Source: Acidobacteriota bacterium (lineage in GTDB: Bacteria; Acidobacteriota; Blastocatellia; RBC074). Taken from it: a DNA stretch of 64,000 nucleotides. The notes below the pieces were generated by a model. The model was not told the origin of the DNA and made no database searches. It worked only from the letters and a program-made list of their open reading frames with translations. Below are positions 1-64,000 of the stretch, piece after piece; the stretch's first letter is position 1; each line of letters opens with the position of its first letter. Position numbers and translations under genes: made by a program. The stretch covers positions 62,001 to 126,000 of the forward strand of contig JACPYM010000005.1 of assembly GCA_016196035.1 (NCBI GenBank), read 5' to 3'.

Positions 1-1102
1 GCGCGTCAATGCGGCCGCTGGTCAATCCGCGACTGCGCAACAACTCGACATTGAATTGGCCGAGCGTGGGGCGCAAATTCGCTTTCAGCAAATAATCTTC
101 GCCCAGCCCGGTGAAGTAGGCGAGCTTCTTCGCGACAGCGGCCTTTTGCGCGGCCGTCAATGCGCTGCCCTTGAAAAGTGCGTCGGCATATTCGGTTTGG
201 GCGTACTTGCGCGCTTCTTCGATGAATTCAGCCTGATTGGCCGGACGAGTCTTGAGCGCCTTGTGGTACCACGCGACGGCGGCGTAACTCGGCAAGTAAA
301 AGATGTAAGGCCGATCATCGCCCGCCGCAAACGTGATCGTCGCCAGATCAAGCACCGAAGAGATCAGGCAAATGCCGTTGAGGTGCATGTTGTAACGGCT
401 TTGCAGCAGATTGCCCAGCACGGCCGAACGGAACGTGCCGTAGCTTTCGCCGATCAGGAACTTCGGCGAATTCCAGCGGTCGTTACGGCTGATGTATGTG
501 TTGATAAAATGACCAAAGGCGGCGGCGTCTTCGTCCACACCGTAAAAATCGCGCTCCGTCCCTTTGCCCGCCGCGCGGCTGTAGCCCGTCCCCATCGCAT
601 CAATAAAGACGAGGTCGGTTTTGTCCAACAGGCTTTCGGTATTGTCTATGAGCCGGTACGGCGCGGGCGGCGTGAATTCGCCATTCACCGTCCAGGCGCG
701 GCGCGGCCCAAAGGCGCCCATGTGCAACCACATCGTCGCGGAGCCAGGCCCGCCGTTATACAGAAACGCGACGGGCCGCGTGCTGGGGTCTTTTACATCG
801 CTGCGCGTGTACGCGACAGAGTAAAGCAGCCCTGTTGGCTCGCCCGCATCATTCTTGAGCAGCGTCGTCCCGGCGCTGGCCTTGTAAGGAATCGTTTGTC
901 CACCGATTTGAATCGTATGTTCGGTGACGGACCATTCTTCGCGCGGCGTTTCAGTGGGTGTGGGCCGCGCTTCTTGTGCACGGCCTTCAGGCGCTTGGGC
1001 TTGTTGGCGGCCCGGCGGTTGTGCGTAGGCGGTTAGCACCAGCAGGCTCATTCCGCAGGTGCGCAACAGTATTGCGGCCAGACGTTGTATAGACTTCGGC
1101 AT
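1..1102 (-). CDS. Secreted S10-family serine carboxypeptidase-like protein (3' end outside window)
   Basis: The reading frame starts at ATG 1102-1100 on the minus strand, behind a GGAGG ribosome site, and is still open at base 1, so the C-terminal part is missing. It encodes a signal peptide (LLVLTAYAQ), then a serine carboxypeptidase core with the YNGGPGS oxyanion segment and the nucleophile motif FLIGESYGT. The serine in GESYGT is the expected nucleophile of family S10; the catalytic Asp and His would lie beyond the edge. Such proteins are usually exported and trim C-terminal residues from peptides. Substrate unknown. It lies downstream of, and on the same strand as, a winged-helix/TPR regulator, with a gap of about 155 bases that shows no gene. 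Confidence 0.85.
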   Translation of the reverse strand, partial: MPKSIQRLAAILLRTCGMSLLVLTAYAQPPGRQQAQAPEGRAQEARPTPTETPREEWSVTEHTIQIGGQTIPYKASAGTTLLKNDAGEPTGLLYSVAYTRSDVKDPSTRPVAFLYNGGPGSATMWLHMGAFGPRRAWTVNGEFTPPAPYRLIDNTESLLDKTDLVFIDAMGTGYSRAAGKGTERDFYGVDEDAAAFGHFINTYISRNDRWNSPKFLIGESYGTFRSAVLGNLLQSRYNMHLNGICLISSVLDLATITFAAGDDRPYIFYLPSYAAVAWYHKALKTRPANQAEFIEEARKYAQTEYADALFKGSALTAAQKAAVAKKLAYFTGLGEDYLLKANLRPTLGQFNVELLRSRGLTSGRIDA

Positions 1103-1257
1103 CTTCTCGTCCTCCAAAAGAGTGGGCAGATTGTTAGGCAATTCGTTGGATGTAACTACGGCGCTCGGCACGAGGGCAGACGCCTTAGCCCGAGCAGCTT
1201 GCTAACGGTGGGCGCATTCTATGTGTCTCGTGCTGGCAACGCAATTCGCCAGGCGTC

Positions 1258-3216
1258 TTACGACAGCCCGACACGCCGTAACAGGTCGGCAAAACGCGGA
1301 TCGCGGCGCAACGGTTTCAAGCGCGGATCAACTTTTAGCCAAGCCATCTGATCCACGCGTTCCTGGTATCCCTTTTCCAGCCAGGCAAACGCCTGATCCA
1401 GATCGCCCAGCGCGCCATAGGCGAGCGCGGCGTCATACGGATAAATGTAACCGCCTTTGGCCGTCGCGATGGTTTGTTTGAGTGTGCGTTCAGCGGTGGT
1501 GTGGTCGCCCGCGCTGGCGTAGGTATAAGCGAGCATTAACCCCATATCCATCGCCAAGCCTGCGTCGTTTTGCCGCACGCGTTCGAACAAGGCGATGGCT
1601 TTGGCGTATTCGCCCTTCGCCGCATAACAAACCGCTAGGTTCATCTGAATCTGTGGGAGATTCGGCTCAATGGCGAGCATGCGTGTATTCCCGGCGATGG
1701 CGGCGGCGTAATCGCCTTTGAGAAAATACGGGAAGGTGTATTCCGGGGCGGTCAGGGGCGAAACCGGGTCGAGCGCGGCGGCGCGTTGCAGCACGGCGAT
1801 GGATTCATCAAAGCGCCCCATCAACGCCAGATATTTGCCATACCACATCTGCCCATCGGGCAAGCCGGGATTGAGCGCGACGGCGCGTTTCAATTCCTGT
1901 TCGGCGGCGGCGAATTGCCAGTCGTACATGAAATGCACGACACCCAGCGCGGTGTGTGCCTCGGCGAGTTCGTTGTCCAACGCGATGGCCTGTTGCGCCG
2001 CCGCTTTGGCTTTTGCCATGGCTTCGCCCATGTTCGTGACCGAACTCGATGACCAGTAATAGGCTTCAGCCAACGCCGCATAGGCCAGCGCAAATTTCGG
2101 ATCGGCCTGGAGCGCCTGCTGAAACGAAGCGAGCGCCTTTGCATACCCTTCGGTGCCGGCGCGATTGCGGTAGTAACGCCCTTTGGCATAAGCCTCCCAC
2201 GCGGCCTGATTGCTGCTGTAAGGCCGCGCGATGCGCTCGCGTTCATTACCGCTCAGCTTCAACGCCAGCGCCTCGGTGACTTTGGCCGAGATCGTGTCTT
2301 GCAGTGTGAAGACATCGTTGCATTGTTGATCGCATTGATAGGCCCAAAGCGATTGGCCGTCGGCCACACGCACCAGCCGCACGGTCACGCGCACGCGGTC
2401 GCCGATTTGCTGAATGCTGCCATCCAGCACCGCGTCCACTTGCAAGTCGCGCCCGGCCTGCAACGGATCATTGCCTGCAAATTTCAAGACGGAAGTCGTC
2501 GGGCGCACGGCCAGCGCACTGACATTGCTCAGCCGCGTAATCAGCACATCGGCGAGGCCTGTGCCCAGGTAGTCTTCTTTGGCGGGCGCGGTGAGCGATT
2601 TGAAGGGCAGCACGGCGAGCGAATGGATGATGGATGGCGGATTTGCAATTTGAGATTTGAGATTTGAGATTCGCTTGGCCTGCCACCAGTAAGCCGCACC
2701 CGCCAACAGTAGAACGCAGGCTGTTGCTACCACGATTGTCGCCTGCCTGGCGTGGGGCGGTGGCGCTTCAACAAGCGCGCGTTCGCGCGGCTCCCACTCG
2801 CCCAATCGCCCGCTCTCCCCGTCTTCTTCCTCCTCGACCACCACCCGCAGCTTCGCTTCTTGCACGACCAGTTCGGTGACTTCTTCCGCCGCCTCGCGCA
2901 CTTCGGCCACAAAGCGGTAGCCGCGTCCGGGCACGGTGACGATGAACTGATGTTCGTCTTTGCTCTCGCCGAGCGTCTTGCGCAGGACGGAGATGTTCCG
3001 CGTCAGGCCGCTCTCTTCGACAATCGTGTCGCCCCAGACCGCCGTCATCAATTCGTCTTTTTCGAGCACGCGCGCGCGTTGCTCGACCAGCACGAGCAGC
3101 GTGTCGAAGGCCTTCGGCGTCAGCGGCAAGACCTCGCCGTCGCGCAGCAGAAGGCGCTTGCGGCCGTCAATCCGAAACTTGCCGAACTCGTAAAAGCTGT
3201 TGGCTGGCATAGACAT
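1258..3216 (-). CDS. Winged-helix / TM / TolB-like / TPR membrane regulator (module copy 1)
   Basis: 652 aa. Residues 9-105 form an OmpR/CadC-type winged helix (LTPKAFDTLLVLVE, ending [13 protein letters not shown]). An acidic linker leads to one membrane helix at about 159-178, then a TolB/FlgO-like domain (about 198-325, starting [10 protein letters not shown]) and TPR repeats to the C terminus. By analogy with CadC the DNA-binding half is cytoplasmic and the TolB-TPR half periplasmic; ligand and targets are unknown. The neighbouring regulator at 4471-6429 is a paralogue of identical length. Residues 182-192 (RISNLKSQIAN) are encoded by a heptanucleotide array (see separate entry). An alternative start is the second Met, two codons on. 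The gene is divergent from a small HTH gene at 3418. Confidence 0.85.
   Translation of the reverse strand: MSMPANSFYEFGKFRIDGRKRLLLRDGEVLPLTPKAFDTLLVLVEQRARVLEKDELMTAVWGDTIVEESGLTRNISVLRKTLGESKDEHQFIVTVPGRGYRFVAEVREAAEEVTELVVQEAKLRVVVEEEEDGESGRLGEWEPRERALVEAPPPHARQATIVVATACVLLLAGAAYWWQAKRISNLKSQIANPPSIIHSLAVLPFKSLTAPAKEDYLGTGLADVLITRLSNVSALAVRPTTSVLKFAGNDPLQAGRDLQVDAVLDGSIQQIGDRVRVTVRLVRVADGQSLWAYQCDQQCNDVFTLQDTISAKVTEALALKLSGNERERIARPYSSNQAAWEAYAKGRYYRNRAGTEGYAKALASFQQALQADPKFALAYAALAEAYYWSSSSVTNMGEAMAKAKAAAQQAIALDNELAEAHTALGVVHFMYDWQFAAAEQELKRAVALNPGLPDGQMWYGKYLALMGRFDESIAVLQRAAALDPVSPLTAPEYTFPYFLKGDYAAAIAGNTRMLAIEPNLPQIQMNLAVCYAAKGEYAKAIALFERVRQNDAGLAMDMGLMLAYTYASAGDHTTAERTLKQTIATAKGGYIYPYDAALAYGALGDLDQAFAWLEKGYQERVDQMAWLKVDPRLKPLRRDPRFADLLRRVGLS
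2643..2670. repeat. Heptanucleotide array TTGAGAT inside a coding region
   Basis: Three perfect TTGAGAT units (2650-2670) plus one degenerate unit (TTGCAAT, 2643-2649) lie in the winged-helix regulator gene, just after the membrane helix. Read on the minus strand, no phase of the unit contains a stop, so the array is translated as part of the linker. Confidence 0.8.
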
Positions 3217-3242
3217 ATCCCGCTGTAAGAAATCCGCAGAAT

Positions 3243-3271
3243 TTGTAAGGGCGTTTGTCAGGACTTGTCAG
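3243..3271. promoter_or_regulatory. Possible operator: direct TTGTCAG repeats in the divergent intergenic region, module 1
   Basis: TTGTCAG occurs at 3255-3261 and again at 3265-3271 (period 10), preceded by TTGTAAG at 3243-3249. The repeats lie about 40 bases upstream of the minus-strand regulator and about 150 bases upstream of the divergent HTH gene. OmpR-type winged helices bind direct repeats, so this is a candidate self-operator. The inference rests on position and on a similar arrangement in module 2. Confidence 0.35.
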
Positions 3272-3417
3272 CGGCCGTGTTGCTACTGTCCGCCGCGTCG
3301 GAGCCGGGGCGCGTTCCCCAGGTTCATTGAAGACAGCGGCGGGCGACTTTAGCACTGTCGTCCCGGCACGCAAATAACGAAACCAGCGACCGGCAACGGT
3401 CAGCGACACACAAGCGT

Positions 3418-3678
3418 ATGACAATCAGACGCCGCGTCGAAATTACGGTTGAAAGCAAGCTCCTGGGTTTGCGCCGCCCGCCGACGGGCAGCCCCACCGC
3501 TGCCGTCTGGTGTCCGCACTGTTCGGCGCCGAGCCTGATGCTCGCGCCGGACGAAGCCGCCGTGCTGGCAGGCGTCAGCACGCGCACGATCTATCGCTAG
3601 GTAGAAACCGCGCAGCTTCACTTCACGGAAACGCCCGATGGAAGGTTGCTAGTCTGCCCGAACTCGTTGACACAATAA
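3418..3678 (+). pseudogene. Small CxxC / helix-turn-helix protein, interrupted by an amber codon (module copy 1)
   Basis: The frame from ATG 3418 encodes 60 aa and stops at TAG 3598-3600. Reading through this stop restores close similarity to the intact paralogue at 6603-6860: the C-terminal half (starting VETAQLHFTET, ending LLVCPNSLTQ) follows in the same frame to TAA 3676-3678. In the paralogue the stop position is AAG (Lys), so one A-to-T change explains the interruption. Shared features are an RRxEITVE start, a WCPxC pair, an excisionase/MerR-like HTH (VSTRTIYR) and a late CPNSL cysteine. Either the copy is inactive, or the 60-aa fragment has a role, or the stop is suppressed. The stop could also be a sequencing error. 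Confidence 0.65.
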
Positions 3679-3700
3679 CTTTCCGCAAAAGGAGTAAATC

Positions 3701-4327
3701 ATGATGAACTTACCGAAAACATTTATTGCGTTGGTTGTCACCGGCTTGCTGTTGCTGAGCGCTGCCAGCGCGCAGGCCCAAACTGCCAACCCCGTGCTGG
3801 CCGCACTCAAGCGCCGCGCGTTAGAAACACCACCCGCCACGTCAACCGACGAGCCAGAACAAAGCAACCTTGAACGCCAAGCTGTCGCGCAATCCGGCAT
3901 CCTCGACATTCTCGAACGGCAGAAGAAGGCGCTGGTGGGCAGTTGGCTACGCAAAACGCACGCGCCCGATGGCGACCCGTTGACCGACTTCCTGGGCCTC
4001 GTTACCTTCCACGATGACGGTACGCTTACTTCAAGCACCGCGATTGACATCACCACCGAGCCCCCCTTTGTCACCAGCGTTGCGCACGGCGCGTGGATGC
4101 ATCAGGGCGGGCGCGTCTTTGACGTGACCTTTGTTTCTACCGTCAACGATCTGAAAGGCAACCTCATCGCCATAGCCAAATTGCATCAGCGCATCACACT
4201 AGATGAGAGCGGCGACAAATATACGAGCCGCTTTACCGTAAGGGTTACAGATGCGGAAGGGCATAGCTTCGATCTCGCGCCGGGCACGGAAGACGGCACG
4301 CGCATCAAGGCTGAGCCTTTTCAATAA
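3701..4327 (+). CDS. Secreted lipocalin-like small protein (module copy 1)
   Basis: 208 aa, starting behind AAAGGAG with a clear signal peptide (hydrophobic stretch ending SAASAQAQ). After an Ala/Glu-rich segment, a beta-rich domain begins LVGSWLRKTHAPDG and continues with VTFHDDGTLTSS. That pattern is reminiscent of lipocalin-like secreted proteins common in Acidobacteriota, but no family is assigned with confidence and no catalytic residues are seen. It starts 22 bases after the interrupted HTH gene, on the same strand. The same position in module 2 is held by a different secreted protein. Function unknown; presumably periplasmic or secreted. Confidence 0.75.
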   Translation: MMNLPKTFIALVVTGLLLLSAASAQAQTANPVLAALKRRALETPPATSTDEPEQSNLERQAVAQSGILDILERQKKALVGSWLRKTHAPDGDPLTDFLGLVTFHDDGTLTSSTAIDITTEPPFVTSVAHGAWMHQGGRVFDVTFVSTVNDLKGNLIAIAKLHQRITLDESGDKYTSRFTVRVTDAEGHSFDLAPGTEDGTRIKAEPFQ

Positions 4328-4413
4328 TCCGGCGGCTGGCATCGCGGCCTGACCGTCAAGTGCGAAAGCTCTTTGACAATTGAATCGCTGAAGCAACGGA
4401 AAGAAGTGTAGTT

Positions 4414-4447
4414 GCGATGCGGGGACCGTTAACGCTCCCCGCATCGC
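4414..4447. terminator. Hairpin between convergent genes
   Basis: A perfect 12-bp stem (GCGATGCGGGGA at 4414-4425 against 4436-4447) with a 10-base loop lies between the convergent secreted-protein gene and the second winged-helix regulator. No T-run follows on either strand, so it may act as a bidirectional 3'-end structure rather than a classical intrinsic terminator. Confidence 0.5.
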
Positions 4448-4470
4448 AGTGCGTTCAACGGCAAACAAAG

Positions 4471-6429
4471 CTATTGCGCCAACCCTATGCGTTTTACCAA
4501 CTCAGCAAAGCGCGGATCGCCGCGTAATGGGTCTAGCGGCGCAAAGGACTGCAACCAGCCCATCCATTCGCATTGATCTTCCCGTGCTTTTTCCAAATAG
4601 GCGAACGCCTGATCTTTATCGCCGAGTCCCACATAAACCATCGCCACATCAAACGGCGAGACATATTGTTGCTGCGCCATTTGCTGTAATTCGCGCAACA
4701 TTTGCAACGCCTCAGCGCGCCTGCCTGCCAGGGCATATTCCCAGCCCAAGGCGCCCACAACTTGCGAAATCGGCATTAGCGGTTTGACTTTCTCCAGTTC
4801 GGCAATCGCAGCAGCGTAATTACCTTTGGTGCCGTAAGCCAGCCCCAACATTTCGCGCGAAAACGGATTGTTCGGATCAAGGTCAAGCGCCTGCTGTGCT
4901 GCGCTGACTGCTTCGTCAAAGCGACGAGCCATCATATAAGTTGAGGCGATGAAGCTGCCAGCGGTGGGCGAAAGCGGATCAAGTTGTTGCACCCGGCGCA
5001 ACACCGCGACGCCTTTGTCGGCGTCTTTACCCATAAAGTATTCGCCATAGAAAAACATGGCGGCTACCGAATTGGGACTCAAGGCCATCGCGCGTTGAAA
5101 TTCGCGTTCGGCGGCAGGATTGAGTTGATGGACAAAAACATGCCCCAACGCGGCGTGGGCTTCGGCCAGCGTGTCATCCAACGCGAGCGCTTTTTCGGCA
5201 GCGGCTCTGGCTTTGGGCAAGGCTTCGCGCGGTGACATCAGCCAATCGGAGGCTGCCGCATACGCATCCGCCAGTCCCGCCCAAGCCAGCGCATAATTCG
5301 GGTCGAGCCGCAGCGCTTCATTCAATTCTTTGACCGCTTGCCGATTGCCTTCCGGGGTGTATTGCAGCGTGTGGTAACGGCCTTTGAGATAAGCCTGATA
5401 GGCGGCGGCGTTGTCGGTGTAGCGCCGCGTCAGCCGCTGCCTTTCTTCGCCTGACAACTGCAACGCCAGCGCGTCGGTCAGCCGCGTTGAAACCATATCC
5501 TGCAAGGCAAACATGTCTGTGCATTGCTCGTCGCACTGAAAGGCCCAGAGCGGCTGGCCGTCACTCGTGCGCAGCAAGCGCACCGTCACGCGCACGCGGT
5601 TGCCGATTTGTTGGATGCTGCCGTCCAACACTGAATCCACTTTCAAAGCCTGTCCGGCTTGCAGCGCATCTTTCCCGCCGAACGGCAGCACCGAACTGGT
5701 CGGGCGCACGGCCAATTGGCTCAGGTTGCTCAGCCGCGTAATCATCACGTCGGCCAGCCCGATGCCCAGGTATTCGTCATTGCTGTTCTGGCCTGGCTGC
5801 GGATTGAGCGATTTGAAAGGCAGCACGGCCAGCGTCTTGATTGCGGATTGCGGATTGCGGATTGCGGATTCTTGCCCTCGCCGCCAGTAGGTTGTGCCGA
5901 TTGCCAGCACGGCAAGCAAGGTTGACGCTAGCGCAATGCGAGCAGTGAGGCGGCGAGGCGCGGGAACGCTGGTGGCAAGGGCTTTCAAAGTCTCCCCCTC
6001 TCCCCGTCTCTCCATCTCCCCATCATTCTCTTCTTCTTCAATCACGACGCTGACCTTCGATTGCTGGACGATCAACGTCTCAGCCTCGGCAGCCTCTGGG
6101 GCTAGCTCGCGCACCTCAGCCACGAAACGATAGCCGCGTCCCGGAATCGTTTTGATGAAACGCTGTTCGTTCGGCTTTTCGCCCAGCGCCTTGCGTAGCG
6201 CCGAAATGTTTTGGGTCAGGTTGTTTTCTTCGACCACCGAATCGGGCCAGAGCAGGGTCATCAACTCTTCTTTTTCGAGCACCCGTTCGCGGTGTTGCAG
6301 GAAAACCAGCAGCGTTTCGAGGTTTTTTGGCGTGAGCGCGACTGGCCGTCCCGCGCACAGCAGCGTGCGTTGTGCCGCGTCGAAGCGGAAACCGCCAAAT
6401 TCATAGCTGGATTTACTCGTTGAATCCAC
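4471..6429 (-). CDS. Winged-helix / TM / TolB-like / TPR membrane regulator (module copy 2)
   Basis: 652 aa, a paralogue of the protein at 1258-3216 with the same domain order: winged helix at about 8-105 ([27 protein letters not shown]), acidic linker, membrane helix at about 164-182, TolB-like domain from about 199 ([10 protein letters not shown]), then TPR repeats to the end. Expected topology is cytoplasmic DNA binding with a periplasmic TolB-TPR sensor. The start is GTG 6429. CTTTCAG-type repeats begin four bases upstream and overlap the ribosome-binding region. Residues 187-197 ([11 protein letters not shown]) are encoded by a heptanucleotide array. A purine-rich tract encodes the ERRGEGE segment near 140. 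Target genes unknown. Confidence 0.85.
5840..5870. repeat. Heptanucleotide array ATTGCGG inside a coding region
   Basis: Four perfect ATTGCGG units (5840-5867) plus ATT lie in the second winged-helix regulator gene at the same place as the TTGAGAT array of copy 1, immediately after the membrane helix. On the coding strand the unit (AATCCGC) has no stop in any phase and translates as a repeating SAIRNPQ heptapeptide. Confidence 0.85.
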
Positions 6430-6432
6430 AGG

Positions 6433-6490
6433 GTTTCAGGCGCCTTTCAGAACTTTCAGCACATTCATACGGCCCGCTAAGGACTTTCAG
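6433..6490. promoter_or_regulatory. Possible operator: repeated YTTTCAG boxes in the divergent intergenic region, module 2
   Basis: GTTTCAG at 6433-6439 is followed by CTTTCAG at 6444-6450, 6453-6459 and 6484-6490, in the gap between the winged-helix regulator (start 6429) and the small HTH gene (start 6603). The first three boxes lie so close to the regulator's start codon that binding there would block its own expression. The arrangement parallels the TTGTCAG repeats of module 1. Confidence 0.4.
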
Positions 6491-6602
6491 ATTCGTGCTG
6501 GCCGATGCTCAGCGCGTATCAAGGCGGTGTTCCGCTGTAGTCGCCAGATGTCAGGCGCCCACCGGCGGAACACACGCACCTTAACCCAAACAGGAGGCGC
6601 AC

Positions 6603-6860
6603 GTGAACAGGAAACGGAGAATTGAGATCACGGTTGAAAAAACGCTGCTGATCGTTCGCCGCACTTCGTCGCTGCCGGTTTGGTGCCCTGCATGTCCGGC
6701 CCCGGCGCAACTGATTACGCCGGAAACTGCCGCCGCGCTGCTCGGCGTGAGCACGCGCACACTCTATCGCAAGGTAGAAGCCGGTCAATTTCATTTTGTC
6801 GAAACGGCGGAGGGCAAGCTGCTGGTTTGCCCGAACTCGTTAATCACAGCAACACCTTAA
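6603..6860 (+). CDS. Small CxxC / helix-turn-helix protein (module copy 2, intact)
   Basis: 85 aa, starting at GTG 6603 behind a strong AGGAGG (6592-6597). It begins MNRKRRIEITVEK, has a WCPACP cysteine pair at about 27-32, then an excisionase/MerR-type helix-turn-helix (TAAALLGVSTRTLYRKVEAG) and a short beta-type end with a further cysteine (LLVCPNSL). It is probably a small DNA-binding protein, perhaps zinc-stabilised through the cysteines; that is inference. It is divergent from the winged-helix regulator and 12 bases upstream of a secreted protein gene, probably co-transcribed with it. The paralogue at 3418 is interrupted. Confidence 0.75.
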   Translation: MNRKRRIEITVEKTLLIVRRTSSLPVWCPACPAPAQLITPETAAALLGVSTRTLYRKVEAGQFHFVETAEGKLLVCPNSLITATP

Positions 6861-6872
6861 AGGAGAAAAATC

Positions 6873-7412
6873 ATGCCTAACTTGAAACAGAACCTGAACG
6901 CGAAAACTTTTACCCTCACACTGCTCTTTGCCGCGGCGCTCTGCCTGGCCGGGCTAGCGCGGCCAAGCCAGCTTGTGACCAGCGTCCACGCCCAAAGCGC
7001 GGGTGAGGGAACGCCAGATCAAGCGCAGGAAAAAGCCGCCGCGAACCAATTCCCGCGCCAGCGCACCTGCAATCTGGGCAGCCTGCAAGGCAATTACGCC
7101 GATCAGGCTTCGGCCACGGTGATTCCCGGCGGCCTCGCGCCCGCCGCCTGCACTGGCATCGTGACCTTTGACGGCAACGGCAAACTCACAGCCCGCGAAT
7201 CGCACAGCTTCAACGGCTTCATCGTGCCGGTGGCGAATTACATCGGCACTTACACACTGAAGGCGGATTGCAGCGGCACGATGACGCTCACGTCGGTGGA
7301 ACAGGGCTTCACCACCAAACAGAACTTCGTCGTCACCGAAGACAACAAGGAGATTCCCTATGTCGTCCAGGACGAGGGCGTCGTCTCGTTCGGCACGATG
7401 AAGAAAATGTAG
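6873..7412 (+). CDS. Small secreted protein of unknown function (module copy 2)
   Basis: 179 aa, behind AAAGGAG, with a long signal peptide (FAAALCLAGLARPSQ, probably cut after SVHAQ). The mature part starts with a cysteine (TCNLGSLQGNYAD), has a beta-rich core with VTFDGNGKLT, a further Cys (CSGTMTL), and ends FGTMKKM. The N-terminal Cys-Leu-Gly-Ser-Leu-Gln-Gly pattern and the FDGNG turn are seen in many small secreted Acidobacteriota proteins, but no function is known. It follows the HTH gene by 12 bases. Its stop codon TAG (7410-7412) overlaps the end of a hairpin element. Confidence 0.75.
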   Translation: MPNLKQNLNAKTFTLTLLFAAALCLAGLARPSQLVTSVHAQSAGEGTPDQAQEKAAANQFPRQRTCNLGSLQGNYADQASATVIPGGLAPAACTGIVTFDGNGKLTARESHSFNGFIVPVANYIGTYTLKADCSGTMTLTSVEQGFTTKQNFVVTEDNKEIPYVVQDEGVVSFGTMKKM

Positions 7413-7494
7413 CTAAATCGAAACACGCAGGATAGGTACACGCCAGCGCTGTATTTTCTATCAGTGTTCCAAACTCGCTTGTTCCGATTTAGCT
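7411..7494. repeat. Hairpin element A (CTAAATCG termini)
   Basis: 84-bp element with inverted ends: AGCTAAATCG at the left and CGATTTAGCT at the right, with further pairing just inside (AACA / TGTT). It starts at the second base of the stop codon of the secreted protein gene. It belongs with elements B to E by its YTARATC terminal motif. No ORF inside. Confidence 0.65.
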
Positions 7495-7575
7495 GGTGAT
7501 TGTCGCAAGGCCGCCGTTTGGCCCTTTGAGCCAAACGGCGGTGCGCTACAAAATGCTGCAAAAGGAAATCACTTC

Positions 7576-8142
7576 ATGCAACCTCATCACGATGAAAAGG
7601 CACTGCTCGCGCGCCTGCAAGCGGGCGAACAAACGGCGCTGGCACAACTTTACGACCATTATGCCGGGACGCTTTACGGGCTGGCATATCGCATCACTGG
7701 CAACGCCGCTGACGCCGAAGAAGTCGTGCTCGATGCCTTCACGCAAGCCTGGCGGCAGGCGCAACGCTACGACCCCGCGCGCGGCAGCATCGCCGCCTGG
7801 CTCGTCACCATCGCCCGCAGCCGCGCGCTCGACCGCCGCCGCCAACAGCCGCGCGAAAGCTGGCCCGCGCAACCCTGGGCGGCCTTGCCTTTCGCTGAAG
7901 ACCCTGAAGCTATCGCTACGCAATCTGAGCAGGCCGCTCGCTTGCGCGCCTTGCTCAACGGGTTGCCCGCGAGTCAGCGGCAAGTCTTGGTGTTGGCGTA
8001 TTTCTACGGCCTGTCGCAGCACGAAATCGCCGCGCAGTTGGGCGAACCGCTGGGCACGGTCAAGACGCGCGCGCGTTTGGGCATGCAAAAGCTGCGCGCG
8101 TGGCTGCCAACACCGGCGTGGTCACAGCGTGAGGCGGCTTGA
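7576..8142 (+). CDS. ECF sigma factor (SigK/RpoE-like)
   Basis: 188 aa. Region 2 spans about 10-80 (LYDHYAGTLYGLAYRITGNAADAEEVV, with WLVTIARSRALDRRR) and region 4 about 120-175 (LPASQRQVLVLAYFYGLSQHEIAAQLGEPLGTVKTRARLG), the standard two-domain ECF layout. It would direct RNA polymerase to an alternative promoter set. The start is ATG 7576 behind AAAGGAAA. Relatives usually have an anti-sigma gene directly downstream. Here the next gene is the convergent TPR kinase, 34 bases away, so no dedicated anti-sigma factor is visible. Confidence 0.9.
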   Translation: MQPHHDEKALLARLQAGEQTALAQLYDHYAGTLYGLAYRITGNAADAEEVVLDAFTQAWRQAQRYDPARGSIAAWLVTIARSRALDRRRQQPRESWPAQPWAALPFAEDPEAIATQSEQAARLRALLNGLPASQRQVLVLAYFYGLSQHEIAAQLGEPLGTVKTRARLGMQKLRAWLPTPAWSQREAA

Positions 8143-8176
8143 AGCGCGGTTGAGGGCGGCTTCTGCGGCTTCCTCC

Positions 8177-10910
<2,734 letters not shown>

Positions 10911-10921
<11 letters not shown>

Positions 10922-11501
10922 CGCCCTCCTCCTCGCTCAGCTCGCGCAAGAGCCAGGCTTTCGCCAGCCGCCAATCGCGCAGCACGGTGTCGGGCGAGAC
11001 CTGCAACACCTCGGCGGTTTCTTCCACACTCAAGCCGCCAAAGAAACGCAATTCGATCACACGGCCCTTGCGTTCATCGAGCGCCGCCAGCGCGTGTAGG
11101 GCGTCATCGAGCGCCACCAGATCGGGGGCGCGTTCCAGGGTGAACGTCAGCGCTTCGTCGAGCGCGAGAAGCGGCTGCCCGCCGCCGCGTTTGGCGTAGT
11201 GCTGGGCGCGCGCGTAATCCACCAGAATCTGCCGCATCAGCCGCGCCGCGATGGCAAAGAAATGCGCGCGGTTCTGCCATTGCACCCGGCGCGCGTCAAT
11301 CAACCGCAAGTACGCTTCATTGACCAACGCCGTGGTTTGCAGCGTGCGCGCGGCGCGCTGCCCGCGTTCGCGGCGCATATAGCGTTTGGCGAGCCGGTGC
11401 AATTCGTCGTGTACCAGGGGGATTAACTGTTCGAGTGCGGCCTGATCGCCCTGGCTCCAGGCGATCAATTGTTCGGTTACTGCTGCTGCCGGAGCGGTCA
11501 T
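10911..11501 (-). CDS. ECF-type sigma factor, TIGR02999-like
   Basis: 196 aa from ATG 11501, chosen because GAGGAG lies 8 bases upstream; a longer frame to 11546 lacks a ribosome site. Region 2 includes HDELHRLAKRYMRRERG, TLQTTALVNEAYLRL and NRAHFFAIAARLMRQILVDYAR. Region 4 includes RVIELRFFGGLSVEETAEVL and VLRDWRLAKAWL. These phrases are typical of the TIGR02999 sigma family, known to occur next to Ser/Thr kinases in Acidobacteriota and Planctomycetota. The overlap with the kinase gene fits that pattern and suggests the kinase controls this sigma factor directly or indirectly. Confidence 0.9.
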
Positions 11502-11570
11502 CGTATTTGCTCCTCTTGGAAAGCGCCAGTCCTCAAATGCTGGCACGTCTGCCAGACGCGCCCAAAATTT

Positions 11571-11726
11571 GGTAGTGGTGAAATGAGGTGGGATGACGAA
11601 CCCAACGTAGGGGCAGACCTGCGTGTCTGCCCCGGTGGCATCTACAGCCTTCGATTCCGTCTGACGCGACCGGGGCAGACACGCAGGTCTGCCCCTACGT
11701 TATCCCACCCCATTTCACCACTACCC
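11571..11726. repeat. Long nested inverted repeat (GTAGGGGCAGAC type)
   Basis: A perfect 32-bp inverted repeat (11605-11636 against 11669-11700; core GTAGGGGCAGACCTGCGTG) sits inside a second, nearly perfect outer pair (GGTAGTGGTGAAATG at 11571 against CATTTCACCACTACC at 11711-11725). It fills the gap between the divergent sigma factor and protease genes. No ORF and no transposase. Confidence 0.8.
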
Positions 11727-11852
11727 AAAATTTAATTTCACCGGCGTTCAAGTTTTCAGCCACCGCTCCCGCATTAGACCAGCGAGGACGTCAAACCGCG
11801 ACGCCTTCACAACGCAAGGAACGACGAAAGAGCTTACGAAAGGAATACAACC

Positions 11853-14087
11853 ATGAAAACGAAGACAATGAAAGCAAACCCGCGCGCGCTGCTAGGCGCG
11901 CTTATGCTGAGTCTGTGTGTGTTGCTGGGACTGACCGGGCCGGGCCGTTTCCACCCGGTGGCGCAGGCCGCGCTTGCCCAAGCGGGCGCGCCGGAACAAC
12001 CACCGCCAACCCTCGACGATCGGCTGGCTGAAGTCGCGCGGCGCGTGCCCGCTTTCGGCGGCATGTACATCGGTGAGAACCGGGCGCTGCACGTTTATCT
12101 GCTCGACACCACGCAACGCGCGGCGGCAGAGGCGGCCATCATCGAAGTCTTTGGCCGCCCGCGCCTACCCGAAGGCGGCATCGAAGTCGAGCAGGGGCAG
12201 TACAGTTTCCTGGCGCTCAAAGCCTGGCACGACCGTCATCGCCTGACCACGCTGACCATTCCCGGCGTCGTCACGACTAGCATCCGCGAATCGAAAAACC
12301 GGCTGCAAATCGGCGTGGACAGCGCCAGCGTCATGCCCGCCGTTGAACGCGCGCTCGCGCAATTCGGCGTGCCGCGTCAGGCCGTGGACATCGTCGAGAC
12401 GCCGCGCGTCGAGTTTCTGCAAGGCTTGCAAGACACACAGCGCCCGGTGCTGGGGGGCTTGCAAATTGATTTCGGCCTCGGCCTTTGCACCACCAGCTTT
12501 CTGGCGGCGCGCGCGGGTGCGGCGGGTTTCGTGACCTGCTCGCATTGCACGGCCACGCGCGGCGTGGTGGACGGCACGGTCTATCATCAAGCCGTGAAAA
12601 ACGGCGTAGCCAATCGCATCGGCGCGGAAATCGCCGACCCGCCGTTTATCGTCAACGGGCCTTGTCCGGGGGGGCGGCTGTGCCGCTTCAGCGACACGGC
12701 CTTCGCGCGGCGCAGTCACGGGTTGAATCAGGCGACGCCGCTAATGGCCGGCGATTTCGGCCACATCGCCACGACGCCTTACAACAGCGTTTCGCCCATT
12801 CTCACCAAGTTCCGCATCTTCGACGAAGTGGCCTTTCCGCTCGAAGGCGAAACGCTGGCAAAGGAAGGCCGCACCACGGGGATGACTGAAGGCCAGGTCT
12901 CTGACACCTGCACAGACATCAATGTCTCCGACAAGAACGGCAACGACAGCGGCATCACGATGCTCTGCCAGAACCGCGTGCAGGCCAATTCCATGCCGGG
13001 CGACAGCGGCTCGCCGGTCTTTCGCTGGGAAAGCTCCGCGCTGCAAGGCGGCCTGCCTTCGGCGCATCTTTACGGCACGCTCTGGGGCGGCACCAAGGCG
13101 GGCGGCGAATTCGACTTCAGTTCAATGGGCCTGATCGAATCTGAATTGGGCGCGCTGCGTACTTCGATCTTCGATGCGCCCGCCAACAGCGCCCCCGAGG
13201 CGCGCATCATCACGCCGTTGACGAACAGCAACGTCGGGCTGGGCGGTTTCGGTATACAGTTGCAGGGCGAAGGTGTGGATTACGAAGACGCCAACCTGAC
13301 GCTGAAATGGACGTCGGACAAGGAAGGCGCGCTCGGCGGCGGCACTTCGATCTTCCATGCGTTCACGATTCCCGGCACGCAACTCATCACCCTGACCGTG
13401 ACCGATAGCAACGGCGCGTTTGATGTGGACACGATCACGCTCAAAGTCGGCGCCAACACGCCGCCGACGGTGAAGATCATCACGCCGACGCCGGGCCAGA
13501 CCTTGTACAAGGGTTTCCAGTATTTCTTCGACAGCAGTTCCTTCGACCCAAACGAAGTGGGCTTCTCACTGGACAAGAACGCGATGAAGTGGACAAGCAG
13601 CAATCCCGGCGATCCGTCGCATACGGGTTATCAACCGAGCTTCACTTTCTCGACGCTCGGCCAGCGCACCATCAAGCTGACCGGCACCGATTCGCTGGGC
13701 GCGATGGGCACGGACAGCGTCGTCATCAACGTCGTCAACCCGCCCGCCAGTGGGCCGCCGGTCGTGACGATTTCCAATCCGCTCAATAACAACTACCTCG
13801 ACCCTTACAAGGTCGTGAACTTGCAAGGGACGGCGGTTGACCCGGACGGCAAGAATCCGGTCTCGTACAAATGGGTGCTGCAAAACAGCAACATCACGCT
13901 GGGGCAGGGCACGGTCGTCAACGGTCAACAAATCTTTCAGTTGATCAGCACGCCCTGGAAGCCTTCGACCAACACCATCTTCCATTGCGGCGGCTACACG
14001 GTGCGCATCTATCTTTACGCGACGGATGCGGACGGGATGACCGGCTCGGCCTTCGTGGATGTTTACCTCGGTTATCCGCCTTGCTAG
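11853..14087 (+). CDS. Secreted trypsin-fold serine protease with PKD-like repeats
   Basis: 744 aa. A signal peptide (LMLSLCVLLGLTGPG) precedes a pro-region to about 200. The protease core begins LGGLQIDFGLGLCTTSF, with the catalytic His in FVTCSHCTAT, a candidate Asp in FSDTAFARR, and the nucleophile in MPGDSGSPVF; this resembles streptogrisin/alpha-lytic-type enzymes. Cysteines near the His and in GPCPGGRLC suggest disulphides. From about 445 there are three Ig/PKD-like repeats (starting APEARIITPL, PPTVKIITPT and PPVVTISNPL), likely for binding or spacing. Behind AAAGGAAT ribosome site. It probably acts outside the cytoplasmic membrane; substrate unknown. Confidence 0.8.
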   Translation: MKTKTMKANPRALLGALMLSLCVLLGLTGPGRFHPVAQAALAQAGAPEQPPPTLDDRLAEVARRVPAFGGMYIGENRALHVYLLDTTQRAAAEAAIIEVFGRPRLPEGGIEVEQGQYSFLALKAWHDRHRLTTLTIPGVVTTSIRESKNRLQIGVDSASVMPAVERALAQFGVPRQAVDIVETPRVEFLQGLQDTQRPVLGGLQIDFGLGLCTTSFLAARAGAAGFVTCSHCTATRGVVDGTVYHQAVKNGVANRIGAEIADPPFIVNGPCPGGRLCRFSDTAFARRSHGLNQATPLMAGDFGHIATTPYNSVSPILTKFRIFDEVAFPLEGETLAKEGRTTGMTEGQVSDTCTDINVSDKNGNDSGITMLCQNRVQANSMPGDSGSPVFRWESSALQGGLPSAHLYGTLWGGTKAGGEFDFSSMGLIESELGALRTSIFDAPANSAPEARIITPLTNSNVGLGGFGIQLQGEGVDYEDANLTLKWTSDKEGALGGGTSIFHAFTIPGTQLITLTVTDSNGAFDVDTITLKVGANTPPTVKIITPTPGQTLYKGFQYFFDSSSFDPNEVGFSLDKNAMKWTSSNPGDPSHTGYQPSFTFSTLGQRTIKLTGTDSLGAMGTDSVVINVVNPPASGPPVVTISNPLNNNYLDPYKVVNLQGTAVDPDGKNPVSYKWVLQNSNITLGQGTVVNGQQIFQLISTPWKPSTNTIFHCGGYTVRIYLYATDADGMTGSAFVDVYLGYPPC

Positions 14088-14114
14088 TCGTGCGGGCGAC
14101 AGCGCCCGCACGAC
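14087..14114 (+). terminator. Hairpin directly after the protease gene
   Basis: A perfect 12-bp GC-rich stem (GTCGTGCGGGCG at 14087-14098 against 14103-14114) with loop ACAG begins on the last base of the stop codon. No T-run follows, so factor-independent termination is uncertain. Confidence 0.4.
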
Positions 14115-14166
14115 GTGGTCTGGAAACGCTGTCGCCATTACCGCAAGGCCAATGAGGTTGAATGAA

Positions 14167-14214
14167 CGCTCACCCTTGTCGTAGCGCAGAAATGCGCTAC
14201 GACAAGGGTGAGCG
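14167..14214. terminator. 22-bp perfect hairpin with GAAA tetraloop between convergent genes
   Basis: CGCTCACCCTTGTCGTAGCG begins a perfect 22-bp stem (14167-14188 against 14193-14214) closed by the tetraloop GAAA and followed by ATTTTC. It is placed between the protease gene (+) and the oxidoreductase gene (-), so it could serve both. Confidence 0.6.
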
Positions 14215-14331
14215 ATTTTCAGCCTAACGCCTTAATTCCGGTAATTCTCAGTTTGGCGTTGTACCGCGGACGAACAGTCCACTGTACAAGTAGCCGGGGT
14301 GTGGATTACGCGAGCAGGTAAAGACGGCGGT

Positions 14332-15423
14332 TTAGCCGATCTCGATCCAGCGTTGTTCGGCGTGCGCTTGTTTGATGGCGTCAATCACTTCCTGACAACG
14401 CAAGCCGTCGGCGAAGGTCGCCGCGTGGGCGATCTCGGTGCGGTTTTCGCGCACGGCCTGCACGGCTTCGCGCGCCAGGTGGTAAAACGAGCGCGCCCAG
14501 ATGTTGTCGGGCAGCCAGGACACTTCGCGCGCGCGGTCGCCCAGTGACAAATCTTCAAAGGGATGATTGAAGCCTTGCGCGGCGGTGAGCGTTTCGTCGC
14601 CGTCGAGCACGATGGTGCCGTTGCTGCCGACGATGGTGATGTTGTTTTTGCCGCCGCTGGCATAGAGCGCCGACAGCAGCAGCGTGCCGTGAATCAGCTT
14701 GCCGCGCGGCGGCACGATGCGCAGCAGCGCCGAGACATAATCGTCGGTTTCGTTGAGACGCATTTCGCCGGTTTTGGAGTCTTTGCGTTCGGCGACCAGC
14801 GTGGTGACGGTGCTGCTGACGGCTTCGATTTCGCCGAAGAGCCAGCGCACGGCGTCAATGGCGTGCGAACCGAGCGCGCCCAGCAAACCGCCGCCCGCGG
14901 CCAATTGCGACCACCAATTCCAAGGGCGCAAGGCCGAATGCCGAAACCCGGCGGCAATTGTCAGGCTGACGTGTTGAATGTCACCGGCAAAGCCGCTGTC
15001 AATCAGCATCTTCATACGCCGCCAGGTCGGATTGAAACGCAGTTCGTGATCAATGACAGCCAATTGACGTTGATGGCGCGCGGCGCTGTTGAGCATGGCG
15101 CGTGCCTCGGCGGCATTGAGCGCCATCGGCTTTTCGCAAATGACGTGTTTGCCCGCCTCCAACGCCGCGAGCGCCATTTGCTGATGCAAATAGGGCGGCG
15201 CGCTGATGACGACGAGGTCTACTTCAGCGAGGGCGAGCAGTTCCTGGTAGGTGTGGCAGGTCTGCGGGATGTGGAACTCGGCGGCGGTCTTCTGGGCGTT
15301 CTCGTAACTGCCGCTGCACACGGCGGCGAGTTCGGCGCCCTCACACGCGCGAAAGGCGGGCGCTTGCGCGCTGCGCGCGAAGCCGGTGCCAATCAAGCCA
15401 ATGCCGACAGTGTCACTGTCCAT
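14332..15423 (-). CDS. Gfo/Idh/MocA-family NAD(P)-dependent oxidoreductase
   Basis: 363 aa, about the usual family length. The N-terminal Rossmann fold starts VGIGLIGTGFARSAQ. The family's catalytic lysine motif is present as HVICEKPMAL near residue 96, followed by the alpha/beta substrate domain (WNWWSQLAAGGGLLGALGSHAIDAVRWL). Members oxidise or reduce sugars, inositols or related alcohols; the substrate cannot be read from sequence. The start is behind AAGGAA. It stands alone, with a hairpin at its 3' side and a heptanucleotide array upstream of its start. Confidence 0.85.
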   Translation of the reverse strand: MDSDTVGIGLIGTGFARSAQAPAFRACEGAELAAVCSGSYENAQKTAAEFHIPQTCHTYQELLALAEVDLVVISAPPYLHQQMALAALEAGKHVICEKPMALNAAEARAMLNSAARHQRQLAVIDHELRFNPTWRRMKMLIDSGFAGDIQHVSLTIAAGFRHSALRPWNWWSQLAAGGGLLGALGSHAIDAVRWLFGEIEAVSSTVTTLVAERKDSKTGEMRLNETDDYVSALLRIVPPRGKLIHGTLLLSALYASGGKNNITIVGSNGTIVLDGDETLTAAQGFNHPFEDLSLGDRAREVSWLPDNIWARSFYHLAREAVQAVRENRTEIAHAATFADGLRCQEVIDAIKQAHAEQRWIEIG

Positions 15424-15451
15424 GAAGTTTCCTTGTGAGGTGTTTTAGGCT

Positions 15452-15514
15452 TTGTTCATTGTTCATTGTTCATTGTTCATTGTTCATTGTTCATTGTTCA
15501 TTGTTCATTGTTCA
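15452..15514. repeat. Heptanucleotide array (TTGTTCA)x9
   Basis: Nine perfect consecutive TTGTTCA units lie between the divergent-side 5' end of the oxidoreductase gene and the 3' end of the glycine-zipper protein gene. No coding sequence covers it with support. The region 15515-15596 shows nothing recognisable. Confidence 0.95.
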
Positions 15515-15596
15515 TTGCGGAATGCGCTGTCGGGCAATGACAAATGAACCCCATGCCTCGCAACGCCGCCTGCCGCGCCCGCGCCGCCTTACGGCC

Positions 15597-17144
15597 TTAC
15601 GGACGGATAACGCCGGGCGTGGCGTCAGCCAGATAATTCAGGTCTTGTTGAATGGCCTGCCAGCTTTGCCGGTAACCCGCCGGAAAATTCGGCACGTTGC
15701 TGAGCGCCCGTTCAACTGCGTCGGCGCGATTGAGCAAGCGGCTGACCGCCACGCGTTTGGCCTCTGCCGCCATGGGTTCGCGCAAGGGGCGGGCCGCTTC
15801 GGCGGCGCGATTGAGCGCATCGCGTAAAACGAGTTGGCTGGTGCTGGCGCCACGCAAGCGCTGCAAGCCGCTGGCGAGCGGGTCAGTGCTCCGGCTCACG
15901 TTCGCCCCCACATCCCGTTCATAGGATTGCGCCAACACGTTTAACTGCTGCGCCACCCGCTGGGCCACCGGATCAACCTCGCCTGTTCCGAGTTCTGTGG
16001 GAATGAGGTTCCCGCTGCCCAGTGGATGAATGTAGGACTGGGCCAGCGTATTTTGGGCGCCGCGAATCACCACACGTTTGACGCGATGATAAGGATCAGC
16101 CCAATTGAAGCGGGTTTCCTGCCGCTGCGGCGCACGCTGATTGGCTGACCAGTTTTGCGTGGCGTAGCCGAGCATCCTGAGATTGAGGATGCCGTTCTGG
16201 ACACCGAGGCTTTCGATAAACACATCCCAGGTACCATTGGGCGCTTCGGCAACTGCCTGCACTTGAATTTCGCCGCTTTGCGCTTGTGATGCGCGCATAC
16301 TCAGCACGCGCACGGACTGGCCAAAGCCGCCGCCTGGGGAGCCTGGGTAAGACGCGGGTAGTCTTGAGCCGGGCGGTCTGGGGCCGGGCGGCCTGTAGCC
16401 ACTGTAGCCGGCACCGCCCGTTGCGCGCCAGCCACCGCACAAGCGCAGGCCGATGGGCAAGTTGGCGGGAATCACGGCATCACGCCCTTTGGCCAGCAAC
16501 GCGAAGACTAGCCCCGCACCCGCGCCGATCCCCATCCCCAGGCCTGCTCCTAAGACCGTGCCGGTGACTGCGCCGCCCGCCGCGCCGCCCAAGCCCGCCC
16601 CACCGGCGATCAAGACCGTGTTGCGTTCGACGTTGGGGCGGCGGTCGGCCAATAGATCGGATCTTTGCCGGGCCGAAGGCGCAGAGGTGAGCCATTGCGA
16701 TTTTGGATGGGCCGGATGCGCCGCCAGCGTCGCGGCGGGGGTGAGCAACACGACGCGTTGATTGCGTCCTTGTCCAATCAGATATTGCGTAAAGACCACT
16801 TCAATCAGCGCGGGCCGCCGCCGTGATTCAGCGGGCGCCTTGAGCGAGGCGATGCCCATAAAGACGCTCCCGCGCGGCAAAATCACCCGGCCATTGTAAC
16901 CAAGGACATCCTTTTGCGTCGTCGCGGTCACGCGAACGGGGCAGCAGGTGCGCATCTTCTTGGTTTCAATCTCTTGATCCAGGCAAGCCTCGATGACGGT
17001 GCACGCGGACACGCCGGGGCCTGCGGGCGGTATACAGCAATCGGGGTCTTGTGACTTCTTTTGCGCGTGGCTGCCCTCTCCCACACCTAACAAAAGCGTG
17101 AGGCCGAGCAGCAGGGACAAACAAATTGGCCTGGACAGTTTCAT
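15597..17144 (-). CDS. Secreted/envelope glycine-zipper protein, paralogue 1
   Basis: 515 aa from ATG 17144. This start is preferred over an upstream one because it is followed by a signal peptide (LSLLLGLTLLLGVGEGSHAQ) and because the context AGGTGCGTTATGAA is identical at the paralogue's start. Cysteine pairs follow (DPDCCIPP, RTCCPVRV), then a segment with VILPRGSVFMG and a glycine zipper (LIAGGAGLGGAAGGAVTG) at about 175-220, likely membrane-inserting. A Pro/Gly-rich stretch and a C-terminal helical region end the protein. The overall plan resembles the 17426-19147 protein. Family not recognised; an envelope location is inferred. Confidence 0.65.
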   Translation of the reverse strand: MKLSRPICLSLLLGLTLLLGVGEGSHAQKKSQDPDCCIPPAGPGVSACTVIEACLDQEIETKKMRTCCPVRVTATTQKDVLGYNGRVILPRGSVFMGIASLKAPAESRRRPALIEVVFTQYLIGQGRNQRVVLLTPAATLAAHPAHPKSQWLTSAPSARQRSDLLADRRPNVERNTVLIAGGAGLGGAAGGAVTGTVLGAGLGMGIGAGAGLVFALLAKGRDAVIPANLPIGLRLCGGWRATGGAGYSGYRPPGPRPPGSRLPASYPGSPGGGFGQSVRVLSMRASQAQSGEIQVQAVAEAPNGTWDVFIESLGVQNGILNLRMLGYATQNWSANQRAPQRQETRFNWADPYHRVKRVVIRGAQNTLAQSYIHPLGSGNLIPTELGTGEVDPVAQRVAQQLNVLAQSYERDVGANVSRSTDPLASGLQRLRGASTSQLVLRDALNRAAEAARPLREPMAAEAKRVAVSRLLNRADAVERALSNVPNFPAGYRQSWQAIQQDLNYLADATPGVIRP

Positions 17145-17425
17145 AACGCACCTTTCTGAAACAGACTGAGCGCCCCAGCGCCACCCCAGTACCACCACGG
17201 TAATGGATGCGCGCTGTGCCGCCGGCTATTGGTTGAACAGCAGTGGCAAGTTTGCCCGCTCACACCGCTGCAATTTCCGGCTTTTACGCAAAGTGCCTTT
17301 TTCGTTGTACTACTTAATTTCCGCTGCGGCGCGCGCAATGTAGTCGCTCATTGCGCCCTTGTAAAGGGGTTGGTTCGCAGCCCGCGCCGAGCTGGCGAGC
17401 GCATTGTTTTCGACTCAGCGCGGCG
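17145..17425. other. Intergenic region, nothing recognised
   Basis: 281 bases separate the two glycine-zipper genes. No convincing coding sequence, terminator or repeat was found. It presumably carries a promoter for the downstream paralogue. Confidence 0.4.
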
Positions 17426-19147
17426 TTACTTGCCCCCCGCCGCAGCGCCTGCGAATTGATTGATCTCGCGTTGAATATCCTGCCAGCGTTGCGTGAATTC
17501 CGCCGGAATGCGCGTGCTGGGCAGAATGCGATTGGCGATGGGGACGCCGTTGGTCAACTCGCGCACCGCACGGCGGCTCACGTCCGCAGGCAGCGCCCCA
17601 CGCAGCACACGCGCCGATTCGGCCAGCCGGTCAAAGGCGTACAGCAACTGCGCTTCGGGTTTGTCTTTGGTGCGCGCGTCATCAAAACTGTAGGTGCCGT
17701 CGCCAGCCCGCAACGCCTGCATCCAACGCGCATAATCTTCCACCAGCGCATCCAGTTTGTCAGAGATGCGCGTGCCTGCCGCCGAATACGTTTCTTTGGT
17801 CGTGCCGCCGCTGCTCGCGCTGGTGCCGCCGCCACCGCGCGTCAAGGGCACGGTCGCCCGCGCGGTGGTCGGCCCGCGCGCAATGATGCGTTGAATTTTG
17901 CGCTCGGGATCATCCACCGTGATGACTTTGGTCGGATAGGAAATCACTTGCGCGGCCATGCCCTGGGGCGGAAAGCCTTTGAGTTTGATTTGCAGGACGC
18001 CGTTTTCGACGCTGGATTCCGGCGCCAGCCGCCAGCCGGCGGTCGGCGCCTGACCCGTGATCGAAATCAACAGCTTGCCGTCAGCGTTGCGTTCGGCCAA
18101 TAGATTGCTGACGTTGACGGCCTGCAACTCCCCGGCGTCGCGTCCGGTCTCCAACGGGACGGGCGCTTTGACGGGGCGGGCTGCCGGACTGTTTTGCGCT
18201 GGTCTGGTGGGGCTGGCGCTGCCTTTCGGTGACGACCCCTGACTGTTTTTGTTCGCGGCGCCTTTCAACGGCGGCGCCGGACTAAAAGTGGTGTTCGCCT
18301 GGGGACGCGGGCGCGGCACCGAGGTCTCATAGCCTGCTGGCGGTGGATTCTCGTAATTACCGCCGCGTGTTCGTGGCGTTTCATTGAGTGGTTCGAGTGC
18401 GCCAGATTCCGCCTGCGCGCCGGACGTGCCGTACAACGCGAGCGGCTGATTTAACTCAACCCCGATGGACATGCCTGGTTCTGCCACAGCCTGTTTACCT
18501 TTGGCGAGCAAGGCCGCCGCTACGCCTATGCCCGCGCCCAGTCCCGCGCCCAACACCGCCCCTACAGTGACCGCGCCGATCAGCGCACCCGCGCCCGTGC
18601 CCGCGCCGATAAAGGCCACCGTGCGCTTTTTGGTGGAACGCTGGCCTTGCAACGCGCCTTCGTTATCCAACTGCAATTGTGTCTGGCCTTCGGCGGGCAC
18701 CAGCAGGGCGTTGAGCGGATAATGCTGGTCGCCGATGAGCAATTCGCTGAAGCCGACCTCAATGATGCCGGGCTGGCGATGCATGCGGGCGCGTTGCACA
18801 AATTCGACCCGCCCGGTGACCAGGCTGTCGCGCGGCACCAGCAAGCGCCGTTGCTCGTCGAACACAGAAGCTGTCACGCGCGCGCGAAAAACATCGCCGA
18901 CACGCGCGGACTTGGAATCCAGCCGCGTTTCGACGGCGCAAAGCAAGGTCATGCCTTTGGGCAGGGTGGCCGCGCTCGTCAACAACTGGGCGGGCTGCGG
19001 CGCGGCTGTGGTGTCGCTGGTGGGCCGACGCAAACGGTCTTGGGCCTGTGCCGTCAAGGACGGCACGGCCATCAGGGCCATCAAGGATTGAAGCAACAGG
19101 GCAGCGCACAATAAGAAGCTACGCCCGGCCAGCCAATAAAATTTCAT
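17426..19147 (-). CDS. Secreted/envelope glycine-zipper protein, paralogue 2
   Basis: 573 aa. Signal peptide (LLCAALLLQSLMALMAVPSL), then a beta-type region (LLCAVETRLDSKSARVGDVF, LLVPRDSLVTGRVEF), a glycine zipper (FIGAGTGAGALIGAVTVG) at about 180-220, a Pro/Ser-rich linker at about 260-340 and a helical C-terminal domain with REINQFAGAAAGGK at the end. The RVGDVFRA and PRDSLVTG phrases loosely recall VirB10/TrbI-like envelope proteins, but no secretion genes lie nearby, so this is not a family call. It is tandem with its paralogue, about 280 bases upstream of it, and shares its translation leader. Confidence 0.65.
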   Translation of the reverse strand: MKFYWLAGRSFLLCAALLLQSLMALMAVPSLTAQAQDRLRRPTSDTTAAPQPAQLLTSAATLPKGMTLLCAVETRLDSKSARVGDVFRARVTASVFDEQRRLLVPRDSLVTGRVEFVQRARMHRQPGIIEVGFSELLIGDQHYPLNALLVPAEGQTQLQLDNEGALQGQRSTKKRTVAFIGAGTGAGALIGAVTVGAVLGAGLGAGIGVAAALLAKGKQAVAEPGMSIGVELNQPLALYGTSGAQAESGALEPLNETPRTRGGNYENPPPAGYETSVPRPRPQANTTFSPAPPLKGAANKNSQGSSPKGSASPTRPAQNSPAARPVKAPVPLETGRDAGELQAVNVSNLLAERNADGKLLISITGQAPTAGWRLAPESSVENGVLQIKLKGFPPQGMAAQVISYPTKVITVDDPERKIQRIIARGPTTARATVPLTRGGGGTSASSGGTTKETYSAAGTRISDKLDALVEDYARWMQALRAGDGTYSFDDARTKDKPEAQLLYAFDRLAESARVLRGALPADVSRRAVRELTNGVPIANRILPSTRIPAEFTQRWQDIQREINQFAGAAAGGK

Positions 19148-19335
19148 AACGCACCTCGGGAAAAAGCTGGTTACAAGTCACGTTCGCGGGTCAGCCCAAT
19201 GCAGGCCTGGCAAGCGCCCAGTGGGCGGAACAGACACCCACGGCAATTGCTTACCTGCATGGTCAAAGGACAAGCTGTTTGATTTGTTGAGGGGGAACCA
19301 AGTGTATGCTGGCGGCGTAGGCTTGTAAAGCTGAT

Positions 19336-19384
19336 CTGGCTTGCACCTTCCGCCAAACTTATGCGGGCAGAAGGTGCAAGCCAG
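19336..19384. repeat. 15-bp perfect inverted repeat
   Basis: CTGGCTTGCACCTTC (19336-19350) pairs perfectly with 19370-19384 across a 19-base loop, in the gap upstream of the glycine-zipper gene and next to hairpin element E. Its role is unknown; it could be a terminator-like structure or another small repeat. Confidence 0.55.
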
Positions 19385-19467
19385 GGTTGCGTAAAGTTTT
19401 ACTTCAGGTTGTACGCGCGGCGACCGCAGTGCTTCAGACGACTGCGCGCACGCGGTTGCAACGCGCT

Positions 19468-19650
19468 TTAGAGCGGTTCGCATTTCGATGTACGGGAAAA
19501 TTCGCGGAGCGGGGCGGTACCGCGCGCGTGAGCAAGCGGTGACTAGGCGGTTCGGCCAACGGCATAAGCTCGACGCGCCGCTTGCTCACGCGCGCGGTAC
19601 CGCCCCAGCGCTACACGTTATCCCGTACATTCAATTATAACCTGCTTTAA
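19468..19650. repeat. MITE-like hairpin element E (TTAGAGC/TTAAAGC termini)
   Basis: 183 bp. The outer arms (TTAGAGCGGTTCGCATTTCG at 19468, and the right arm 19622-19650) pair imperfectly and share TGTACGGG with element D. The inner arms are a perfect 29-bp inverted repeat (19511-19539 against 19578-19606; core GGTACCGCGCGCGTGAGCAA). The right end covers the stop codon of the minus-strand gene at 19647. No ORF inside. Confidence 0.8.
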
Positions 19651-20072
19651 TTGTCTACTTCGTCGCCTTCCGCATCTTCTTTGCCCTTGAGTGCCTTGGC
19701 GACTTTTTTCTCGGCGCTCGAACGGCTCAACTCATAGATGATGTCCTGGCCGTCCCACACCTTGCGCAAAAAATACTGATCGCCATAGCGGCGGAACGAG
19801 AGGCGCGATTTCATCTTTTTGTTTTCTTTGTCGCGCACGGCGGTGAAATTGATCGCTTTTTTGCCCTTGTTATTGCTAATGCGCATGACGCCGGTCTCGC
19901 TGACCGATTCGATGATGTATTCGCCTTTGGGAAACTTCTTGTTGCCAATGTGAAAGTCAAAGGGAACTTTGGCTTGGATGCGGAAACTGATAAGCGGCAC
20001 GGCCAGGGTCGAAGCCGAAGCCATAAAAACCATAGCGCCCAACAGCGCCAGTTTGACCAATTGCTTTTTCAT
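19647..20072 (-). CDS. Small secreted protein of unknown function
   Basis: 141 aa, behind AGGAG. A signal peptide (LALLGAMVFMASASTLA) is followed by a beta-rich, strongly basic mature part (FRIQAKVPFDFHIGNKKFPK, GEYIIESVSETGVMRI) and an acidic tail (EDAEGDEVDN). The phrase VPFDFHIGNKKFPKGEY is characteristic of short secreted proteins abundant in Acidobacteriota genomes, whose role is unknown. Its stop codon lies within the terminal repeat of element E. The next gene upstream on the same strand is an outer-membrane barrel, about 90 bases away, so the two may be co-transcribed. Confidence 0.8.
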   Translation of the reverse strand: MKKQLVKLALLGAMVFMASASTLAVPLISFRIQAKVPFDFHIGNKKFPKGEYIIESVSETGVMRISNNKGKKAINFTAVRDKENKKMKSRLSFRRYGDQYFLRKVWDGQDIIYELSRSSAEKKVAKALKGKEDAEGDEVDN

Positions 20073-20161
20073 AACGATCTCCTGAAAAGAAAAGGCCGCC
20101 TCTGTTGGCAGAGAGCCGCACGAACACCTTGCGCTGCCAAAAGCGGCGGCAGATTTGTGAG

Positions 20162-21571
20162 TTAGAATCCGCGCCCGAGGGTGAAGTAAATTTTATTGGC
20201 CTCGTTCGTGTGCGCGAAATCCAAACGAACGGCGAAATCTCTGTTGTAACGGTATTGCACGCCGATGCCGGTGCCGAAGCGCCAGTTACGTGAGTCAAAA
20301 CGGTCATTGCCGCTGAATTGCGCGGGCAGCCGGGGCCGCTTATCGCCCCAGACCTGACCGCCATCGCCGAAGCCGACGAGATCAAGACCACGCCGGTCTT
20401 TCTGTTTCCAGACGGTCTGGCGCAACTCGGTCGAAAAGAGCAGCAGGTTGTTGGCGCGAAAACGGAAGGTATGGAAGCCGCGCACATAGCTGCGCCCGCC
20501 CAGTGCAGACTCATCGTAGAAGGGAATCAGGTTGTTGCTGCCGGTGGGGTTCTTCAACTCGACATAATTGCGGACGGCGAGCGAAGTCCAGGGGCTGCCC
20601 AAGGGGAGATAGCCGCGCAGATCGGATTCAAATTCCGTCCAGCGATACCCGGTCGCGCGGTCGCCCGTGCCCCGGTTGCCGCCGAGGCGTTCGTACACGT
20701 AAAACCCTTTGGTCAGCCCCTTTTCGTTGTTGCGGAAATTGGCCTCGGCATAGACACCGTAAGAAAAAATGTCGAGGTTCGTGCGCAAGCCGGGCGCAAA
20801 GCGCAGCGGCTCCGGCGTGGCCGGGTTGCCGGTGAACAGTTGATCCACCGGTTTGTCCTTCTTATCCACGCCGCGATAGGTGGCAGTGTTGGCTTGGCGC
20901 ACGTAGCCGCCAAGCTGGAAATGTTTCGAGAAATCATAAAAGTAGGCGCCAGTGACGGAGCGTTGTTCAAGATCAAAGTTCGTCTCGAAGGCATCCGTCG
21001 TGCGCGGGCCGATGCCGAAGAAGTTGTCCTTGGTGCGGCGCAGGTAGGTGAAATAAACCTCGGCGTGCGAGTTTGCCGAACCGAGCTTGGGCACGTAAAA
21101 ACCAACCTCGCCCTTGCGGTAAAGCCTAGTCGAAGTCAGCGCGCGCGCCCGCAATTCAAGGCCCGGCAGGCTGTCGGCGGTGGTGAATTCAACGCCGAAG
21201 CCACCGAAGCCCGCGCCTTGCTCGAAGCCGCCGAACAAGCCGTTGACATGCTTGACGAGTTTGATGCCGAGCAGGTTTTCGCGGCGCGGGGCATTGCGGT
21301 CATAGGTTTTGACGCGGTCGGCGAGTTGGTTGGGCGTTTGCGAAGCCGGTTCGGAAATCGGCGTGGGCGTTGGCGCCGCTGAATTCAGCGGCGCCAACGT
21401 AGAGCGCTCTGGCGTGCTGCTCAAGGTCGAAGCGGTTGTGAGCTGCGTGCTCACCTGCTTCAACGGTTGAGAGACATTTGATTGGGCATAGGTGGCGATG
21501 GTAAAGGTGAAGGCGCAGAATGCACCGGTGATTGCGCAGGCCGTAGCCTGTATTTGTGGGGTTGTTTTCAT
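20162..21571 (-). CDS. Omp85/BamA-type outer-membrane beta-barrel without POTRA domains
   Basis: 469 aa, behind AAGGAG. A signal peptide and a Ser/Thr/Pro-rich stretch (to about 90) precede a C-terminal barrel of alternating strands ending in phenylalanine (FTLGRGF), as expected for outer-membrane insertion. The Omp85 family motif is present as LGGRSYVRGF, followed by FGDGGQVW and the late strand FGTGIGVQYRYNR. No POTRA domain is visible, so this is a surface-antigen/patatin-associated-like barrel rather than BamA itself. It probably forms a pore or assembly platform; cargo unknown. Confidence 0.75.
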   Translation of the reverse strand: MKTTPQIQATACAITGAFCAFTFTIATYAQSNVSQPLKQVSTQLTTASTLSSTPERSTLAPLNSAAPTPTPISEPASQTPNQLADRVKTYDRNAPRRENLLGIKLVKHVNGLFGGFEQGAGFGGFGVEFTTADSLPGLELRARALTSTRLYRKGEVGFYVPKLGSANSHAEVYFTYLRRTKDNFFGIGPRTTDAFETNFDLEQRSVTGAYFYDFSKHFQLGGYVRQANTATYRGVDKKDKPVDQLFTGNPATPEPLRFAPGLRTNLDIFSYGVYAEANFRNNEKGLTKGFYVYERLGGNRGTGDRATGYRWTEFESDLRGYLPLGSPWTSLAVRNYVELKNPTGSNNLIPFYDESALGGRSYVRGFHTFRFRANNLLLFSTELRQTVWKQKDRRGLDLVGFGDGGQVWGDKRPRLPAQFSGNDRFDSRNWRFGTGIGVQYRYNRDFAVRLDFAHTNEANKIYFTLGRGF

Positions 21572-21768
21572 AATCCATTCTCCTTAGTCGTTTGCCGCAG
21601 TTTTATCTTTTATCTTTGTGTTTGAGGTAGTCAGCGTGCGTTTTGCAATACGGAGAGCGCCCGCTGGCTGGATTCAGTACGTTGCTGCAATTACGCTGTC
21701 ATCAAGCCTGCGTAGTTTGCCAGATTCGTTTTATTTTGGGCAAATTGATCTGGCGTCGAGGAGTAACG

Positions 21769-22266
21769 ATGGAATTCACGATTGCACCGCTCACCGTGCG
21801 CGAGTGGCCGCAAGTGCGCGCGATATATCAAGCGGGCCTGGTGACGGGCCAGGCGACGTTTCAGACCAGCGCGCCCGCTTGGCCGGAATGGGACGCCGGT
21901 CATTTGCCGCAGTGCCGTCTGGTTGCTTGTGCGGGCGAAGCCGTGCTGGGTTGGGCGGCGTTGAGTCCCACCTCCAAACGGGCATGCTATGCGGGTGTGG
22001 CCGAAGTCAGCGTTTACATCGCCGAAGCCGCGCGTGGCTGTGGCCTCGGCACGGCCCTGATGACCGCGTTGATTGCTGAATCTGAACAGCAGGGCATTTG
22101 GACATTGTACTCATCCATCTTCCCGGAAAACGCGGCCAGTTTGCGCTTGCACCTCCGGCATGGGTTTCGCGAAATCGGCAGGCGCGAGCGCATTGCTCAG
22201 TTGCACGGCGTCTGGCGCGATACGGTTTTGCTGGAGCGCCGGAGCCGCGTCGTTGGTGTTGATTGA
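21769..22266 (+). CDS. GNAT N-acetyltransferase, phosphinothricin acetyltransferase-like
   Basis: 165 aa from ATG 21769, chosen for the GAGGAG seven bases upstream; a longer frame from 21643 lacks a ribosome site. It begins MEFTIAPLTVREWPQVRAIY. The acetyl-CoA binding motif A is present as VYIAEAARGCGLGTALMTAL, followed by IFPENAASLRLHLRHGFREI, a segment typical of Pat/YncA-type enzymes that acetylate small amines or amino-acid analogues. The physiological substrate is not evident. The gap downstream (22267-22535) shows no gene. Confidence 0.85.
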   Translation: MEFTIAPLTVREWPQVRAIYQAGLVTGQATFQTSAPAWPEWDAGHLPQCRLVACAGEAVLGWAALSPTSKRACYAGVAEVSVYIAEAARGCGLGTALMTALIAESEQQGIWTLYSSIFPENAASLRLHLRHGFREIGRRERIAQLHGVWRDTVLLERRSRVVGVD

Positions 22267-22535
22267 ACGGGCCTGAAGTTTGCACTTGTCGCTTCGGAGC
22301 GGCGTGTGCCCGTGACACGCGGCGGCCTTGCCAGCTTGCCAGCTTGACAGCCGCAGTGTTGCGGTTAAAGATCGTGCCCGCATTTCATCCCCACAAACAG
22401 CAGTAGCCACACCAGCGTTTCCCCCCGCAAAGCCTCTCTTACCAGCAACGTCGGGAGCGGCTCGCCTCGCGCTGCTTTTGAGAAGGCGTCTCACTGACCA
22501 ACCAGAATTTAGCCAGCTTTTAGGAGGATTTCGGC
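22267..22535. other. Intergenic region upstream of mscL, nothing recognised
   Basis: About 270 bases with no convincing coding sequence. It contains the ribosome site of mscL (TAGGAGG, near 22521) and presumably its promoter. Confidence 0.4.
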
Positions 22536-22922
22536 ATGTGGAACGAGTTCAAGGAGTTTATCAATAAAGGCAACGTCTTTGATTTAGCGGTCGGCGTCAT
22601 CATCGGCGGCGCCTTCGGCAAAATCGTCTCGTCCGTGGTGGACGATTTGCTGATGCCGCTGATCGGCAAGGCGCTGGGCGGCGTGGATTTCGCCAGCGCC
22701 AAAATCGTGCTGGGCACCAGGCTGGAAGGCGACAAGGTGGTCGAAATCGCGCTGCGTTATGGCAGTTTCATTCAACACGTGATTGATTTCGTCTTGCTGG
22801 CCTTGGTCGTTTTTCTGTTGGTGCGGGCCTACAACCGGATGCGCGCCGCCGCGCCGCCGCCGCCGCCTTCTTCGACCGAGGTGTTGTTGACGGAAATCCG
22901 CGATGCCTTGAAAGCGCGCTGA
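22536..22922 (+). CDS. mscL: Large-conductance mechanosensitive channel MscL
   Basis: 128 aa, the usual MscL length. The amphipathic N terminus and first membrane helix carry the hallmark FKEFINKGNVFDLAVGVIIG and AFGKIVSSVVDDLLMPLIG. The second helix is FIQHVIDFVLLALVVFLLVR, followed by a Pro-rich linker and the C-terminal helix TEVLLTEIRDAL. The homopentameric channel opens under membrane tension to release solutes during hypo-osmotic shock. A strong ribosome site precedes it and an intrinsic terminator follows, so it is probably a single-gene transcript. Confidence 0.97.
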   Translation: MWNEFKEFINKGNVFDLAVGVIIGGAFGKIVSSVVDDLLMPLIGKALGGVDFASAKIVLGTRLEGDKVVEIALRYGSFIQHVIDFVLLALVVFLLVRAYNRMRAAAPPPPPSSTEVLLTEIRDALKAR

Positions 22923-22943
22923 TCTCAACAATAGTGCGGCTTA

Positions 22944-22974
22944 CAAAAGGCAGGGTGAGAGGCCCTGCCTTTTG
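22944..22974 (+). terminator. Intrinsic terminator of mscL
   Basis: CAAAAGGCAGGG (22944-22955) pairs perfectly with CCCTGCCTTTTG (22963-22974) around the loop TGAGAGG and is followed by TTTG, a classical rho-independent terminator. Confidence 0.85.
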
Positions 22975-23008
22975 TTTGAGAGTTGCTGAAAAGGTCTGTG
23001 GTGTTCTC

Positions 23009-23773
23009 ATGCTCGAAGTCATTGCCTGTTCGGTGGCCGATGCTCTGGCCGCTGAAGCCGGGGGCGCAGACCGGCTTGAATTAGTGCGCGATCTGGAAGT
23101 CGGCGGGTTGACCCCGCCCTTCGCGTTGGTGCGAGAAGTGTTAGCGGCGGTGCGTATTCCGGTGCGGGTGATGTTGCGCGAGGAGGAAGATTTTTTTGTC
23201 CAGGACGCAAAAAAGATTGAAAGACTTTGCGCCCAGGCCCGTTCATGCGCTGAGTTGTCGGTTGTCCGGTCAAAGGCAGCCACAGCGCAAGTGGATGGGT
23301 TGGTGTTAGGGTTTTTGACAGGTCAACGAGATGCCCCGCGCATCAATCACACCTTGCTCGCGCAAGTCTTGGCGAGCGCGCCGGGGACCAAAGCGACGTT
23401 TCATCGCGCGTTTGAGGCCGTGCCGGATTCCTGGCAGGCGATTCGAGAACTCAAACGCCATCCGCAAATAGATCGCATACTGACGAGCGGTGATTCCAAA
23501 GACATTAACAAAGAATGGCCGCAACGATTGACAGGGCTGGCTGAGTTGGCTCGCGTGGCCGCGCCGGAGATCGCGATCCTGGTGGGCGGCGGCGTCGAGC
23601 GGAATACTATCGAGGCACTATGCCAAAAAAAGACGAAGGTCGAATTTCACGTGGGGCGGGCGGTACGCGAACCGTGCACGAACAGCGGAGCGGTGCGCGC
23701 CGCTCTGGTGCGGAAACTGGTCAAGTGCTTGCAGGACGGGGCGGCTGTGTGCGGGGGAGAGTTGGAGAGTTGA
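23009..23773 (+). CDS. cutC: CutC family protein
   Basis: 254 aa from ATG 23009. This start was chosen because MLEVIACSVADALAAEAGGA is the conserved CutC N terminus, and an upstream extension would run through the mscL terminator. Further family marks are DRLELVRDLEVGGLTPPFAL, IPVRVMLREEEDFF, DGLVLGFLTG, TFHRAFE and ILTSGD, together a TIM-barrel fold. CutC is linked by family name to copper homeostasis, though its biochemical role is unsettled. Its stop (TGA 23771-23773) precedes the sigma factor gene on the same strand. Confidence 0.9.
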   Translation: MLEVIACSVADALAAEAGGADRLELVRDLEVGGLTPPFALVREVLAAVRIPVRVMLREEEDFFVQDAKKIERLCAQARSCAELSVVRSKAATAQVDGLVLGFLTGQRDAPRINHTLLAQVLASAPGTKATFHRAFEAVPDSWQAIRELKRHPQIDRILTSGDSKDINKEWPQRLTGLAELARVAAPEIAILVGGGVERNTIEALCQKKTKVEFHVGRAVREPCTNSGAVRAALVRKLVKCLQDGAAVCGGELES

Positions 23774-24048
23774 AGAATTTCTCCCTTGCTCCCCGCCCCT
23801 TTGTCGCCCCGTCTTTGCCTGGCGTGCTAGAATGCGCGCGGCTTTTCACCCTTGCAAAGCCCTTAAGTGTTTGGAGTTCGGGCCTGAGCGCCGCCGTGAC
23901 CAGCGCCCTGGGCGGTGATGGTCTGGTGTGGGCGAATGAAACCGGATTTGGCGCGGGCGATTTTGCCGTCACGAGCGAGACCGCCGCAGAGGCCGAACCC
24001 CGATTCGCTCCGGTGCGCGACCGGCTGGCAGAGGCGAAGTTGGCGGAG

Positions 24049-24996
24049 ATGAAGACGGACGATTTCACAGCGCGTTACGCACGCACCATTCAGTCTCTCT
24101 GGGAGGGCGTGGTGGAGCGTTACGGCGTCACGCAAGCCGAGTTCGCTCAGCGCTTGCAAGCTGTGCTGACGCGCGCCAACAAAAACGCCGACACTGCCGC
24201 AGAACTCGAACACGCCGCCGACGCTTTGACCAGCCTGCGCGCTGACGAATTATGCCTCGCCGTTGCCTGCGAAAAGGGCGATGAAAAAGCTTGGCGCACC
24301 TTTGAGACCGAATACAAACACGGCATGCACGCGGCGGCGCGGGCCTTGACCAAAGACGATGCCGAGGGCGAAGACCTGGTGCAATTCGTCTTCGGCGAGC
24401 TTTACGGCATCCGGCAGGAGGGCGACCGCCGTTTGAGCAAGCTCGCGCATTATTCGGGGCGCGGTTCATTGGGCGGCTGGTTGCGCGCGGTGATCTATCA
24501 GGCCTTCATTGATCGCAAGCGCCAGACGGCGCGCTTTGAGCAGGTCGAAGAGGTCAGCGAATTCGACCGCCTGGCCAATCACTACGCCGATTTGGCGAAC
24601 GGCGCGAACGGCTATCACGCGCCGCTGCACGCGCCCATAGTGCATCCCGATGACATCGAAGACACGCGCTTGCGCCGCGCCACCGAAGAGGCGATGTCGC
24701 AGGCCTTTGCCGCGCTCGATCCCAAAGACCGGCTGATGCTCAACTATTACTATTTCGATGACCTGACGTTGCGCGAAATCGGTTTGCTGATGAGCGTGCA
24801 CGAAGCGACCATCAGCCGCTGGCTCGCCAAAGCCCAAAAACAGGTCAAAAAGAAAACCGAAGAAATTTTGCAGCGCAACTATGGCTTACGCCGCGCCGAG
24901 ATCGCCGAGTGTCTGGCCCTGGCGGCGCGTTCAGAAGTGGATGTCAGAAAGCTGATCAGCGAGGCGAGCGCTGCCGTCGTCGAGCGCGCGCCCTGA
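24049..24996 (+). CDS. Sigma-70-family RNA polymerase sigma factor with N-terminal extension
   Basis: 315 aa from ATG 24049. The start is uncertain: the frame is open back into cutC, and in-frame GTGs at 23896 and 23926 are alternatives. An N-terminal helical domain (DDFTARYARTIQSLWEGVVE) of about 90 aa precedes region 2 (GDEKAWRTFETEYKHGMHAA, YSGRGSLGGWLRAVIYQAF, DRKR) and region 4 (LDPKDRLMLNYYYFDDLTLR, EIGLLMSVHEATISRWLAKA). The extended N terminus sets it apart from ordinary ECF factors. The gene at 25156 encodes a zinc-finger membrane protein, probably its anti-sigma factor. Confidence 0.8.
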   Translation: MKTDDFTARYARTIQSLWEGVVERYGVTQAEFAQRLQAVLTRANKNADTAAELEHAADALTSLRADELCLAVACEKGDEKAWRTFETEYKHGMHAAARALTKDDAEGEDLVQFVFGELYGIRQEGDRRLSKLAHYSGRGSLGGWLRAVIYQAFIDRKRQTARFEQVEEVSEFDRLANHYADLANGANGYHAPLHAPIVHPDDIEDTRLRRATEEAMSQAFAALDPKDRLMLNYYYFDDLTLREIGLLMSVHEATISRWLAKAQKQVKKKTEEILQRNYGLRRAEIAECLALAARSEVDVRKLISEASAAVVERAP

Positions 24997-25155
24997 TGAT
25001 TGCGGCTGAAATTTGATCCGAGTTTGACCGACACGCTTTTCGTCAATACGCAAGCTTAGGCTCTCAAGACGTTCAAGTGGCGACAGGGAAACGGGAGCAG
25101 AGCCAGTCTTAACGGTTTGCACCTTTGGAAACCCCCTTTACAAAGTGAAACAGCA

Positions 25156-26571
25156 GTGGCACACAAACAATACAATCCGGCTGATGATTTTGACCTGATG
25201 CTGCGGCGGCATCTGCGGCAGGGCGGCGCGCCGGTTGCGCCCTGTGCGGGCTTCGATGCCGACACGGCCAGCGCCTATGTCGAGCGCGCCCTCGCAGCGC
25301 CCGGCCAGCTTCGATTTGAAAAACATTTGGCAAATTGCGCCGCTTGCCGGCGTCACATCGTGGCCTTGGCGCGCTTGAGCGATCAACTTAGCCCCTTGCC
25401 CGCGGCGTCACCAGCCGCGCCCGTACAGGTTGCCGAACCGTTGTGGACGCGCGGGCGGCGGGCCGTGGCGCAATGGCTCGATTTCAGCGCCTGGAATTCA
25501 GGTTGGACGGCGGCGGCGGGCGTGGCCTGCGCCGTGTTATTTGCCGTGCTGGGCGCGGGCGTTTGGTGGCGCGCACAGGCGCCGCAAGCCGGGCAGGCTG
25601 CCAAGGTCGCAGCGCGGCTTGCCGAAACGCCTGCGGCAATGTCCGATACCGCTGAAAGCACGCCGCCACTTTCCGCCAATTCGTTAAATGACGCGGCGAA
25701 GAATGCCGCAGCGAACGTGGCCCCGACGACCCCGACAACATTGAACCAGCCCGCTACCAACGAGCCGGTGGTGACCACACAGCCGGGCACGCCACTGATT
25801 AGTTTGCTCAAGGCTGAGTCAGCCGCCCCCGCGCGGCCTGCCATTCCGCCGCCAGCCACCACGCCGAATTTCCCGGTCACGGGCAATCCGGCGGCGCTGA
25901 CCGCCCACACGTCGGAATTGCGCGCGCTGGCAATGGAAGCCAGCGCGCCAACCGTGGCCGCGCCGCCCGTGCCAGCCCCGGCGTTCAATCCGCCCGCGAC
26001 GGCAATTTCATTCAATCATCAAAATGGCAATCAACCGGCTGGCGGGGTTAGCCCTCTGCATCTGGGTGGTGTCATCCTGCCGGGGGAGATGGGCTTGCAG
26101 CCAAGCCAGCCTGAGACAAAAGAGATGGCGAAGGAACTGCTTTTGCCAAAACCGCGCCGCCCTCGCTCAGGAGAAGCGCTTGCGACCAAGGCGGATGCCG
26201 GCAAGACCGCCAGCAACAACGAATTATTGAAAGCGCTCAAGGGCCGTTCGCTCGGGTTTATGCCGCTGAAAGGTTCCGATAAGGAAGCCAAAGGCATTGA
26301 CGCCCGCACTAAAGAGGCCGACCTCAAAGAAGCCCAGGAGCAACCAAAACTCTTGATGAAGCGGCTCAACGGGCACGTCTTTTATTTCGACCACGGTTTC
26401 TGGATTGATGAGGATTACAAGTCTGAAACTTCAATGACCATCAAGCGCCTGCAACGTGGCAGCCAGGAATACCAGCAAATCCTGATTCAAAACCCTTCGC
26501 TCGAACAGTTCTTCCAACTCGGCCAGGTCATCGTCGTGTGGAAGGGGGTTGTTTACGAAGTTCGGAAGTAG
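25156..26571 (+). CDS. Membrane zinc-finger putative anti-sigma factor with periplasmic domain
   Basis: About 471 aa; the start is uncertain (GTG 25156 chosen; TTG 25117 possible). A cytoplasmic zf-HC2-like motif appears early (FEKHLANCAACRRHI), followed by a membrane helix at about 115-135 (AAGVACAVLFAVLGAGVWW), a long Ala/Pro/Thr-rich linker, and a conserved-looking C-terminal domain (FYFDHGFWIDEDYKSETSM, ending GVVYEVRK). HLxxCxxCR proteins typically bind and inhibit a sigma factor; position suggests the one at 24049. The C-terminal domain is unrecognised and may be the sensor. The stop TAG is part of a heptanucleotide unit. Confidence 0.75.
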   Translation: MAHKQYNPADDFDLMLRRHLRQGGAPVAPCAGFDADTASAYVERALAAPGQLRFEKHLANCAACRRHIVALARLSDQLSPLPAASPAAPVQVAEPLWTRGRRAVAQWLDFSAWNSGWTAAAGVACAVLFAVLGAGVWWRAQAPQAGQAAKVAARLAETPAAMSDTAESTPPLSANSLNDAAKNAAANVAPTTPTTLNQPATNEPVVTTQPGTPLISLLKAESAAPARPAIPPPATTPNFPVTGNPAALTAHTSELRALAMEASAPTVAAPPVPAPAFNPPATAISFNHQNGNQPAGGVSPLHLGGVILPGEMGLQPSQPETKEMAKELLLPKPRRPRSGEALATKADAGKTASNNELLKALKGRSLGFMPLKGSDKEAKGIDARTKEADLKEAQEQPKLLMKRLNGHVFYFDHGFWIDEDYKSETSMTIKRLQRGSQEYQQILIQNPSLEQFFQLGQVIVVWKGVVYEVRK

Positions 26572-26690
26572 TCAGTAGTCAGTAGGCGAGAGCTGTAAGC
26601 CTGACTTGTTCCCTTCTGGCTGTTTCGCCTACTGACTACTGACTACTGACTACTGACTACTGACTACTGACTACTGACTACTGACTACTG
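26567..26690. repeat. Inverted heptanucleotide arrays AGTAGTC x3 ... CTACTGA x8
   Basis: Three AGTAGTC/AGTAGGC units (26567-26587) start inside the stop codon of the anti-sigma gene. After a 41-base spacer come eight perfect CTACTGA units plus six bases (26629-26690). The two arrays are reverse complements in register, so the transcript could fold into a long hairpin. Confidence 0.95.
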
Positions 26691-26691
26691 C

Positions 26692-26720
26692 TTCCTATTC
26701 CAAACCTTCCCGCCTATAAT
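26692..26720 (+). promoter_or_regulatory. Candidate promoter of the M28 peptidase gene
   Basis: A perfect TATAAT lies at 26715-26720 with TTCCTA 17 bases upstream (26692-26697). It sits between the end of the heptanucleotide array and the peptidase start at 26783. The -10 box is strong, the -35 box poor. Confidence 0.4.
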
Positions 26721-26782
26721 CCCCGGCGTAATCCCGCTATCTGGCAAAAATACCGTCCGTTCCAAATGAGAGAGGAAGATCA

Positions 26783-27940
26783 ATGAGACAAGCGCTCCGC
26801 TTGAGTTTCGGTTTTGTCTTGCTGGCCAGTCTGGCTTTGCCCGTGGCGCAAGCACAGCAGGTGCAAAGCGCCGCCAAACTCAATCCCCAGATCGAAAAGA
26901 TCGTCGCTGAAATTTCGGCGGCTAACATCGAAGCCAACCTGCGCAAACTGGTGAGCTTCGGTACGCGCCATACCTTGTCAGATCAGGAAAGTGAAACGCG
27001 CGGCATCGGCGCGGCGCGGCGCTGGATCAAGGCCGAGATGGATAAATACAGCCGCGAATCCGGGGGCCGTTTGCAAGTGACCGAAGACGAATTCATGCAA
27101 CCCGCCGGGGGCCGCGTCACCAAAGAAACCAAACTCGTCAACGTCGTCGCCACGTTGCCGGGTGTCCAAGCCGAAGCCAAAGACCGCCTGGTCGTAGTCA
27201 GCGGCCATTACGACTCCTGCGTTTGTAAGCAAAGCATGACCGATGCCGAAAGCGATGCGCCGGGCGCGAGCGATTACGCTTCGGGCACGGCGGCGGTAAT
27301 GGAAATGGCGCGCGTGATGTCCAAATACGAATTCGACGCGACCATCGTGTTTATGACCGTGCCGGGCGAAGAGCAGGGCTTGTTGGGCGCGCATCATTGG
27401 GCCGAAGAGGCGAAGAAGAAAAACCTGAACATCACGGCCATGTTCACCAACGACATTATCGGGAACACTCTGGGCGACAACGGCGTGCGAGATAACCGGC
27501 GCGTGCGTGTTTTTGCCGAAGGCGTGCCCACGACCGAAACGGAAGCCGAAGCGCGCGCGCGCCAATCGAATGGAGGCGAAAACGACGGCCCTTCGCGGCA
27601 GTTGGGCCGTTACATCAAAGAGATTGGCGAACGCTACGTGAGCAATTTTGAAGTGACGTTGATTTTCCGTCGAGACCGTTATGGACGTGGCGGCGATCAC
27701 AGCGCCTTTTTACAACGCGGCTTTCCGGCGGTGCGTTTTACCGAACCGAATGAAGCCGACACCCGTCAGCATCAGAAAGTGCGCGAGGAAAATGGCATCA
27801 AATACGGTGACGTGTTCGAACTGGTTGACCCGGCTTACATTGCGCAAGTCACGCGCGTGAACGCGGCAGCCCTGGCGAGTATGGCGCTGGCGCCAGCCGC
27901 GCCCAGTTCTGGCAACGCAGCGTCGAAACCGGCGCGGTGA
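26783..27940 (+). CDS. Secreted M28-family zinc aminopeptidase, C terminus shifted
   Basis: 385 aa. Signal peptide (FVLLASLALPVAQAQ) and an M28 core with all expected di-zinc ligands visible: His142 (SGHYDS), Asp164 (GASDYASG), catalytic Glu196/ligand Glu197 (PGEEQGL), Asp224 (TNDIIGN) and His306 (GGDHSAF). It probably removes N-terminal residues from peptides outside the cytoplasm. The frame ends in a low-complexity tail (SSGNAASKPAR). In a frame shifted by one base, the DNA immediately downstream encodes a plausible beta-domain end (see next entry), so the natural C terminus seems lost. Ribosome site GAGGAAG. The catalytic domain looks complete. Confidence 0.88.
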   Translation: MRQALRLSFGFVLLASLALPVAQAQQVQSAAKLNPQIEKIVAEISAANIEANLRKLVSFGTRHTLSDQESETRGIGAARRWIKAEMDKYSRESGGRLQVTEDEFMQPAGGRVTKETKLVNVVATLPGVQAEAKDRLVVVSGHYDSCVCKQSMTDAESDAPGASDYASGTAAVMEMARVMSKYEFDATIVFMTVPGEEQGLLGAHHWAEEAKKKNLNITAMFTNDIIGNTLGDNGVRDNRRVRVFAEGVPTTETEAEARARQSNGGENDGPSRQLGRYIKEIGERYVSNFEVTLIFRRDRYGRGGDHSAFLQRGFPAVRFTEPNEADTRQHQKVREENGIKYGDVFELVDPAYIAQVTRVNAAALASMALAPAAPSSGNAASKPAR

Positions 27941-28101
27941 ACGATTTCGTCGTAAAGGGGTATTCCAAAGACGATTACTTTTTTGCGGTGCAAGCCGTGG
28001 ACAAAGACGGCAACGCCAGTGTGCCAGTGTTCCCGCGCGCGCCGCAAAACAATCGGGGGAGTGCATCAGCAGCGAATCCGGCCACGAACCCGATTCGCTG
28101 A
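27937..28101 (+). pseudogene. Remnant of the M28 peptidase C-terminal domain, out of frame
   Basis: From 27937, in the frame one base behind the peptidase's, the DNA reads VNDFVVKGYSKDDYFFAVQA, then VDKDGNASVPVFPR, ending at TGA 28099-28101. The pattern (YFFAVQAVDKDGNAS) is that of a fibronectin-III-like last strand, which M28 peptidases of this group often carry at the C terminus. Most of that domain is missing between Ala-rich ALAPAAPSS and this point, so a deletion with frameshift is inferred. A sequencing error alone would not explain the missing domain. Confidence 0.55.
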
Positions 28102-28252
28102 GGTCTTGATAATTTAAGTATAGCAATCATCCGTAGTCTTTCCGCAGTGCGAGAGTGTAGTAGTTGCTCCGAAGCGGGCTGGCTGGATAAGCATCCACCC
28201 CTTGCTGGCCGCTTCATTGACTAACACCAGTGATCTGAAGGGAGAAAACAAG

Positions 28253-28498
28253 ATGAATTCATGGCTTTGGTTTTTGATTATCGGCGCCGCCGCGGGTTGG
28301 TTGGCTGGCACATTGATGCGTGGCGGCGGATTCGGTTTACTTGGCGACATCCTCGTGGGAATCGTGGGTGCGGTAATTGGCGGTTGGTGTTTTGGCTTTC
28401 TCGGCATTCATGCTGGCGGCCTGCTTGGTTCGCTGGTCACCGCGACGGTGGGCGCGATCATTTTGATCTGGATTATCCGCATGCTCAAAAAAGCTTGA
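28253..28498 (+). CDS. GlsB/YeaQ/YmgE-family small membrane protein
   Basis: 81 aa from ATG 28253, behind AAGGGAG. It is almost entirely membrane helices with glycine motifs: WLWFLIIGAAAGWLAGTLMR, GGGFGLLGDILVGIVGAVIG and LLGSLVTATVGAIILIWIIR. This is the transglycosylase-associated/YeaQ family of three-helix inner-membrane proteins linked to stress responses. The molecular role is unknown. A terminator follows. Confidence 0.9.
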   Translation: MNSWLWFLIIGAAAGWLAGTLMRGGGFGLLGDILVGIVGAVIGGWCFGFLGIHAGGLLGSLVTATVGAIILIWIIRMLKKA

Positions 28499-28513
28499 GG
28501 CATTCGGTTGACT

Positions 28514-28552
28514 GGCGGGCAGGGCGGAGCACGCCGCCTTGCCCGCCGTTTT
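28514..28552 (+). terminator. Intrinsic terminator after the GlsB-like gene
   Basis: GGCGGGCAGGGCGG (28514-28527) pairs with CCGCCTTGCCCGCC (28534-28547), with one G-T pair and loop AGCACG, and is followed by GTTTT. It lies just ahead of the start of the next gene at 28561. Confidence 0.8.
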
Positions 28553-28560
28553 GAGGTTTT

Positions 28561-29250
28561 ATGCAGTATCGCAAGTTATTATTCGCCATTTTTCTTCTTT
28601 GTCTGAACGTTACTTACGCGGCGGCCCAGCAACCTGCCAAAGTGCGCAAGCCTGTCAAAAATCCGCCGCAATATCCGAACATCATTGATCTGGAAGGGCA
28701 GCAGCCGCAGCCCACGCAACAGCCGCAAACACAAGTGCCACCCCCCGCCGCTACGACGCCCGCGTTGCAATCCGAGGCGCTGGTGCAAGCCGTGATGGTG
28801 TTGGCGGGCGAAGTGCACACGCTGGTGGGCGAAATGCGCGCGCTCAATTTGCGGCAGCAGACGCAGGTGGAAATGGCGCGCATGACGCGGCTGGATTTGC
28901 GCGTGGATCATTACGAGCGCGAGTTGAAAACGGTCAAGGACCGCCTCGCCGCGCTGGAAATGGAAGAACAAAATCTGAATCAGTTGATGTCGCGCGAAGG
29001 CTTGCTGGCGCAAACCGCGAACATGGCTACGCTCGACCGCGACGCCACCATGCGTCAAATCAAACAGCAACAAGAAACCCGGTTGCGGCTGGTGCTGGAG
29101 GAAAAGGAACGCTTGCGCCGCGTGGAAGCAGACCTGACCAAAGAGTTGAACGCGGTGAAAGCGGTTGGTACCGAATCGGAACAACGTATCAAACAGGCCG
29201 AAGAGTTGTTGAAAGGCATTTCACCCACGTCACCATCTGACAAACCGTAA
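28561..29250 (+). CDS. Secreted coiled-coil protein of unknown function
   Basis: 229 aa, starting behind GAGG. Signal peptide (LLFAIFLLCLNVTYAAAQ), then a Pro/Gln-rich segment (QQPQPTQQPQTQVPPP) at about 45-65, and a long, charged, mostly helical region (about 75-225) with heptad-like spacing (DHYERELKTVKDRLAALEME, RLVLEEKERLRRVEADL). It is probably periplasmic and oligomeric. No family recognised. The 29251-29408 gap downstream shows no gene. Confidence 0.75.
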   Translation: MQYRKLLFAIFLLCLNVTYAAAQQPAKVRKPVKNPPQYPNIIDLEGQQPQPTQQPQTQVPPPAATTPALQSEALVQAVMVLAGEVHTLVGEMRALNLRQQTQVEMARMTRLDLRVDHYERELKTVKDRLAALEMEEQNLNQLMSREGLLAQTANMATLDRDATMRQIKQQQETRLRLVLEEKERLRRVEADLTKELNAVKAVGTESEQRIKQAEELLKGISPTSPSDKP

Positions 29251-29408
29251 AACACCTTGGTTCAAGCATGAAGGAAATGCGCCGCAGCTTGATGCCGATT
29301 TACGCAGACTGGGGATGATCTGATGTGCGTAATTCGGCGTTGAGTTGCGGCCAAACTGTTTTTCACTGAGCCATTGCCATCAAAAGACAAACATCATCAG
29401 GAGGCACG

Positions 29409-30593
29409 ATGAACGAAGACAATTTGAAACGGCGTGATTTCATCAAAGGCTCGGCGCTGGCGGGGCTGGCGGCACCCTTTCTACCCACTGAAGCATTGAG
29501 CGCTACCACCCCACAACGTGCTGCGCTTGGACAAGCCTTGCCCGTCATCATTTCCAGCGCGAACGGCGCGAACGTGCCGAAACGCGGCGTCACCCCGGCA
29601 GGCATCAGTTGCCTGGAACGTGCGATGCAAATTTTGAAAGCGGGCGGCGATACGCTCGATGCCGTCGTCGCGGGCGTCAACATTGTCGAGGATGACCCCG
29701 ATGACAATTCGGTCGGTTACGCCGGGCTGCCCAACGAAGAGTGCGAAGTCGAACTCGATGCCAGTGTTATGCACGGTCCGTCGCGGCGCGCGGGCGCGGT
29801 CGCCAGCATCAAAAACATCAAGAATCCGGCCTCCGTCGCCAAACTCGTGCTCGAACGCACCAGCCACATCCTGATCGTCGGCGAAGGCGCGCAGAAATTC
29901 GCGCTCAAACACGGTTTCAAAAAAGAAGACCTGTTGACCGAAGAGTCGCGCAAGGCTTGGCTGGCGTGGCGCGAAAGTCTGAATCCCAAAGACAGTTGGG
30001 GTCCCAACTGGCACAAGCCCGCCTCCGCTTCCACGCGCAAGGTTTCGCAAACCAACCTTTCGCCTGAAGACGCGCGCCTGCAAAACTGGATTGCCGAGGT
30101 TTTGCACTGGCGTCCGACCGGCACCATCAATTGCCTGGCCGTAGACGCCAACAACGACATCTCCGGTGTCACGACGACTTCGGGCCTGGCCTGGAAGATG
30201 CCCGGCCGCGTCGGCGATTCGCCGGTGATTGGCGCTGGACTTTACGTAGACAACGAAGTTGGCGCCGCCGGGTCAACCGGGTTGGGCGAAGAGAATATCT
30301 ACATCAGCGGCGGGCACACCGTTGTCGAAATGATGCGCCAGGGTAAATCGCCGACCGACGCCGCAATGGAAGCCTGCAAACGCGTGGCCGCGCGTTACGG
30401 CAACAACCAGCAGGAACTGGCCGACATAGACATCATCTTTTACGCCGTGAATAAGAAGGGCGAATACGGCTCGGCAGCGTTGTGGAACGGGCACCGTAAC
30501 ACACGCGGCGAACTGCAACGCAACAAATTCGCGGTGCACGATGGGAAAGCGGCGAAGCTGTTGGAGACGGCGTATTTGTTTGAGCGGAAGTAA
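29409..30593 (+). CDS. Tat-exported aspartylglucosaminidase-like Ntn hydrolase (isoaspartyl peptidase/asparaginase family)
   Basis: 394 aa, behind AGGAGG. The twin-arginine signal LKRRDFIKGSALAGLAAP indicates export folded. The enzyme is of the N-terminal-nucleophile type: an alpha chain (GLPNEECEVELDASVMHGPS) and the autocleavage site in WRPTGTINCLAVD, where Thr239 would become the nucleophile of the beta chain. The end is GSAALWNGHRNT...FAVHDG. Family members cleave the N-glycosidic Asn-GlcNAc bond or isoaspartyl peptides; which applies here is not evident. A decayed second copy of its 3' end lies downstream of the toxin-antitoxin pair. Confidence 0.9.
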   Translation: MNEDNLKRRDFIKGSALAGLAAPFLPTEALSATTPQRAALGQALPVIISSANGANVPKRGVTPAGISCLERAMQILKAGGDTLDAVVAGVNIVEDDPDDNSVGYAGLPNEECEVELDASVMHGPSRRAGAVASIKNIKNPASVAKLVLERTSHILIVGEGAQKFALKHGFKKEDLLTEESRKAWLAWRESLNPKDSWGPNWHKPASASTRKVSQTNLSPEDARLQNWIAEVLHWRPTGTINCLAVDANNDISGVTTTSGLAWKMPGRVGDSPVIGAGLYVDNEVGAAGSTGLGEENIYISGGHTVVEMMRQGKSPTDAAMEACKRVAARYGNNQQELADIDIIFYAVNKKGEYGSAALWNGHRNTRGELQRNKFAVHDGKAAKLLETAYLFERK

Positions 30594-30604
30594 AACGTGG
30601 CATT
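30445..30604. repeat. Direct repeat copy 1 (3' end of asparaginase-family gene)
   Basis: The last ~150 bases of the 29409-30593 gene and ~10 bases beyond recur, diverged, at 31154-31304. The most conserved stretch is GTTGGAGACGGCGTATTTGT, identical in both copies. Confidence 0.8.
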
Positions 30605-30616
30605 GAATGCTGGCGT

Positions 30617-30910
30617 ATGGGTTACAGATTCAAATGGGATCCAAACAAGGCGGCGGCCAACCTCGTCAATCATCAAGGCGTGAGCTTTGACGAGGCCAGC
30701 ACTGTCTTCGACCATCCGCCGGCTCGAATCTTTGACGACGAAGTTCACTCGTTTGATGAGCGGCGCGAGATTATCATCGGGCCTTCGATAAACGAGCGGT
30801 TGTTGCTGCTCTGCTTTATCGAACAGCCCAACGAAATTATTCGAATCATCAGCGCGCGGTTGCCGACCCCGCGCGAACGTAAAGCTTATGAAGAAAACAC
30901 CGGTTTCTAA
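30617..30910 (+). CDS. brnT: BrnT-family toxin
   Basis: 97 aa, the usual BrnT length. It begins YRFKWDPNKAAANLVNHQGV, with the family's SFDEASTVFDHP and later EIIIGPSINERLLLLCF and IRIISARLPTPRERKAYEE. BrnT is a RelE-fold ribonuclease that inhibits translation and is neutralised by a DNA-binding antitoxin. The start lies only 24 bases after the asparaginase-family gene. The 3' end overlaps the next gene by 23 bases, the usual toxin-first arrangement. Confidence 0.9.
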   Translation: MGYRFKWDPNKAAANLVNHQGVSFDEASTVFDHPPARIFDDEVHSFDERREIIIGPSINERLLLLCFIEQPNEIIRIISARLPTPRERKAYEENTGF

Positions 30911-31148
30911 AACACCACCGGCGGAATCACAGGAGATGCTGCCGGAATACAATTTTGACTATCGTCAGGCGCGGCCGAATCGTTTTGCGGGACAGCTCAG
31001 TGAGGAACGTCTGGTGGCGTTGGTTGACCAAGACGTTGCACAAGTGTTTACGACCGCAGAGTCTGTCAACAATGTCTTGCGCGCTGTGGTTACAGCGCTG
31101 CCTAAAGCTGCAAAGCCAAAAACGGCTCGGAAACAAAAGCACGCCTAG
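30888..31148 (+). CDS. BrnA-type antitoxin
   Basis: 86 aa, overlapping the toxin by 23 bases with no separate ribosome site, so translation is probably coupled. The sequence has the form common in this antitoxin group: MLPEYNFDYRQARPNRFA, then LVDQDVAQVFTTAESVNNVL, a short ribbon-helix-helix-like segment, and a basic tail (KPKTARKQKHA). It should bind the toxin and the shared promoter. Confidence 0.8.
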   Translation: MKKTPVSKTPPAESQEMLPEYNFDYRQARPNRFAGQLSEERLVALVDQDVAQVFTTAESVNNVLRAVVTALPKAAKPKTARKQKHA

Positions 31149-31153
31149 CCCAG

Positions 31154-31304
31154 CCGCGAACAAGCGGGGCGAATGCGGCTCGGCGTCTCTGTGGAACGGG
31201 CAGCGGCACATGCGCGGCGAATTGAGCCGCAACAAATTTGCGGTGTAAGGAAGCGAGGCTGTTGGAGACGGCGTATTTGTTTGAGCGGAAGTGAAGAGTG
31301 GCAG
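31154..31304 (+). pseudogene. Decayed duplicate of the asparaginase-family gene 3' end
   Basis: Aligned to 30445-30604 this reads NKRGECGSASLWNGQRHMRG and LSRNKFAV, then an early TAA, a short deletion, and the near-identical end (GGAGACGGCGTATTTGTTTG). Together the copies bracket the toxin-antitoxin pair as direct repeats. It has no start and cannot make a product. Confidence 0.8.
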
Positions 31305-31329
31305 TGCGAAGTTCACTTCTAGGTAGGTG

Positions 31330-31540
31330 GCATGAGGTGTCTAGCATTAGACACCGGTGTCTAGTATTGGATGCTGGTGTCTAATGCTAAATCGGAACAA
31401 CCAACATTGGGACAGTGCGCCGGTACGGAACCGGGAGCGATAGCGACCGGGTGCTGCCGAATAGGTCTAACACGAAGTCACCCGGTCGCTATCGCTCCCG
31501 GTTCCGTACCAATGTTGCGTGTTCTGATTTAGACACCAGA
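31330..31540. repeat. Hairpin element B (CTAAATCGGAACA termini) with flanking GGTGTCTA repeats
   Basis: The inner arms are a perfect 32-bp inverted repeat (31422-31453 against 31479-31510; GGTACGGAACCGGGAGCGAT). The outer arms are GCTAAATCGGAACAACCAAC (31386) and CCAATGTTGCGTGTTCTGAT (31509). Outside these, GGTGTCTA and its complement TAGACACC recur several times (31338-31385 and 31531-31537). There is no ORF. The interval 31305-31569 is otherwise empty. Confidence 0.8.
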
Positions 31541-31569
31541 ACAGCGGTCGAATTTAACAAGAGGAAACG

Positions 31570-31959
31570 ATGAAGCGAACATGGACAATCATCGGCGTTG
31601 CTGATGTTGCTCGCAGCTTTAAGTGGTATCAGTCGCTGTTCGGCCAACCGGAAACGACTCCCGCTCATGATGACTTTGGGCAGATCCTGGACACAGATGG
31701 AACGGTCTTGCTTTGCCTTCACCAGTGGGGCGCCCACGAACATCCACCCTTGACTAGCCCCGCTCACGCTCAGCCTGGCAATGGACTACTCTTGTTCTTC
31801 CGCGTGGATGACTTCAATGAAACGCTGCTACGGGCTCGCGCGCTTGTCGCTGGATTTGAAGAGGAACCTCATTTGAGCCCCAATACTGGCACCAGCGAGT
31901 TCGCACTCCGTGATCCTGATGGGTATTACGTCATGGTCAGCGCGCTTCCTGCGGCTTAA
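31570..31959 (+). CDS. VOC (glyoxalase/bleomycin-resistance) family protein
   Basis: 129 aa, behind AGAGGAAA. The vicinal-oxygen-chelate fold is indicated by IIGVADVARSFKWYQSLFG, LLLFFRVDDFNETLLRARAL and the closing FALRDPDGYYVMVSA. Single-domain VOC proteins act as dimers in dioxygenases, glyoxalases, isomerases or drug-binding proteins. The substrate cannot be assigned. Confidence 0.88.
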   Translation: MKRTWTIIGVADVARSFKWYQSLFGQPETTPAHDDFGQILDTDGTVLLCLHQWGAHEHPPLTSPAHAQPGNGLLLFFRVDDFNETLLRARALVAGFEEEPHLSPNTGTSEFALRDPDGYYVMVSALPAA

Positions 31960-32058
31960 TTCAGACTTTAGGCGCTTGAGAGCAAGAGAAAGAAATGGGT
32001 GATATGGCAAGGAGTGTGTCAACGCCTTCTTGCTTTCAATTACGAATAAGGCAAGGGA

Positions 32059-32679
32059 ATGAGTGAGAATGACTATCAACAGCTTGTCGAGCGTGTACTG
32101 CAAGACTCCGCCAAGCTGATGATTGCCACTGATACCGGCATCGAAGCCGCGCAACAATTGGGCCGACTCGCGGCGCAGGAAGAGATTGACTGGGCCTTGG
32201 CGGGCGGGTTGGCGATGCACCTTTATGGCAGCCCGCGCCTGACGAAAGATGTCGACATTATTGCCTCGCGGGACTTGTCGCTGACGCCGCAACATCGGCT
32301 GAACTTTGGCGGCAATAGCTATACGCAGCAGGTCGGCAAGTACGCCGTCCAAATTGATTGGATTGTACGGAACGATGGGTATCAGAAGTATTACCGGGCG
32401 GCTTTGAAGGAAGCAATTAAACTGTCAAATGGTTTGCGTTTGGTGACACCTGAATGGCTGGTGATTCTCAAGCTCAATGCCGGGCGGCAAAAAGACCTCG
32501 ACGACATCGTCTTCCTGCTCAGGCAGCCGAACATGGTTGATCGTCCAACCATTAAACAGAAAGTCGTTGAAACGGCTGGCGAGGACGCCTGGCTTGCGAT
32601 GTTGCCGAATTTTCGCCGCTTATGCGATCTGGCGGATGGCAATACGAAAGAGCCGGGCAAATATTACGATGAGGAGTAG
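32059..32679 (+). CDS. AbiEii/AbiGii-type nucleotidyltransferase domain protein
   Basis: 206 aa. The nucleotidyltransferase core shows WALAGGLAMHLYGSPRLTKD followed by VDII, the Gly-rich motif and DxD metal site expected of the MNT/AbiEii superfamily, then IDWIVRNDGYQKYY and PEWLVILKLNAGRQKDLDDI. Many relatives are toxins of type IV or VII toxin-antitoxin systems. No recognisable antitoxin partner (AbiEi or HEPN) is adjacent, so it may be an orphan. Ribosome site AAGGGA. Confidence 0.75.
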   Translation: MSENDYQQLVERVLQDSAKLMIATDTGIEAAQQLGRLAAQEEIDWALAGGLAMHLYGSPRLTKDVDIIASRDLSLTPQHRLNFGGNSYTQQVGKYAVQIDWIVRNDGYQKYYRAALKEAIKLSNGLRLVTPEWLVILKLNAGRQKDLDDIVFLLRQPNMVDRPTIKQKVVETAGEDAWLAMLPNFRRLCDLADGNTKEPGKYYDEE

Positions 32680-32713
32680 CGCCAGCGTATGCCAAGGCGC
32701 AACGCAAATACCT

Positions 32714-32989
32714 ATGGCAATCGAGCTGACCAAAGAAGCAAAGCAGAATGCGCTTGAGTCGCTGCAAAAATACTTTGAGTTGAACATGGAGGAGCCGCTC
32801 GGCAACCTGGCCGCAGGCGCGCTGCTCACCTTCATCCTCGAAGAAATCGGGCCGAGCATTTACAACAAAGGCGTCGCCGATGCGCAGGAACGCATGCAGG
32901 CGCGCCTGGGCGAGCTTGACTACGAAGTGCACGAAGACGAATTTCAGTACTGGCGCAAGCCTGAGCGGCAGCATAAAGGCCGTCGGTGA
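32714..32989 (+). CDS. DUF2164-family small protein
   Basis: 91 aa from ATG 32714; the longer open frame upstream is a shadow of the preceding gene. It reads IELTKEAKQNALESLQKYFE, then EPLGNLAAGALLTFILEEIG, PSIYNKGVADAQERMQARL and DEFQYWRKPE. This matches the DUF2164 family of short, mostly helical proteins of unknown function. It follows the nucleotidyltransferase by 34 bases on the same strand and may be co-transcribed with it. Confidence 0.8.
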   Translation: MAIELTKEAKQNALESLQKYFELNMEEPLGNLAAGALLTFILEEIGPSIYNKGVADAQERMQARLGELDYEVHEDEFQYWRKPERQHKGRR

Positions 32990-32996
32990 GATCGCC

Positions 32997-33092
32997 TAGA
33001 TCGGTTTTCACTTCGGTGTATGGCAAAAAGCCGCGCAGCGGTACTGTCCCGGCGCGGCGCGCCTACCGTACACGCAAATGAAAACCGATCTA
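32997..33092. repeat. Hairpin element C (TAGATCGG termini)
   Basis: 96 bp: TAGATCGGTTTTCACTTCGG at the left pairs with the right end CAAATGAAAACCGATCTA, interrupted by one short mismatch block. The middle is a GC-rich hairpin (CCGCGC / GCGCGG). The ends match those of element D (TTAGATC-GTTT, then TGTACGG). Confidence 0.75.
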
Positions 33093-33114
33093 AGATTCAC
33101 AGGGGGGAACGCGT

Positions 33115-33573
33115 ATGAAGAAACTTTCCTTGCTCCTTTTGACTTTCATCCTGGGCGGCTTGGTTGTCGTCCCGGGGCTGAGCCGCCCGCAGCGTGTGAA
33201 CGAACGCCAGGCCATCGAGGCGGAGATGCAAGCCTATGCTCGCGATTTGCGAAGTGGCACGCCAGCCGAAGTCGCCGCGCATTTTACCAAGGATGGCGAA
33301 TTGCTGTTGCCTGGTACGGACACGCTGCATGGCCGCGAGGCAATTCGGAACTTTCTGACGCCGCTGGCCGGGGCTGTGGAAGTCGAGGCGGTGACGATTA
33401 CGACTGATCTGATTGAGGCGAGCGGCGCGAGCGCGACGCAATGGGGCGCGTACAAGCAAGTGGCCGGAGAACGTGGGAAAGAGAAGCAAACTTACACCGG
33501 GCGTTACGCCGCGCTTTGGCATCAGGAAGACGGACACTGGCGGCTGGCGAAGCTGCTGATGCAGCCGAAATAG
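33115..33573 (+). CDS. Secreted SnoaL/DUF4440-like protein
   Basis: 152 aa, behind GGGGGG. Signal peptide (LSLLLLTFILGGLVVVPG). The mature domain reads AIEAEMQAYARDLRSGTPAE, FTKDGELLLPGTDTLHGREA and ends YAALWHQEDGHWRLAKLLMQ, the layout of the NTF2-like SnoaL/DUF4440 fold. These proteins form dimers around a pocket and may be enzymes or ligand binders. No catalytic residues identified. A tail tube gene follows 16 bases later. Confidence 0.8.
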   Translation: MKKLSLLLLTFILGGLVVVPGLSRPQRVNERQAIEAEMQAYARDLRSGTPAEVAAHFTKDGELLLPGTDTLHGREAIRNFLTPLAGAVEVEAVTITTDLIEASGASATQWGAYKQVAGERGKEKQTYTGRYAALWHQEDGHWRLAKLLMQPK

Positions 33574-33589
33574 AAGGCGGAGGTGACCT

Positions 33590-34048
33590 ATGGCAGACGA
33601 TGGTTCAAAACAAAGTGCGAGCGTGTGGCCGTTACCGAAGTTTTACTTCCAGGTCAATTGGGGCGGGCAGGTCATGAATTTCCAGGAGGTCTCGGGGCTT
33701 GATGTCGAAGCGCAGCCAATCGAGTACCGTCACGGCGACAGCCCTGTGTTCTCAACGATCAAAATGCCGGGAATCAAGAAGTACGGTAACGTGACGATGA
33801 AAAAGGGCGTTTTCAAGGGCGATCAAAAGTTTTGGGACTGGTTCAACCAGATCAAGCTGAACACGATCAAGCGCGAGACGGTCACCATCAGCCTGCTTGA
33901 CGAGACTGGCGCGCCGACGATGGTCTTTACGCTGACCAACGCCTGGCCGACCAAAATCACAGGCACAGACCTTAAATCGGACGGCAATGAAGTTGCCATC
34001 GAAACCATCGAGCTTGTGCACGAAGGTCTCACGATTCGCAATGCTTGA
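33590..34048 (+). CDS. Orphan contractile-tail tube protein (T4 gp19 / Pvc1-like)
   Basis: 152 aa, with an almost ideal GGAGGTGA ribosome site. It begins PLPKFYFQVNWGGQVMNFQE, with SGLDVEAQPIEYRHGD, then MKKGVFKGDQKFWDWFNQI and LTNAWPTKITGTDLKSDGNE, ending ELVHEGLTIRNA. This is the tube-subunit family (TIGR02241-type) of phage tails and extracellular contractile injection systems. No sheath, baseplate, spike or ATPase gene is nearby, so it is isolated here. Confidence 0.9.
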   Translation: MADDGSKQSASVWPLPKFYFQVNWGGQVMNFQEVSGLDVEAQPIEYRHGDSPVFSTIKMPGIKKYGNVTMKKGVFKGDQKFWDWFNQIKLNTIKRETVTISLLDETGAPTMVFTLTNAWPTKITGTDLKSDGNEVAIETIELVHEGLTIRNA

Positions 34049-34134
34049 GCGTAGAAATGTCGAACGTCCGGTCAGGCGCGCACCGCCCAGGACTTTTGTT
34101 CAAAGGTTTGACCACGCGCCGCAACTTTTCTTGA

Positions 34135-34164
34135 GTGACAGCCAAACCGGCCCTTTGCTATAGT
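34135..34164 (+). promoter_or_regulatory. Candidate promoter of the exopolysaccharide precursor genes
   Basis: GTGACA (34135-34140) and TATAGT (34159-34164), 18 bases apart, resemble -35 and -10 boxes and lie 78 bases upstream of the GTG start of the UDP-glucose dehydrogenase gene. Confidence 0.35.
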
Positions 34165-34241
34165 CCCGCTTCGTTCACCTCATCCCCGATACGTTATGGC
34201 TCACCAATCGCATCGCAGTTGATTCAAGGAGGAAAAAATTC

Positions 34242-35693
34242 GTGGAAGTATGTGTTGTCGGTACCGGCTATGTCGGCTTGGTCACGGGGACGTGTCTGGC
34301 TTATCTGGGGCGTTCGGTCGTTTGCGTAGACATTGACGAACGTAAAATTGAAATGTTGCGCGCGGGCAAATCGCCGATCTATGAACCGGGCCTGGATCAG
34401 TTGATCACCGCCGGCATGCAGCGCGGCAATTTGCGTTTTTCGACCGAGTTGAGCGCGGCGGTCAAAGGGGCCGAAGTGATTTTCATCGCCGTGGGCACGC
34501 CGCCGCTGCCGACGGGGAAGGCTGATTTGTCTTACGTCGAGGCCGTCGCGCGCCAAATCGGGCGCGCGCTCGATTGCGAACGCCGCCGCATCGTGGTCAA
34601 CAAATCCACCGTGCCCATCGGGTCGGGCAATTGGGTTGAGATGATTTTGAAAGAGGGCTTGCAGGACAATTCGGCCTATCGGGAAAAGCTGGCGAGCATG
34701 GCTGCGAGCAATGGCGGCACGTCAATGACTTCAGTGAGCCGCAAACTGCCAGGGCTGAAACCGGAAGACTTGTTCCTGGTTGCGTCGAATCCTGAATTCC
34801 TGCGCGAAGGTTCGGCGATTACCGACACCTTTTACCCAGACCGTATCGTGATTGGCGCGAGTGATGCTTATGCGGCGGAACGTTTGCGCGCGCTGTACGA
34901 ACCAATCATCGAGCAAACTTTTGCGCCGCCGCCGACGGCTGCACGTCCGAGCGGCTTTACGGCGGTGCCCGTCGTGACAACCGATCTGGCGTCGGCGGAG
35001 ATGATCAAGTACGCGGCCAATGCCTTCCTAGCGACCAAGATCAGCTTCGCCAACGAAATCGCCAACATCTGCGAGCGTGTCGGCGCGGACATCACCGAAG
35101 TCGTGCGCGGCTTTGGCTTGGACAGCCGCATCGGGCCGAAGTTCCTGAACGCGGGCGTAGGCTGGGGCGGTTCGTGCTTTGGCAAGGACGTGTCAGCCTT
35201 GGTGGATATTGCCAAGGAATACGCCTACGACCCGGCGATGCTGCACGCGACGGTGGCGGTCAATCAGCGCCAGCGCCACGTGGCGCTGCAAAAGCTGCAA
35301 GCCGAATTGAAGATCATCAAGGGCAAGACGATTGGCCTGCTGGGCTTGGCGTTCAAGCCTGAAACCGATGATCTGCGCGATGCGCCCGCGCTGGACATTG
35401 CGCGCGAATTGCTGTCGCGGGGCGCACGGGTGAAAGTCTACGACCCAATTGCGATGGAGGCTTGCCGCAAGCAGCATCCTGACCTGAAGGTCGAATACGC
35501 CGAGAACATCCTGCAACTGGCCGAAGAGTGCGATGCCTTGGTGGTTGTGACCGAGTGGGAAGAGTTCCGCTATCTCGAACTTGAACAACTGGGCGAGGTG
35601 ATGCGGACGAAATTCATCGTGGATGGGCGCAATGTGCTTGACCCGGCAGCGGTGTTGCAAGCTGGATTCACATATCGCGGGATTGGCCGTTAG
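34242..35693 (+). CDS. ugd: UDP-glucose 6-dehydrogenase
   Basis: 483 aa, starting at GTG 34242 behind AAGGAGG. The NAD-binding fold starts VCVVGTGYVGLVTGTCLAYL; NKSTVPIGSG and ASNPEFLREGSAI follow. The catalytic cysteine is Cys312 in GWGGSCFGKD. The C-terminal domain contains GLAFKPETDDLRDAP. It oxidises UDP-glucose to UDP-glucuronate, feeding the decarboxylase at 36326. Two loops (about 136-172 and 228-243) look longer than in common homologues. A small toxin-antitoxin-like pair separates it from the decarboxylase gene. Confidence 0.95.
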   Translation: MEVCVVGTGYVGLVTGTCLAYLGRSVVCVDIDERKIEMLRAGKSPIYEPGLDQLITAGMQRGNLRFSTELSAAVKGAEVIFIAVGTPPLPTGKADLSYVEAVARQIGRALDCERRRIVVNKSTVPIGSGNWVEMILKEGLQDNSAYREKLASMAASNGGTSMTSVSRKLPGLKPEDLFLVASNPEFLREGSAITDTFYPDRIVIGASDAYAAERLRALYEPIIEQTFAPPPTAARPSGFTAVPVVTTDLASAEMIKYAANAFLATKISFANEIANICERVGADITEVVRGFGLDSRIGPKFLNAGVGWGGSCFGKDVSALVDIAKEYAYDPAMLHATVAVNQRQRHVALQKLQAELKIIKGKTIGLLGLAFKPETDDLRDAPALDIARELLSRGARVKVYDPIAMEACRKQHPDLKVEYAENILQLAEECDALVVVTEWEEFRYLELEQLGEVMRTKFIVDGRNVLDPAAVLQAGFTYRGIGR

Positions 35694-35735
35694 GCGTAGC
35701 TTGGAGGGTGTCTGTTTCAGCGCATCCTGGTCAAA

Positions 35736-35999
35736 ATGCGTGAGCGGGTTCGGGCCGGGCAATTGACGATTCCCAAGCATGCGTTCCAGGCAATGTTGGA
35801 TGATGCATTGTGGCCTTCGGACTTGAAGCATTGCGTGCTGCACGGCACAATCACTGAGCGTCAATGGGACGAGAAGTGGGGTGAGTGGAAGTACGTCATC
35901 GAAGGAGAGGCGCGGGATGGCCGTGTCATTGAGATGGTTGCTAAACTTGGCCCCGATGATACGGTCGTGATTACTGTGTACCTGAGTTTTCAATTTTGA
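35736..35999 (+). CDS. DUF4258 protein, probable toxin of a MqsR/HigB-like pair
   Basis: 87 aa. It reads RAGQLTIPKHAFQAMLDDAL, WPSDLKHCVLHGTITERQW, then a beta hairpin with VIEGEARDGRVIEMVAKLG, ending VVITVYLSFQF. This is DUF4258, typically encoded beside a YgiT-type zinc-finger partner and proposed to be an RNase toxin related to RelE/MqsR. The ATG has no good ribosome site; a CTG 24 bases upstream follows GGAGGG and might be used. It is just ahead of the partner gene. Confidence 0.75.
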   Translation: MRERVRAGQLTIPKHAFQAMLDDALWPSDLKHCVLHGTITERQWDEKWGEWKYVIEGEARDGRVIEMVAKLGPDDTVVITVYLSFQF

Positions 36000-36001
36000 C
36001 T

Positions 36002-36292
36002 ATGAACGATCTTAAGGCGAAAAATCAAAAGCTGCGCGGTCAGACTAAGGCGATGCGCGTCTGCTCGTTCTGTGGGCAATTGGCGGCGCGCGAAGTATAC
36101 AAGCCGCAGTTGTTTGAGCGCGACCAACAGTGGTTGGTAGTTGAGCAAGTGCCGACGATGGTTTGCGGCAATTGCGGCGAGACATACTTTACCGGCGGCA
36201 CGTTGGAGGAGTTGGAACGCATCCTCGATCATCAGGCCGAATTGACCACGTTGCGTCCGGTTCTGGTAGCGCAATTCTCTCAAGCTGCGTAA
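36002..36292 (+). CDS. YgiT-type zinc-finger protein, probable antitoxin
   Basis: 96 aa from ATG 36002, two bases after the DUF4258 stop; an in-frame TTG at 35996 would overlap it. Two CxxC pairs are seen: VCSFCGQLAAREVY and MVCGNCGETYFTGG, the YgiT/MqsA-type zinc ribbon. A helical tail follows (LEELERILDHQAELTT). No separate HTH domain is visible, unlike full-length MqsA. It likely neutralises the preceding protein. Confidence 0.8.
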   Translation: MNDLKAKNQKLRGQTKAMRVCSFCGQLAAREVYKPQLFERDQQWLVVEQVPTMVCGNCGETYFTGGTLEELERILDHQAELTTLRPVLVAQFSQAA

Positions 36293-36325
36293 TCAATTTA
36301 TAAATTTGTTCTTTCAAGGAGCGTA

Positions 36326-37255
36326 ATGCGAATCTTAATCACCGGCGGGGCCGGTTTCATCGGCAGCCACTTGACCGACCGCTTGCTTGGCGAAGGCCAT
36401 CAAGTCGTCGCGATGGACAATCTCGTCACCGGCGCTGTCAGCAACATCGCGCGTCATCGCGATAATCCAAATTTTGAATTCATCCACCACGACATCAGCA
36501 ATCATATTCACGTCACTGGCCCGCTCGATTGGGTGCTGAATTTCGCCAGCCCGGCCAGTCCGATTGACTATCTTTTACTGCCGATTCAAACCTTGAAGGT
36601 CGGCGCGCTGGGCACGCACAACGCGCTGGGCGTCGCCAAAGCCAAAGGCGCGAAATTCATGCTGGCCTCGACTTCCGAAGTGTATGGCGATCCGCTTGTC
36701 CATCCGCAACCGGAAGAATACTGGGGCAACGTCAATCCTGTCGGGCCGCGCGGCGTTTATGACGAAGCGAAACGCTACGCCGAAGCCATCACGATGGCGT
36801 ATCACCGGCAGCATGGCGTGGATACGCGCATCATCCGCATCTTCAACACCTATGGCGAACGCAACCGCGTGAACGACGGGCGCGTGGTGCCGACCTTTAT
36901 CAATCAGGCGTTGCGCGGCGAGGCGCTGACGGTGTTTGGCGAAGGGCAGCAAACGCGCAGCTTCCAATACGTGGCCGATCTGGTCGAAGGCATTCGCCGC
37001 TTGATGGAAACGCCGTTTAACAAGCCGGTGAATTTGGGCAATCCGGTCGAATTGACGATCTTGCAATTTGCACAACTGATCTTGAAACTGACGGGCAGCG
37101 CCAGCCAGATTGAGTATCGTCCGCTGCCCGAGGACGATCCCAAAACGCGCAAACCTGAGATAGCGCGGGCCAAAGAAGTGCTGGGCTGGGAACCGCGCGT
37201 GGCTGTGGAAGAAGGCCTGACGCGCACGATTGCCTGGTATCGTACCTTGTTGTGA
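36326..37255 (+). CDS. UDP-glucuronate decarboxylase (UDP-xylose synthase)-like NAD-dependent epimerase/dehydratase
   Basis: 309 aa, behind AAGGAG. SDR fold: NAD-binding [10 protein letters not shown] (7-16), the serine segment [10 protein letters not shown] and the catalytic pair Tyr145/Lys149 in [25 protein letters not shown] and [13 protein letters not shown] are typical of UXS enzymes, which convert UDP-glucuronate to UDP-xylose. With the dehydrogenase upstream this makes a two-step route from UDP-glucose to a pentose donor for the polysaccharide. Assignment within the family is from motifs only. Confidence 0.88.
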
Positions 37256-37542
37256 AGTGAGGAAGAGCGGAAGAGCGGGAGGGTGGCGCAAGCGTTGACT
37301 GATCGAATGGTTTCAGGTAAAACTGCACTCGCTTTTGCCCCGCTGGAAGTTTCAGCAGCGCCAACAGTTTAAGTTTGAAAAAGCCCAGGGCTTACGCTAA
37401 GCTGCCGCTACATTTTGAGCAGCATTCTTGCTCGCTATTTTTTGAAGTCATCCAATCCACATACACAAGCTTGACCGGCGGCGTAACGGGCCGGTTCCAA
37501 GCGGGATTCAAAACAGATTTTTCTGTACACGGGAGGAACCAA
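37256..37542. other. Intergenic region, nothing specific
   Basis: About 290 bases between the decarboxylase and the FecR-like gene. The only clear signal is the ribosome site GGGAGG (37531-37536) of the next gene. No repeat family recognised. Confidence 0.4.
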
Positions 37543-38259
37543 ATGATTCGCAAACCATCTCTTTTTCGGAAGGCGCTCACTGTCGGGCTGATGTTGACCA
37601 TGACCAGCTTGGCGACGCTCACGAGCAGCGCGGCCTTGGCCGCGAGCGCTCCGAAAGCGGCGGGCGAATTGATGCTCAACGGAGAGGTGACGCTCAACGG
37701 CACTCCGGCCATCGCGGGCGCGACAGTTTTCAGCGACAGCACGCTCAAAACTGCCAACGGCTATGCCTCGCTTAACCTGGGTAAACTGGGTCGCATTGAG
37801 TTGGGACCGCACTCGGAAATGTTGGTGCGCTTCGCCCCGACCCAAATCGGCGGCAATCTGCGCGCGGGCCGCGCGGTCGTGAATGCGCCGATGGGCGTGG
37901 CTGTTTCAGTGGCGACCGCCAAAGGGACTGCTGTCAGCGAGGGCAAGCAGCCTGCGATGCTCGCCGTTGATGTGAATTGCGGCAATACTCAAGTGGCCGC
38001 GTTGCGCAGCGACGCCAAGCTGCTGGCGGATAACAAAGTCGAATATGTGGCGGCGGGCACGACGGCGGTCACGGCGTCTAGCCAGGTTGATCCGAAAAAA
38101 TGTGCACGGCTGGTTCCGCCGAAGGATGAAAAATTGTCTGACCGGGCGCTGGCCTTGCTGCTGTTGGGATTAGGTGGTGCTGTCGCGGGTATTATCTGTG
38201 CGGTGAAGTGCAATGACGATCCGCCCCCGCCCCCGCCGGTCAGCGGCTTCCGCCCTTAA
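37543..38259 (+). CDS. Secreted FecR-like protein
   Basis: 238 aa from ATG 37543. Signal peptide (VGLMLTMTSLATLTSSAALA). The mature region reads ELMLNGEVTLNGTPAIAGAT, then LGRIELGPHSEMLVRFAP and LRAGRAVVNAPMGVAVSVAT, the pattern of a FecR-type beta domain without an N-terminal regulator part. Near the C terminus there is a glycine-rich hydrophobic helix (ALALLLLGLGGAVAGIICAV), then CNDDPPPPPPVSG. It may be anchored in the membrane by the C-terminal helix. Role in the polysaccharide locus unknown. Confidence 0.65.
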   Translation: MIRKPSLFRKALTVGLMLTMTSLATLTSSAALAASAPKAAGELMLNGEVTLNGTPAIAGATVFSDSTLKTANGYASLNLGKLGRIELGPHSEMLVRFAPTQIGGNLRAGRAVVNAPMGVAVSVATAKGTAVSEGKQPAMLAVDVNCGNTQVAALRSDAKLLADNKVEYVAAGTTAVTASSQVDPKKCARLVPPKDEKLSDRALALLLLGLGGAVAGIICAVKCNDDPPPPPPVSGFRP

Positions 38260-38575
38260 GTGGGTGAGCAGGATGTCAGCCGTGGCTGACGATTGAACTG
38301 TTTTGGCGAATTGCGCCGGAACTATCCATTGCGGGTGTTTCCGGCGCATCGCGCAATGACGTTGCGAAATGCTTGAATGCTCCGTAAGGAAACAGCGGGG
38401 CGAAAATGCATCAACAAAGCAGCAATAAAAGCAATAAAGAAGATTGAAATAACGCCCCTGCCTCCTCTCCTTCAAGCGTGCGCGTACCCTCTCCCCGTAA
38501 CACATTCTGGTGACGCGCAATCTGTAATCATGAAATTACGCTCTTCTTTAAGATGAAGAGGTGTGGGTTGGTAAG
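38260..38575. other. Intergenic region upstream of the exporter gene, nothing recognised
   Basis: About 315 bases. No supported gene and no heptanucleotide array. It probably holds the promoter of the export/polymerisation genes; no clear box could be picked. Confidence 0.35.
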
Positions 38576-39544
38576 ATGAGCACTGAACGGCATCCCTTCT
38601 TAGTTCCCGGTCTCTTGGCTTGCGCCGCGCTCTGGTTTTTTCATGCAGCGGTTAGCGCGCAAGACACGCCTGCCCGTTTGCGCACCGTCAACACCGCGCC
38701 CATTGATCCGGCCACCAATAGTTCCACCAATTATCATATCGGCCCTGGCGACGTTCTATTGATCGAAGTCGCAGGCGAACCCGACCTCAAACGCAAAGTC
38801 AAAGTCACCGAACTCGGCACGATTCAACTGCCCTATATCAATCACGAATTGAAACTGGGCGGCTTGTCTGAACATCAGGCCGCCGCATTACTCAAAAAAG
38901 AGTTCCTCACGATTCTCAAGGAACCCCAAGTCACCGTCTTTATCGAAGAGTACAACGCGCTGGCCGCCGGCATTGCCGGGGCAGTCAAGGAACCCAAGCG
39001 CATTGCGTTGACGCGCGAATTACGGCTTTACGATCTGATCGGACTCGCGGGCGGTTTAACCGATAAGGCAGGCGAACTGGTCGAACTGGTGCATACCAAA
39101 GGCGAAGAGGGCATCGAGACGATTGACTTGAAGGAATTGTTTCGCAAACCCGAACTCAATCGCGTCATCCGCGACGGCGACTTGGTCAATGTGCCTGAAG
39201 CCGGGGTGATTTACGTCACTGGCAACGTCAAAAACGCCGGCCCCTATCCGGTCAAAGAAAACGTCACCTTGACCGAAGCCCTGGCGATGGCAGGCGGTGT
39301 GCAACAAGACACGAAGCGCAAAGAAATTCGCCTCTGGCGCGCGAACGGATCGAATAAGAATCAGCGCACCGAGCAGGTCGTCAGCTTGGACGAGATCGAG
39401 AAAGACCCGAAGAAAGATATCCTGCTGCGTCCTTATGATGTTGTGCTCGTGCCCGAATCATCCAACAGGAAGCAGGCGCGCTCCATCGTGCAGGCGCTCG
39501 CCAGCGGCGTTGCCAGTTCGCTGGGCTGGGGGATTTTGCGGTAG
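38576..39544 (+). CDS. Polysaccharide export protein (Wza/outer-membrane polysaccharide export family)
   Basis: 322 aa from ATG 38576; GTG 38561 is also in frame. Signal peptide ([18 protein letters not shown]). The polysaccharide-export domain begins [20 protein letters not shown], followed by two SLBB-like beta-grasp repeats ([17 protein letters not shown]-type and [20 protein letters not shown]). A C-terminal amphipathic segment ([19 protein letters not shown]) could form the outer-membrane helical barrel, as in Wza. It works with the Wzc-like protein encoded next. The stop TAG is in a degenerate heptanucleotide run. Confidence 0.88.
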
Positions 39545-39640
39545 CTGGTAATCAGTAGCCGGTTGGCGGCTTTGATGCTCGCTGAATCCGACTACCGACT
39601 ACCGACTACCGACTACCGACTACCGACTACCGACTACCGA
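39540..39640. repeat. Inverted heptanucleotide arrays GGTAGTC (degenerate) ... CCGACTA x7 up to the Wzc start codon
   Basis: Degenerate units GGTAGCT, GGTAATC, AGTAGCC and GGTTGGC begin in the exporter's stop codon (39540-39567). After a short spacer, seven perfect CCGACTA units plus CCGA run from 39588 to 39640, ending on the A of the next gene's ATG. No ribosome site is present between array and start. Confidence 0.95.
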
Positions 39641-41946
39641 TGAATTACAACGACGACAATCGCAACGCTCTGGTCAATGTCCCGCAACCCAGCAATGAGA
39701 TGCAGCGGCGGCAGGGCGGCGTGCCCGCTTCGCCAGGAGGATACCCGATTGGGTATCCGGCGGGTTCAGCGCGCTATCCGGCGCTCGAAGTCGAAAAGAA
39801 CTCATTGCGCGAATACTGGCGCATCGTCAAGCGTCACAAATGGGTGGTGATTTCGACGTTGTTCATTTTAGGTACACTGGTCACGATAGCGACGTACATG
39901 ACGCGGCCCGTCTATCGCGCCACCGTCAAGGTCAAAATCGGCAAAGAGACCGAACGCGTGCTGAGCGGCCAGCGCATTATGGAGGTCGAGACGGCCAACG
40001 TTTTCAATCCGCTGTATATGCAAACGCAGGTTGAAATCCTGCAAAGCCGCGATCTGGCGCGCCGCATCATCAACAAGCTCAAACTCACCGAGCACGACGA
40101 ATTCAAACTCAAAACCAAGAACCCGCTCAGCGAAAACGAACGCCAGGTCGTGCTGGTCAACACCTTTCAAAACCGCTATGACGTCGCCGTCGGACGCATG
40201 AGCCGCGTCGTCTCGATTTCGTTCGACGCCTACAACGCGCAACTGGCTGCCGATGTGGCGAACACCGCCGCCGAACAATACATCGGCTGGTCAATGGAAA
40301 ACCGCGTGCAGGGCGTCGAGAGCGCCAAGGACTTTCTCAAAGAAAAGCTCCTCGAATCCGAAGCAGAACTGCGCAAATCCGAGCAGGCCTACAGCGCCTA
40401 TTTGACCGAACACAAAATCATTTCCTTCGATCTGGACAAAGGTAACATCACGCTCGACCGCGCCTCCGAACTCAACAAACAACTCGTCCAGGTCGAGAAT
40501 GAACGCCGCCAGTCCGAGGCGCTCTATCAGCGCAGCCGCGAGGCCGCGCCCGATGATTTGCCGCAAGTGCTCAACGACACGATGGTGCAAAACATCTCGA
40601 AAGAGTTGAGCAAGCAGGAACAGGAACTCGCCAACCTCTCGGCTAAATATCAACCGGGTTATCCGGCGGTCAAACAGGTGCAGGAACAGGTCAACGATCT
40701 CAAAGAGCAATTGCAAGCGGCCAAAAAGAACGTCGTCAAAAATATCGAGACGCAATACGAAGTCGCGCGCCGCAAAGAGGCCGACCTGAAAGTCTCGCTT
40801 TCACAATCCAAAGGCGAAGCGATTCAGCAAAACCGCGAATCCGTCCAACTCAACGTCATCAAACAGAAGCTGGACATTGACCGCAAAATTTACGACGACC
40901 TCTTGCAACGTTCGCGCCAAGCCGGGGTCGAGAGTGAATTCCATCCGACCAACATCCGCGTTGTCCAAACCGCCGAAGTCCCCATCGCGCCCGTCAAACC
41001 GAACAAGCCGCTCAACATTGGCTTGAGCGTATTGATTGGCTTGGCGTTAGGCATCGGCTTGGCCTTCTTCATCGAATATCTGAACAACACGATCAATACG
41101 GCCGAAGATGTCGAACGCATCACGCACCTGCCGCCGCTCGGCGCGATCCCGTCGCTACAGAGCCTGAGCAAACGCAAAGGGCTGGGCTACGGTTACGGCG
41201 CGCGCAAGAGCACCGCGCTGTCGCTGTCGAATGGCAACGGCAGCGACAACAGTCACGAACTGGTGTCGAGCCACGATTCGCTGTCGGCCTATTCCGAATC
41301 GTATCGCGCCTTGCGCACCTCGCTACTGCTTTCGTCCGCCGAACACGCGCCGCGCACGATGCTCATCACCAGCAGCCATCCCGGCGAAGGCAAAACGACC
41401 ATTGTCGCCAATACCGCGATTTCATTGGCCCAAACCGGCGCGCGCGTGATCGTGCTGGATGGCGATATGCGCCGCCCGCGCTGCCACAAGGTATTGAACA
41501 CCAAAAACGAAGTCGGCCTTTCGACCTATCTCTCGCGCGACATCCCGCTCGATGAAGTCGTGCAGGAAGCCGCCGACATTCCCAATCTGCACGTGATTCC
41601 CGCTGGCCCCGTGCCGCCCAATCCGTCAGAGTTGCTCAGTTCGGTCAAGCTGCGCATTCTGCTTTCGCAATTGCAGGATCGTTACGATCACATCGTGATT
41701 GATTCGCCGCCGGTGATTCACGTCACCGACGCGCTCATCATTTCCCCCCAAGTAGACGGCGTCGCCCTCGTCGTCAAAAGCGGCCACACGCCGCGCGAAG
41801 CCGTCGTGCGTTCCAAACAGGCCCTGATTGACGTCAACGCCAAGATTTTCGGTGTCGTGCTCAACCACGTTGACCTTGAACGCGAAGGGTATTACTACAA
41901 TTACAAGTATTCGTATTACCACCACGCTGAAGAAAGTAGTCAGTAG
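39640..41946 (+). CDS. Wzc-like polysaccharide co-polymerase and BY-family tyrosine kinase
   Basis: 768 aa. The Wzz domain starts at about 58 ([19 protein letters not shown]), with the first membrane helix at about 70-88. A long coiled coil (200-460) and a second membrane helix at about 460-485 ([20 protein letters not shown]) follow. The cytoplasmic kinase has Walker A GEGKTT (582-587), Walker A' [10 protein letters not shown] and Walker [13 protein letters not shown] tyrosine-rich tail ([12 protein letters not shown]) is the expected autophosphorylation cluster. It controls chain length and export with the Wza-like protein. The start codon abuts a heptanucleotide array without a ribosome site, and the last residues (SSQ) and the stop come from another array. 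Confidence 0.93.
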
Positions 41947-42007
41947 TCAGTAGTCAGTAGTCAGCAGCTTTGTGCTAGACCGACTACCGTCTACCGATTA
42001 CCGACAA
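41935..42007. repeat. Inverted heptanucleotide arrays AGTAGTC x4 ... CCGACTA x4 (degenerate)
   Basis: AGTAGTC x4 (41935-41962) spans the Wzc stop codon. After 17 bases, four units CCGACTA, CCGTCTA, CCGATTA and CCGACAA (41980-42007) end seven bases before the ATG of the next gene. The layout repeats that of 39540-39640 and 26567-26690. Confidence 0.9.
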
Positions 42008-42013
42008 CTGCCA

Positions 42014-43291
42014 ATGCACAGACGCCTGCTGCTGCTCATCATCGTTCTTGCCCCCGCCCTTTTCTGCGGCGCCTTCATCATCAGGCAATTCTTGGCGACT
42101 TCGTTGATCATCTCCGGCAATGAAGGATCGAGCCGTTTAATAGCTGCGGCCTACGCGCCGTCCAATCCTTATGCATTGGCCGCGTATGGTAAATTTCTGC
42201 TCTATGACGCTGAAGCTCCCCAACCAGCCACAGGCTTACTCGAACTTGAAAGCGCGGTTAAAGCTTCGCCCTTTGATTACCGGTTTTGGTTGATATTGGC
42301 GCGCGGATACGAAAGCGACAATCAAATCGCGCAAGCCGAACGCGCCTACCAACAAGCTCAAACGCTCGCCCCGCGCTATTTCGAGACGCATTGGACGCTC
42401 GCCAACTTTTACCTGCGCAGTGCGCGTACAGGAGAAGCCTTGCGTGAATTTCGCGTTGCGTTGGAACTCTCCGGCGAAACGGCTGGCGAAACGGATGCCC
42501 GCGCCACGCTCAATGCTTATGAAGCCGTGGCGCAAGGGCTGGGCATGAATCTGGCGGTCTTGCGGCAAATCGCGCCGCCCGACGCGCGGGCGCAAGCCTA
42601 CCTGGCGAAATACCTGGCCGAGCATCAGGCCCTCGATCCGGCGCTGGAAATCTGGCGCGGGTTGCCCCCCAACGCACCGCGGGAACGCCGCGACATCCTG
42701 TCCAGCCTGCTCGCCGCGGCGCAAGCCAACGGGCGTTTTCAAGCAGCGCGCGAACTCTGGCGCACCTTCATGCTCAGCACCGGCACGCCTGATTGGACTG
42801 CGCCCAACCTGATCTATAACAGCGGCTTCGAACGCGAATTCATCACCGACCCGGCAGGTTTCGATTGGCAACCAGCCGCGCACGCCGAAGTCTTCTTGCG
42901 CCGCGATGATGCACAGGCGCACGCGGGCCGTTACGTCTGGCGCATGACCTTTGCCGCGCAAATGAAAAGCGAGTTGTTCGGCCCCGCGCAATTGCTGGTC
43001 GTCGAACCGAACACGCAATACCGGCTGCGTTTCTTCGCCAAGACCACCAAGGCGCCTGACAATGCGCCCTTCATCGAATTGACCGATGCCGTGCGCCCGC
43101 AGCTTTTCGCCGTGCGTGCGCCCGTGCCGACCGGCACGCAGGATTGGCGCGAAATCGCGCTGACCTTTACGACGCCGGCTGAAACACGCGCCTTGCGCCT
43201 GACGATCCGCGCGCCGCAATTGACCGAGGTCAACACCGGCCATATCGCCGAAGTCTGGCTGGACGATTTCAGCCTGGAGATTTCCCCCTAA
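42014..43291 (+). CDS. TPR protein with C-terminal carbohydrate-binding-like domain
   Basis: 425 aa from ATG 42014; an upstream in-frame GTG would translate the heptanucleotide array. A single N-terminal membrane helix (LLLLIIVLAPALFCGAFIIR) anchors the protein. TPR-type repeats span about 65-270 (FDYRFWLILARGYESDNQIA, ETHWTLANFYLRSARTGEAL). From about 275 a beta domain reads NLIYNSGFEREFITDP and ends VWLDDFSLEI, reminiscent of jelly-roll carbohydrate-binding modules. It probably assists assembly or export of the polysaccharide from the periplasmic side. Confidence 0.75.
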   Translation: MHRRLLLLIIVLAPALFCGAFIIRQFLATSLIISGNEGSSRLIAAAYAPSNPYALAAYGKFLLYDAEAPQPATGLLELESAVKASPFDYRFWLILARGYESDNQIAQAERAYQQAQTLAPRYFETHWTLANFYLRSARTGEALREFRVALELSGETAGETDARATLNAYEAVAQGLGMNLAVLRQIAPPDARAQAYLAKYLAEHQALDPALEIWRGLPPNAPRERRDILSSLLAAAQANGRFQAARELWRTFMLSTGTPDWTAPNLIYNSGFEREFITDPAGFDWQPAAHAEVFLRRDDAQAHAGRYVWRMTFAAQMKSELFGPAQLLVVEPNTQYRLRFFAKTTKAPDNAPFIELTDAVRPQLFAVRAPVPTGTQDWREIALTFTTPAETRALRLTIRAPQLTEVNTGHIAEVWLDDFSLEISP

Positions 43292-43409
43292 ACATCAGCC
43301 GCAGATGAGCGCGGAAAGACGCTGATTTGGCTTGATCCGCGTTTCTCCGCGTTCGTCTGCGGCGAAGCTTTCGTTGTTGCTGGATAACCTTGATTGAATT
43401 TCGTTAGCG
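43292..43409. repeat. Imperfect inverted repeat of the CCGCAGATGAGCGCGG type
   Basis: CCGCAGATGAGCGCGGAAAG near 43301 pairs imperfectly with a right arm reading CCGCGTTCGTCTGCGG near 43360. A related arrangement lies at 59668-59740. It occupies the gap before the O-antigen ligase gene. Confidence 0.5.
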
Positions 43410-44753
43410 ATGAAAAAGCTCGACAGCCTTCTGTTCATCAACCTGCTGCTGACCGCCGTGCTGGCACCGCTGGCTTACGGCACCGTCGAGCCGTGGTCGC
43501 TGGCGGTGTTTGAATTGAATGCGTTGTTGCTGGGCGTCTTGCTGGCGGCGCGGCTGACGTTTGAGCCGAGCGTTGCCTGGCCCAACTGGCGCTTGGCTGC
43601 GCCGTTGCTGGCGTTGCTGCTGCTGGCGGCAATTCAACTGTTGCCGTTGCGTGCGGCAACCTCCGCCAACGATGTTTTCCAAGCCACACAAGACTGGCGC
43701 ACGCTCTCGCTGGATGCGCAGGCAACGCGCGAGAGTGCCGTCAAGTTGCTGGCGCTGCTTTGTTATTTTGGCGTGGCGTTGCATTTGCTGCGCGACGCGG
43801 GACGGCGGCGCAAATTACTTATCACCCTGTCAGCGTTGGGCGGCAGCCTCGCGTTATTTGCCATCGTGCAGAAATTGACCTGGAACGGCAAATTCTATTG
43901 GCTGCGCCCGGCGTCACCTTACGTCGCGCCGTTCGGCCCTTACGCCAATTACAACCACTTCGCTGGCTTGATGGAATTGCTTTGGCCGTTGCCATTTGCT
44001 TACGCGCTGTTTGCGCGTGTCGAAGCAGGGCAGCGCACGTTGTGGCTGTTTGCCGTTGTGTTGATGGCGGCGGCGTTGCTCTTTTCACTTTCGCGCGGCG
44101 GGATGCTGGCCTTTGTCGTGCAATTGGCCGCGCTGCTTTGGCTGGCGCGGCGCTGGCAACGCGACGAACGGCGGCGTTTGCTGAGTGCGCCTGCCATGAT
44201 CGGTTTGATCGTGTTGTTGATTGCCGTCATGGCCTTGTGGATCGGCGCCGACCGCTTGCTCTGGCGTTTTCAATCGTTAGGGCAGGGCGCGCAGGAATAC
44301 TCCGTCGTTACGCGACTGGAATACTGGCGCGCGGCGGGGCGCATGTTTCTAGATCATCCCATCGCTGGCGTAGGTCTGGGCGCGTTCCCAGCGGTCTATC
44401 CGCGCTATGGTCATTCGTCGGCAAAGCTGGAACGGCTGGAACAAACGCACAACGATTACCTGCAATTGCTGACCGATGCGGGGGCGCTCGGCGGCTTGCT
44501 GTTGCTGTGGTTCGTCGTCGCATTGCTGCGTCAAATGCGCCGCCAATGGCTTGAGCTGGTTTATCTGCGCAGTCAGGAGCGCGCGTTGTGGGCTGGTGGA
44601 TGCATTGCGCTGCTGGGCATCGCGGTGCACAGCTTCCTGGATTTCAATTTGCAGATCGCGGCGAATGCGCTGGTGTGTTTGTTGATTGTGGCTTTGGTCA
44701 ATGTACCAACTGTCAACGAAGCCTTGCCACAGAGGCACAGAGGCACAGAGTAA
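43410..44753 (+). CDS. O-antigen ligase/polymerase-family membrane protein (copy 1)
   Basis: 447 aa, with about 11 predicted membrane segments (for example [18 protein letters not shown] and [18 protein letters not shown]). The Wzy_C signature region reads [33 protein letters not shown] and [20 protein letters not shown]. Members polymerise or ligate polysaccharide repeat units in the periplasm. A second family member lies at 54690. The last residues (PQRHRGTE) come from a CACAGAGG repeat that pairs with 44795-44811. Confidence 0.88.
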
Positions 44754-44811
44754 GAGAGAGGTTTTTCAATTTCTCTCGCCACCCTCTGTGTCTCTGTGCC
44801 TCTGTGGCAAC
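44728..44811. repeat. Inverted CACAGAGG repeat at a gene end
   Basis: CCACAGAGGCACAGAGGCAC (from 44729) pairs with the right side CTCTGTGCCTCTGTGG (ending 44809) across about 36 bases. The left arm codes the last residues and leads directly into the stop codon of the O-antigen ligase gene. It may form a terminator-like hairpin between convergent genes. Confidence 0.7.
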
Positions 44812-44820
44812 AGCTTCTTG

Positions 44821-47280
44821 TCAATTGCCCACGCGAATCGTCACCACATTGCATTCCTGTCCTTCAACGATGACGCTCACCTCCAACTCGCCACGCCCGG
44901 CCAAGGCGCGCGGCAGTTCCAAATTGATTTGATCCAAACCCGCGAGATCGCCCTGCGCTCCAGCGAAGCCAACGGGGACGTTCACGCCGCCCGCCGTCGC
45001 CGTGACATTCGCCAATGATGTGCGGCCACGAATGCCTGTGCCGAACAGCAGCAGGAACAGTTGATCGCCCGCCGCGCCGAATTCGATGGGTTGCGCGACG
45101 AAGCGGTTTTGCGCCGCGTCATAACGCGCGACCGGCTCAAAGCTGCGCGCGCCATCGGCCTGGATGCGCAACAGCACCGCCGCCGGTACGCCTTGCCCGC
45201 TGGCGTTGGCCGTGAAGAGCGCGGGTGCGACGGGCGTGAGGTTGAGCACATTGGCCGATGTTTGGTTGTCGCTGTTGGTCAGCGTCAACGTCGCCAAGCC
45301 AGTCGCCGCCGCGCCGGGCAGCAACAGGTTCGCTTGCGTGGGCGAGACGAAGAAAAAACCGGCTTCGCGTTCGACGCCGAGACTGTCGCGCAGCTTCGCG
45401 CGGCTGCCCGCCAGCGTCGTGGGCAAGGGCGTCGTGTTCGCCGCCGCTGTCGCGTTCGTCAAATTCGCGCCAAAGATCGCCGCGATGCTGTCGGGCGCGA
45501 GGGCGGCGGCTTTGAAACTGGCGGCGGAAACAGCCGCGAGCGGCGCGGCTTGGATCAATTCAACGCGCACGACCGAACTCACACCGCCCAGCGTTTCGAG
45601 CGTCACATACATCCACACACGGCCATCCATTGTTTGCACCAGCGTCGGATCGAAGAAGCCCGTGCCATTGGCAAACAACTGCGCCGCGTCCAGCGCCGCC
45701 TGTTGCAAGGGCGTGAACACGCGCCCATCGGTGCTGGCATGCAAGTAAAGCCGCTTGGCGCGCATCGTGACCGAGAGAAAGCCGCCCGCCGCGAGTTTGA
45801 GTACAGCGGGGTCTACGTTGGTGTTCTCAGCGGAGGGCGTCGTGACGTTGAGGTCGTTGTAGGGGTTTTCGTATTCAAACGCGAACGTTTGGCCGCCATC
45901 GCTCGACAGCGCGGTGCGCGCATTTGAACGCGCCGTACCGCGTGCGACATACATCAGCCGCAGCTTGCCGTCGTTCGTTGCATAGACATCCGGCACGCCG
46001 ATGAATTGATTGTCCGCCGCCGCGCCGCGCCAGACGGCGTTTGCCGGATTCAAGCTGAATGTGCCGTTGTCGTTTTGCCGCAAGCGATACAACACGGCTT
46101 GATTCGTGCCCGGCCCGGCCAGCCCCAGCGAATACAATTCGATCTTGCCGTCGCCGCTTACGCGCGGCAGCGTTTCGGTCGCCGTGAAACCCGTTCCGGC
46201 AAAGGCGCTCGCCAGACCGGGAATGGCTTCGCCGTTTGTCGCGTTGTCGCCGTTCGCCGAGCGAAAAAGCCTGAGGCCGCCTTGCCCGCCGACGATCAGC
46301 CAGATTTGCCAAGTGTTTTGATAGTTGACCAATCCGACGTTGGGGATGTTGGCGTTGGCGATGCGAAAGCTCGTGTCGGGTTTGGCCGTCCACACTTGCT
46401 TGCCGACGCTGAGCAGATTTTCAAACAGCGTCAGCGCGGCATCCAGATAACGCGGCACTTGTTCAAAAACGCCGTGGCCGCCCGCGTTGTCTTCGATGAC
46501 CATGTCCAGGCTTGCGCCCTGCTGTAACAGCCAGGTGTCGGTGCGCCGCAAGGCCGGGCAGCCATCGCGCTCCGGGTTCGGATCGCGTTCGCCGCACGAA
46601 GTGATCCAACGCGTACCCGCCAACGGACGCACGCCGAAACGTCCCGCCACGATGTCGAGATAAAGCGGATAATCTGTCGAAGCGCCGCCGGAATTCGCCA
46701 CGCTCAACCCGAAAAAGTGATTGCCGCTCAACCGGTCAAACATGGTGACGTAATAGCTATTCGCGCTGCCCCGGCTGAAGCCGTGAAAGAGCGCGCGGCC
46801 CGGCTTGAACGCTTGCCCTTTGAGCGCCGCCGCCAACGCGCTGTAGCTTTCGGCGGGGGCGTAATAATCATTCGGCGGCGTGTTGGCCGGGAAATACCAT
46901 TGCAACGCGAGTACGCCGTGCTGGTGTTGCTGGGCACTGTTGTACCAAAGGAAAAATTCGGTGAAGGCATTGCCCCCCGTGCCGTGCATCGTCACGATCA
47001 ACGAACGTTTGTCGGCGGGCAAACCGGTTTGCGTTGCCGGATACCAAACCAGATAAAAGCTGCGTTGATCCGCCGTGACGCCGATTTGCGCGCCTTGGTC
47101 GAGCGCGAATTGATAGTGTTGCGGATTGTTCGCGCGCGCCCAATCCAGCAGGGCTTGCACGGCGGGCGGATAAGTTTGCCGTGGCGCGGCGTGCAGACGT
47201 GGCGCGGCGCTGCTCAAACCAATCAGCAACAACAGCCAGAACTTGAGCGGGCAGCAGCAGGTGAGCTTGCGTGAAATCAT
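44821..47280 (-). CDS. Secreted alpha/beta-hydrolase (esterase-like) with TIGR03437-type C-terminal domain
   Basis: 819 aa, behind GGAGG. A signal peptide (FWLLLLIGLSSAAPRLHA) is followed by an esterase-like domain (about 45-290) with VTMHGTGGNAFTEFFLWYN, nucleophile motif FHGFSRGSANS and a candidate His in NAGGHGVFEQV. The middle region (300-570) has BNR/sialidase-like beta stretches (ALSSDGGQTFAFEYENPYND). The C-terminal part (from about 585: VSAASFKAAALAPDSIAAIF, later LTLTNSDNQTSANVLNLTPV) is the TIGR03437 type, abundant in Acidobacteriota. Substrate unknown. It is on the opposite strand to the polysaccharide genes around it. Confidence 0.8.
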   Translation of the reverse strand: MISRKLTCCCPLKFWLLLLIGLSSAAPRLHAAPRQTYPPAVQALLDWARANNPQHYQFALDQGAQIGVTADQRSFYLVWYPATQTGLPADKRSLIVTMHGTGGNAFTEFFLWYNSAQQHQHGVLALQWYFPANTPPNDYYAPAESYSALAAALKGQAFKPGRALFHGFSRGSANSYYVTMFDRLSGNHFFGLSVANSGGASTDYPLYLDIVAGRFGVRPLAGTRWITSCGERDPNPERDGCPALRRTDTWLLQQGASLDMVIEDNAGGHGVFEQVPRYLDAALTLFENLLSVGKQVWTAKPDTSFRIANANIPNVGLVNYQNTWQIWLIVGGQGGLRLFRSANGDNATNGEAIPGLASAFAGTGFTATETLPRVSGDGKIELYSLGLAGPGTNQAVLYRLRQNDNGTFSLNPANAVWRGAAADNQFIGVPDVYATNDGKLRLMYVARGTARSNARTALSSDGGQTFAFEYENPYNDLNVTTPSAENTNVDPAVLKLAAGGFLSVTMRAKRLYLHASTDGRVFTPLQQAALDAAQLFANGTGFFDPTLVQTMDGRVWMYVTLETLGGVSSVVRVELIQAAPLAAVSAASFKAAALAPDSIAAIFGANLTNATAAANTTPLPTTLAGSRAKLRDSLGVEREAGFFFVSPTQANLLLPGAAATGLATLTLTNSDNQTSANVLNLTPVAPALFTANASGQGVPAAVLLRIQADGARSFEPVARYDAAQNRFVAQPIEFGAAGDQLFLLLFGTGIRGRTSLANVTATAGGVNVPVGFAGAQGDLAGLDQINLELPRALAGRGELEVSVIVEGQECNVVTIRVGN

Positions 47281-47629
47281 TGAACCTCCAAATCACCAAA
47301 CAAATCTCCGGGCATCTTTAGCGCGCGTTTGGACGAGACCAGGCTGTGGCGGGACGGAAAACTTTTGCGCCTGCCGTGCTCTTGCAAAGTCCTCAAAACA
47401 CCCGCCAAAGACGCTCCGCTGATTCCCGACTCCTGACCCCTGACTCCTGATAACTTAAAAATACTGGCTGATTTTCAAGCTATCAGGAGTCAGGGGTCAG
47501 GAGTCGGGAATCAGCGGAGCCGTTCAAGTGCTCTTGCCGACGATGTTGCAAGAGCACTGCTTGCGCCTCCTAGCGAGCCGCCGCGAGTTGGACAAGCTGG
47601 CAGCAAACTACGAAAATGCCCGCATCCTT
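47281..47629. other. Intergenic region, holds a perfect 39-bp inverted repeat
   Basis: About 350 bases between divergent genes. Apart from the inverted repeat (47414-47519) nothing is recognised; an open frame through 47528-47629 is probably not coding because the DegT start at 47630 fits better. Confidence 0.5.
47414..47519. repeat. Perfect 39-bp inverted repeat with heptanucleotide units
   Basis: Left arm 47414-47452 (CTCCGCTGATTCCCGACTCC...) is the exact reverse complement of right arm 47481-47519, with a 28-base AT-rich spacer. The arms contain heptamers GACTCCT, GACCCCT and GACTCCT. Confidence 0.95.
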
Positions 47630-48754
47630 ATGAAAGTTCCGTTACTCGATCTCAAAGCACAACACCAAACCTTGCGCGCCGAGATGCTGGCCGCCGTCGA
47701 ACGCGTCTTCGACAGCCAGCAATTCATCCTCGGCAGCGAAGTCGAAGCCTTTGAACGCGAGGCCGCCGCCTATTGCCACGTCAAACATGCCATCGGCTGC
47801 GGCTCCGGTTCCGATGCGCTGTTGCTAGCTTTGCAGGCGCTCGGCATCGGCCCCGGCGACGAAGTCGTCACCGTCTCGTTCACCTTTTTCGCCACCGCCA
47901 GCGCCATCACCCGGCTGGGCGCGACACCGGTGTTTGTGGACATCGCGCCCGACGATTTCAATCTCGATGTCGTCCAACTCGAACGCGCCATCACGCCGCG
48001 CACCAAAGCGATCATGCCCGTGCATCTGTTCGGCCAGTGTGCCGAGATGCAAACCATTCTCGACCTCGCCATCCATCACCGCCTGCCCGTGGTCGAAGAC
48101 GCCGCCCAAGCCATCGGCGCCGATTATCTGGCCTATGGCGAAGATGGCCGCGCGGGCACGATGGGCACGATTGGCTGTTTCAGCTTCTTCCCGTCCAAGA
48201 ATCTGGGCGGCGCGGGCGAAGGCGGCTTGCTGACGACCAATGACGACGAGTTGGCCGCGCAATTGCGCCTGCTTCGGGTGCACGGCATGCAGCCCAAGTA
48301 TTACCACCAGGTCATCGGCATCAACTCGCGCCTCGACGCCCTGCAAGCCGCTGTCCTGCGCGTGAAGCTGCCGTATTTGGAAAGCTGGCACGCCGCGCGC
48401 CAACGCAATGCGGCGCGCTATGATCAACTCTTTGCCGCCGCGGCGCTCGAAGAAATCACTACGCCCATCACGCGCCCGCAACGCCGCCACATTTTCAACC
48501 AATACACGATTCGCGCGGCTCGGCGCGATGAATTGCTGCGGCACCTGCACGCGGCGGGCGTGGGCTGCGAGGTGTATTACCCCGTGCCGCTGCACCAGCA
48601 GGAATGCTTCGCCTTTCTCGGCTGCGGCACCGGCGACTTGCCGCAAACCGAACGGGCCGCCGCCGAAGTGTTGTCGCTGCCGATCTATCCTGAATTGACG
48701 GCGGAGATGCAGGCGTATGTGGTGGAGCAGGTCGCCGCGTTTTATCGAACTTAG
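47630..48754 (+). CDS. DegT/DnrJ/EryC1-family sugar aminotransferase
   Basis: 374 aa from ATG 47630, whose product begins [20 protein letters not shown], the usual family N terminus. Marks include [18 protein letters not shown], the phosphate-binding [13 protein letters not shown] and the PLP-lysine motif [16 protein letters not shown]. These enzymes transfer an amino group to a keto-sugar nucleotide (or act as related dehydratases) to make amino sugars such as 3- or 4-amino-deoxyhexoses. The genes that would make its keto-sugar substrate are not in this window. Confidence 0.92.
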
Positions 48755-48759
48755 ATTGT

Positions 48760-50115
48760 GTGCGCATAACTCTTCAAGCTGACAATCACGCACAGCGCCG
48801 TCGCCTGCGCGCAGGGATGACGGGCGCGGCGACGCTATTGGCCAAAGGTTTTACGCTCTCGCTCAGTCTGCTTGCCTTACCACTCGTTTCGCACTACTTG
48901 GGCAAAGAGCAGTTTGGCTTATGGCTCTTGCTGGTTAGTTCGGTGAATTGGGTGATGCTGGCAGACCTGGGCCTGGCGAATAGCCTGGTCAATGAGTTGG
49001 CGGCGGCGGATGGGCAGGCCAATCAACAACGCGCCCAACAAGTGGTCGCCAGCGCCTGCTGGCTGAGCTTAGCCAGCGCCGGACTGTTGCTCTTGCTCTT
49101 TTTCAGCTTCAATCCCTTCATCAACTGGACGGCTGTTTTCAATGTCGGCCCCGCCGTTGCGCCAGCCGAGCTGGTCGCTGCCGTGATGGTCGTGGTGATC
49201 TGCTTCGTCTTGCGCATGTTGGCGTCTGTCATCGGCAGCCTCTACGCGGCCTTTCAGGAAGGCTATCTTTACCAATTGTGGAGCGCCTTGTGCGGTGTGC
49301 TGGCATTGGGCGGGTTGCTCAGCGCCATGCGCGCACAAGCCGGATTGGCAGGCTTGCTGGGCGGATTCATTGGCGGTTGGCTGGCGGGCGAATTGATCGC
49401 CGCGCTCTATTTTTTCGGCTGGCATCGTCCGGCGTTGCGGCCCGCTTGGCGGCATTTCGATTGGGCGCGGGCGCGGCATTTGTTGCGCAATGGCGCGCAA
49501 TTGTGGGTCGCGCAAGTGGCAATGCTGGCGTTGTTGCAAACCGATCTGATCATCGTGACGCAATTATTCGGCGCGCCGGCGGTGGCGGAATACGGCACGG
49601 CCTTGCGCTTGTTTAACTACCTGGGCGCGGTGCAGGCGGCCTTTGTCGTGCCGCTTTGGGCGGCGTACAGCGAAGCGTTGGCGCGCCGCGATGTCGCTTG
49701 GTTGACCCGGACCTTTCGCCATTCCGTCACTTTGAGCTTGCTGGTGGTGGTTCCCGCCGCGCTTGCGCTGGGTTGGCTGGCGCCCTGGCTTTTCCGCTGG
49801 CTGGTGACGGCGGACATCAAACCGGGCGCACATTTGTTGCTGGCGTTGGCGGTGGGCGAATGCCTGAACGCCGGCGCGCGTTGCATCGCCATTCTGCTGA
49901 ACGGCCTCGGCGCGCTGCGTTCGCAAACGATCTTCGGCCCGTTGGCTGGGCTGACGAATCTGGTGTTGTCGTGGGGCTTGGGCAAACTCATCGGCCCGCC
50001 GGGCGTGGCGTGGGCAACGGCGCTTTGTTTGGCAGTGTTTTGGCTGGTGATTTTGGGGACGGATGCACGGTTGCGGTTGCGCGCTTTGCACAGCCAAACG
50101 GTACCGCGCGCGTGA
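48760..50115 (+). CDS. Polysaccharide flippase (Wzx-type, MATE/MVF superfamily)
   Basis: About 451 aa if GTG 48760 is the start (uncertain; ATG 48817 is in frame). About 12-14 hydrophobic helices, beginning LLAKGFTLSLSLLALPLVSH and YLGKEQFGLWLLLVSSVNW, the layout of RfbX/Wzx transporters that move lipid-linked repeat units across the inner membrane. The first residues lie six bases after the aminotransferase gene, suggesting an operon. The last codons (TVPRA, stop TGA) fall within a hairpin repeat, so the native C terminus may have been altered. Confidence 0.85.
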   Translation: MRITLQADNHAQRRRLRAGMTGAATLLAKGFTLSLSLLALPLVSHYLGKEQFGLWLLLVSSVNWVMLADLGLANSLVNELAAADGQANQQRAQQVVASACWLSLASAGLLLLLFFSFNPFINWTAVFNVGPAVAPAELVAAVMVVVICFVLRMLASVIGSLYAAFQEGYLYQLWSALCGVLALGGLLSAMRAQAGLAGLLGGFIGGWLAGELIAALYFFGWHRPALRPAWRHFDWARARHLLRNGAQLWVAQVAMLALLQTDLIIVTQLFGAPAVAEYGTALRLFNYLGAVQAAFVVPLWAAYSEALARRDVAWLTRTFRHSVTLSLLVVVPAALALGWLAPWLFRWLVTADIKPGAHLLLALAVGECLNAGARCIAILLNGLGALRSQTIFGPLAGLTNLVLSWGLGKLIGPPGVAWATALCLAVFWLVILGTDARLRLRALHSQTVPRA

Positions 50116-50201
50116 GCAAGCGGAGCCTGGGCTGTTGGCGCACTGGCTGTTGGCGCATTGTTGTAGTTGTGACGTGCCGCTTGCTGACGCGCGCGGTACC
50201 G
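50099..50201. repeat. Core hairpin of the D/E element family at the end of the flippase gene
   Basis: CGGTACCGCGCGCGTGAGCA (50099) begins a 25-base arm that matches the reverse complement of 50177-50201 at 24 positions. The same core is found in elements D and E. The YTARATC outer ends are not visible here. Confidence 0.8.
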
Positions 50202-50232
50202 TACCAGTGGCGCTGCGCGCTTGTTGATACGC

Positions 50233-51204
50233 ATGCAGAATGTTGAGCCAGACAAACAGGCGCTCGCGGAAGCGCGGCCACGGGTGATCGTCTTTTCGCC
50301 CGTGCGCGTTGCGTCAGCCGTGTTGCGTGAGGTCTTGCATGACTTGAGAGCGGCGCAACAGCAACGCCTAGCGCTCGAATTCTGGTTTTATGACGATAAC
50401 GACGATCCGGCTTCGTCCCAGTTGCTGGCCGGGTTTTGCGCGACGCATCCCGCCAGAGTATTGCCCAAACTCGCGCTCGAACCGGCTGCTTATGTGCGCA
50501 CCGAAGACGCGCACGAATGGAAACCAAATGTCGTTGACCGCATCATTCGCATCAAGAATTTCGCTCTCGCTGAGTTTTTGAAAACAGACGCCGCCGCGCT
50601 GTTTTTGGTGGATGCCGATGTTTGTGTGCCGCCGCCGTTGATCGAGCATCTGTTCGCGCTTGATCTGCCCATCGTTTCTGAAGTCTTCTGGACGCGCTGG
50701 TGGCCGCAATCACCATACCTGCCGAATGTTTGGGATGTGCACGATGGCCGCTACCATTCACCGGAATCTGTGTTGCGTTTGCGCGATGCCGGGCAATACG
50801 AAGTCGGCGGCTTGGGCGCTTGCACGATGCTCAGACGCGTTGCAGTGGAGCGCGGCGTTTCGTTCGCGCGCATCCCCAGCCTGGATTTCAGCGGCGAGGA
50901 TCGCCACTTTTGCGTGCGCGCCACCTGCTTGGGTTTCCAGTTGTACGCCGATACGGTTTTCCCGCCGTTTCACATTTATCGCGAATCGCAATTGCCCGAC
51001 GTGGCGCGTTGGCGGGCGCAGCATTATGCGCGGGCGTTCTTTCTGAACTGGCTGGATGATGAGTGGGCGCGCTCCATCCGCGCCAGCGTGGGCGTGGCCG
51101 ATCACTTGCTGAAACCCAAACTCAAAGAATGGCTGAACCGGTTGAGCGGCAACACGCTGCTGTTGCGCACGCTGGGCGTAGTGAGCAAATTGCTGCGTGC
51201 TTGA
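50233..51204 (+). CDS. Glycosyltransferase, GT-A fold (Anp1/GT2-like)
   Basis: 323 aa from ATG 50233 (TTG 50221 is in frame). N-terminal RVIVFSPVRVASAVLREVLH, EFWFYDDNDDP, then LFLVDADVCVPPPLIEHL, where DAD is the likely metal/nucleotide-sugar site. LPNVWDVHDGRYHSPES, GGLGACTMLRR and FSGEDRHFCVRA follow. It is predicted to add a sugar to the lipid-linked repeat unit on the cytoplasmic face. Donor and acceptor are unknown. Confidence 0.75.
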   Translation: MQNVEPDKQALAEARPRVIVFSPVRVASAVLREVLHDLRAAQQQRLALEFWFYDDNDDPASSQLLAGFCATHPARVLPKLALEPAAYVRTEDAHEWKPNVVDRIIRIKNFALAEFLKTDAAALFLVDADVCVPPPLIEHLFALDLPIVSEVFWTRWWPQSPYLPNVWDVHDGRYHSPESVLRLRDAGQYEVGGLGACTMLRRVAVERGVSFARIPSLDFSGEDRHFCVRATCLGFQLYADTVFPPFHIYRESQLPDVARWRAQHYARAFFLNWLDDEWARSIRASVGVADHLLKPKLKEWLNRLSGNTLLLRTLGVVSKLLRA

Positions 51205-51526
51205 TGACAAGCTGGTGAAAGAACGTGTTGCGCACAAGGATTCGGTTTTAGCCCGCGCAGGCGGGCGGCAGCATAAAGCCCAGGGTGCAGCGCGTCAGCG
51301 CGCGGAACCCTGGGAACATTGGCGATTATACGCCAAGCCCGCGAAGGCGGGCGACAGATAGTGGCAAGCGCGCGAATATCTGCCGCCCGCTTCACGGGCT
51401 CAAATTTTTAATTAAACGCTACCCTGGGGTTCCGGCTGCGCCTTCACCCCAGGCTTTATGCTGCCGCCCGCCTGCGCGGGCTGAGAAACGGAGGCGATAT
51501 GGTTACAACGCCTTCCACCAAAAACC
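51205..51526. repeat. Complex REP-like inverted repeat region
   Basis: A 38-base left arm (51250-51287; AGCCCGCGCAGGCGGGCGGC...) matches the reverse complement of 51445-51482 at 36 positions. Within it lie further hairpins such as GCCCGCGAAGGCGGGC and a CCCTGGG pair. It fills the gap before the asparagine synthase gene. No supported gene. Confidence 0.8.
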
Positions 51527-53449
51527 ATGTGCGGAATTTGCGGCGTAGTCAGCCAAACACCATTATCCGAAACACAAACGGTCGAGCGCATGCGTGCGGC
51601 TCTGACGCACCGTGGCCCTGATGGCGCGGGTGAGTTTGTTGGCACGCACGTGCAATTGGGCGCGCGCCGCCTGAGCATCATTGATTTGGATTCAAGCTGG
51701 CAGCCGCTATTTAACGAAGACCGTTCATTGGCGCTGGTCGTCAACGGCGAGATTTACAACTACCTAGAACTGCGCGCACAGTTGCAGCAGCGCGGTCATC
51801 GGTTCAACACCGCAGGCGATGGCGAGACGATCCTGCATCTTTACGAAGAGTGCGGGCTGGATTGTGTGCAGCATTTGCGCGGCATGTTCGCTTTTGCCTT
51901 GTGGGACAACCAGCGGCAACGCTTGCTGCTGGCGCGCGACCGCATGGGCGAAAAGCCGCTCTATCTGTACCAGAGCGGTCAGCAATTGTTCTTTGCCTCT
52001 GAGTTGAAAGCCTTGTTGCAGACGGGGCAGATTCGTTTCGAGCTTGATGCGCAGGCGGTCAACCTTTTCTTTCACTACCATTACGTGCCCGAACCATTGA
52101 CACCGTTGCGGGGCGTGCGCAAATTGCCCGCTGGGCATCTGTTGACGGTTGAGACGGCCAACTGGCGCGTCGAAGAGAAGTGTTATTGGCGGATGGAAGA
52201 TGCGCCCGCCGTCAGCGGCGAGCCGGGCGCATTGATTCGCGCTGAACTGGAAACAATCAGCAAGCTGGTGGTGCGTGCGGATGTGCCCGTCGGTGTGGCC
52301 TTGAGTGGCGGGCTGGATTCCAGCGCGATTGCAGCGCTGGCTACGCGGCAATATCCGGGCACCATGCAAGCCTTCAGCGTGGGCTATGCCGGACAGCCGC
52401 GCCAGGACGAGCGCCCGCTGGCGCGCGCATTCGCCGCGCATCTGGGCATCCCCTGTCACGAGATCGAAGTCAGCAGCGCAGACGTCGTCGGCTTCTTTCC
52501 GCAATTGGTTTACTGGCAGGACGATCCAATTTCGGATATTGCCGGGTATGGCTATTACGCCGTGATGAAGGCCGCGCGCGCACACGGCGTGCCGGTGATG
52601 TTGCAAGGGCAGGGCGGCGACGAATTGTTTTGGGGCTACCCTTGGGCGCGGCGCGCGGTGCAACAATCCCTGCGCAAAGCGGCTTGGCAACCGCACGGCC
52701 AGCCTGCGTTGCTTGATTACCTGCGTTTTGAAGCGCCGGAAAGCTGGACGCGCATGGGCTGGTTCCGGTGGGCGCTGGCCGGGGCGGGGTTGCGCAGTTC
52801 GCTTGCACAGTTTCAGCGCGACCGGCGCAGCGACCCGGCGCAGCTTGTCTTTTACGACTTGCTGCTTGATTTTACGACCGCCCAGCATGCGGCTCCGGCG
52901 TTTTATGCGCGCGAGTTTGCGGCGCAACTCAACGGCGCGCGTGCGACCGATTTGTTCACGTTGCCGCAACCGTGGCCGCCGCTCGATGTTGCATTGACAC
53001 GCTTGCAATGCCAGACCTACTTGCTGGAAAACGGCGTCGCGCAAGGCGATCGGTTGAGCATGGCTTCTTCGGTCGAGTTGCGGTTGCCCTTGCTCGATTA
53101 CCGGCTGGTCGAATTGGTGATCGGATTGCGCAAAGGCGCGGCCGATTTTCGCCTGCCGCCCAAAGCCTGGTTGAAAGCCGCCCTGCAAGACATTGTGCCG
53201 GATTGGGTAATGCAACGCCCGAAGCGCGGCTTCAATCCGCCCGTGCGCCAATGGCATCAAGCGTTGTTTGCCGCGTATGGCGCGACGCTGGCGGATGGTT
53301 ATTTGGTGCAAGCCGGTGTGCTCGATCCGGCGTGGGCACGACGTTGGGCGGCGGGGCCTTTTCCGTTGGGCGTGTCGGTGCCGTTGTCGTTTAAGGCGCT
53401 GGTGTTGGAAACGTGGTGCCGGAACTTGGCGAATAGCGCAAAGAGCTAA
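51527..53449 (+). CDS. asnB: Asparagine synthase (glutamine-hydrolysing)
   Basis: 640 aa, the usual length. Starts MCGICGVVSQ, so Cys2 is the glutaminase nucleophile; the N-terminal domain contains ALTHRGPDGAGEF and VVNGEIYNYLELR. The synthetase domain has the ATP PP-loop VALSGGLDSSAIAAL, followed by LQGQGGDELFWGYP. It makes asparagine from aspartate and glutamine nitrogen. AsnB-type genes are common within Acidobacteriota and proteobacterial polysaccharide clusters, where they may amidate a sugar acid such as glucuronate; that is only possible here. Confidence 0.93.
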   Translation: MCGICGVVSQTPLSETQTVERMRAALTHRGPDGAGEFVGTHVQLGARRLSIIDLDSSWQPLFNEDRSLALVVNGEIYNYLELRAQLQQRGHRFNTAGDGETILHLYEECGLDCVQHLRGMFAFALWDNQRQRLLLARDRMGEKPLYLYQSGQQLFFASELKALLQTGQIRFELDAQAVNLFFHYHYVPEPLTPLRGVRKLPAGHLLTVETANWRVEEKCYWRMEDAPAVSGEPGALIRAELETISKLVVRADVPVGVALSGGLDSSAIAALATRQYPGTMQAFSVGYAGQPRQDERPLARAFAAHLGIPCHEIEVSSADVVGFFPQLVYWQDDPISDIAGYGYYAVMKAARAHGVPVMLQGQGGDELFWGYPWARRAVQQSLRKAAWQPHGQPALLDYLRFEAPESWTRMGWFRWALAGAGLRSSLAQFQRDRRSDPAQLVFYDLLLDFTTAQHAAPAFYAREFAAQLNGARATDLFTLPQPWPPLDVALTRLQCQTYLLENGVAQGDRLSMASSVELRLPLLDYRLVELVIGLRKGAADFRLPPKAWLKAALQDIVPDWVMQRPKRGFNPPVRQWHQALFAAYGATLADGYLVQAGVLDPAWARRWAAGPFPLGVSVPLSFKALVLETWCRNLANSAKS

Positions 53450-53466
53450 ATGATGCTCTGCTCGAA

Positions 53467-53644
53467 GCCCTGAAAGGGCGGCATTTAGTAGCCCAGGGCA
53501 ACGCCCTGGGAAGCCGCATATTGAAATACAAGCCCTGAAAGGGCGAAATAACTAAATGCAATTTCGCCCTTTCAGGGCTTGCACGTCATTGATGATGTCC
53601 CCAGGGGCGTTGCCCCTGGCTATCGAATGTCGCCCTGGCAGGGT
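53467..53644. repeat. Cluster of REP-like GCCCTGAAAGGGC palindromes
   Basis: GCCCTGAAAGGGC (53467-53479), CCCAGGGCAACGCCCTGGG (53492-53510), AGCCCTGAAAGGGCGAAAT (53531-53549) with its exact reverse complement at 53561-53579, CCAGGGGCGTTGCCCCTGG (53601-53619) and GCCCTGGCAGGGT (53632-53644). The rest of 53450-53733 shows no gene. Confidence 0.9.
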
Positions 53645-53733
53645 TTTTAGGTCGCGCTAAATCCCATTGCGTTCACTCGCTCAAGCGCCCTGCAAGGCGA
53701 GCTTGCAAACGGATCAAGGCCGATTTCATCGCA

Positions 53734-54654
53734 ATGCAAACACCGCTGGTCTTCACCATCTTCAATCGCCCCGCACTGACCGCGCAGGTTTTGGCTGAAA
53801 TTCGCCGGGCGCGTCCGCGCAAGCTGTTGGTGATTGCGGATGGGCCGCGCGCGCAAGTGCCGGGCGAGCAGGCGCAATGCGAGGCTGCCCGCGCCGTGCT
53901 TGAACAAGTTGATTGGGATTGCGAAGTCCACAAGAATTACGCGGCGGAAAACTTAGGGATACGGCGGCGGATGAGCAGCGGGCTGGCGTGGGTTTTTGCC
54001 CAGACCGAAGCCGCTATCGTGCTGGAAGATGATGGCCTGCCGCATCCAACGTTTTTCCCGTTTTGCGAAGAGTTGCTGGAACGCTATGCCGACGACGAGC
54101 GCGTGATGCATATTTCGGGCAGCAACTTTCAGTTCGGACGGCAGCGCTTTCCGCACAGTTATTATTTTTCGCGCTACAACCACGGCGTCGGCTGGGCGAG
54201 TTGGCGGCGCGCGTGGCGGCATTACGACGCCGAAACGAAACTGTGGCCGGAGGTCAAAGCCCGGGGCCTCTTGCACGATTGGCTGCACGATGGAGGTGAT
54301 ACGCGGGCCGCCGTGCGCGATTGGACGCGAGGGTTTCAGCGCGTGTATGACGGCGAAGTGGATAGCTGGGCCTATTGCTGGACGTTCGCGTGCTGGCTGC
54401 AAAACGGTTTGAGCATCTTGCCGAACGTCAATTTGCTGTCGAACATCGGCTTCGGCGCGGCCAGCACGCACACCCGCAATCGCCGCAGCCGGTTTGCGAA
54501 TATGCCCGTTGCCCCCATTGAGTTCCCGTTGCAACATCCGCCGTATGTGGTGCGCGATGCGCAGGCTGATGCGTTTACGCAACGGAATAACTATCAGCGG
54601 AGTTGGGTAGCGCGGTTGGGCAGTTCGGTTTTACGGATGTTAGCTAAGACATAA
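53734..54654 (+). CDS. Glycosyltransferase (GT-A fold, GT2-like)
   Basis: 306 aa. It reads PLVFTIFNRPALTAQVLAEI, RRARPRKLLVIADGPR, then AIVLEDDGLPHPTFFPFCEE, where EDD is the likely metal-binding acidic site, MHISGSNFQFG and GVGWASWRRAWRHYD. It resembles the group annotated as hemolytic-protein HlpA-like or sugar transferases. Predicted to act on the lipid-linked repeat unit. The start lacks a good ribosome site. The next gene begins 35 bases on. Confidence 0.78.
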   Translation: MQTPLVFTIFNRPALTAQVLAEIRRARPRKLLVIADGPRAQVPGEQAQCEAARAVLEQVDWDCEVHKNYAAENLGIRRRMSSGLAWVFAQTEAAIVLEDDGLPHPTFFPFCEELLERYADDERVMHISGSNFQFGRQRFPHSYYFSRYNHGVGWASWRRAWRHYDAETKLWPEVKARGLLHDWLHDGGDTRAAVRDWTRGFQRVYDGEVDSWAYCWTFACWLQNGLSILPNVNLLSNIGFGAASTHTRNRRSRFANMPVAPIEFPLQHPPYVVRDAQADAFTQRNNYQRSWVARLGSSVLRMLAKT

Positions 54655-54689
54655 ATCGAAGTAGCTTCTTTTCGCAGAGTGTGAGGTAG

Positions 54690-56126
54690 ATGTCGCAAGT
54701 CAGAAACAATATTGATTTGAGCAAAGTAGCGTTTGTGCTGGTCGTACTTTTGGCCAGCATCGGCCTGCTCGTGCGCACTGATATTGCCACCTTTGCGGTG
54801 GCGGTATTGAGTGCAGGCGCGCTATGGTTTTTGTTCAAGAAGCCCGAATTAGCACTTGCCATTCAAATCAACGGCTTTTCCCTTTATCTCTACGTGCTCT
54901 ACAAACTGAAAGTCGAGCCAGAGACAGTGACGACAGCCGGTTTCTATGCCTTTTTGGCTGTGGCCTATTTGGCAGGTGGAATCCATCTGGCCCTCAAGCG
55001 GCGGCGCTTTGAATTGAACCGGATTGATTTCATGTTCGGATTGCTCTTCGCACTGTTCTTCATCAGCTATTTGCTGTTCTCGCTGGATAACCAACAAGCG
55101 ACCCGCAAAATTGGATACGCGCCGTTGCTGGTCATCGCGCCTTACCTTGGCGTCCAATTGCTGATGACCCGCGAACAGATACGCCAGATGCTTTATTACT
55201 GCGCCTTTCTAGCAGTGCTGATGATTCTGCCGGCGTTTTATGAATTGCTGGTGAATCCGATTTATAGCGAGTATGGGCGCTTTTCCATCTACACGTTTGC
55301 CAACAAAGGTGACAACCCGATTCTGTTCGGCATCGCCAATGCTTTACTGATTTTGGTCGTGCTGTTTACCAGCTCGGCCAAGCGCGCCTTCGGACTGCGC
55401 GAAGTCGTGCTCATCCTCCCGGCGGTTTACCTGATGTTGCGCAGCGGCGCACGCGGCCCGGTGGTGAGTTTTGTGGTGGCAATGATTGCTTATGTCGTCT
55501 GGCTAGGACGTGTGCGACCGCAGGTGAAGTTCAAGGTTTTTGCGGTGCTCCTTGTTCTGCTCGTCGCTGCCTACCGGTTTATCCCCGATACGACAGCGAG
55601 TTTTTATGAGGACTTGATCGCGCCGGATGTGCGTCCAGTAGATGTGAATTCGATTCAAGAACGCTTGGTCTTGATTGATCTGGCAATCAAAGACTTTCTG
55701 GCTTATCCGATCATCGGCGTGGGCACGGGCAATGCGACGGGCGGATTGGGTTATCCCCACAACGTGCTGATCGAAGTGGCGGCTGAATTCGGCGCAATCG
55801 GCCTGGTGATTTTCGCCTTGCTCTGCCTTTTTGTAATTCAAGCAGGCCGCAAATATCTGTACACAGAAGGCGAGGATGAGGAACGCTGGCTCATGAATCT
55901 GGTCTTTACGATTTTCATCTTTGCCTTTGTCGAAGCGCTGTTTAGCGCCTATATGGGCGGCGATACGTTGTTCTATAGCTCAATCGGCTTGGTTTCAGCC
56001 GTCGCCAAGCTGTCAGAGAAAGATTCGCTGGTGAAAGCCAAGGCGCTTGATTATTTGCGTTATCGCGAACGTGTGAGCGAGGACCTACCGAATGTCGCAG
56101 GGCTGGCTGAAGACAGCGGTTATTGA
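54690..56126 (+). CDS. O-antigen ligase/polymerase-family membrane protein (copy 2, Wzy-like)
   Basis: 478 aa, with about 11-12 membrane segments (VAFVLVVLLASIGLLV, FMFGLLFALFFISYLLF). The periplasmic Wzy_C loop and motif are visible as RLVLIDLAIKDFLAYPIIGV, GTGNATGGLGYPHN and VLIEVAAEFGAIGLVIFA. One of this protein and the 43410 protein is probably the polymerase; which one cannot be told. Ribosome site GAGG. It is followed by a REP-like cluster. Confidence 0.88.
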   Translation: MSQVRNNIDLSKVAFVLVVLLASIGLLVRTDIATFAVAVLSAGALWFLFKKPELALAIQINGFSLYLYVLYKLKVEPETVTTAGFYAFLAVAYLAGGIHLALKRRRFELNRIDFMFGLLFALFFISYLLFSLDNQQATRKIGYAPLLVIAPYLGVQLLMTREQIRQMLYYCAFLAVLMILPAFYELLVNPIYSEYGRFSIYTFANKGDNPILFGIANALLILVVLFTSSAKRAFGLREVVLILPAVYLMLRSGARGPVVSFVVAMIAYVVWLGRVRPQVKFKVFAVLLVLLVAAYRFIPDTTASFYEDLIAPDVRPVDVNSIQERLVLIDLAIKDFLAYPIIGVGTGNATGGLGYPHNVLIEVAAEFGAIGLVIFALLCLFVIQAGRKYLYTEGEDEERWLMNLVFTIFIFAFVEALFSAYMGGDTLFYSSIGLVSAVAKLSEKDSLVKAKALDYLRYRERVSEDLPNVAGLAEDSGY

Positions 56127-56175
56127 CCAGCAACTTTGAACCATCAATCAGTTAATCAAACCCAGGTTGTCATTC

Positions 56176-56457
56176 CTGGGAGCGCAGGCGCCCTGATCTT
56201 ATTGGCGAATGTATGGTGTGCGTGGCAAGCCCTGAAAGGGCGAAATTCAATAGCCGGGGGCAACGCCCCCGGCGCGCGCGAAGACAGTTCCCGGCCCTGA
56301 CAGGGCCGTATTTGTAACCGGATGCGACCCCTTCAGGGTCGAGAGATGACACGTGCCTTCCCGTGGGCGGTGCCCACGGCTATTAAATGTCGCCCCTTCA
56401 GGGCATTAAAGCCAGCGTGGTGAGTTCGCCAGATCAGGGATGCCTGCGGCTCCCAGG
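56176..56457. repeat. Second cluster of REP-like palindromes with nested outer arms
   Basis: Outer arms CCTGGGAGCGCAGGCGCCCT (56176) and AGATCAGGGATGCCTGCGGC (56431) pair imperfectly. Inside are GCCCTGAAAGGGC (56229), CCGGGGGCAACGCCCCCGG (56254), GGCCCTGACAGGGCC (56294), GACCCCTTCAGGGTC (56326), CGTGGGCGGTGCCCACGG (56362) and GCCCCTTCAGGGC (56392). The interval 56127-56482 has no supported gene. Confidence 0.9.
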
Positions 56458-56482
56458 GAGTGGCCGCGTTCAGGCAGTTTCT

Positions 56483-57667
56483 ATGCGTATTGTCATTGAC
56501 GGCACAGCGGCGATGAGCGGCGGCAAAGTCTACCTCGCCCACTTGCTGCCGCAACTGGCGCGGCTGGCGGCGGGGCACGAATTGATCGTGCTGCACAACG
56601 GCGATCTGGCGGCGGTCGAAACCGAAATGGCGAACGGCACACCTGCCGCGCAATTGCGGATGCAGCGCGTCGAAGGCTTGGCGGCCACCAATCGCGTCTG
56701 GATTGGCAAGGCTGTTGTAAAACTGTTCTGGCGGTTGGTCGTGTTCCCCTGGCATCTGTGGCGGCTGCAACCGGAGGTGCTGTTTTCCAACGCCGGGTAT
56801 GCGCCGGGCTGGTTGCCACGCCGCACGCGGCTGGTGTTGGCGCTGCACAATTCGATGCCGTTGCGCGCCGAACTGATTGCGAACGAACGTTCGACGCTGC
56901 GGCGCTGGCGCTTGCGGTTGTTGCGTCGGTTGATGGGGCGGGCGGCGCGGTGCAGCGCGGCGACGATTGTCTTCAGCCACGATACGCGAGAGCGTGTGCG
57001 CGCGAGTTTCGGCATCACCGAGAATACGCTGGCCGTCGTGCATCACGGCATTGATTGGGGCGCGGCGGAACGGGCGCAGCCGCTGGACGAAGGCGTGTTG
57101 CGGCGCTTCGGCTTGACGCAACCTTATCTGCTTTTTGTTTCGCAATTCCATCGCTACAAAAACCTGGGCACGCTGGTGGCGGCGTTTGCGCGGGTGCGCG
57201 CGCGGCATCCGGCATTGCAATTGGCGCTGGTGGGCGATCAGGCTGATGCCGATTACTGGCGCGAGATTGAAACGCAAATCGTGGCGTTGGGCCTGACGGG
57301 CAACATCGTGCAAGTGCCAGGTTGCGCGCGCGAACAGTTGCAACATGTCTATCGCGGGGCGCTCGCTTTCGTGCATCCCTCGCTGGCCGAGACGTGTTCG
57401 TTCCCGTTGTTGGAAGCCTTGGCGTTGGGGGTGCCTGTGGCCGCTGCGCGGATGAGCGCTTTGCCTGAAATCGCCGGTGAGGCGGCGTTGTATTTCGAGC
57501 CTTATGACGTGGCGGAGTTGGCGGCGGTGTTGGAGCGGCTGGTCGTGGATGAAGCGTTGCGTGGGGAATTGCGCGAAAAAGCAATTGAGCGCGCACAGAT
57601 GTTTTCGTGGGCAGCGGCGGCGCGGCAGACGCTGGAAGTGTTGGAGGCGGTGGGGCGGCGGCATTAG
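56483..57667 (+). CDS. Glycosyltransferase family 4-type (GT-B fold)
   Basis: 394 aa from ATG 56483, where the conserved start MRIVIDGTAAMSGGKVYLAH lies; the open frame upstream only crosses repeats. The Rossmann-like C-terminal half shows LLFVSQFHRYKNLGTLVAAF, LALVGDQADADYW, FVHPSLAETCSFPLLEALAL and GVPVAAARMSALPEIAGEAA, the GT4 donor-binding region with the ExxxxxP...E pattern. It probably adds a hexose to the repeat unit. The stop TAG (57665-57667) is supplied by hairpin element D. Last gene of the polysaccharide block. Confidence 0.9.
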   Translation: MRIVIDGTAAMSGGKVYLAHLLPQLARLAAGHELIVLHNGDLAAVETEMANGTPAAQLRMQRVEGLAATNRVWIGKAVVKLFWRLVVFPWHLWRLQPEVLFSNAGYAPGWLPRRTRLVLALHNSMPLRAELIANERSTLRRWRLRLLRRLMGRAARCSAATIVFSHDTRERVRASFGITENTLAVVHHGIDWGAAERAQPLDEGVLRRFGLTQPYLLFVSQFHRYKNLGTLVAAFARVRARHPALQLALVGDQADADYWREIETQIVALGLTGNIVQVPGCAREQLQHVYRGALAFVHPSLAETCSFPLLEALALGVPVAAARMSALPEIAGEAALYFEPYDVAELAAVLERLVVDEALRGELREKAIERAQMFSWAAAARQTLEVLEAVGRRH

Positions 57668-57848
57668 ATCAGTTTGCAATTGAATGTACGGGGTCGTGTG
57701 CAGCGCCGGGACGGTACCGCGCGCGTGAGCAAGCGGCGGGTCAAGCAAGGCCCAGCGACACAACCGCGCCGTCTCCGCTTGCTGACGCGCGCGGTACCGT
57801 CCCGCTGCTCCGCGCTTTTCCCGTACATTCAATTACAAACTGATCTAA
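57664..57848. repeat. MITE-like hairpin element D (TTAGATCAG termini)
   Basis: 185 bp. The outer 29-base arms (57664-57692, TTAGATCAGTTTGCAATTGA...; 57820-57848) match at 28 of 29 positions. The inner 30-base arms (57707-57736 against 57775-57804; GGTACCGCGCGCGTGAGCAA core) differ at one position. It lies exactly between two convergent genes and carries the stop codons of both. No ORF inside. Confidence 0.92.
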
Positions 57849-58567
57849 AGATCGCCGCACAGATGTTGCAACAACGCCACGCCCGTGATGGCGGCGGTTT
57901 CCGCACGCAGAATGCGCGCGCCCAGATGCACAGGCACGAAGCCGTGTTGCGTGGCTACCTCCAATTCAGTCTCGCTCCAACCGCCTTCTGAGGCGACGGC
58001 GACGCAGGCGGAATTTGCCGTTGGCGGCAACGCATGCAACCGTTGCCCGCCGTGTTCTGACAAGATCAGTTTCAGGCTGCTGATTTCTTCAGCGCAAAAT
58101 TTCGGCCAACTCTGCGGCTCAGCAATTTCGACCAACGTGCGCCGCCCGCATTGTTTCAACGCTTCGAGCGTGATGCGTTGCCACCGTTGCAGTTTGTGTT
58201 CGGCTTTGAGTTGCCGGATGTCGCTGTGTTCGGTTAGCAGCGGGACAAGGCGGGTGACACCGAGTTCGGTGGCCTTTTGCACGACCCAATCGAATTTGTC
58301 GCCTTTGAGCAGGGCGACGGCCAGCGTGAGTTGCAGCGGCGATTCGACCGTGTTGGTGAGTTGCTCGATGATCGTAAGTTCAGCGCCGCGCCTGCCGACT
58401 TGATTGATTTCACAGACGTATTCCTGTCCGCAGCCGTCAAAGGCAAAAACCGGCGCGCCGACGGGCAGGCGCAAGACGCGCGCGAGATGATGCGCTTCGT
58501 CATCGGCGAGGGTGATGAGTGCGCCGTTGATTTGTGCGGGTGGCGCGTAAAAGCGATGGCGTTGCAT
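57845..58567 (-). CDS. rsmE: 16S rRNA m3U1498 methyltransferase RsmE
   Basis: 240 aa. The N-terminal PUA-like domain begins MQRHRFYAPPAQINGALITL, with HHLARVLRLPVGAPV. The SPOUT-fold methyltransferase part shows ALLKGDKFDWVVQKATELGV, TRLVPLLTEHSD and LEALKQCGRRTLVEI, ending LGARILRAETAAITGVALLQ, which forms the AdoMet-binding knot. It methylates N3 of U1498 in 16S rRNA. It sits downstream of prmA on the same strand, a frequent pairing. Its stop codon (57845-57847) lies within element D. Confidence 0.95.
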   Translation of the reverse strand: MQRHRFYAPPAQINGALITLADDEAHHLARVLRLPVGAPVFAFDGCGQEYVCEINQVGRRGAELTIIEQLTNTVESPLQLTLAVALLKGDKFDWVVQKATELGVTRLVPLLTEHSDIRQLKAEHKLQRWQRITLEALKQCGRRTLVEIAEPQSWPKFCAEEISSLKLILSEHGGQRLHALPPTANSACVAVASEGGWSETELEVATQHGFVPVHLGARILRAETAAITGVALLQHLCGDL

Positions 58568-58599
58568 AGGTGCCCAATAATTGAACTCGAAAACATTAA

Positions 58600-58702
58600 A
58601 CAGGCTGGACAGGGTTTTCAGGATTCACAGGAAGCAGGGAAGCTGGAACACCATTTCTTTCCAGGCCCATCCTGTGAATCCTGAAAACCCTGTCCAGCCT
58701 GT
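58600..58702. repeat. Perfect 33-bp inverted repeat between prmA and rsmE
   Basis: Left arm 58600-58632 (ACAGGCTGGACAGGGTTTTC...) is the exact reverse complement of right arm 58670-58702, around a 37-base spacer. It lies between the end of prmA and the start of rsmE and would fold into a strong hairpin in their shared transcript. Confidence 0.92.
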
Positions 58703-58722
58703 GCAAATGCTTCCAGGTTACA

Positions 58723-59619
58723 TCAGATGCGTTGAGTTTTTTGCGAGCGCAGCGCGAACGAAACCCATTCGCCGTCGGGTTTGCTTTCCAGCAAATCAAA
58801 GCTACAACGGGCGAGCAGCGAGAGCACGTCGTCGCCCTGTTCGCGCAGGATGCCGGAGACGATGAGCGTGCCCTGGCCCTTGATGACTTGGGTGAAATTG
58901 GGCGCGAGGTCGGCGATCACATCAGCGGTCAGGTTGGCCAGCACGACATCGAATTCCTGGCCGCGATACGACGAGAGTTTGTTGACCTCCAGCGTCAAGG
59001 CGTCGCTGACCTCGTTGATCTCGGCGTTTTCTTCAGCGACGATGATGGCTTCGGGGTCAACGTCAAAGCCGATGACTTGCGCGTTGGGCGCGAGCTTCAA
59101 CGCCGCAATCGCCAGAATGCCCGTGCCGGTGCCGACATCCAACAAGGCGGGGGCGTTCGTTTTGGGCGGCCAGTATTTTTCGAGCAGTTCCAAACAGCCG
59201 CGCGTCGTTTCGTGCGTGCCGGTGCCAAAGGCCATGCCGGGATCAATTTGAATGAGCAAGCGTGCGGTCGCGTCCACCTGTGCGCGTTTCCACGACGGCG
59301 TGACCAGTAGCCGCGCGCCGATCTCCATCGGCTCGTAACCTTTTTTCCACTCGGCCAGCCAATCCTGATCCGCAACGGTCAGGGCTTCGAGTTTTTGTAA
59401 GGCAGTGGCGGGCAGGCCGATGAACCCCAACGCACGTTCAATCTCAGTTCGTAACTTTGCTGCATCGGGCGCAGCGTCGAAATAGGCGCGCAATGACAGG
59501 CGGTCAGGCGTGTCTTCCGAAACTTCGATGCCAGTCGTGCCTGCGTTCCAAAGCTGCGGTGTGACAGCCTGTTCGGCGGCTTTGGCGATTTCCAGTTCTA
59601 GTGCATGCCAGATTTTCAT
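58723..59619 (-). CDS. prmA: Ribosomal protein L11 methyltransferase PrmA
   Basis: 298 aa. N-terminal L11-recognition part (TGIEVSEDTPDRLSLRAYF), then VADQDWLAEWKKGYEPMEIG and IDPGMAFGTGTHETTRGCLE, hallmark PrmA sequences. The AdoMet site is LLDVGTGTGILAIAALKLAP, then VLANLTADVIADLAP, the NLxx motif. It trimethylates ribosomal protein L11. First gene of a probable prmA-rsmE unit. Confidence 0.96.
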   Translation of the reverse strand: MKIWHALELEIAKAAEQAVTPQLWNAGTTGIEVSEDTPDRLSLRAYFDAAPDAAKLRTEIERALGFIGLPATALQKLEALTVADQDWLAEWKKGYEPMEIGARLLVTPSWKRAQVDATARLLIQIDPGMAFGTGTHETTRGCLELLEKYWPPKTNAPALLDVGTGTGILAIAALKLAPNAQVIGFDVDPEAIIVAEENAEINEVSDALTLEVNKLSSYRGQEFDVVLANLTADVIADLAPNFTQVIKGQGTLIVSGILREQGDDVLSLLARCSFDLLESKPDGEWVSFALRSQKTQRI

Positions 59620-59639
59620 TTGAGATTTGCTACGGTTGC

Positions 59640-59745
59640 CGGCGGGCTTTAGCGAAAGAGGTTTCGCCGCGGATGTACGCAGACCAACGCAGATGAATAA
59701 CAGGTTTTATCCGCGTATTTCTGCGCTCATCTGCGGCTTGCTCTT
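59640..59745. repeat. Imperfect inverted repeat of the CGCAGATGAA type
   Basis: Left part CCGCGGATGTACGCAGACCA (about 59670) with CGCAGATGAATAAC, right part TTTCTGCGCTCATCTGCGGC (about 59722). It is related to the sequence at 43292-43409. It fills the gap between era and prmA. Confidence 0.55.
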
Positions 59746-59747
59746 CA

Positions 59748-60842
59748 CTACCCCAGTTTGGTTTCTTCGATGCCGAGTTCATCCAGCAAATGCGGATCGT
59801 TGCGCCATTGTTCTTGCACGCGCACAAACAGGAAGAGGCGCACCGGACGGTTGAGCAGTTTGCGGATGTCGCGGCGCGCGCGCGTGCCGATGGTTTTGAG
59901 CATGTGGCCCTGCTTGCCGATCAGGATCGGTTTTTGCGAGTCGCGCTCGACATAGATCACGCAATTGATTTCCGTCACGTCTTCTGTTTCTTCCCACAGT
60001 TCGGTGCGCACCGCGGTGACATAAGGGATTTCGTCGCCCGTGATTTCCAGAATCTTTTCGCGCACGATTTCGGCGGCGAGCGTGCGTTCCATCTCGTCGG
60101 TGAACAGTTCCGGTTCATAGAGCGGCGGCCCCGTGGGCAAATGTTCGAGCAGCTTGCTGACCAGCACATCCTGATTGGCGCCCGTGCGCGCCGAGAGCGG
60201 CAGGATTTCAGCAAATTCGTATTCGTGCCGGTAATCTTCGATCAGCGGCAGCAGCGCTTTTTTGTCTTTGACCAAATCAATTTTGTTGAGCAGCAAAAAG
60301 GTTGGCTTCTTGGCCTCTTTGACCAAATCCAGCGTAAAACGTTCGCCCTGGCCGAAGCGTTGGGTGACATCGCGCATCAGCAATACGACATCCACTTGCA
60401 GCAGCGCGTCGGAGACGAAGCCCATCATGCGGCGGTTGAGCGCGTAACCTGGTTTGTGCACGCCGGGGGTGTCTACGAAAACGATCTGGCCTTCCGGGCG
60501 ATTGACGATGCCGCGAATGCGCGTGCGCGTGGTTTGCGGTTTGTTTGAAACGGCGGCAATGTGTTCGCCGATCAGGGCGTTGAGCAAGGTGGACTTGCCC
60601 GCGTTCGGGCGACCGATCAGCGCGGCAAAACCGGCTTTGAAATTAGCGTATTTCGGATCAGGGATTGGGGCTTCTGCTTTCGGCGGGAGGTAGATGACGG
60701 AATCATCCGATTGCGGATTGTGGATTGCGGATTCAACCGATTGCGGATTGGGGATTGCGGATTGCGGATTTAACTCTGGTTCCGCGTTCTGGGTTTCAGA
60801 GGGCTGTTCATCATCAAGATCAAGCTTTGGTTGTTCATTCAT
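59748..60842 (-). CDS. era: GTPase Era with a repeat-derived N-terminal extension
   Basis: 364 aa, about 60 more than usual. The extension (about 1-65) contains NPQSAIPNPQSVESAIHNPQ, encoded by heptanucleotide arrays. Era proper starts about 66: G1 GRPNAGKSTLLNALIG, G3 VDTPGVHKPG, G4 LLLNKIDLVK, G5 LSARTG. The C-terminal KH domain has PILIGKQGHMLKTIGTRARR. Era binds 16S rRNA and helps mature the 30S subunit at the inner membrane. A later start (Met or GTG) that omits the extension was not found near residue 65, so the extension may be translated. Upstream of its start two further AATCCGC units occur. Confidence 0.93.
   Translation of the reverse strand: MNEQPKLDLDDEQPSETQNAEPELNPQSAIPNPQSVESAIHNPQSDDSVIYLPPKAEAPIPDPKYANFKAGFAALIGRPNAGKSTLLNALIGEHIAAVSNKPQTTRTRIRGIVNRPEGQIVFVDTPGVHKPGYALNRRMMGFVSDALLQVDVVLLMRDVTQRFGQGERFTLDLVKEAKKPTFLLLNKIDLVKDKKALLPLIEDYRHEYEFAEILPLSARTGANQDVLVSKLLEHLPTGPPLYEPELFTDEMERTLAAEIVREKILEITGDEIPYVTAVRTELWEETEDVTEINCVIYVERDSQKPILIGKQGHMLKTIGTRARRDIRKLLNRPVRLFLFVRVQEQWRNDPHLLDELGIEETKLG
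60710..60770. repeat. Heptanucleotide arrays ATTGCGG inside era
   Basis: Units at 60710-60730 (three, one degenerate) and 60740-60767 (four, one degenerate), each followed by ATT, interrupt the N-terminal extension of era. The same unit occurs at 5840-5870 in a regulator gene and at 60856-60869 just upstream of era. Confidence 0.85.
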
Positions 60843-60876
60843 TGGGTAGTCTCAAAATCCGCAATCCGCAATCAAA

Positions 60877-61377
60877 TTAGGCAAAAGGGTTTTCATCGGC
60901 GCTCGGCCCGTAAATCGAAGGCAGCGGCACATCGAGGGCGCGCAGGTAAGTCGAGAGTTGGCCGCGATGGTGGTACCAGTGGTTGAGCATGATCGAGCGC
61001 ACGATGCCGATGCGCGGCGCGGCCAGCACGGTCTTGCCGCCATTCGTCACCGAAAAAGTCGCCAGCATGCGGGCGTCGTCCCACTGGCCGAGCAGTTCTT
61101 TGGCCTGGGCCACGCTGCCATCGAGCAAGGGCAGCAACTCCGCCGCCGCACCGACCGCTGGCGGGTTGCCAAAGTCGGGGACTTCAAACGTATCCAGGTT
61201 TAGAAACGAGGCGATGCCGCCGGGGATCGTGGCGACGTGGTAGGCCAATTGACCAAGCGTCATGGCCTTTGGCCCCGGACAATAATCGAGTTTGTCCGTG
61301 GGGACGCGCTCCAGCACCCGTTTGGTGGTGGCAGCTTCCTGTTCGAGTTCCGGCAAAATTGAATCAGCGATGCTCAT
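60877..61377 (-). CDS. DinB-family (DUF664-like) putative metal-dependent protein
   Basis: 166 aa, behind AAAGGAG. A four-helix bundle pattern is suggested by AMTLGQLAYHVATIPGGIA and IMLNHWYHHRGQLSTYLRAL; the histidines in AYHV and HWYHHRGQ are the expected metal ligands. Members include bacillithiol/mycothiol-type transferases and proteins of unknown role. The substrate is not evident. It lies upstream of era on the same strand, 34 bases away. Confidence 0.88.
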   Translation of the reverse strand: MSIADSILPELEQEAATTKRVLERVPTDKLDYCPGPKAMTLGQLAYHVATIPGGIASFLNLDTFEVPDFGNPPAVGAAAELLPLLDGSVAQAKELLGQWDDARMLATFSVTNGGKTVLAAPRIGIVRSIMLNHWYHHRGQLSTYLRALDVPLPSIYGPSADENPFA

Positions 61378-61428
61378 GAGACTTTGCTCCTTTGGATAGC
61401 GTTTAAGGTTGATGGTTGGTGGTGAAAA

Positions 61429-63957
61429 TCAGTTGTCGTTGCCCTTGCCCTTTTTGCCCTTCTTGGACGGTTCGGGCGTCGGTTCGGGCGTCGGCGCGCG
61501 CACGATTTTGGGCCGCGACTCAACGCGCGTGGGTTCAGGCGGCAAGGGTCTGGGCGTCGGTTCGGGTTTGTTCACGACCGGCGCGGGTGGGGACGCGGGC
61601 GCATTGTCGCGCGTTGCGCCACCCGACCGGCCGCCCAGCGGGTCGAGATTGGGTAAGTCGCTTGAGCCGGGCAGCAGGTCGCCTTTGGCGCTCGCCAATT
61701 TAGAGCGTTCGTTGGCGTGTTCGCGCGCGCGCGTTAACTGCAACTGGCGCAAATCATCCGGGAGTGGGGGCGCTTTCGGAAACTTTTCTTTCGGCTTGTC
61801 CTGCATGAACGGCTTCATGAATTCATTCCAGAACGGCAGCGCCGCCGAAGCGCCCGATTCGCCTTTGCCCAGCGTTTGTTTCGAGTCGCTGTAGCCGATC
61901 CACACGCCGGTCGTGTATTTGGCCGTGTAGCCGATAAACCAGGCGTCGCTGAATTCGTTGACCGTCCCGGTCTTGCCCGCGACTTCGTGACCAGCGGCGT
62001 TGGCCCCGCGCGCGGTGCCTTCCAGCACCACGCCGCGCATCAGGTCAACCATCTGCGAGGCGACGTATTCGCTCAGCACTTTGTAGGATTTCGGCTTGGC
62101 TTCTTCGATGACGTTGCCGTCACGATCCACGACCTTGCGAATCCAGACCGGTTCGACGCGCACGCCCGCGTTGGGGAATACCGAATAGGCCGAAACCATC
62201 GGCAGCAGCGGCTCTTCGGTCGCGCCCAGCGCCGAGGGCAGGAAAGGCGCCATCGGATTGGGCAGCCCCATGCGCTTGACCATGTTCACGCCGTTGTTGA
62301 TGCCGATTTCATCCAGCACGCGCACCGCCGGAATGTTGCGCGAGAGGGCAAAGGCTTTGCGAATCGGCATCGCGCCCATGAATTGATCGTCGTAATTGTG
62401 CGGCTGCCAGTTGCCGCGTTTGAAAGGCGCATCGTCCACGACATCATCGGGGCGTAAACCCCATTCGAGCGCGGCGGCATAGATGAAGGGTTTGAAGGCC
62501 GACCCGGTTTGGCGATTGGCCTGGGTGGCGTGATTGAACTTGGTCGTCGAGAAATCATAGCCGCCCACCAGCGCCTTGATCTCGCCGGTTTTGGATTCGA
62601 TAGAGACGAGCGCCGTTTGCACTTCGGGTTCGGGTTCCAGCTTGACCTTGAGCGTCTTCTTGGCTTCGTCTACGGCTTCGACGCGGAATTGCGCGAGGTC
62701 GCCGCGTTTGAAAAGTTTGCCGGGCGCTTTGTTGACAGCACCCGTTTCCGCTGCCGAGACCAGCGCCGAAAACGAGCCGAACGAAACCAGCGCCGCGCGC
62801 TCATTCACCTCTTTGACCACGCCGGTGAGGATCTCTTCGACTTTGGGCGCGACAGCAGACCAGGTGTAATGCTGATAATTTTCGAGCGTCGTGGCGTCGT
62901 CGCGGTCGAGGATGTTTTCGAACTCGATGCTTTTCCAGCCGTGGCGCTTTTGATAATTGCGCGCGCCTTTGCGCACGGCTTCGACGGCTAGTTTTTGGGC
63001 TTCGGCATCGAGCGTCGTGTAAACGCTCAAGCCCGCCTTGTAAACATCCATCGCATCCTGTGAATTGCGTTCCAGCACGCGTTGCAATTCCTGCCGGACT
63101 TCTTCGATGAAGTAGGCGTAGGGCGATTTGTCGTTCTTGTTGCGGACTTCGTTGGGATTGGTGCCTAGCGGTTTGGCCTTGGCAATATCGGCCTCGGCTT
63201 GCGAGACGAAACCGGCTTCGGCCATTGCTTGTAAGACTAGATTGCGCCGGTCTTTGGCGGCCTTGGGGCGCAGGATCGGCGAATACTGCTGCGGCGCTTT
63301 GGGCAACGACGCGAGCAACGCGTACTGTTCCAGGCTCAAGTCCTTGAGCGATTTGCTGAAATAATAATTCGCGGCGGCCTCAAACCCATACGCGCCGCCG
63401 CCTAGGAAGATTTGATTGCAATAAAGCGAAAAGATCTGTTCTTTGGTGTAAACGCGCTCGATCTGCAAGGCGTAAATGGCTTCTTTGAATTTGCGCACCC
63501 ACGAACGTTCCTTGCTCAGAAATAATTCGCGCGCTAATTGCTGGGTCAAGGTCGAAGTCCCTTTGGCGCGCGTGCCGCGCGTCAGGCTTTGTACGACCGC
63601 ACCCGCCAACCGATAGGGATCGAGACCGAAATGATCGAAGAAGCGCGTGTCTTCGATGGCCATAATGGCCTCGCGCATGCGCGCGGGAATTTGCTCATAA
63701 CTCAGCGGAATGCGACGTTCCAGCGCCAGTTCGCCGATCACTGTCTTGCCGTCATCGGCAAACACTTTGGTGATTTCCGCCGGACGATAGTCGGCCAGCG
63801 CGTCCACTTCAGCGGCATAGCTGGTGAAATTGAGTTGATAGGCCACCACCAAACCCGTCAATCCGCCCGCTACCATCGCCAGCACGGCCAGCGCGCCGAG
63901 CTTTGAGCGGCGGAAGAATTCTTCCAACCCATCGGTCAATTCGTTCAATTTATCCAT
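61429..63957 (-). CDS. Penicillin-binding protein 1A-type bifunctional peptidoglycan synthase
   Basis: 842 aa from ATG 63957. One N-terminal membrane helix (LGALAVLAMVAGGLTGLVVA). The GT51 glycosyltransferase domain shows AIEDTRFFDHFGLDPYRLAG, GTSTLTQQLARELFLSKERS and FLGGGAYGFEAAANYYFSKS. The transpeptidase has the SxxK serine in TGSAFKPFIYAAALE, SRN in LSRNIPAVRVLD and KTGT in GKTGTVNEFSDAWF. It polymerises and crosslinks peptidoglycan at the inner membrane. The C-terminal ~90 aa is Pro/Thr/Arg/Glu-rich and ends in a lysine-rich stretch (KKGKKGKGNDN). The ribosome site is weak. Confidence 0.95.
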   Translation of the reverse strand: MDKLNELTDGLEEFFRRSKLGALAVLAMVAGGLTGLVVAYQLNFTSYAAEVDALADYRPAEITKVFADDGKTVIGELALERRIPLSYEQIPARMREAIMAIEDTRFFDHFGLDPYRLAGAVVQSLTRGTRAKGTSTLTQQLARELFLSKERSWVRKFKEAIYALQIERVYTKEQIFSLYCNQIFLGGGAYGFEAAANYYFSKSLKDLSLEQYALLASLPKAPQQYSPILRPKAAKDRRNLVLQAMAEAGFVSQAEADIAKAKPLGTNPNEVRNKNDKSPYAYFIEEVRQELQRVLERNSQDAMDVYKAGLSVYTTLDAEAQKLAVEAVRKGARNYQKRHGWKSIEFENILDRDDATTLENYQHYTWSAVAPKVEEILTGVVKEVNERAALVSFGSFSALVSAAETGAVNKAPGKLFKRGDLAQFRVEAVDEAKKTLKVKLEPEPEVQTALVSIESKTGEIKALVGGYDFSTTKFNHATQANRQTGSAFKPFIYAAALEWGLRPDDVVDDAPFKRGNWQPHNYDDQFMGAMPIRKAFALSRNIPAVRVLDEIGINNGVNMVKRMGLPNPMAPFLPSALGATEEPLLPMVSAYSVFPNAGVRVEPVWIRKVVDRDGNVIEEAKPKSYKVLSEYVASQMVDLMRGVVLEGTARGANAAGHEVAGKTGTVNEFSDAWFIGYTAKYTTGVWIGYSDSKQTLGKGESGASAALPFWNEFMKPFMQDKPKEKFPKAPPLPDDLRQLQLTRAREHANERSKLASAKGDLLPGSSDLPNLDPLGGRSGGATRDNAPASPPAPVVNKPEPTPRPLPPEPTRVESRPKIVRAPTPEPTPEPSKKGKKGKGNDN

Positions 63958-64000
63958 AGTGCTTAGCTGTAAACGACCACGCAAACCTGCGCCCGAATTT

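Follow-up and report, generated by a model that had tools for sequence, protein, structure and literature searches.

The inverted heptamer arrays that flank the Wzc-type kinase gene are ordinary members of an estimated several hundred heptad hairpins at gene junctions of the same genome. They lie in a window of 64,000 nucleotides from an Acidobacteriota bacterium (assembly GCA_016196035.1, contig JACPYM010000005.1, positions 62,001 to 126,000). The elements have a 7-nt period, inverted arms and a placement running from the stop codon of one gene to the start codon of the next; they recur at many unrelated junctions, and at a conserved junction the heptamer is replaced by others. Since the same blocks are found genome-wide, and since their letters have been replaced at one junction, we regard them as a general junction feature and not as a Wzc switch. 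The hairpins have probably grown by slippage at tight operon junctions, where they are tolerated and possibly also used; whatever they do to Wzc regulation would be incidental.

The Wzc locus is organised as follows (positions in the window, genes identified with Pfam).

38561-39544, plus strand: polysaccharide export protein gene (Poly_export and SLBB domains); its stop codon, 39542-39544, lies within the first left-arm unit
39540-39562, plus strand: upstream element, left arm, degenerate units GGTAGCT GGTAATC AGTAGCC (39540-39560), then GG
39563-39587, no strand: upstream element, spacer of 25 nt (hairpin loop), from sequence and RNA fold
39588-39639, plus strand: upstream element, right arm, exact CCGACTA array abutting the Wzc ATG
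39640-41946, plus strand: Wzc-type polysaccharide co-polymerase/kinase gene (Wzz, GNVR and AAA_31 domains), start backed by orthologues
41935-41968, plus strand: downstream element, left arm, AGTAGTC units covering the Wzc stop codon
41969-41978, no strand: downstream element, spacer, from sequence and RNA fold
about 41979-42006, plus strand: downstream element, right arm, degenerate ACCGACT-type units, with ATG 42014 after 7 nt
42014-43291, plus strand: gene after Wzc (TPR and carbohydrate-binding hits), ATG conserved in orthologues

A Wzy_C domain is found further along from Wzc. Both ATGs, 39640 and 42014, gain support as starts from the conservation of the N-termini in the aligned orthologues. 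At each junction a 7-nt tandem array stands on either side of a spacer, in inverted orientation, so that the description given in the first-pass annotation is correct in its anatomy. The exact CCGACTA run extends over 39588-39640 (7.6 copies) and reaches the Wzc ATG, and the exact AGTAGTC run over 41935-41964 (4.3 copies). As had been stated, the upstream stop codons are part of the arrays, TAG 39542-39544 in the first unit of its arm and TAG 41944-41946, the Wzc stop, in the second; the complementary units come to 0 nt from the ATG at Wzc and to 7 nt at the next gene; and no Shine-Dalgarno sequence precedes the Wzc ATG, nor ATG 42014. That the arrays pair in the mRNA holds in part. Pairing is possible, with RNA fold z values of -1.95 and -2.21 for the two elements, but the arms of the upstream element pair imperfectly, its left arm being degenerate and its right arm exact. 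None of its 7 unit variants is mirrored in the opposite arm, and there is thus no sign that its pairing is maintained.

Exact tandem arrays of at least 20 nt were counted in samples of 0.86, 1.63 and 2.03 Mb of the genome (9.59 Mb, 139 contigs). The 0.86-Mb sample contained 48 arrays of period 7, against 3, 4 and 13 for periods 6, 8 and 9, and its second-order Markov control contained no period-7 array of that length. In 2.03 Mb, 122 period-7 arrays were found (7 and 9 for periods 6 and 8), 105 of them intergenic, while non-coding DNA makes up about 20% of the sequence. Extrapolation from these 122 gives about 580 exact arrays for the whole genome, a figure that may be somewhat high because some of the sampled contigs were already known to carry GACTACC arrays. 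A pattern search detected GACTACC arrays on many other contigs. At least 28 intergenic heptamer classes were distinguished in 1.63 Mb; common units belong to the ACTACTG, ACCGACT, AATCCGC and ACCACTG classes and have no G-tracts of three. With an excess of 7-nt units over neighbouring lengths and a mainly intergenic location, the arrays fit the class of heptanucleotide simple sequence repeats (LSSR/STRR). Two contigs, G000:C127:10166 and C128:9853, end about 50 nt or less from a heptamer array, as if arrays broke the assembly. The window itself holds further examples.

15452-15517, minus strand: TTGTTCA array, 9.4 copies, between codirectional genes
26567-26690, plus strand: inverted heptad element AGTAGTC / CTACTGA following a stop codon, of the same kind as the Wzc elements
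47405-47514, no strand: inverted heptads in a divergent gap, with variants GACTCCT, GACCCCT and GATTCCC mirrored perfectly in both arms

Mirrored variants of this sort were considered as proof of fold-back copying between arms and given up, the outcome being mixed and the statistic contaminated by non-heptad stems.

The placement of the arrays was then defined relative to gene starts and stops from a home-made gene caller. An inverted partner (at least 10 nt, within 200 nt of the array) accompanies 51 of 90 intergenic arrays in 1.63 Mb, compared to 2 of 90 in a reversed-unit control. Of 83 array gaps, 75 lie between codirectional genes, versus 634 of all 861 gaps (Fisher p 0.0005), and 3 between divergent genes, versus 126 of 861 (Fisher p 0.004). 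In codirectional gaps the median distance from stop codon to stem is 1 nt. Once the element is removed, the residual gap has a median of 15-21 nt, as against 134 nt for codirectional gaps that have no array. For 61% of the elements this residual gap does not exceed 40 nt, a size class that accounts for only 1.2% of the intergenic bases. In 62% of cases no more than 20 nt separate the stem from the next ATG, against 8% for random positions, missed starts being allowed for. Where an array stands at a stop codon, the heptamer formed by the stop and the four following bases is in half of the cases a repeat unit itself: with one mismatch or none, it matched the 7 nt after it in 18 of 36 cases as opposed to 5 of 697. 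Roughly one array gap in five contains one arm alone, without a hairpin, so that not every element could fold out. In a few right arms the last letters ahead of the ATG are TTTTTT, a U run of the kind that follows the GC-rich stem of an intrinsic terminator. Comparison of the spacers among elements gave no common core or sequence, and no Rfam covariance model matched at the arrays.

Relatives were compared at a few junctions, with one genome per species. Between wzc and the next gene, the heptamer is AGTAGTC in the window's genome, GGGGAGT in G003 and GGCAAAA in both G006 and G008, and in G002 and G005 almost no gap is left (about 0 nt). The array upstream of Wzc is present only in the window's genome, the gap being 14-18 nt in G006, G008 and G010; upstream of rpoN, the gap without the element is 12 nt in G007. 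The most informative junction is hpf-rapZ, in the lptB-rpoN-hpf-rapZ-PTS cluster. In seven genomes of a first family (G000, G001, G003, G006, G008, G009 and G010) the whole interval from stop to ATG is filled by a heptad hairpin of 77-118 nt, and such a hairpin is also found in 5 of the 6 genomes of a second family (G011, G019, G023, G027 and G031). This amounts to at least 12 genomes in two families and at least 8 unrelated heptamers, with units that include GGTAGTC, GTGGCTA, GGATTGC, GGTTCAC and GGTGGCT, as well as AGAAGGC, GGCAAAA, AGATCAG and GATGTCA; G010 and G023 give a weak heptad signal. The gap is 8-26 nt in G002 and in families f5 and f6. Across these genomes the block at hpf-rapZ keeps its position, while its heptamer is exchanged entirely. 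Over all junctions compared, relatives have a heptad array at 14 of 31 junctions where the window's genome has one, and at 1 of 12 where it has none (p=0.03), and most of these 14 arrays are built of a different heptamer from that of the window's genome.

Two observations were made in passing in this cluster. In G004 (L334) the hpf-rapZ gap is 236 nt long and contains a near-perfect hairpin (-161 kcal/mol), far larger than those of the relatives and with no clear heptad signal. In the window's genome an ORF of about 8 kb (L266:7335-15329, minus strand) lies between rpoN and hpf.

Beyond this lineage, arrays of (GACTACC)x4 occur in members of many phyla among the matches listed. The listed arrays are mostly single, a stem score of at least 14 being found nearby in 21 of 93. 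When a stop codon lies wholly before the array and within 20 nt, the orientation is GTAG in 25 cases and CTAC in 6 (p=0.0009, among the matches listed); the left-arm orientation rule therefore holds outside the lineage.

Other palindromes are present in these genomes. We had envisaged that all junction hairpins are decayed heptads, and abandoned the idea, as most of the stems that are not arrays are without a lag-7 signal, and other dispersed palindromes account for many of them. Positions 31421-31511 of the window are a palindromic stretch to which G006 has dozens of matches of about 75-80%, on both strands, and G008 some; it is a dispersed element unrelated to heptads. At 44728-44806, inverted arrays of 8-nt units (CACAGAGG / CCTCTGTG) lie between convergent genes, with similar copies in G003 and G001. 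Two families of dispersed palindromes, CCTGGGTACGCACCGCTTCCAGCGTGC and GTTCAGAGTTCACGCTTCAGCGTGT, occupy codirectional gaps, with 56 and 28 core matches respectively in 2.03 Mb; they are found at L246, L166, L290, L167, L277 and other places (G000). Finally, Acido-Lenti-1 RNA has three matches above the Rfam gathering score in a 3-kb part of the window.

53466-53510, minus strand: Acido-Lenti-1 RNA (Rfam)
56228-56272, minus strand: Acido-Lenti-1 RNA (Rfam)
56361-56405, plus strand: Acido-Lenti-1 RNA (Rfam)

What, then, are the elements for, if anything? The first-pass annotation had proposed a translational switch specific to Wzc, in which the number of units sets the exposure of the start and hence polysaccharide output. 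The array does abut the ATG, the Shine-Dalgarno sequence is absent and some pairing is predicted, but we consider such a switch highly improbable. The array cannot be said to replace the ribosome site, since the array-free Wzc orthologues of G006, G008 and G010 likewise have no Shine-Dalgarno sequence. Nor does unit number appear to hide or uncover the start: its predicted accessibility hardly moves from 4 to 12 units, which is not the behaviour of a phase-variable switch, and start codons in array gaps are not predicted to be more hidden than controls. Taken together, these three points make a switch tuned by length unlikely. The supposed tie to polysaccharide production does not hold either, as the same elements are found at dozens of unrelated junctions, housekeeping ones such as lptB-rpoN and hpf-rapZ included. 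It also seems very unlikely that the elements are mobile palindromes of the REP or MITE type moved by a transposase, for instance by the Y1/RAYT enzymes of the genome. This possibility could be entertained because 9-14 copies of Y1_Tnp are present, because GTAG occurs in many of the left arms and the ends of REPs are known to provide TAG stop codons (PMC3733652), and because the stop-proximal, non-divergent placement is REP-like. However, the elements share neither core nor spacer, they are built of dozens of unrelated heptamers, no heptad array was found within 700 nt of the three Y1_Tnp genes examined, and ordinary dispersed palindromes exist separately from the heptads.

The main rival to slippage is a coupling hairpin under selection, that is, a functional RNA hairpin that at tight operon junctions would either hold the stop codon beside the downstream ATG, as a bridge for termination-reinitiation, or stabilise the upstream message, and whose structure would be selected while its letters drift. 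We give it a rather small chance. In a related form, which we hold to be possible but on balance doubtful, selection at some operon junctions would keep a stop-to-start hairpin as a device indifferent to sequence, hpf-rapZ being the clearest case. What this device would conserve, again a tentative proposal at best, is the 7-nt period, the inverted arms and the position and nothing else, the arrays being replaced whole. At hpf-rapZ the hairpin persists, with differing heptamers in two families, to a greater extent than simple neutral turnover predicts, which hints at selection. In most cases stop and start are each only a few nt away from a foot of the stem, and the Shine-Dalgarno sequence before the ATG is weaker in array gaps, with a mean of -1.78 as compared to -3.52 kcal/mol (p=0.001). 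Against selected pairing, mismatches in the stems show no excess of G.U (46) over A.C (65), although an excess is expected if RNA pairing is selected. Furthermore, single-armed arrays are found in tight gaps as well, and some relatives lack the element at the same junction with no visible compensation. Another idea was discarded, in which the hairpin would carry a Shine-Dalgarno site from the final part of the upstream gene to the ATG: upstream gene ends have no Shine-Dalgarno enrichment. Because the tests of an RNA role are thus mostly negative, the weaker Shine-Dalgarno sequences and the hpf-rapZ persistence being the hints to the contrary, we favour slippage and turnover.

The slippage explanation can be detailed as follows. 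Arrays would arise and change by slippage in steps of 7 nt, as the unit variants suggest, and slippage would often take in the stop codon as a repeat unit. Occasionally one arm may be copied into the other by fold-back, although mirroring of variants is patchy. The elements lie mainly at junctions that without them are tight (0-25 nt), where they could fold out of the way and leave stop and start close together. Their tolerance there would rest on two properties, this folding out and, in many elements, a stop codon available whatever the frame; both may even confer a mild benefit.

Earlier accounts of heptamer repeats are scattered, most of them dealing with one heptamer in one organism, and no function was found. 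In this lineage one heptamer can stand in for another, whereas the inverted arms and the span from stop to start are retained, which argues against explanations tied to one sequence, such as a single binding protein, a G-quadruplex or one transposase. The question becomes testable: are the elements a slippage by-product of tight junctions, or hairpins that keep neighbouring genes coupled? If the latter were true, they would be a structural element that RNA family searches based on sequence cannot see, with at least 8 unrelated heptamers doing the same job in related genera. In any case, heptad arrays beside surface genes should not readily be taken for phase-variation switches.

Several known systems resemble these elements. 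According to the survey of Mrazek (2007), as related in PMC4679880, heptamers are the top category of long simple repeats in most of the bacterial genomes surveyed. Among the closest are the GGGAATC repeats of Xanthomonas, intergenic heptamer arrays that form 70-75 inverted pairs in each genome (Rehm et al. 2015, PMC4692102). These lie mostly between codirectional ORFs and rarely between divergent ones, with the G-rich arm on the coding strand soon after the stop and the complementary arm shortly before the start; related genomes have them at the same junctions, with varying length and sequence (PMC4692102). Inverted pairs, codirectional genes and the arm-strand rule are common to both systems. 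In Xanthomonas, however, one consensus with G-quadruplex potential, GGGANTN, predominates, whereas dozens of heptamers are found here, of which most have no run of three Gs, and one heptamer gives way to another at orthologous junctions. The TAACTGA direct repeats of Beggiatoaceae, Cyanobacteria and Bacteroidetes (MacGregor 2015, PMC4679880) are similar in having 7-nt units one to several nt before starts, few Shine-Dalgarno sites, stop codons within units and overlaps with the ends of upstream ORFs. They are nevertheless a single heptamer in direct arrays (inverted in 1 of 170) disposed toward the start, while inverted pairs span stop to start here. The P6b stem of the Nostoc tRNA-Leu(UAA) intron (PMC4476775) shares complementary 7-nt repeats and length steps of 7 nt, and has two unrelated repeat classes forming one structure; it is one site within a group I intron, and the present elements are intercistronic. 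Like them, the GTAG-tagged REP palindromes (PMC3733652) are small, lie near or overlap ORF ends and have termini giving TAG stops, but their stems are short, their sequences fall into conserved families and RAYT genes are linked to them, in contrast to 7-nt tandem arrays of unrelated heptamers. From all of these the present case differs in how many heptamers occur and in the exchange of one for another at orthologous junctions.
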